Made by a program: the position numbers and the translations under genes. Below the pieces are notes generated by a model. It searched no databases. It had not been told where the DNA came from and worked only from the letters and a program-made list of their open reading frames with translations. From a virus, in the IMG/VR virus record IMGVR_UViG_3300027824_000441, positions 1-21,858 of that record: a stretch of DNA of 21,858 nucleotides. The stretch is one strand, 5' to 3'. Shown here piece after piece: positions 1 through 21,858 of this stretch (its first letter is position 1; every line of letters starts with the position of its first letter).

Positions 1-480
1 TCATGTCGACATCAGCCGCATGCAGCCACCCTTGCGGCCCGCGCGGAACAGGAAATCGACCAGGGCGCCGACTCCAGACAGCCGCGGCCATTTAACGACC
101 GCCGAAAGCTGCCAGACCTCTTCCACGGCATCGATGGCACCGAGCAGTGCGGGATCGTCGCCCGCAATCAGCAAAACCGGCAGGTCGCGATCGTGTGCGG
201 CGACGGTCATCAGGACGTAGCAGCCATCCTGGCCAGCCGCGTCCATTTCCGCGACCACTGCCATCGGGCGACGCCGGCGCAACACTGGTCCAATGTCATC
301 CCGGGTCGGTATACGCTCAACCGCAACGTTCAGGCATTCGCAGACACTACGAAACGCGCTCGACAGGCCGAAGTCGTCTTCGATCACCAGGACGACCGCC
401 TCTCGGGTAGCGCGCCCCGCACCGTTGCCGTTGTCCTGTGCCGTAACGCGTGCGCCAAACGTCTTGTTCATGTAGGTCAT
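1..480 (-). CDS. Single-domain response-regulator-like protein (probable pseudoreceiver)
   Basis: This 159-residue protein has a receiver-like (CheY-type) fold signature after a polar N-terminal tail of about 27 residues. Strand 1 ends in the acidic cluster VIEDD (residues 33-36), the usual metal-binding Asp/Glu pair. A conserved-type Lys lies in AVVKWP (K130), before the last helix. At the expected phosphoacceptor position, eight residues before the Gly of QDG, there is Glu (E78, in AEMDAAGQDG) instead of Asp, and the Thr/Ser switch position reads Ala/Gly (LLIAGDD). D80 is nearby, so a shifted alignment is possible. No DNA-binding or enzymatic output domain follows, so it would act by protein contact. 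It is transcribed leftward, away from the phage genes. The first ATG at 480 has a G-rich stretch just upstream; a second ATG lies three codons in. The family call is fairly sure; the loss of phosphorylation is inference. Confidence 0.7.
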   Translation of the reverse strand: MTYMNKTFGARVTAQDNGNGAGRATREAVVLVIEDDFGLSSAFRSVCECLNVAVERIPTRDDIGPVLRRRRPMAVVAEMDAAGQDGCYVLMTVAAHDRDLPVLLIAGDDPALLGAIDAVEEVWQLSAVVKWPRLSGVGALVDFLFRAGRKGGCMRLMST

Positions 481-643
481 TGCGCCCCCGACAATTAAGC
501 AATTCTGCTATCCTGGCGTCCAGAAGAAGGACGATGCCCGGTCAGTGTGACTCGGTGGGCAATGCCATCAAAGTGCCGGAACGGTTAGTTCACCGTGAAA
601 GTGCGGCATTACAGCGTTAATGCATGGCATGGTGGAGGCTTGC

Positions 644-1093
644 TTAGCCGCGATGCAGCGTCACCGTCCAATGGCAGCGACCGGATTGCAACGTGCCACT
701 GATGGCGTCCGATCCGGCGGCCATCCCCTCGAAGGCGATTGAAATGTCCTGGTGTTCAGCACCTTGACGGATGAGGCTACCACTGAGGTGGCCATCGTTG
801 GCGACCTCACCGTGGATCACCGCCGTGCTCTGGAACGGATCGAGACCGAATCCCCTTTCCCCGATTGACATAAGTCCCTGCGTCGTGGGGCCGCACGCGC
901 GTTCTGTCGGCACAACGGGGCCGACCCAGCGACCTTGCAAGCCGTGCAAGGCCAGAACCTGACCGGATTGCAGACGCTCACCCAGATCCGCCTCACATGC
1001 GCCGGTGAGGACAGACACGAGCAGCCCACAGACGGTCATCCAAAACCTGCCACGGCGGCACCATAGGATTTTTTTCAGATTCCTCTTGCCCAC
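644..1093 (-). CDS. Secreted protein, possible lipoprotein, of unknown function
   Basis: I do not recognise a family. The N-terminus looks like a Sec signal: a basic region (KRNLKK, then RRGRFW), a hydrophobic core (VCGLLVSVL) and TGAC, a weak lipobox with the candidate lipidated Cys. The mature part is about 117 residues, Gly-rich and probably beta-rich, with short hydrophobic strands and two further cysteines (ACG and GRC). The start is uncertain. GTG at 1093 keeps the basic n-region and is chosen for that reason. ATG at 1039 has a GGCAGG upstream but yields a signal peptide without a positive charge. An upstream ATG at 1192 would run through the inverted repeat and is less likely. It is transcribed leftward, divergent from the terminase. 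It could be a cargo (moron) gene or the host flank of a prophage. Confidence 0.5.
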   Translation of the reverse strand: MGKRNLKKILWCRRGRFWMTVCGLLVSVLTGACEADLGERLQSGQVLALHGLQGRWVGPVVPTERACGPTTQGLMSIGERGFGLDPFQSTAVIHGEVANDGHLSGSLIRQGAEHQDISIAFEGMAAGSDAISGTLQSGRCHWTVTLHRG

Positions 1094-1152
1094 CTGCCCC
1101 AGATTCTGGTATTGATTGCGGCATGATGGTGGTGAACGCAAGCGGGACGCCC

Positions 1153-1264
1153 TTCCGATAAGCTTGCTGCTTCCGATTACCACCTCGAACATCCGCGGCC
1201 TATTCCGGGCGGGTCATACGACTGCGCCAGGCTCTTGCCGTAATCGTCGGTAAGCTTATCGGAA
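1153..1264. repeat. Perfect 13-bp inverted repeat in the divergent intergenic region
   Basis: TTCCGATAAGCTT at 1153-1165 is the exact reverse complement of AAGCTTATCGGAA at 1252-1264, with 86 bp between the arms. Reading outward on either strand gives the same sequence, so each divergent gene is preceded by one identical arm. Less exact matches sit inside: CCGATTA at 1173-1179 and TAATCG at 1241-1246. The arms are too far apart for a terminator hairpin. They could be paired operator or promoter elements, or recombination sites. Confidence 0.6.
1235..1262 (+). promoter_or_regulatory. Candidate sigma-70-type promoter for the structural operon
   Basis: TTGCCG (1235-1240) and TATCGG (1257-1262) are spaced by 16 bp and lie about 20 bp before the terminase start. 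The -10-like hexamer falls inside the right arm of the inverted repeat, so a repeat-binding protein could block or aid it. Matches to consensus are only partial, so this is tentative. Confidence 0.25.
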
Positions 1265-1281
1265 AGTCCCTCACCTGAGCG

Positions 1282-2703
1282 ATGCCGGGTTCCTCCCACG
1301 ACTCGCAGAACCGGGCCGGGGAGTCCAGTCAGCATCAGGCAATCCGTTCCAGCCTCCTCGCCTGGGCATCCTCGGTCGTGGCAAGGAGCGGGCAAAGTCC
1401 GGCGCCGCATCACTGTTTGTTGCTCAACCGGCTCGACTCGGTGTGTCGAGGTGACATCGATCGTTTGATGGTGTTGATGCCACCTGGATCGGCGAAGTCG
1501 ACCTACGCGTCGCTGCTGTTCCCCGCCTGGTGGTTCACGCAGCATCCAGCCAGCTCGGTGATTGCAACGGCACACACGACAAGCCTGGCGGAGCACTTCG
1601 GTCGTCAGGTGCGCGAACTGGTCAGAGAGTACGAGGATCTGCTCGGCTATGGGCTGCATGCCGCTCGGAAGTCCGCAGGCCACTGGCAGACCACGACCAA
1701 GGGTGAATACTTTGCGGCCGGAATTCGTGGCCCACTGACTGGACGGCGCGCCGATCTCGCCGTCATCGATGATCCGACCAAGTCGCAGGCCGAGGCGGAC
1801 AGCCCCGTGATGCGCGAACGGCTCTGGAACTGGTACCGCTTCGATCTGACTACTCGGCTAAAGCCACGTGGTAGGATCGTACTGATCATGACGCGCTGGC
1901 ATGAAGATGATCTGGCCGGCCGTCTGCTCGCGCAGAACGCGGCCGAATGGCACCTGATCCGCCTTCCCGCTCTGGCCGAGGAGAACGATCCGCTCCAACG
2001 CCAGCCAGGTACAGCGCTGTGGCCGGACTGGGAAGACAAACCCGCCCTGTTTCGCAGGCGCGACACGATCGGTGAACGGGCATGGTCGACCTTGTACCAG
2101 CAATCGCCTCAGCCGATCGCCGGCAGCCTGTTCAAGACCGATTGCATCGATATTCTCGATGCCCCACCGACACGCTTCGACGGTATGGTCGTGCGCGCCT
2201 GGGACCTTGCCGCGACCGTGCCAACCGGGGGCAACGATCCGGATTGGACGACAGGTGTGAAGCTGTTGCACCAACAACCTGGTCGTTTCATTGTGCTTGA
2301 TGTGGTGCACATGCGCGGCTCGCCGCACGAGGTCGAAGTCGTCATTGCGGAAGCCGCGCGCATCGATGGCACTTCGGTCACCATCGGCCTGCCGCAAGAC
2401 CCCGGACAAGCCGGCAAACACCAGGCTTCCTACCTCGCCGGTCGCCTTGCCGGCTATCGCGTTGCGACCCGGCGCGAAACGGGCTCCAAGACCACGCGGG
2501 CAGCGCCTGTCGCATCACAGGTCGAGGCACGCAACTTCGCCATTGTCCGCGCCGGATGGAACCACGCCTTCCTTGAGGAGCTGCGCGACTTCCCATTCGG
2601 CCGCAAGGACGACCAGGTCGATGCGCTGTCGCACGCGTTCACAATGCTGACCGAGGCCGGGACGCCGGCGCGCCGCATCTCCTTGCCGTTCCTGGCACGC
2701 TAG
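1282..2703 (+). CDS. terL: Phage terminase large subunit (TerL)
   Basis: This is the packaging motor ATPase and nuclease that pumps DNA through the portal into the procapsid and cuts the concatemer. At 473 residues it is a normal length. The N-terminal ATPase domain shows the Walker A variant PPGSAKST (67-74), Walker B LAVIDDP (159-165) and a coupling-type segment IMTRWHEDD (202-210). The C-terminal RNase H-like nuclease carries the expected acidic residues at RAWDLAAT (D308), PQDPGQAGK (D373) and KDDQVDALSHA (D443/D444, D448). All key motifs are present, so it looks functional. The ATG at 1282 lacks a clear Shine-Dalgarno. It is the first rightward gene, and no small terminase subunit gene is evident beside it. 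The family call is very secure. Confidence 0.95.
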   Translation: MPGSSHDSQNRAGESSQHQAIRSSLLAWASSVVARSGQSPAPHHCLLLNRLDSVCRGDIDRLMVLMPPGSAKSTYASLLFPAWWFTQHPASSVIATAHTTSLAEHFGRQVRELVREYEDLLGYGLHAARKSAGHWQTTTKGEYFAAGIRGPLTGRRADLAVIDDPTKSQAEADSPVMRERLWNWYRFDLTTRLKPRGRIVLIMTRWHEDDLAGRLLAQNAAEWHLIRLPALAEENDPLQRQPGTALWPDWEDKPALFRRRDTIGERAWSTLYQQSPQPIAGSLFKTDCIDILDAPPTRFDGMVVRAWDLAATVPTGGNDPDWTTGVKLLHQQPGRFIVLDVVHMRGSPHEVEVVIAEAARIDGTSVTIGLPQDPGQAGKHQASYLAGRLAGYRVATRRETGSKTTRAAPVASQVEARNFAIVRAGWNHAFLEELRDFPFGRKDDQVDALSHAFTMLTEAGTPARRISLPFLAR

Positions 2704-2731
2704 CCGACCCAACACCCACATCAGTGGTCCC

Positions 2732-4150
2732 ATGCTCGAGACGATCTGCACCCTGATTCCGCAGGATCCGCACTATCCGGCGCGCGTGCGCACGCTGGAC
2801 ATTCTGAAGCGTGTGCTGGACGGGAAGCTGTACGACGTCCTGCCGCACCAATTCCATGAAGAGCGCGGCGCGGGTGGCGAATATATCCCGCTGCGCAACC
2901 GCCGGCCCAGCGTCCGCTATGCGCTCTGCCGCGTCGTGGTAGAAGACAGCGTTTCGCTTCTGTTCAGCGAAGGCCACTTCCCGACGATCGATTGCGCCGA
3001 TCGCACGATCCGCGCGGCGCTCGCTGATATCGCCAAGGAGACCCGTCTCAACCTGACTATGACCGAAGCGGCGATGCGGGGCGCCATCGGCTCCGTCGCG
3101 ATTCTCATGCGCTTGCTTCGTGGCCGCGTCTTCTTCGACGTTCTCGATACCACGTACCTTATGCCGGAATGGGATCCGCAGGAGCCGGACACGCTGATCC
3201 GGGTAACCGAGAAGTACAAGGTGCCGGGCGCTTTGCTCGCTTCGAGCGGGTACGAGATCGCCGACACCGCGATTGACTACTGGTTCACGCGGAGTTGGGA
3301 CACCGAGGGCGAGACCTGGTTTTTGCCGCTGCCAGTCGGCAGCTCGTTCGAGGCGGACATCGACGAAGAACGCAGCGTTCAGCACGGCCTTGGCTTCGTG
3401 CCGATGGTCTGGATCCGCAATCTGCCTGGTCCATCGTCCACCGGCGACGTTGCCGATGGCGCCTGCACATTCCGTGCCGCAATCGAAACGCAAATTGAAA
3501 TCGACTACCAGCTCAGCCAGGCCGGCCGCGGTCTGAAATACAGCAGCGACCCGACACTGCTGATCAAGGAGCCGGCCAGCACCGACAACGAGATCATCAA
3601 GGGTGCCGGTAACGCACTGGTGGTCAGCGAGAAGGGCGACGCCAGGCTGCTGGAGATCGGTGGCACGGCTTCCGCCGCGGTCATCGAATATGTGCGGACG
3701 CTGCGCGAGCTGGCGCTGGAAAGCGTGCATGGCAACCGAGCGAATGCCGATCGCCTGACCGCGGCCCAGTCGGGCCGCGCACTTGAACTGATGAACCAGG
3801 GCCTGGTGTGGCTCGCCGACAACCTGCGCGTCAGCTACGGCGAGGGTGCCTTGCTGTCGCTCGCGCGCATGGTGCTGCGGGCCTCGCAGATCTATCGGCT
3901 GCGGGTCATGGGGCGCGAGCTCGCAGCGATGGATCCCGTAGCGCGACTCTCACTCAACTGGCCGCGCTGGTATCCGACAACTGCGGATGACCGGCAGAAG
4001 GACGCCCAGACGCTGAGCACCCTGGCGAATGCTGGCCAGATCAGCCGCGAGAGCGCGGTGAAGGCGATCGCCGACACGTTCGACATTGAGGACGTGCCGG
4101 CCGAACTCGCGCGGATCGCCGTCGACCGGAACGCCAACGGAAGCAACTGA
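2732..4150 (+). CDS. Phage portal protein
   Basis: The portal forms the dodecameric ring at the capsid vertex through which TerL packages DNA and to which the tail connectors attach. The 472-residue length and placement between terminase and scaffold/capsid genes fit. The N-terminal half is mixed alpha/beta, with the crown and wing-like stretches around residues 60-230. A helical segment (about 270-400), including AAQSGRALELMNQGL and the following helix, resembles the stem and clip of the SPP1 gp6-like portal group. The C-terminus is helical, beginning TTADDRQKDAQTLSTLANAG, a pattern common in portals of this group. It starts 28 bp after TerL with a weak ribosome site. Its stop overlaps the next start as TGATG, indicating translational coupling. 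Portal is secure; the exact subfamily is inferred. Confidence 0.88.
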   Translation: MLETICTLIPQDPHYPARVRTLDILKRVLDGKLYDVLPHQFHEERGAGGEYIPLRNRRPSVRYALCRVVVEDSVSLLFSEGHFPTIDCADRTIRAALADIAKETRLNLTMTEAAMRGAIGSVAILMRLLRGRVFFDVLDTTYLMPEWDPQEPDTLIRVTEKYKVPGALLASSGYEIADTAIDYWFTRSWDTEGETWFLPLPVGSSFEADIDEERSVQHGLGFVPMVWIRNLPGPSSTGDVADGACTFRAAIETQIEIDYQLSQAGRGLKYSSDPTLLIKEPASTDNEIIKGAGNALVVSEKGDARLLEIGGTASAAVIEYVRTLRELALESVHGNRANADRLTAAQSGRALELMNQGLVWLADNLRVSYGEGALLSLARMVLRASQIYRLRVMGRELAAMDPVARLSLNWPRWYPTTADDRQKDAQTLSTLANAGQISRESAVKAIADTFDIEDVPAELARIAVDRNANGSN

Positions 4151-4560
4151 TGTCAGAAGATGATACTCCTGCCGGTCCGGTCGTTGATCCGATGACCGAA
4201 CTCCGTACGCGCGCCGAAACGCTCGAGCGTCGATTGGCTGAGATCGAACAGGAAGCCCGGGCGCGCGTCACTCGCGCCGAACTGAAAGTCGAGGCGTTAC
4301 GCGCCGGGATCGTGGACCTGGATGGTCTGAAACTCCTCGACCTCAGGAACGTCGAGCTGACCTCAGACGGCGAGCTCGCGAATGCCGCCGAGCTGATGGC
4401 GCAACTGAGGCGGGCAAAACCCTGGCTGTTCGGCGGGGCATCATCGTCCAGCCCGTCCAGTCCGCCTCCGGTACAGCCGCCGCGGCAGAAGCTGGCAACC
4501 GAAATGACCGATGACGAATATCGAGCCGCCCGCGCGGCAATCCTGAAACACCAATCATAA
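4150..4560 (+). CDS. Small coiled-coil capsid scaffold-like protein
   Basis: This 136-residue protein has a long charged amphipathic helix (about residues 15-52) likely to form a coiled coil. It is followed by LRAGIVDLDGLKLLDL and a segment ending AKPWLF (about 89-94). This pattern resembles GP20-type phage scaffold proteins, which end in a similar Lys-rich/PxLF motif. Then comes a Ser/Pro-rich linker and a short C-terminal helix (TDDEYRAARAAIL), which could contact capsid subunits. It sits between portal and major capsid protein, as scaffolds do, and its start overlaps the portal stop (TGATG). No serine protease motif is visible, so it is not a scaffold-protease fusion. The role is inferred from position plus motif pattern. 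Confidence 0.65.
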   Translation: MSEDDTPAGPVVDPMTELRTRAETLERRLAEIEQEARARVTRAELKVEALRAGIVDLDGLKLLDLRNVELTSDGELANAAELMAQLRRAKPWLFGGASSSSPSSPPPVQPPRQKLATEMTDDEYRAARAAILKHQS

Positions 4561-4574
4561 GAAGGAATCCCCGA

Positions 4575-6227
4575 ATGGGTATTCAGAATTTTCCGGCCGC
4601 CTTGCAACCGATCATCCAGCAGGGCTTCCTGGAGCGCGAATTCCAACAGGCGCTGAAGTCGCGGATCGGCTATCGTGCCTGCGCCGATCGGGTAAAGATC
4701 TCGGTCGGCATCGGCGAGACGCTGACCAGGACGCGCGCCGGGCTGAAGCCGAGTATTACGACGCCGCTGGCGGCGAGCACCAACACCAATCTCGATAACG
4801 GCATGACGCCGACAGGTTGGGGCGTAGAGCAGTACACGATCACGATCAACCATTACGCCGCTACGACCGACCTGAACATGGTCACGAGCCGCGTCGGCAT
4901 TGCGTCGCAGTTCCTGCAGAATGCCTATGTGAACGGCGAACAGGCTGCGCGCAGCCTGGACGAACTGGCGCGCAACGCCCTGTTCAGCAGCTATTTCGGC
5001 GGCAATACGCGGGTGCGCACCACGTTGGGAAGCCCCGGCACCGCTGTTTCGGTCGATGACGTTCGCGGCTTCCAGAATGCGTTCGTCAATGGCGTGCAGC
5101 AGACAGTTAGCGCGGCCAATCCGCTGACTGTCACTGTTGGCGCCAATGCCTACACACTGGTCGGCGTCACCGCCGATGTCACCAACGTCTCGACCGCTCC
5201 AAATGGCGTCTCCGGCGTGCTGACATTCTCGGGCAACGTGTCGGTGTCCGACGGCACGGCCGGCAATGCCGTGACGGCAGCCAATGCGTCGGTGATTGTC
5301 CGACCGTCGCAGCGTGCTACCACCGCCGCGCTGACCGCTACCGACATGCTCACGATGGGCAACCTGTTGGACGCGGTCTCCAAGCTGCGCATGAACGCGG
5401 TTCCGGAGATCAATGGTGTCTACAACTGCTATCTCGATCCCGTATCCGCCCGGCAGTTATTTGCGGATCCGGATTTCAAGCAATTGTTTCAAGGCGCTAC
5501 GTCCGCCAACCAGGTCTTCCGCCAAGGTATGACGAACGACTTCCTCGGCCTGCGGTTCGTCCCGACGACAGAGGCCTATGTGCAGGTGCATCCGGCGCTC
5601 GCCGGCCTGATGGTTCGGCGGCCGATCATCTGCGGCCAGGGCGCATTGATCGAGGGCGATTTCGCCGGTATGGCGGCCAAGGATGTAGCGCCGAAGGATT
5701 CGATCGTCGCTGTTGTCGATGACGTGGCGATGGTGACGCGCGAGCCGATCGACCGCCTGCTGCAGATCATTGCTCAGTCCTGGTACTGGATTGGCGGCTT
5801 GTGCGCGCCGTCCGATACTACGACCAACCCGAGCACGATCCCAACTGCCACCAACGCCGCGTTCAAGCGCGCCGGATGGTCGAGCACATCGGCTGATTCC
5901 CAGCAGACGGAACAGAACATGGCTATCGGCTCTATCACGCCATTCCGCCCAACTGGAACGGTTTCGCTCAGCGCGGGCACGGCATCCGCAGCAGTGCCCC
6001 TTGCCGGCGGAGGCGATTCGGTCGTGATAACCAACACCAGCGCCTCCCTCGCCTATGTGCGCTTTGGCGCCGATCCTTCGGTTTCGGCCTCGACCGCGGA
6101 TATGCCGGTGATGGCGAATGCGCGAGTGATGCTGTCAGTGAACAGTCTGGTCAGCTATGCCGCAGCGGTGCTCGCTGCCGGCAGCGGTGCAGTGCTGTTC
6201 ACTCGCGGCGACGGATCCTATCTCTGA
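4575..6227 (+). CDS. Major capsid protein with extra beta-rich segments
   Basis: The position after the scaffold, the good AAGAAGGA ribosome site (the best in the head module) and the sequence all support the main capsid subunit. The N-terminal arm and E-loop-like region cover about residues 1-110, with a helical spine-like segment at about 105-140 (ASQFLQNAYVNGEQAARSLDELARN). A Thr/Val/Ala-rich beta segment (about 175-245) interrupts the fold. The core continues with LLDAVSKLRMNAVP through the PIDRLLQIIAQSWYWIGGLCAPSD end (about 265-414). After a Thr/Ser-rich linker (414-450), a roughly 100-residue beta domain begins at ITPFRPTGTVSL and contains ADMPVMANARVMLSV. It resembles a fused decoration domain. 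An internal ATG at 5919 would allow that domain to be made alone. At 550 residues it is large. HK97 fold is inferred. Confidence 0.85.
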   Translation: MGIQNFPAALQPIIQQGFLEREFQQALKSRIGYRACADRVKISVGIGETLTRTRAGLKPSITTPLAASTNTNLDNGMTPTGWGVEQYTITINHYAATTDLNMVTSRVGIASQFLQNAYVNGEQAARSLDELARNALFSSYFGGNTRVRTTLGSPGTAVSVDDVRGFQNAFVNGVQQTVSAANPLTVTVGANAYTLVGVTADVTNVSTAPNGVSGVLTFSGNVSVSDGTAGNAVTAANASVIVRPSQRATTAALTATDMLTMGNLLDAVSKLRMNAVPEINGVYNCYLDPVSARQLFADPDFKQLFQGATSANQVFRQGMTNDFLGLRFVPTTEAYVQVHPALAGLMVRRPIICGQGALIEGDFAGMAAKDVAPKDSIVAVVDDVAMVTREPIDRLLQIIAQSWYWIGGLCAPSDTTTNPSTIPTATNAAFKRAGWSSTSADSQQTEQNMAIGSITPFRPTGTVSLSAGTASAAVPLAGGGDSVVITNTSASLAYVRFGADPSVSASTADMPVMANARVMLSVNSLVSYAAAVLAAGSGAVLFTRGDGSYL

Positions 6228-6604
6228 TGGCATTCGCTGACTCAGAGAAGACGGACATCCGTCGCTTCTGCGGTTATCCAGCTTATGGTGCCGCGGCCAG
6301 CGGGTTCGACGACTGGCGATTCTTTCAGGCCTATGGCTTGCTCGAATACCGCATGAACAACCTGTCTGCCGCAGAAGAGGCCGTTGTGCGGCGCTACCTT
6401 GGCACGCTGACTGTGCTCGAGTTCGCAGTTCCCCGTGCCGGCGACAATCTCGATACCGACCAAGCGGCAGTGTGGACGCGCAACCGTGACGAGCTGCGCG
6501 ACCGCACCAGATTGTTCGATGACTGGCGGCGCCGGCTTTGCAGTTTCTTTGGAATTCCGCTTGGGCCGGCACTGACCAGCAGCGGCATCACGGTGGTCGT
6601 CTGA
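6227..6604 (+). CDS. Probable head-tail adaptor (connector) protein
   Basis: This 125-residue, mainly helical protein starts in a TGATG overlap with the capsid gene stop. The N-terminal half holds DIRRFCGYPAYG, a motif type seen at the start of phage connector proteins, then helices around EYRMNNLSAAEEAVVRRYL. The C-terminal half has WTRNRDELRDRTRLFDDWRRRLCSFFGIP. Size, helical content and location directly after the major capsid gene fit an adaptor that docks under the portal ring. The function is inferred from position and fold type. Confidence 0.55.
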   Translation: MAFADSEKTDIRRFCGYPAYGAAASGFDDWRFFQAYGLLEYRMNNLSAAEEAVVRRYLGTLTVLEFAVPRAGDNLDTDQAAVWTRNRDELRDRTRLFDDWRRRLCSFFGIPLGPALTSSGITVVV

Positions 6605-6606
6605 TC

Positions 6607-7251
6607 ATGGATCCCGTGGAACTGCAGGACCGGATTTACCGGAGTCTGAACGCCGCGGCGCGCGCCGTAGGGGCTGACACCGATGCCTACCGGCCTTCGG
6701 GATTTTCCGAGCCCCTGGCTCCCGAAAACCGGTTCCTGCGCCTGCGTGCCGCGTTCACGGCACGTGACGGCAAGTTCGCGCATCCCAATGCCTATGGCGA
6801 CGCACTCTGGTACGGTATCTTCGACGCTGCCTACACGCGCCCGGGTGACTACCTCGTGCGCGCAGATAGCGTGTGGTTCATCGCCGCACAACAACGGCTG
6901 GTGCCGGTGCTGTGTGTGCAGACCAATCGCGTCGTCACATTTGCACGTCCGGCCGCACCTTCGGGTACGGGGGTGAACACTTACGGCGGCGTCATCACCG
7001 AGACCAACGAGGTATTGCTCACAAACTGGCCGGCAAGCGTACTCGGTGTGGCAGGCCGGGGTCATCCGAGCGCCGACCTCCCGAGTGACAGTTCGGTTCC
7101 ATACTGGACCGTTCTGATGCCGGCGATAGCGGGCATGATCCTGCTTCCGTCGGACCTGATGACGGATGACCTCGGGCGGAATGCGGTCGTTGCCGCAGCT
7201 GAGCTGACCGATCTTGGCTGGCGCATCACGGTAAAGCAGGCGACGACCTGA
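6607..7251 (+). CDS. Connector-region protein of unknown function
   Basis: I cannot assign a family. The 214-residue protein begins with a short helix (ELQDRIYRSLNAAARAVG), followed by alternating beta-type stretches with many aromatic residues (LWYGIFDAAYTRPGDYLVRADSVWFIAAQ). It ends in a compact beta C-terminus (LGWRITVKQ). No signal peptide or membrane helix is present. ATG at 6607 is preferred over an upstream ATG at 6538, because the upstream start would overlap the previous gene by 67 bp. It begins 2 bp after that gene and overlaps the next (TGATG). Its place between adaptor-like and tail-terminator-like genes suggests a head-closure or stopper role. That is inference only. Confidence 0.6.
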   Translation: MDPVELQDRIYRSLNAAARAVGADTDAYRPSGFSEPLAPENRFLRLRAAFTARDGKFAHPNAYGDALWYGIFDAAYTRPGDYLVRADSVWFIAAQQRLVPVLCVQTNRVVTFARPAAPSGTGVNTYGGVITETNEVLLTNWPASVLGVAGRGHPSADLPSDSSVPYWTVLMPAIAGMILLPSDLMTDDLGRNAVVAAAELTDLGWRITVKQATT

Positions 7252-8060
7252 TGGCTGACGAATCAGACGTGGAAGTCGCGCTGGTCAACGCGGTCTCGGC
7301 GGCGCTTTATCCAACTGGAACCAGTCAAACCAGTGTTCCTGGGCCAGACTGCCGCATCTATCGGGGTTGGCCGAACTCGGCGGCGTTGGACGCCGATCTG
7401 GCCGCCGGCAAGATCAACGTCACGGTATTCCCTGATGGGAGCACGAGCCGCACGACCACCCGATACGCCCAGCAGTGGATGGGCGCACCTGCGCAACCCA
7501 CTCTGACTGTTGCGGTCAACGGCATGTCGGTGACCTTCGGCGGCACCGCGGATGTCGGGCAGATCGCCGGCATCCTCGTGGACGGCATAAGCTATGCCTA
7601 TCGCACGCAGGTCGGTGATACGCCGCAATCGGTGACCGCCAATCTCGCATCGATGGCCCGCGACATATCAATCGTCCGACTATCCTACAGCACGCTGACG
7701 ATTGCCGGCGCCGGCGACCTCCTGGCAAGGGTGGTCGCTGATGCGCCGGTGCAACAGGAAGTTCGGCGGCAAGAGCAGGGCATTCGCGTCACCTGCTGGT
7801 GCCCGACACCGGCAACGCGCGACGCCACGGCAGCCGCAATCGACCAGTCCCTGAGCGGTCAACGTTTCCTCGCGCTGCCGGATGGGACGAGCGGCAGGCT
7901 GATCTATGCCGGCACCACCGTGTTCGATCAATCACAGAATGCCAGGTTGTATCGGCGCGATCTGACCTACAACGTGGAATATGCGACGATAGTTTCGAGC
8001 TCGCTACCCTCGATGCTGTTCGGCGATCTTGTGCTGAATACAGCGTCCACCATTGCCTGA
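7251..8060 (+). CDS. Probable tail terminator/completion protein with an inserted domain
   Basis: The N-terminal part (1-78), with DVEVALVNAVSAALYP and GKINVTVFPDGS, and the C-terminal part (about 165-269), with EQGIRVTCWCPTPATRDA and RRDLTYNVEYATI, together look like a small alpha/beta tail-terminator fold that caps the tail tube. Between them (about 82-163) sits a stretch of LTVAVNGMSVTFGGTADVG type, followed by ISYAYRTQVGDT. It reads as a separate beta domain inserted in the fold. Terminators are often about 130-180 residues, so 269 is consistent with an insertion. It starts in a TGATG overlap and lies upstream of the sheath gene, as terminators commonly do. No close relative is named. Confidence 0.55.
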   Translation: MADESDVEVALVNAVSAALYPTGTSQTSVPGPDCRIYRGWPNSAALDADLAAGKINVTVFPDGSTSRTTTRYAQQWMGAPAQPTLTVAVNGMSVTFGGTADVGQIAGILVDGISYAYRTQVGDTPQSVTANLASMARDISIVRLSYSTLTIAGAGDLLARVVADAPVQQEVRRQEQGIRVTCWCPTPATRDATAAAIDQSLSGQRFLALPDGTSGRLIYAGTTVFDQSQNARLYRRDLTYNVEYATIVSSSLPSMLFGDLVLNTASTIA

Positions 8061-8074
8061 GTACTGGAGCTTCC

Positions 8075-8224
8075 ATGAACATGCATCTTGTCGTGGTGAG
8101 ACCGTTCGGCGGCCTCGCCCGTGGCGACATCGTCACTGATGCCGTTCGCATCAACGAAATCCTGAACAGCGAACATGCGCGCTCGGTCGTGCGCGTGGTC
8201 ATGCCGGCGAACAAGGGAGCCTGA
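8075..8224 (+). CDS. Small conserved-type phage protein upstream of the sheath gene
   Basis: This 49-residue ORF starts at ATG 8075, with GGAG five bases upstream. It has the compact pattern HLVVVRPFGGLARGDIVTD, then a short helix (INEILNSEHA) and a closing strand (SVVRVVMP), which suggests a small beta-barrel-like fold. Mu-type phages carry a small gene (gp38) at the same place, before the sheath gene, but I see no clear sequence match. The good ribosome site, coding-like sequence and snug fit between neighbours support a real gene of unknown role. Confidence 0.7.
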   Translation: MNMHLVVVRPFGGLARGDIVTDAVRINEILNSEHARSVVRVVMPANKGA

Positions 8225-8229
8225 ACGAG

Positions 8230-9792
8230 ATGCCAATTGTCCAGCAGGGCAGCATCAACACCACGGCACTCGTGGTGCCGGATCTCTATGTCCAGATCGT
8301 CCCGCCGCAGAACCTAGTGCTGAACGGCGTACCGACCAACGTGGTCGGCGTCGTCGGCACAGCGTCCTGGGGGCCGGTCGGCCAGCCCGTCATCGTCGCC
8401 ACGATGGCGGACTATGCCCAGAGCTTTGGGCCGGTCGTAGCGCGCAAGTACGATATGGGTACGCAGGTCGCGACGGCGGTGCAGCAAGGCGCGCAGAATT
8501 TTCGCTGCGTCAGGGTCACGGACAACACCGACTCGGCCGCACAGACCGTACTTCCCGGAACAACGGTGACCTTTACTGCGCTCTACACCGGCTCGCTCGG
8601 CAGCCAGGTCATGCTGACGCTGACGACGGGATCGAAGGTCAACACCTGGCGTTTGACCGTCTCGCTGCCAGGCCTCCAGCCGGAGGTTTACGACAATATC
8701 GCTGGAACCGGTGCGCTGTTCTGGTCGACCTTGGCCACGGCCGTGAACCAGGGCCAAGGGCCACAGCGTGGTCCATCGCAGTTCATCATCGCCAGCGCCG
8801 GTGGCGCCACGATCGCGCCGAGCGCCTTCTCCATCGCACTCGGTTCGACGACAGCCGGCTCGGATGGCGCAGCCAATGTCGCAGCAACGGGGCTCGTCGG
8901 TGCCGACATTCCGCCGCGCTCCGGCCTGTACGCGCTGCGCGGTCAAGGTTGCGGCATTGCGATGCTGGCCGATGCCGATGATCCGAACTACTGGACGACA
9001 CAGGCCGAGTTCGGGCTCGAGGAAGGCATCTATATGATCCTCACGGGACCGGCCGGCGATACCATCCAGAGTGCCGTCACCGTCAAGCAGCAGGCTGGAC
9101 TGGACAGCTATGCCGCTAAGCTGATGTTCGGCGACTGGCTGTGGTGGTCGGATCAGGTCAACAGCACCATTCGCCTGGTGTCGCCGCAAGGCTTCGCCGC
9201 CGGCCGCCTGGCGAATCTCTCACCCGAGCAGTCCAGCCTGAACAAACAACTCTACAGCGTCATCGGCAGTCAGAAGGCCGGCACCCCCGGCTCTAGCCAG
9301 AGCGCTTCCTACTCGTCCGCCGATCTGGCGGTGCTGTTGGGCGCTGGCATCGATGTGATCAGCAATCCACAGCCAGGCGGCAATTACTGGGGCGTGCGTG
9401 GGGGCCATAATTCGTCATCCAATGCGGCGATCAGTGGCGACAATTACACCCGGCTGACCAACTACATCGCGGCGACTCTCGCCGCCGGAATGGGCCAGTA
9501 TGTCGGCCAGGTGATCACCGCGGACCTGTTCCGCCGCATACGCGCCACGCAGTTGGCGTTTCTACAGAACATGCTCGGTCAAGGCCTGCTTGGTAGCACC
9601 GATGGCAGTTTGCCATTCAGCGTGATCTGCGACGCGTCCAACAATCCCTTCAGCCGGACCGATCTTGGCTACGTCCAGTCGGATGCGCAGGTGCAATACC
9701 AAGCGATCAACGAGAAGTTCATCATCAACCTGGAGGGCGGTCAGACGGTGCAAGTGTCCCATCAGACTCTGCCCAGCGGCCAGGCGGCATAA
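8230..9792 (+). CDS. Contractile tail sheath protein
   Basis: The sheath polymerises around the tail tube and contracts to drive the tube through the cell envelope. This protein has 520 residues, typical of the family. The N-terminal part has the sheath pattern GVVGTASWGPVGQPVIV (about 40-56), then DYAQSFGP. Variable beta-rich domains occupy the middle (about 110-270). The C-terminal domain that forms the inner conserved core includes DQVNSTIRLVSPQGFAAG, RRIRATQLAFLQNML and a terminal beta arm in EKFIINLEGGQTVQVSHQ. That arm is the extended strand by which sheath subunits usually interlock. It lies directly before the tube gene, as in P2 and Mu. Its presence makes this a myovirus. Confidence 0.92.
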   Translation: MPIVQQGSINTTALVVPDLYVQIVPPQNLVLNGVPTNVVGVVGTASWGPVGQPVIVATMADYAQSFGPVVARKYDMGTQVATAVQQGAQNFRCVRVTDNTDSAAQTVLPGTTVTFTALYTGSLGSQVMLTLTTGSKVNTWRLTVSLPGLQPEVYDNIAGTGALFWSTLATAVNQGQGPQRGPSQFIIASAGGATIAPSAFSIALGSTTAGSDGAANVAATGLVGADIPPRSGLYALRGQGCGIAMLADADDPNYWTTQAEFGLEEGIYMILTGPAGDTIQSAVTVKQQAGLDSYAAKLMFGDWLWWSDQVNSTIRLVSPQGFAAGRLANLSPEQSSLNKQLYSVIGSQKAGTPGSSQSASYSSADLAVLLGAGIDVISNPQPGGNYWGVRGGHNSSSNAAISGDNYTRLTNYIAATLAAGMGQYVGQVITADLFRRIRATQLAFLQNMLGQGLLGSTDGSLPFSVICDASNNPFSRTDLGYVQSDAQVQYQAINEKFIINLEGGQTVQVSHQTLPSGQAA

Positions 9793-9804
9793 GGAGCGAA
9801 CAGA

Positions 9805-10233
9805 ATGTCTCTGACTATGTTCTCTGTCGGCCGCGACACGCAGTTGGTCGTGATCGGCCCGACGGGACGCATCGATCTGGCCCACGTCACGTCGTTCGAC
9901 AGTCGCCAGCTCACCCAGTCGGTGCGGGTCGACCGGCTGGACGGTACTCAGATGGGCACCGAGTTGCCAAAGGGTTGGGAAGGCAGCTTCGAGCTCGACC
10001 GCGGCAGCTCGACCGTCGATGACTTCATCGCCGCCGCTGAACAGCAGTATTTCAACGGCAGCAGCGTCGCACTTGGTACGATGTATCAGTACGTCACCGA
10101 GACGGATGGATCCACGTCGACCTATCAGTATGACAATGTGAGCTTCCGATTAAGCAATGCTGGGATCTGGAAGGGCGACAGCAGCGTCAAGCAGAAGCTG
10201 GAATTCTTCGCCGTCCGCAGGCGTCGCATCTGA
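9805..10233 (+). CDS. Tail tube protein
   Basis: This forms the rigid inner tube of the contractile tail. The 142-residue protein is almost all beta, with LVVIGPTGRIDLAHVTSF, then GWEGSFELDRGSSTVDDFIAA and a strand-rich C-terminus ending in a basic RRRRI. That is a normal length and layout for P2/Mu-type tubes. An AAGGAG ribosome site eight bases before ATG 9805 suggests strong translation, as expected for an abundant structural protein. Its stop overlaps the chaperone start (TGATG). Confidence 0.82.
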   Translation: MSLTMFSVGRDTQLVVIGPTGRIDLAHVTSFDSRQLTQSVRVDRLDGTQMGTELPKGWEGSFELDRGSSTVDDFIAAAEQQYFNGSSVALGTMYQYVTETDGSTSTYQYDNVSFRLSNAGIWKGDSSVKQKLEFFAVRRRRI

Positions 10234-10580
10234 TGACCCCTTCCGCATCCATAGTGGCGGCCGCCACCACCACCGAGACTGTCATCGACGCTGACGGACG
10301 ACGGCTGGCCATCCGGCGGTTGAGCGCGCTCGACCGGCTCCGGCTGTTCAAGGCGGCCGGCCCGCTGCTGTCGCAGAACCAACCGTGGCTGGGCATGGCG
10401 CTGATCGCCTGTTCGGTGGCTGGCATCGATGACGTGCCAGTACCCCCACCATCCAACGAAATTCAGATCGAGGCCATGGTCGGTCGTCTCGGTGATGCTG
10501 GAATTGCTGCCGTCGCGCAGTCGTTGCAGCAATCCGCGGAACCCACCTTAGCGGAAGTGGTGGACAACGCGGGAAACTGA
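10233..10580 (+). CDS. Tail assembly chaperone, short form (G-like)
   Basis: This 115-residue protein is placed where phages encode the gpG/gpE-like chaperone that coats the tape measure before tail polymerisation. It has an N-terminal beta start (TVIDADGRRLAIRRL), then helices (ALDRLRLFKAAGPLL) and a second helical domain (QIEAMVGRLGDAGIAAVAQSLQQ). It ends right after the GGGAAAC slip site with TGA. It starts by TGATG overlap with the tube gene. Together with the downstream extension it forms the classical short/long chaperone pair. The assignment rests on this architecture, not on a recognised close relative. Confidence 0.8.
   Translation: MTPSASIVAAATTTETVIDADGRRLAIRRLSALDRLRLFKAAGPLLSQNQPWLGMALIACSVAGIDDVPVPPPSNEIQIEAMVGRLGDAGIAAVAQSLQQSAEPTLAEVVDNAGN
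10571..10577 (+). other. -1 programmed ribosomal frameshift site GGGAAAC
   Basis: In the zero frame the codons are GCG GGA AAC, followed at once by TGA. The heptamer G GGA AAC fits the X XXY YYZ rule: a one-base slip lets both tRNAs re-pair as GGG and AAA. It is the same class as lambda GGGAAAG. The -1 frame then continues to 10750. The site, its phase and the downstream chaperone-like sequence agree. Confidence 0.9.
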
Positions 10581-10750
10581 GCCGGCACCCCGACCTGATC
10601 GACTGCCTCTATCTGGTCCGGAACGGGGTGCCATTCGACGTAGCCTTCAGCCTGGCGGCCGATGAGCGAATGGCCTTCGTTGTCGCACTCGGCTCGTTGG
10701 ATGGCCGAGTGTTCGACTGGCAGGCCCTGCGTTGGAATTCGCGAACGTGA
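10577..10750 (+). CDS. Frameshift extension of the tail assembly chaperone (T-like domain)
   Basis: After the -1 slip, 57 residues are added, beginning LSRHPDLIDCLYLVRNGVPF and ending DWQALRWNSRT before TGA at 10748-10750. The long product would be 172 residues. The pattern (a Pro/Asp helix, NGVPFDVAFSLAADERMAF, then FDWQALRW) is the familiar T-domain type that recruits tape measure to the tube. It has no start codon of its own, so it exists only as a fusion. Its stop overlaps the next gene's GTG (GTGA). Confidence 0.85.
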   Translation: MSRHPDLIDCLYLVRNGVPFDVAFSLAADERMAFVVALGSLDGRVFDWQALRWNSRT

Positions 10751-11823
10751 CCGATAGCGACGCCACGAGGATCGGCAGCAGGCTAGCGCTAAGCCATGGA
10801 GTATCTGTCGCGATGGCCTTGCTGGAGCCGGAGCTGACAACACTCCACCGCACGGTCAGCGCCAACGCCGCGATGCTACAGACGATCACGCAGCTCGGCG
10901 AGGGATTGAACGCATTCAACGTCAATGCCGCACCAATCGCTGCGCCCTCGCGCGTTCGGCATTCGCCTGAATCAGATATGGAGCAATTAGGCCCGAACGC
11001 GCCACAACAGATTCGGGCTTCTGCCGCGTTTCGACCAACAGCGCACGATGTCCCTGGTCTGCGGACAAGTCCGGATCGGGCGGCACCACCGCGTCCGCGT
11101 AACATGCTACGACCCGACGGAGACTTGCCGCCACCTCGCCTGCTGCCGCGTCAAGCCGTGGCGATGGCTCCGCATGCGGCGTCACTTTCGACGAAGGCGG
11201 CGGCGGCTGATATCCCTAGCGTGGCGATCGCGCCGACAATATCATCCCCGGTCGGATCGCCATCGAGCAGCTCGAGCTCAGTCGCTGCACCGTCGATGGC
11301 TCCGCGTGCCCTCGAAATGGTGCGATCGCCACTGCCGGAGGCCGGCGCACGACCGGCTGCCGCGGCGCCAGTGACAACGATTGATGGGACCGGGACACCG
11401 CTGGATACCCGAGTGGAACAGATCGTCCTCGGTGCCATGGCCCCTGACCAGTCACCGCAAGTGGCCACCGACATCGCCATGTCACAAGAGGCCATTGACA
11501 TCGCCGCGTCGCAAGTGGCCACCGACATACCTCCGCCGGGAGCTGTCGCGCGCCGCGACGGTCTCAAGCTCGCCACCATGCCGGCCTACACCACAGGCGA
11601 TGCAGCGGTTGAGCCCGAGGAGCCACCGTCAGCATCGGCTCTCTCAGAGTCGCCGCAGGCCGATGCAGGATCGCATCAAGGCGTGCTCGTGCTGGACAGC
11701 ACCCAGCTTGGCAGCTGGGTGATCGATCATCTTGAGAGACACGCCTCGCGCCCAGGCGCAATGACGACGGGCATCGATCCCCGCATGAATGCCGCCTATC
11801 CCGGCGCACCAATGGGCGTCTGA
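10747..11823 (+). CDS. Short low-complexity protein in the tape-measure position
   Basis: The gene sits exactly where the tape measure belongs (after the frameshifted chaperone, before the tail-tip genes), but at about 358 residues it is short, and most of it is Pro/Ala/Ser/Thr-rich. There is one amphipathic helical part near the N-terminus (VAMALLEPELTTLHRTVSA to about residue 55). A long disordered middle (about 60-310) holds three 9-residue repeats. A better ordered C-terminus contains GVLVLDSTQLGSWVIDHLERHAS followed by GIDPRMNAAYPGAP. No membrane helices or long coiled coil are seen, unlike typical tape measures. GTG at 10747 overlaps the chaperone stop. A TTG at 10732 is a less likely start. 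It could be a truncated or diverged tape measure or another tail protein; the true role is uncertain. Confidence 0.55.
   Translation: MTDSDATRIGSRLALSHGVSVAMALLEPELTTLHRTVSANAAMLQTITQLGEGLNAFNVNAAPIAAPSRVRHSPESDMEQLGPNAPQQIRASAAFRPTAHDVPGLRTSPDRAAPPRPRNMLRPDGDLPPPRLLPRQAVAMAPHAASLSTKAAAADIPSVAIAPTISSPVGSPSSSSSSVAAPSMAPRALEMVRSPLPEAGARPAAAAPVTTIDGTGTPLDTRVEQIVLGAMAPDQSPQVATDIAMSQEAIDIAASQVATDIPPPGAVARRDGLKLATMPAYTTGDAAVEPEEPPSASALSESPQADAGSHQGVLVLDSTQLGSWVIDHLERHASRPGAMTTGIDPRMNAAYPGAPMGV
11458..11538 (+). repeat. Three tandem 27-bp repeats (9 residues each)
   Basis: In frame, the units read QVATDIAMS, QEAIDIAAS and QVATDIPPP. The first and third share an identical 18-bp stretch (11457-11474 and 11511-11528), so this is a recent or maintained expansion. 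It lies in the disordered middle of the tape-measure-position protein. Confidence 0.8.
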
Positions 11824-11827
11824 GTAC

Positions 11828-12013
11828 ATGGAAACTCTCCGCATCCCCTTCATTCTCTGGTTCAGTGGCGAAGCACCACCGAACCTCGCCTCGATAATGG
11901 CGCCCGTTGCCTTCGACGTGTCGTTCCTCGCTGACAGTGAGACAGTTCAGCAGAACGCGGAGACCGCCGACGAGTGCACGGTCATCACGAGAAGCGGTGA
12001 AGCCGATGTCTGA
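11828..12013 (+). CDS. Small protein of unknown function before the tail-tip genes
   Basis: This 61-residue ORF starts at ATG 11828, five bases after the preceding stop. It has a hydrophobic N-terminal part (RIPFILWFSGEAPPNL) and VAFDVSFLADSETVQQNAE in the middle. No family is recognised and no clear Shine-Dalgarno is seen. Its tight fit, with the next gene's start overlapping its 3' end, supports a real small tail gene. Confidence 0.55.
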   Translation: METLRIPFILWFSGEAPPNLASIMAPVAFDVSFLADSETVQQNAETADECTVITRSGEADV

Positions 12014-12746
12014 TGTGGCGCTGCTGCTTGGCCCAATCGTCTTTCAGGGCTTCGAGATTCCATCCGGGGTGAATTTCGGTGGCACGCAGCGGCTTGCATT
12101 GCACCGCCTGCCGGGCGGATCTCGGGTGATCGACGCGCTCGGGCGCGACGATGCGCAGATCAGCTTCTCCGGCATCTTCACCGGTTCGGACGCAACTTTG
12201 CGTGCCCGCAGCCTGGACCAGATGCGCGTCGCGGGCACTGCCTTGCCGCTGACGTGGGACGTGCTGTTCTACACCGTTCTGATCAGCGATTTTCGCGCCG
12301 ATTATCGCAACGGCTGGTGGATTCCGTATCGCATTGTCTGCACGGTTCTTCAGGACGAGGCCTCGGCACTCTTGCAGCCAGTGGTTTCACTCGGCACCGT
12401 CGCATTGGCGGATATAGGCGTGGCAGCCGGTTACGCATCGAATGCTGGCCTGGATCTGTCAACCCTGCAGTCGGCACTTGCCGCACCTGGTGCCACCACC
12501 CGCGGTACGGCCGCGTACACCACCGCCCAATCATGCCTTGCCGATGCCCAGTCCTCCATCGGCACTTCCATCAGTACGGCTGACGCCACGCTTGCAGGCA
12601 TGAACGTCGCGGATGTCGGTTCCGCCCAAATCGGCGTGGCAAATCTGCTTGCCGCGACCGATGCCGCAGGCCAGCTCAGTTCTCTGGTATCCGCCGGCGC
12701 CTATGTTCACCGCACGGCAACCAATCTGACGAGTGCGAGCACCTGA
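12006..12746 (+). CDS. Tail-tip protein, P2 gpU-like, with Ala/Ser-rich C-terminal helices
   Basis: The 246-residue protein has an N-terminal beta-rich domain (1-115) with RLPGGSRVIDALGRDDAQIS, then FSGIFTGSDA, ARSLDQMRVAG and LPLTWDVLFYTV. This is the pattern of P2 gpU-type proteins that join the tape-measure end to the baseplate. After about residue 118 comes an Ala/Ser/Thr-rich helical part without a clear family. The ATG at 12006 is chosen since it is in frame and lies only 8 bp before the previous stop; another ATG at 12013 is out of frame. The gpD, gpX and gpV genes follow in the usual order. The C-terminal extension may extend toward the hub, but that is inference. Confidence 0.65.
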   Translation: MSDVALLLGPIVFQGFEIPSGVNFGGTQRLALHRLPGGSRVIDALGRDDAQISFSGIFTGSDATLRARSLDQMRVAGTALPLTWDVLFYTVLISDFRADYRNGWWIPYRIVCTVLQDEASALLQPVVSLGTVALADIGVAAGYASNAGLDLSTLQSALAAPGATTRGTAAYTTAQSCLADAQSSIGTSISTADATLAGMNVADVGSAQIGVANLLAATDAAGQLSSLVSAGAYVHRTATNLTSAST

Positions 12747-12748
12747 CC

Positions 12749-12934
12749 ATGAAGACCATCACAGTCGTCGGCGACAACCTGTTCCGCATCGCTGCGGCAC
12801 AACTCGCCGATGCAACGCAATGGATACGCATCGCCGAACTCAATAGCCTTTCGGATCCAAACCTCGCGGGCGTGACGACACTGTTGATACCGGACATCGA
12901 TCCCGGTGCTGGAGGCGGTATTGCCGCTCAGTGA
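12749..12934 (+). CDS. LysM-like tail protein (P2 gpX-like)
   Basis: This 61-residue protein is almost a single LysM-type module: TITVVGDNLFRIAAAQL, then ATQWIRIAELNSLSDPNLAG, and VTTLLIPD. In P2-type tails gpX and its relatives sit between the tip protein and gpD, probably binding the hub rather than peptidoglycan. It begins two bases after the gpU-like stop. The last codons also hold the GGAGG used by the next gene. Confidence 0.8.
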   Translation: MKTITVVGDNLFRIAAAQLADATQWIRIAELNSLSDPNLAGVTTLLIPDIDPGAGGGIAAQ

Positions 12935-14018
12935 TCCGAGCTCTGTGTGGCGTGCTCCGCGCCTGCAGGTCATCGCCAACGGTCAGATCGTCACCGGGGC
13001 AATGGAAGCCGAAGTCATATCCAACAACTACTACGCAGCGGATCGGTTCAGTGCCTCGATTGTGCTGGGCATCGACCCATGGGCCGAAGCCCCCTTCTGG
13101 GCCAGCGAATCTGACATCCTACTGGACGTCCAGTTCAGTCTCGACGGAGGTGCGTCATTCACCAGCTTGGTGCAAGGCGCGGTTGACCGGGTGAGCATTG
13201 ATCCCACGTTCGGATTGGTTCATCTCGACGGGCGTGACCTCACGGCCTCGCTGATCGAGACCCGCACGCAGGAGACGTTCGCTAATCGCACGGCGAGCGA
13301 GATCGCCACGATTCTGGCGGGGCGCCACAATTTGATGCCTCGCGTTTCGCCTACCACGACTCCGGTGGGTCGATACTATCAGAGCGAGCATGATCGCATC
13401 ACGCTTGACCAGTTCAGCCGTGCCACCACCGAGTGGGACCTTCTGGTTTTTCTGGCGCGGCACGAGGGGTTTGACGCATTCGTCCAGGGCCAAGCTCTGT
13501 ATTTCCAGCCGGCGACACAGGCGGCCGATCTCGCGGTGTCGTTGCGGCCGGACGATGTGATCGATCTCAAGCTGGAGAGATCGCTGACCCTGGCACGCGA
13601 TATCGAAGTGGTGGTCAAGAGTTGGAACTCGCGGCAAAACAATGCGTTCATTCAAAGCGCGCGAGCCCTTTGCCGCAGCGGCACCGGACAATCCAACGGA
13701 TCGCCGCAACGCTATGTCTTCGTACAGCCTAATCTGACGCCAGATGACGCGTTGAAACTGGCCCAGCGTAAGCTCGCTGAACTGACACGCCATGAACGTA
13801 CCATCAGGATCAGCATGCCGGGCGAACTCGCGCTCAGTCCGCGCAGCCTGATCGCGCTGGAAGGGACCGGCACGGACTTTGATCAGACCTACTACATTGA
13901 CGTTATCGAACGCCGACTGCGCCAGGATGGCGGCCTGATGCAACGCATTCTCGCGAAAAACACCTCGCCGCGTACTGAGACGACCACACCAAACGACACC
14001 GATGGCGGTACGACATAA
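12921..14018 (+). CDS. Baseplate hub protein (P2 gpD / T4 gp27-like)
   Basis: gpD-type proteins form the trimeric hub linking the tube to the spike. This 365-residue protein has the right order: a beta-rich N-terminal barrel (LQVIANGQIVTG, then ASIVLGIDPW and VDRVSIDPTFGLVHLDGRDL), a middle helical part with LDQFSRATTEWDLLVFLARHEGF, and a C-terminal barrel with PGELALSPRSLIALEGTG and FDQTYYIDVIERRL. A TTG at 12921 is preferred because a GGAGGCGG (12911-12918) lies just upstream within the LysM gene. GTG at 12906 is the alternative and adds five residues. The C-terminus ends in a Thr/Asp-rich tail. The gpV spike gene follows 3 bp later. Confidence 0.85.
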   Translation: MPLSDPSSVWRAPRLQVIANGQIVTGAMEAEVISNNYYAADRFSASIVLGIDPWAEAPFWASESDILLDVQFSLDGGASFTSLVQGAVDRVSIDPTFGLVHLDGRDLTASLIETRTQETFANRTASEIATILAGRHNLMPRVSPTTTPVGRYYQSEHDRITLDQFSRATTEWDLLVFLARHEGFDAFVQGQALYFQPATQAADLAVSLRPDDVIDLKLERSLTLARDIEVVVKSWNSRQNNAFIQSARALCRSGTGQSNGSPQRYVFVQPNLTPDDALKLAQRKLAELTRHERTIRISMPGELALSPRSLIALEGTGTDFDQTYYIDVIERRLRQDGGLMQRILAKNTSPRTETTTPNDTDGGTT

Positions 14019-14021
14019 CGC

Positions 14022-14537
14022 ATGGAACGGCTTCTCAATCTCATCAAGCAGCACGCAGGTGCGCTCGATCAAGGCGGCAGCCAGCCGCGCTTCGCCACGG
14101 TCACGTCCGTGAATTCGACGGCCGCGACGGTGCGGGTCACGCTGCAGCCGGAAGGTGTGCTCAGCGGCTGGCTGCCTGTGCTCTCGCCGTGGATCGGAGC
14201 CGGGTGGGGCATGTATAGCCCTCCCTCTCCTGGCGACCAGGTCCTGGTTCTCGCACAGGAGGGTGACGCCGAGCATGGCATCATTGTGGGACGCGCGTTC
14301 TCGAATACGCAGACACCCCCCGCTGCACCGGTCGGCGAACTGTGGCTGATGCACAAGTCCGGCAGCTGCATCAAGCTGCAGAACGACGGAACGATCCAGA
14401 TGCACGGCGACCTGCACGTCGCAGGCGATGTCTACGATCAGCAAGGCTCGCTGTCGCGCTTGCGTGGCCACTACGATGCGCACACGCACACCGATTCCCG
14501 CGGCGGCACGACGAGTGCGCCCAACCCATCGGACTGA
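14022..14537 (+). CDS. Baseplate spike protein (P2 gpV-like)
   Basis: This 171-residue protein forms the cell-puncturing spike. The N-terminal OB-fold-like domain (about 20-95) has FATVTSVNSTAATVRVTL and GDQVLVLAQEGD. A short helical beta region follows with HKSGSCIKLQNDGTIQMHGDLHV and AGDVYDQQGSL. The C-terminal apex carries DAHTHTDSRGG (H154, H156), the His-x-His arrangement that binds iron at the tip of P2 gpV-type spikes. The apex and short beta-prism make this a compact spike. Order after gpD and before gpW is canonical. Confidence 0.88.
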   Translation: MERLLNLIKQHAGALDQGGSQPRFATVTSVNSTAATVRVTLQPEGVLSGWLPVLSPWIGAGWGMYSPPSPGDQVLVLAQEGDAEHGIIVGRAFSNTQTPPAAPVGELWLMHKSGSCIKLQNDGTIQMHGDLHVAGDVYDQQGSLSRLRGHYDAHTHTDSRGGTTSAPNPSD

Positions 14538-14542
14538 CCACC

Positions 14543-14920
14543 GTGGCTGACGCAACGCACCAATGGGGATCCGATCTGGTGATCGGCTCCACCGGCGACA
14601 TCGGCACAGTAACCGGCCCACTGCTTGGGCAGCAGCGCGTGCTGCGCCGCCTTCTAACCAATCCCGGCGACTACATCTGGCAGCTCGACTATGGCGCCGG
14701 CCTGGCTCGCTTCATCGGCCAGCCGATCAATGCATTGCAGATCAGGGCGGTGATACGCAGCCAGATCTTCAAGGAGGCCGCGGTCGCGCACCAACCGGAG
14801 CCGTTGATCGATGTGCAGATCGCACCTGGCGGCGCTTCCGGCACCGTCTACGTGTATGTTCGCTACGTAGACGCCGAGAGCAGCCAGACCCAGGTCATTT
14901 CCTTTTCGGTGTCCACCTAG
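14543..14920 (+). CDS. Baseplate wedge protein (P2 gpW / T4 gp25-like)
   Basis: This 125-residue protein has the typical gp25-type start: DLVIGSTGDIGTVTG, then QQRVLRRLLTNPGDYIWQLDYGAGL (about 32-56), followed by helices (QIRAVIRSQIFKEAA) and closing strands (VYVYVRYVD). gp25-type proteins nucleate sheath assembly on the baseplate. The start is the GTG at 14543, as no ATG lies in frame near the previous stop. It comes 5 bp after gpV, and gpJ follows 3 bp later. Confidence 0.85.
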   Translation: MADATHQWGSDLVIGSTGDIGTVTGPLLGQQRVLRRLLTNPGDYIWQLDYGAGLARFIGQPINALQIRAVIRSQIFKEAAVAHQPEPLIDVQIAPGGASGTVYVYVRYVDAESSQTQVISFSVST

Positions 14921-14923
14921 GCC

Positions 14924-16048
14924 ATGCAACTATCGCTCCGCACCTTCAGCACGCTCGTGCAATCCATGGCGGCTGCCGTCGAGGCATCTGCGACGCAGCT
15001 TCTGGACCTCACAGTGGGGTCTACACTGCGCGCGGTGCTGGAGGCCAATGCCTCGATCGGGTTGTGGATGCAATGGCTCATTCTGCAGGTGCTGCGAACG
15101 ACGCGCGCGGCCACAAGCAATGGGGCCGACCTAGATAGCTGGATGGCCGATCTGACGTTGACCCGACTCCCTGCGGTCGCGGCCACCGGTACCGTGACAT
15201 TCTCGCGCTTCACGCCAGGCATGACCGCCTTGATCCCGGCCGGTGCGCTGATCCGCACCGCTGACGGCACACAGACATTCGCGGTCGGCGCGGACACGAC
15301 ACAGCCTTCCTGGTCGGCGGCGAGCAATGGCTACGTCATGGCCGGCGGTATTGCTTCCATCAATGTGCCGGTCATCGCACAGACGCCGGGCAGTGCTGGC
15401 AACGTCCAGGCTGGCACAGTTTCCCTGCTGGCATCGGCGCTCCCGGGTATCGAATCTGTCAGCAACGGCAGCGCCTTTCAGAATGGACTCGACGCGGAGT
15501 CCGATGATGCATTCAGGAGCCGCTTCCGCAATTTCATCGCCAGCCGCTCGCGCGCCACACCGGTCGCGGTGGGTTATGCGATCAGCAGCATTCAGCAGGG
15601 GTTGAACTACACCATTCAGGAGAACATCGATCCATCGGGTCAGCCACACATGGGCAGCTTCGTGGTGACGGTTGATGACGGGTCCGGCAGCCCCTCGACC
15701 GCATTGCTGTCCGCAGTGCAGACCGCGATCGACGCGATGCGACCGGTGGGTTCGATCTTCAGCGTTCAGTCGCCGACAGTACTCACGGCCAACGTCTCCC
15801 TCACCATCACTGTTCCAGCCGGAACGACCAAGGCGCCGGTCCAGGCACTCGTCGGCAACGCGATCGGCTCTTACATCAACAGCCTGACCGTCGGCGCAGG
15901 TCTCCCGCTGACCAAGCTTGCTCAGATCGCCTATTCTGCAAGCCCGACAGTGGTCAATGTCGGTGCGCTGCTGGCAAACGGCAGCGCCGGCGACATCACC
16001 GTTGCCGTCAACGGTGTGGTGAAGGCCGGCGTGATCGCGGTCAACTGA
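14924..16048 (+). CDS. Baseplate wedge protein J (Baseplate_J family)
   Basis: At 374 residues with the typical course, this is the J-type wedge protein that bridges baseplate hub and tail fibres. The N-terminal helices contain TFSTLVQSMAAAVEAS and LEANASIGLWMQWLILQ, then the characteristic DLDSWMADL before a beta domain (GTVTFSRFTPGMTALIPAG). The C-terminal domain has DAESDDAFRSRFRNFIASRS, then ATPVAVGYAISS, GSFVVTVDDG and repeated strand/turn units (LTANVSLTITVPAG). It begins 3 bp after gpW and ends 1 bp before gpI. Confidence 0.9.
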   Translation: MQLSLRTFSTLVQSMAAAVEASATQLLDLTVGSTLRAVLEANASIGLWMQWLILQVLRTTRAATSNGADLDSWMADLTLTRLPAVAATGTVTFSRFTPGMTALIPAGALIRTADGTQTFAVGADTTQPSWSAASNGYVMAGGIASINVPVIAQTPGSAGNVQAGTVSLLASALPGIESVSNGSAFQNGLDAESDDAFRSRFRNFIASRSRATPVAVGYAISSIQQGLNYTIQENIDPSGQPHMGSFVVTVDDGSGSPSTALLSAVQTAIDAMRPVGSIFSVQSPTVLTANVSLTITVPAGTTKAPVQALVGNAIGSYINSLTVGAGLPLTKLAQIAYSASPTVVNVGALLANGSAGDITVAVNGVVKAGVIAVN

Positions 16049-16049
16049 C

Positions 16050-16723
16050 ATGACGGGCGACCAACAGGACATGCTGGCGCGGCTGCGCACTGTACTGCCG
16101 GCGCGTTGGTTCCCAGACAATGCTTCCGTACTGGACGGCGTATTGAGTGGCCTCGCATCCGGCTGGAGCTGGGCCTACCAGCAATTGCAGTACGTGAAGG
16201 CGCAGACGCGCATTGCCACTGCAATCGACGTTTGGCTGGACATCATCGCAAACGACTTCTTCGGCGACCGGTTGACCAGGCGGACAGGACAAGGCGACGA
16301 TGCATTCCGCAATCGGATCCAGCGCGGCTGTTCCGCGAACGCGGGACGCGCGGTGCCATCGTTGCGGCGCTGCAGGATCTCACCGGACGCGCGCCGTACG
16401 TGTTCGAGCCAGCACGTTCGACCGATACCGGCGGCTACACGTCGTCGACTGGAGCCGGCGGCGGAGTTGGCTACGGCAGCGCCGGAGGATGGGGCAGTCT
16501 CGCCCTGCCGTTTCAGTGTTTCATCACGGCCTACCGGCCGGTCGGCAGCGGCATCGCCGCGGTCTCCGGCTGGGGTGGGCCCGGCGGAGGCTACGGCCAG
16601 GGTACCATCGAATATGCCAGCCTGGAGATGGTGCAAGGCCAGGTGACGGATGACGACATCTATGCGGCCGTCGCCGACGTGCTGCCGGTCGCCGCCATCG
16701 GTTGGACCAGGATCACCAACTGA
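16050..16723 (+). pseudogene. Tail protein I (P2 gpI-like), interrupted by a frameshift near 16326
   Basis: The N-terminal half (frame from ATG 16050) reads as a gpI-type protein to DDAFRNRIQR (about residue 92). After that, the family-like sequence LFRERGTRGAIVAALQ, then GRAPYVFEPARSTDTGGY, continues only in the -1 frame and runs to TGA at 16721-16723. The original frame instead gives Arg-rich sequence to a stop at 16646. Restoring the frame needs one extra base near 16326, for instance changing CGC GG CTG to CGC GxG CTG. No slippery heptamer lies there, so programmed shifting is unlikely. A mutation or a sequencing error is more probable. The C-terminal part is Gly-rich (SSTGAGGGVGYGSAGGWG) with VSGWGGPGGGYGQG. 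gpI links wedge to fibres, so a true frameshift would likely cripple the tail. Confidence 0.75.
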
Positions 16724-16753
16724 GCTGGTTCCACGATCAGCAAAGAGGATCTC

Positions 16754-18007
16754 ATGGACAGAATCCTGGTTTACCCGGGCTGTATCCCGCTCGACACCGA
16801 TATTCTGAATACGAATCGGAATGGGATGGTCGCACTGGGTTATCTGGCCCAGGCGGTACTGGGCAGCAACACCGTTGTCGACGGCCTTGCCTGTTCCCCG
16901 ACGACACCGGCCTCGCTGACCGTGACAGTGGGCCCCGGAAGCATCACACAGTTGTCTGTGGTGGACACGCTCGCTTATGGATCGTTGCCGGCTGACACGA
17001 CCGATCCACTAGTGAAGTTGGGAATCAATCTCACCGCCTCGTCACTCACACTTGCCCCGCCCGCCACCTCCGGTCAAGCAATCAACTATCTGATCGAGGC
17101 CGCACTGCTCGAAGGCGATACCAATCCCGTGGTGCTGCCTTACTACAACGCGACCAATCCGGCACAGCCCTACAGCGGGCCGAGCAATTCCGGTGTCGCG
17201 CAGAACACCTGCCGCATTCAGCAGGTGCAACTTCAACTCAAGGCGGGTGCCGCCGCAAATTCCGGTTCACAGGCCACTCCGCCGATCGACAATGGCTGGG
17301 TGGGCCTGTACGTCGTCACTGTTTCGTACGGTCAGACGGCGATCGGTGCGGCAAGCATTGTGCAGTTGCCCACCGCGCCGTTCCTCACCTGGAAGCTCCC
17401 TGCGCTGCGCCCTGGGTTCGCCTCGGGGGTGCAGACCTTCCTCAGCAGCGGCAGCTTTGCCGTGCCTGCCGGAGTTTCCCAGGTGGAAGTTGAGGTTTGG
17501 GGGGGCGGATCGGGCAGCTACGCCTCGTACGGCAGTATTCCGAGCGGTGGTGGCTCCGGTGGTGGTTACGCGCGCAAACGTATCACTGGTTTGGCTGCGG
17601 GCCAGACGGTGTCGGTGACAATCGGAGGTGGCGGCGGCGCTGGGACCGCCAGCGGGGCATCTGCCGGGGCTGGCGGAACGTCCAGCTTCGGCCCCTATGT
17701 CAGCGCGACGGGCGGTAGCCTGAACGCGCTCGCCACCGTGGGAAGTCCGCAGAACGGCGCAACGCCGGGCGGCAGCGGCGTAGGTGGTGACACCAACATC
17801 ACCGGCTCCTCGGGCCAGGCCGGTGCTTTGAACCAAGGCGGGCTCGGCGGCGCCGCCCCGATGGGCGGCTGTCGGAACAGCGGGACATACGGTTTGGCAG
17901 GCAACTCCCCGGGCGGCGGCGCATCCGGCGCGGGCACCGGTGCGAACAGTGCCACGTCGTACGACGGCGCTCCGGGTTCGCCTGGCCTCGTCGTGGTCAG
18001 ATGGTAG
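16754..18007 (+). CDS. Glycine-rich tail fibre protein
   Basis: A GAGG sits seven bases upstream of ATG 16754. The N-terminal part (1-225) starts DRILVYPGCIPLDTDIL and continues LGYLAQAVLGSNTVVDGLAC, a conserved-type fibre attachment region. It is followed by beta-type segments (SLTVTVGPGSITQL, then WVGLYVVTVSYG). At about 226 GVQTFLSSGSFAVPAGV leads into VEVEVWGGGSG, the start of a long Gly-rich domain (249-417) with Ser/Ala/Thr turns and a closing GSPGLVVVRW. That closing motif is typical of fibre tips that pack polyglycine type II helices. It probably binds a surface receptor. A run of seven G at 17499-17505 lies at the start of the Gly-rich part. Confidence 0.75.
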   Translation: MDRILVYPGCIPLDTDILNTNRNGMVALGYLAQAVLGSNTVVDGLACSPTTPASLTVTVGPGSITQLSVVDTLAYGSLPADTTDPLVKLGINLTASSLTLAPPATSGQAINYLIEAALLEGDTNPVVLPYYNATNPAQPYSGPSNSGVAQNTCRIQQVQLQLKAGAAANSGSQATPPIDNGWVGLYVVTVSYGQTAIGAASIVQLPTAPFLTWKLPALRPGFASGVQTFLSSGSFAVPAGVSQVEVEVWGGGSGSYASYGSIPSGGGSGGGYARKRITGLAAGQTVSVTIGGGGGAGTASGASAGAGGTSSFGPYVSATGGSLNALATVGSPQNGATPGGSGVGGDTNITGSSGQAGALNQGGLGGAAPMGGCRNSGTYGLAGNSPGGGASGAGTGANSATSYDGAPGSPGLVVVRW

Positions 18008-18015
18008 GAATGTCG

Positions 18016-18282
18016 ATGAAGACCTATGCACGAATTCAGGACAGTGTGGTCGCCGAGTTGCTGAAGACCGACGGCGACATCACGAGCATGTTCAACCCCG
18101 CGCTCGTCTGGGTGGACGTCTCGTCGCAGGCGAATGTCGCGGAGGGTTGGCTTTTCGACGGAGCGAAGCTCGCTCCGCCGACCGCACCACCTCCGGCCGC
18201 AGCCGTCCCGACCGTCGCCGAGTTGCAGGCGCAGCTTGCCGTCCTCAGTGCGCAGCTCGCGACGTTAGTCGGCAAGAGTTGA
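18016..18282 (+). CDS. Small fibre-assembly-like protein
   Basis: The 88-residue protein begins MKTYARIQDSVVAELLKT, then FNPALVWVDVSS and GWLFDGAKL. This layout is common in small proteins after phage fibre genes that probably help fold or cap fibres. A Pro/Ala linker follows, and the C-terminus is a heptad-like helix (VAELQAQLAVLSAQLATLV) that could trimerise. ATG 18016 is preferred for its TAGGA six bases upstream. ATGs at 18001 and 18010 are also in frame, and 18001 would overlap the fibre stop. Confidence 0.6.
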   Translation: MKTYARIQDSVVAELLKTDGDITSMFNPALVWVDVSSQANVAEGWLFDGAKLAPPTAPPPAAAVPTVAELQAQLAVLSAQLATLVGKS

Positions 18283-18309
18283 ACACTTTACTCCAATCAG
18301 GATTCTGGC

Positions 18310-18792
18310 ATGCCCACTCCAGCTACACACGTCTGGAAACCCAGCAGCGCGCGAACCGTCGTGCTGGACTCATTCATTCCGGTGCCGCGCGGCTCCGCAG
18401 CGGTGGCTCCCCCGCCGCTGAACTGGCCGACGAAAGACCCCGTCGATGTGCTGGACTACCAGTTCGACATATCGCCGGCGCTGGTCGGCAATGATGGTGA
18501 CGCCATCGCCACGCTCGATGTGGTGATCGAGCCCTGCAATCCCGGTGACCTCGCTCTGAACAGCGCGACCACCGACGGTGCGGTCGCGATCCTGTGGCTG
18601 TCCGGCGGTCAGCCGGCGACCGTCTATACAGTGAATTTGATCATCACCACGACGAATGGCCGCACTATCAATAGGAGCATCCTGCTGCCGGTGCTCTACC
18701 TGTCGGTTCCGCCGGCCCCACCCAACGCTTTGATCACCGACACTGGTGTCGTGTTGACCGACCAGAACGGCAATCCAGTTCTGACGTCGTAG
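18310..18792 (+). CDS. Fibre-tail adaptor-like protein
   Basis: The 160-residue, beta-rich protein contains LNWPTKDPVDVLDYQFDIS, then DGDAIATLDVVIEP, AVAILWLSGGQPATVYTVNL and GRTINRSILLPVLYL. This is the pattern of proteins commonly annotated as phage fibre-tail adaptors, which attach a distal fibre to the baseplate. The C-terminus (TDTGVVLTDQNGNPV) is a short hairpin-like tail. AGGA lies 10 bases upstream of the ATG. It directly precedes the long fibre, which supports an adaptor role. Confidence 0.6.
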   Translation: MPTPATHVWKPSSARTVVLDSFIPVPRGSAAVAPPPLNWPTKDPVDVLDYQFDISPALVGNDGDAIATLDVVIEPCNPGDLALNSATTDGAVAILWLSGGQPATVYTVNLIITTTNGRTINRSILLPVLYLSVPPAPPNALITDTGVVLTDQNGNPVLTS

Positions 18793-18798
18793 CAACAA

Positions 18799-18814
18799 GG
18801 CCGCCCCCGCGGCC
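18799..18814 (+). other. GC-rich hairpin between adaptor and long-fibre genes
   Basis: GGCCGC, a CCCC loop and GCGGCC form a perfect 6-bp stem just after the adaptor stop. No T-run follows, so it does not look like a standard intrinsic terminator. It could protect or attenuate mRNA, or be chance in GC-rich DNA. Confidence 0.35.
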
Positions 18815-18887
18815 GCTCGCACCCCATCCGCAACCAACTATAGCCCGCGCAGTCTCGCCACTGCGCGCCTGAGAGGCCGTCTCTATC

Positions 18888-21464
18888 ATGCCGACAATCG
18901 ATCAGCTCGCGCCCGCCACGGCCGCGTCCGACAACGACGAATTACTGGTCAGCCAAAGCGGCATCGCCCGCAAGGTAACCAGGGCACAGGTCCTCGCGGG
19001 TGTTCAGCCACAGCTTGCGATCAGTTGCGGAACCCTCGTCGGTCGCGCCAGCGCCGGCGTGGGTGGCCCCGAGCCGATCAGCATTGGCGCCAATCTTAGT
19101 CTGACCAACGGTGCTCTGTCGGCCAACGCTGCACCGTTCAATGTCGCATCGCTGGCCGCTGGCACAGTACCGGCCAGCAACGATCTCGTTCCGCTCGGGC
19201 AGAGCGGCAGCAACACCGCCGTTCCTTACACCCAGTTCATGAGCGGACTTGCCGGCATTGGCAACGTCGACATCAGCCAGCTTCTGGTCACGCCGACCGG
19301 CACAACGTCACCGACCACACTTTGCGACCTTGCCGCGAATACGCTGCCATTGTCCGGCGGTGCGCTGAACGGTACGCTGACGCTGGCGGCTGATCCTGTC
19401 GCGTCGCTACAGGCGGCAACCAAGCAGTATGTGGATACGCGTGTATCGCGAAGTGGTGACACGCTTACTGGAGCATTGGTGCTAGCAGCCGATCCGACGG
19501 CGCCACTCCAGGCCGCGACGAAGGGCTATGTCGATACACAGGTCGCAACGACGCTGCCAACGTCGGGCGGCAGTCTAACGGGTAGCCTGACTCTGGCAGG
19601 AGATCCTTCGACGCCTCTACAGGCTGCTACGAAGCAATATGTCGACGGATCCGGCGTTGTCACCTTCAATGCGCGCGGCGGCGCCGTGGCGCTCGCGAGC
19701 AAGGACGTGACCGATGCGCTGACGTTCACGCCGTACAACGCAACCAACCCGAGCGGCTACCAGACGGCGACCAGCGTCACCGCGGCGATTGCCGCCGGCA
19801 ATTCTGGCGCATTCAGTACATTGTCATCGTCGGGTGCAGTGTCTGGAATTGGCTTCTCGACCTACCTGGCCTCGCCTCCGGCCATTGGCTGCACAGCTCC
19901 AGCGGCAGGCGCGTTTACTACATTGGTGTCTGGCCAGATCACAGGAGCTACGGGCGGAGCAATCACGGGCTTCGGCACTGGTGTCGGGCAGGCGCTCGGG
20001 CCTATGGTCAACTATCAAGCGTCCGGCATCCCCGGCCTGCTTCTCAACAACCAGGTTATCGTCGGTCGGGCAAGTCCGGCGTTCAACGATGGCAACGATT
20101 TGCGAATCCGCCGAGCGTCTGCGTTTTCAGGCGGTACAAGTAGCAACATAAACTCTGCCCTGGTCGTCGACGTAGGCGCGGGGGCAAATGACGGGACCCA
20201 AAACTGGGCGTTCCTGTCGAAGATAAGTGCCGGCAGCACCGTCGGCGGCATTGCAGTCGGCGGTTACTTCCAGGTCCATCGGCCAGTCGGGGCGGCGTCT
20301 CCAAGTTGGGCATTGATCTCGGAGGCGTCGGATCTTTCTCTGCAGCCGTCATCGGTGTCCGGTGCGATTGTGTCTCAGGAGTGGGACCTTGGAGCCGCTG
20401 GATTGGACGACGGCGCCAATGCAAACCGCTTCGGCGGCGTTGGCGTGCGCCAGATGATACATGCGGTCTTCGCGCAGGAAGATACGGTGAATAATCCTGT
20501 CACTGAGTTCACCGCTGGCATTTGGATGGGAACGCAGACAAACTGCTATGTTGACAGCTCTTACTGCTTCCAGAACAATACAGAAATCCGTCAAGCGCTC
20601 GATACCAGAGGCGCCATACCACCGACTGGATCGACCGATCCGGTAGCAGCGGTTCGCATGACGGCCGGGCACATCATCGACTTCAATGGTGGCGCCGCAC
20701 TGAACAGCGCACCCGGCAGATATCTGCAATACGCCACCTCCGGTACCGCGCGGTTGCGCTACATGAACGGGGCAACCGAATTGCTATCCATTTCGGATGC
20801 CGGCGCGGTGACGGTGGGGAACCTTTCGGCTTCAGGTACAGTGAGCGGTGCTGGGTTCACCTCGCTTCTGGCGCCGTATGCGCTGGTCACCAACGTGCCG
20901 GCCGGGGCAAGCTCCACGCCCGCGATGGATGGCACTGCCGTGGCCGGCACGGCAACGACGTGGGCGCGCGCGGACCATGTGCATCCCACCGACACGTCGC
21001 GTGCTCCCGTTGCATCGCCTCCATTCACCGGCACTGTTGGCCTGACGTCGGCGAAGTGGACGGGCAGTACATTGTCGATCTGTCAGTCAACATCTGGCTC
21101 CCAGTTCATGTGTTTGAATGACACCGGCGCGACACTTGCCTCTTTTTTCAATTATCGTTATATCTCGGGGACCAACTGCCTCGTCATGGAGGCGGCTGGG
21201 GCCTCAGCTAACCTGTTGCTACAGGGAAACGGCGGCGGCAGTGTAGTTTTGCCCCTCGTCTCTGTGACCGGCGGCACGATCAACGGCACGGCGATCGGCG
21301 GCACGACAGCAGCGTCCGGCAAGTTCACCACGTTCGGTGCCAACAGCGCTACGCCTTCGGGCAAGGTCACCGTCACCGGCTCGCGCAGTGGCAACGCGGC
21401 GCTCGCCTCGCTGCTGACCGCGATGGCCACCTTCGGCCTCATTACCGACAGCTCCACAGCGTGA
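18888..21464 (+). CDS. Long tail fibre protein
   Basis: The N-terminal part MPTIDQLAPATAASDNDELLV, then GIARKVTRAQVL, is a common tail-attachment start. Three ATK-YVD repeats follow (LQAATKQYVD, LQAATKGYVD, LQAATKQYVD; residues 153-253). These are the classic stalk units of fibres. Then come AAGAFTTL and GATGGAITGFG units, a distinct central domain (about 370-590; VIVGRASPAFNDGNDLRIR and FTAGIWMGTQTNCYVDSSYC) that may fold as a receptor-binding module, and WARADHVHPTDTSRAPVASP (about 690-710). It ends with GGTTAASGKFTTFGANSA and RSGNAALASLLTAMATFGLI, a motif family frequent at fibre ends. At 858 residues it is a normal long fibre. A GAGAGG lies 11 bases before the ATG. It would determine host range. 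Confidence 0.8.
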   Translation: MPTIDQLAPATAASDNDELLVSQSGIARKVTRAQVLAGVQPQLAISCGTLVGRASAGVGGPEPISIGANLSLTNGALSANAAPFNVASLAAGTVPASNDLVPLGQSGSNTAVPYTQFMSGLAGIGNVDISQLLVTPTGTTSPTTLCDLAANTLPLSGGALNGTLTLAADPVASLQAATKQYVDTRVSRSGDTLTGALVLAADPTAPLQAATKGYVDTQVATTLPTSGGSLTGSLTLAGDPSTPLQAATKQYVDGSGVVTFNARGGAVALASKDVTDALTFTPYNATNPSGYQTATSVTAAIAAGNSGAFSTLSSSGAVSGIGFSTYLASPPAIGCTAPAAGAFTTLVSGQITGATGGAITGFGTGVGQALGPMVNYQASGIPGLLLNNQVIVGRASPAFNDGNDLRIRRASAFSGGTSSNINSALVVDVGAGANDGTQNWAFLSKISAGSTVGGIAVGGYFQVHRPVGAASPSWALISEASDLSLQPSSVSGAIVSQEWDLGAAGLDDGANANRFGGVGVRQMIHAVFAQEDTVNNPVTEFTAGIWMGTQTNCYVDSSYCFQNNTEIRQALDTRGAIPPTGSTDPVAAVRMTAGHIIDFNGGAALNSAPGRYLQYATSGTARLRYMNGATELLSISDAGAVTVGNLSASGTVSGAGFTSLLAPYALVTNVPAGASSTPAMDGTAVAGTATTWARADHVHPTDTSRAPVASPPFTGTVGLTSAKWTGSTLSICQSTSGSQFMCLNDTGATLASFFNYRYISGTNCLVMEAAGASANLLLQGNGGGSVVLPLVSVTGGTINGTAIGGTTAASGKFTTFGANSATPSGKVTVTGSRSGNAALASLLTAMATFGLITDSSTA
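19344..19646 (+). repeat. Three stalk repeats in the long fibre gene
   Basis: Each unit runs about 31-36 codons and reads roughly LSGGxLxGxLxLAADPxxxLQAATKxYVD (residues 153-183, 187-216 and 223-253). Related units recur in the fibre fragment at 21535-21810. Such repeats help recombination between fibre genes. Confidence 0.8.
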
Positions 21465-21468
21465 GGAA

Positions 21469-21858
21469 ATGGCCGGCCTCCGACTGTCTGCAAGCCGACG
21501 CCGACGCATCTGCTGTAGCTGCGCGACCGGTGCGATGACGCTGGCGTTCGACCCCACGAGTTCGTTGCAAGCCGCGACAAAGCAGTATGCCGATACGCGC
21601 GTATCGCGCAGTGGCGACACGCTCACCGGAGCGCTGGTGCTAGCCACCGATCCGACGCCGCCGCTGCAGGCTGCGACCAAGGGATATGTCGACACGCGGG
21701 TAGCCTGTGCCCCGCCCAAGGCGGACGGCACGCTCGCCGGCGCACTGACCCTGTCAGCCGAATCCAGCTTGTCGATGCAGGCAGCGACCAAGAACTATGT
21801 CGATGCACAGGCAAGCCGCTGGATCTCGGTGTGCAGCGGTGTCCAGGTCGCGGCATGA
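21469..21858 (+). pseudogene. Truncated partial copy of the long-fibre stalk region
   Basis: The ORF begins with an odd, Arg/Cys-rich start (MAGLRLSASRRRRICCSC) and then reads GAMTLAFDPTSSLQAATKQYAD, SGDTLTGALVLATDP and LQAATKGYVD, and a third unit ending MQAATKNYVD. It is closely similar to the long fibre repeats, with clear nucleotide identity to 19404-19538. It has no fibre N-terminus or C-terminus, the GAGGA before ATG 21469 is too close (one or two bases) to be effective, and the ORF stops at 21858 after a short tail. It is in another frame from the main fibre. This looks like a leftover of a duplicated fibre gene, or a donor segment for recombination. Confidence 0.6.

Follow-up and report, generated by a model that had tools for sequence, protein, structure and literature searches.

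In tailed phages, the C-terminus of the tape measure docks on the baseplate initiator, and a chaperone coats the tape measure until it is displaced by tube subunits. The described systems closest to the locus studied here are the Komagataeibacter phages phiKX1 and phiKX2 (LC644975 and LC644976), which share its gene order and chaperone frameshift and are the sole phage-collection records to match its portal (43 %), capsid (54 %), sheath (51 %) and gpU-like (45 %) proteins together. However, these phages are temperate, carrying an integrase, repressor-type and other early genes, and their tape-measure slot encodes a 742-residue protein that matches tape-measure profiles, alongside a tail of 98.9 nm. 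P2 gpT and the PHROG family phrog_28 (tail length tape measure) occupy the same slot in the same order (sheath, tube, frameshifted chaperone, tape measure, U, X, D) and are related to our slot protein through homology of the ends, by way of long relatives, but they possess what it is missing, namely the core, a hydrophobic span and the greater part of the length.

Other described systems offer partial parallels. In RcGTA, the gene transfer agent (GTA) of Rhodobacter capsulatus, the tape measure is ~216 residues long and the 49 nm tail contains five tube discs (PMC7296036). RcGTA may be considered analogous to the cluster described here, as a set of resident, vertically inherited head–tail genes with a short tape measure, but it is siphovirus-like and non-contractile, with a helix-rich tape measure and proven DNA transfer. 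Tme and Sle1, from Streptomyces contractile injection systems, may represent a further analogy, in which a tape measure has been repurposed in a contractile particle and, in Tme, contains long disordered regions; however, both are larger than the slot protein, have added nuclease or helical domains and do not belong to headed particles. In acetic acid bacteria, contractile particles with very short tails (46.6 nm and 15 nm) have been recorded after mitomycin C treatment (PMC8566455, Table 1). Four shared phage-like contigs from a Sphagnum virome that align with Acetobacteraceae genomes encode gpVWJ baseplate domains, with cryptic phage or co-option mentioned as explanations (PMC12142844). The tape measure, inheritance and domestication lay outside that study (PMC12142844), and the contigs are likened to our locus here by host family and baseplate domains.

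Gene order of the window and the protein in the tape-measure slot

The stretch of DNA analysed, hereafter the window, is a virus record of 21 858 bases, and its host was inferred from its relatives. Two flanking genes lie on the reverse strand: a response-regulator-like gene (positions 1–480), found in the same place upstream of terL in 11 other contigs, and a lipoprotein-like gene (644–1192), found directly upstream of terL in 24. The cluster itself lies on the forward strand and begins with the terminase large subunit (1282–2703; assigned by order and conservation across relatives), followed by the portal (2732–4150; 43 % to the phiKX1 portal), the major capsid protein (4575–6227; 54 % to the phiKX1 coat protein), the tail sheath (8230–9792; phrog_23 tail sheath, 2e-45) and the tail tube (9805–10233; assigned by position and order). 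A 115 aa tape-measure chaperone (10233–10580) in the position of Mu gp41 and P2 gpE contains the slippery heptamer GGGAAAC (10571–10577), and the TGA (10748–10750) closing its −1 frame extension (10578–10750) overlaps the slot gene's GTG start (10747). This heptamer was kept in 102 of the 130 loci examined, with AAAAAAC in 25 others, and the frameshift is real in form. Beyond the slot are a gpU-like gene (12006–12746; phrog_21362, by position and order), a gpX-like LysM gene (12749–12934; PF01476, 6e-5), the gpD-like baseplate hub (12921–14018; PF05954, 5e-5; phrog_52, 4e-25) and the gpV-like baseplate spike (14022–14537; PF04717, 8e-13). From sheath to gpV this is the gene order of P2. A small ORF of ~61 codons (METLRIPFILWFSGEAPPNL...), with counterparts at L002 and L009, lies between the slot and the gpU-like gene (11828–12013) and overlaps the gpU start. 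The window ends in large repeat-containing fibre-like proteins (18888–21464 and 21469–21858), and relatives carry two or three fibre-like genes ahead of the lysis genes.

The slot holds a single ORF of 358 codons (10747–11823, forward strand, stop at 11821–11823), in agreement with the ~358 codons originally predicted between the frameshifted chaperone and the next tail gene. It lies where a tape measure is expected, between the tail chaperone and the baseplate-hub genes, and end homology and structure prediction point to a shortened tape measure. The other hallmark of a tape measure, a long helical or coiled-coil core with a hydrophobic span, was absent by AlphaFold2 and hydropathy, and searches against Pfam, PHROG, NCBIfam and annotated phages returned zero matches. 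Proline, alanine, serine and threonine account for 46 % of the whole protein and 51 % of residues 61–311 (251 residues, 15 % proline, few aromatic residues), compared to 26–42 %, with 1–7 % proline, in the remaining window genes. AlphaFold2, using a 10-sequence alignment, predicted helices at residues 4–60 and 318–333 and no structure for residues 62–311 (mean pLDDT 44.9). The original prediction of a largely unstructured protein rich in these four residues was therefore borne out. So too was the lack of a hydrophobic span, since the highest 19-residue mean hydropathy was 1.12 and the protein is therefore without a membrane span; what that description had passed over is that two short end helices are the conserved parts.

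Three parts can thus be distinguished. The conserved N-terminal end (residues 1–60; 10747–10926) is a predicted helix akin to the N-termini of long tape measures, the disordered middle (residues 61–311; 10927–11679) replaces the tape-measure core and includes three imperfect 27-nt tandem repeats (11458–11538), and the conserved C-terminal end (residues 312–358; 11680–11820) carries the motif LDxxxLGxW..RP.....G.DPR....PG. Nei–Gojobori dN/dS values between the window and close relatives, for which dS was saturated in some comparisons, were 0.16–0.37 for the first 60 residues, 0.30–0.49 for the middle and 0.11–0.30 for the last 60, with the middle reaching 0.66 and 1.03 in two further pairs and neighbouring genes at 0.03–0.21. 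The ends, like the chaperone and the tail genes, are under purifying selection (0.11–0.37 for the ends in most comparisons), and constraint on the middle is weaker (0.30–1.0). The frame is also open in >100 relatives, and with the selection on its ends this makes the slot ORF more than a chance reading frame.

Long relatives, direction of change and a relocated gene in Acidocella

A scan with the sheath gave 513 viral-contig and 144 genome matches, of which the best 80 of each were retained; the titles of these best 80 genome matches were nearly all Acetobacteraceae, Rhodospirillales or plain Proteobacteria, and many of the genomes used were metagenome bins. Across 104 loci the slot ORF measured 248–523 codons from stop to stop (median 344), and 95 of the 104 short proteins lacked a hydrophobic span. 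Slot length varied about two-fold among relatives and by ~15 % among close ones, a spread equally compatible with a linker and with a ruler. Many relatives have an extra gene of ~120 residues between the chaperone extension and the slot (~110–150 codons at L025, L051, L057, L064, L080 and G066), which by eye resembles HK97 gp10-type or virion morphogenesis proteins; the window is without it.

Proteins of 630–810 residues occupy the same slot in phage phiKX1, in Rhodovastum, Aquitalea and Pantoea plasmids and in three genome loci. All eight of the long slot proteins tested were matched through their middle by phrog_28, and all eight contained a hydrophobic span (19-residue mean of at least 1.65). 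A profile of the final 60 residues, built on 80 short proteins and searched against 10 894 ORFs from held-out loci, recovered the long slot ORFs of L186 (1e-11), L165 (3e-10), L142 (2e-9), L200 (2e-7), L166 (9e-7) and L164 (1e-5), and more weakly that of L167 (0.013). The N-terminal profile, whose set included some mis-cut members, recovered those of L186 (4e-10), L166 (1e-4) and L164 (2e-3). The phiKX1 slot protein (L163) was reached neither by the C-terminal profile among these held-out ORFs nor by the N-terminal one. Profile comparison thus shows the termini of the slot protein to be homologous to those of the 630–810-residue tape measures of related phages. As the end profiles match long tape measures in the same slot, the slot protein can be regarded as a real tape measure, by an indirect link in which its ends are homologous to long proteins that in turn match tape-measure profiles. 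An eroded tape measure had been one of the alternatives originally put forward, with a comparison to relatives for an internal deletion set beforehand as the check; the ends are retained and the middle is lost relative to the long proteins, and this alternative is now well supported.

In a five-protein tree rooted on beta- and gamma-proteobacterial relatives, the long state was ancestral and at least four long-to-short changes were inferred. With a support of 0.98, the long L142 was placed as sister to the window's clade, in which 109 of 109 loci were short or had the gene moved. Short slot proteins also occur in another, more distantly related group of Acetobacteraceae clusters (L201–L205 and L188–L196), apparently through independent shortening. 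On three contigs (G219:C1, G182:C2 and G251:C3; L190, L197 and L198) two differing sheath types were seen at a distance of ~15 kb from each other, which suggests two tandem tail modules.

At nine Acidocella-type loci, only 172–238 bp separate the chaperone from gpU, and GGGAAAC with an extension of 54–62 codons is kept in all nine. The possibility that some relatives have no tape measure was rejected for six of these nine loci (all but L143, L144 and L162), as the C-end profile found a short gene in six of the six genomes searched. In the mapped cases this relocated gene follows directly on the lysozyme and holin-like genes at the cluster's distal end; in G001 it lies 18 kb away from the sheath. 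The N-terminal motif had no recognisable copy in Acidocella, and the head and tail genes of the clade are still under purifying selection (dN/dS about 0.03–0.4). The idea that the real tape measure is elsewhere holds for this one clade as to position, but the gene found there is the same short protein relocated. The C-terminal region is also shared with L240:1798–3324, L241:2212–3153, L243 (reverse strand) and L244:1610–3049, which have differing long N-terminal parts. Such orphan C-end ORFs occurred in two Acidocella-type MAGs only, both inside and outside the cluster, and domain searches on their N-terminal parts gave no convincing family match; they are possibly C-tagged cargo.

Resident character of the gene cluster

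A related sheath was present in 132 of 299 Acetobacteraceae genomes; at an identity of at least 66 % it was present in 86 (~29 %), as a single copy in 83 of these 86 (rows counted by hand). The mapped clusters extend from terminase, by way of the fibre genes, as far as the lysis genes, and their housekeeping flanks, called with a simple codon-score caller, are common to related hosts. No integrase, repressor or replication genes were seen in the mapped clusters, and among the matches listed there was no integrase within 100 kb on the sheath contig. Host congruence was examined in 23 genomes by comparing the element tree with an rpoB tree, the rpoB ORFs having been confirmed by an RpoB motif check. 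The two trees had 8 of 20 splits in common (permuted mean 0.18, maximum 3), and the Mantel correlation between element and host was 0.60 (0 of 10 000 permutations).

Published criteria for a GTA are that it is endogenised, is vertically inherited, cannot be packaged as a whole element and delivers DNA to other cells (PMC9662315). Two of these four were recognised here, namely endogenisation without autonomous mobility genes, and vertical inheritance with host co-diversification (PMC9662315). Known here from sequence alone, the cluster would best be described as a GTA-like resident element of Acetobacteraceae and not as an ordinary phage. An ordinary free phage was rejected on the lack of mobility genes, the conserved flanks and the host congruence, and a contractile injection system or tailocin on the presence of terminase, portal and capsid genes. 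The contractile tail argues against membership of the RcGTA-like GTAs (Rhodogtaviriformidae), and a GTA-Hunter search of 24 Rhodospirillales genomes found zero RcGTA-like clusters (PMC6821227). Taken as a whole, the original prediction is partly supported, having missed both a vertically inherited resident locus and the clade-wide extent of the short state.

Tail length and competing explanations

We consider it probable that the slot protein is a genuine tape measure that a GTA-like domestication has pared down to its two functional ends, and that it serves a short contractile tail. A phiKX1-like phage would have been domesticated into a GTA-like resident element, and its ruler shortened in the process. 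On the gpU/LysM/gpD initiator, the C-terminal end would still seed the growing tube; together, the N-terminal helix and chaperone would still mark the point at which the tube stops, and the flexible middle would bridge the two ends to give a short contractile tail. As both ends are kept, seeding and termination can survive shortening of the ruler. With the hydrophobic core lost, the slot protein would supply no membrane-inserting segment, and DNA would then have to enter through contraction or by means of other tail proteins.

Calibration on phiKX1 (98.9 nm for 742 residues, or 1.33 Angstrom per residue) predicts a tail of ~48 nm for 358 residues, and the RcGTA ratio (49 nm for ~216 residues) would by analogy predict ~81 nm; we estimate 50–80 nm, provided that the disordered linker keeps the residue ratio. 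The very short tails that were originally predicted follow if length still scales with the slot protein. A disordered proline-rich chain is an odd ruler, and could either be extended, at ~3 Angstrom per residue, to give a longer tail, or coiled to give a shorter one.

Less likely, although still credible, is a loss of the ruler role, whereby tail length is set otherwise, the ends have been kept only for starting the tail on the baseplate and for plugging or loading the tube, and the middle links them passively or carries cargo, as in the tape-measure-related effectors found in contractile injection systems. The variable length of the middle and its dN/dS of up to ~1.0 would fit such a loss, as would the departure of the gene from the slot in one Acidocella clade without its being lost, the extra ORFs joining the C-terminal region to differing N-terminal parts in two Acidocella MAGs and the tape-measure-derived effectors of Streptomyces (PMC11126660, PMC13277306). 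However, the C-end, found in 95 of 299 Acetobacteraceae genomes, is nearly always single-copy, the orphan copies are limited to those two MAGs and have N-terminal parts without a known domain, and the chaperone and frameshift are retained in nearly all relatives examined. A further reading, which we regard as doubtful, would be a contractile GTA lineage independently domesticated in Acetobacteraceae, in which the tape measure has been repeatedly cut to docking ends on a disordered linker and the C-end has become a movable loading tag that, in some Acidocella, has been fused to other N-terminal domains to make deliverable cargo.

It is improbable that the protein acts as an extended ruler, with 358 residues of a polyproline-like chain at ~3 Angstrom per residue spanning a normal tail of ~100 nm. 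The retained ends and a middle with 15 % proline and few aromatic residues are compatible with this, but proline is far less frequent in many relatives, notably in Acidocella, and length is poorly conserved; no tape measure is known to work as an extended chain, which also counts against it. Decay of a prophage, leaving the slot protein as a functionless, degenerating remnant, seems more improbable still: the protein is short and of low complexity, the coding signal of its middle is weak and a stop is present in 5 of ~90 close sheath copies, but the head and tail genes are under purifying selection (dN/dS about 0.03–0.4, the Acidocella clade included), the ends are conserved, the frames are intact and the element has co-diversified with its hosts. 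Use of a distinct, full-length tape measure encoded at another place in the host genome, an original suggestion that a window of only 21.9 kb would allow, is unsupported and very improbable on the evidence of relatives, as phrog_28 recovered the long tape measures of the controls G285, G208 and G146 but no long tape measure in the short-type genomes G055, G258, G219 and G182, giving two weak matches in G003 and a single marginal match (0.086), with internal stops, in six Acidocella genomes.

It has long been asked which parts of a tape measure are indispensable. If the slot protein does represent a tape measure pared down to its ends, these clusters would provide a natural deletion series, in which the slot holds 630–810, 250–520 or, where the gene has been relocated, zero codons while the other tail genes are under selection. 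They would also represent a widespread (~29 % of the sampled Acetobacteraceae genomes, at a sheath identity of at least 66 %), usually single-copy contractile GTA-like element that has been filed among phage contigs in virus databases, and one in which shortening of the tape measure may be tied to domestication, as in RcGTA.
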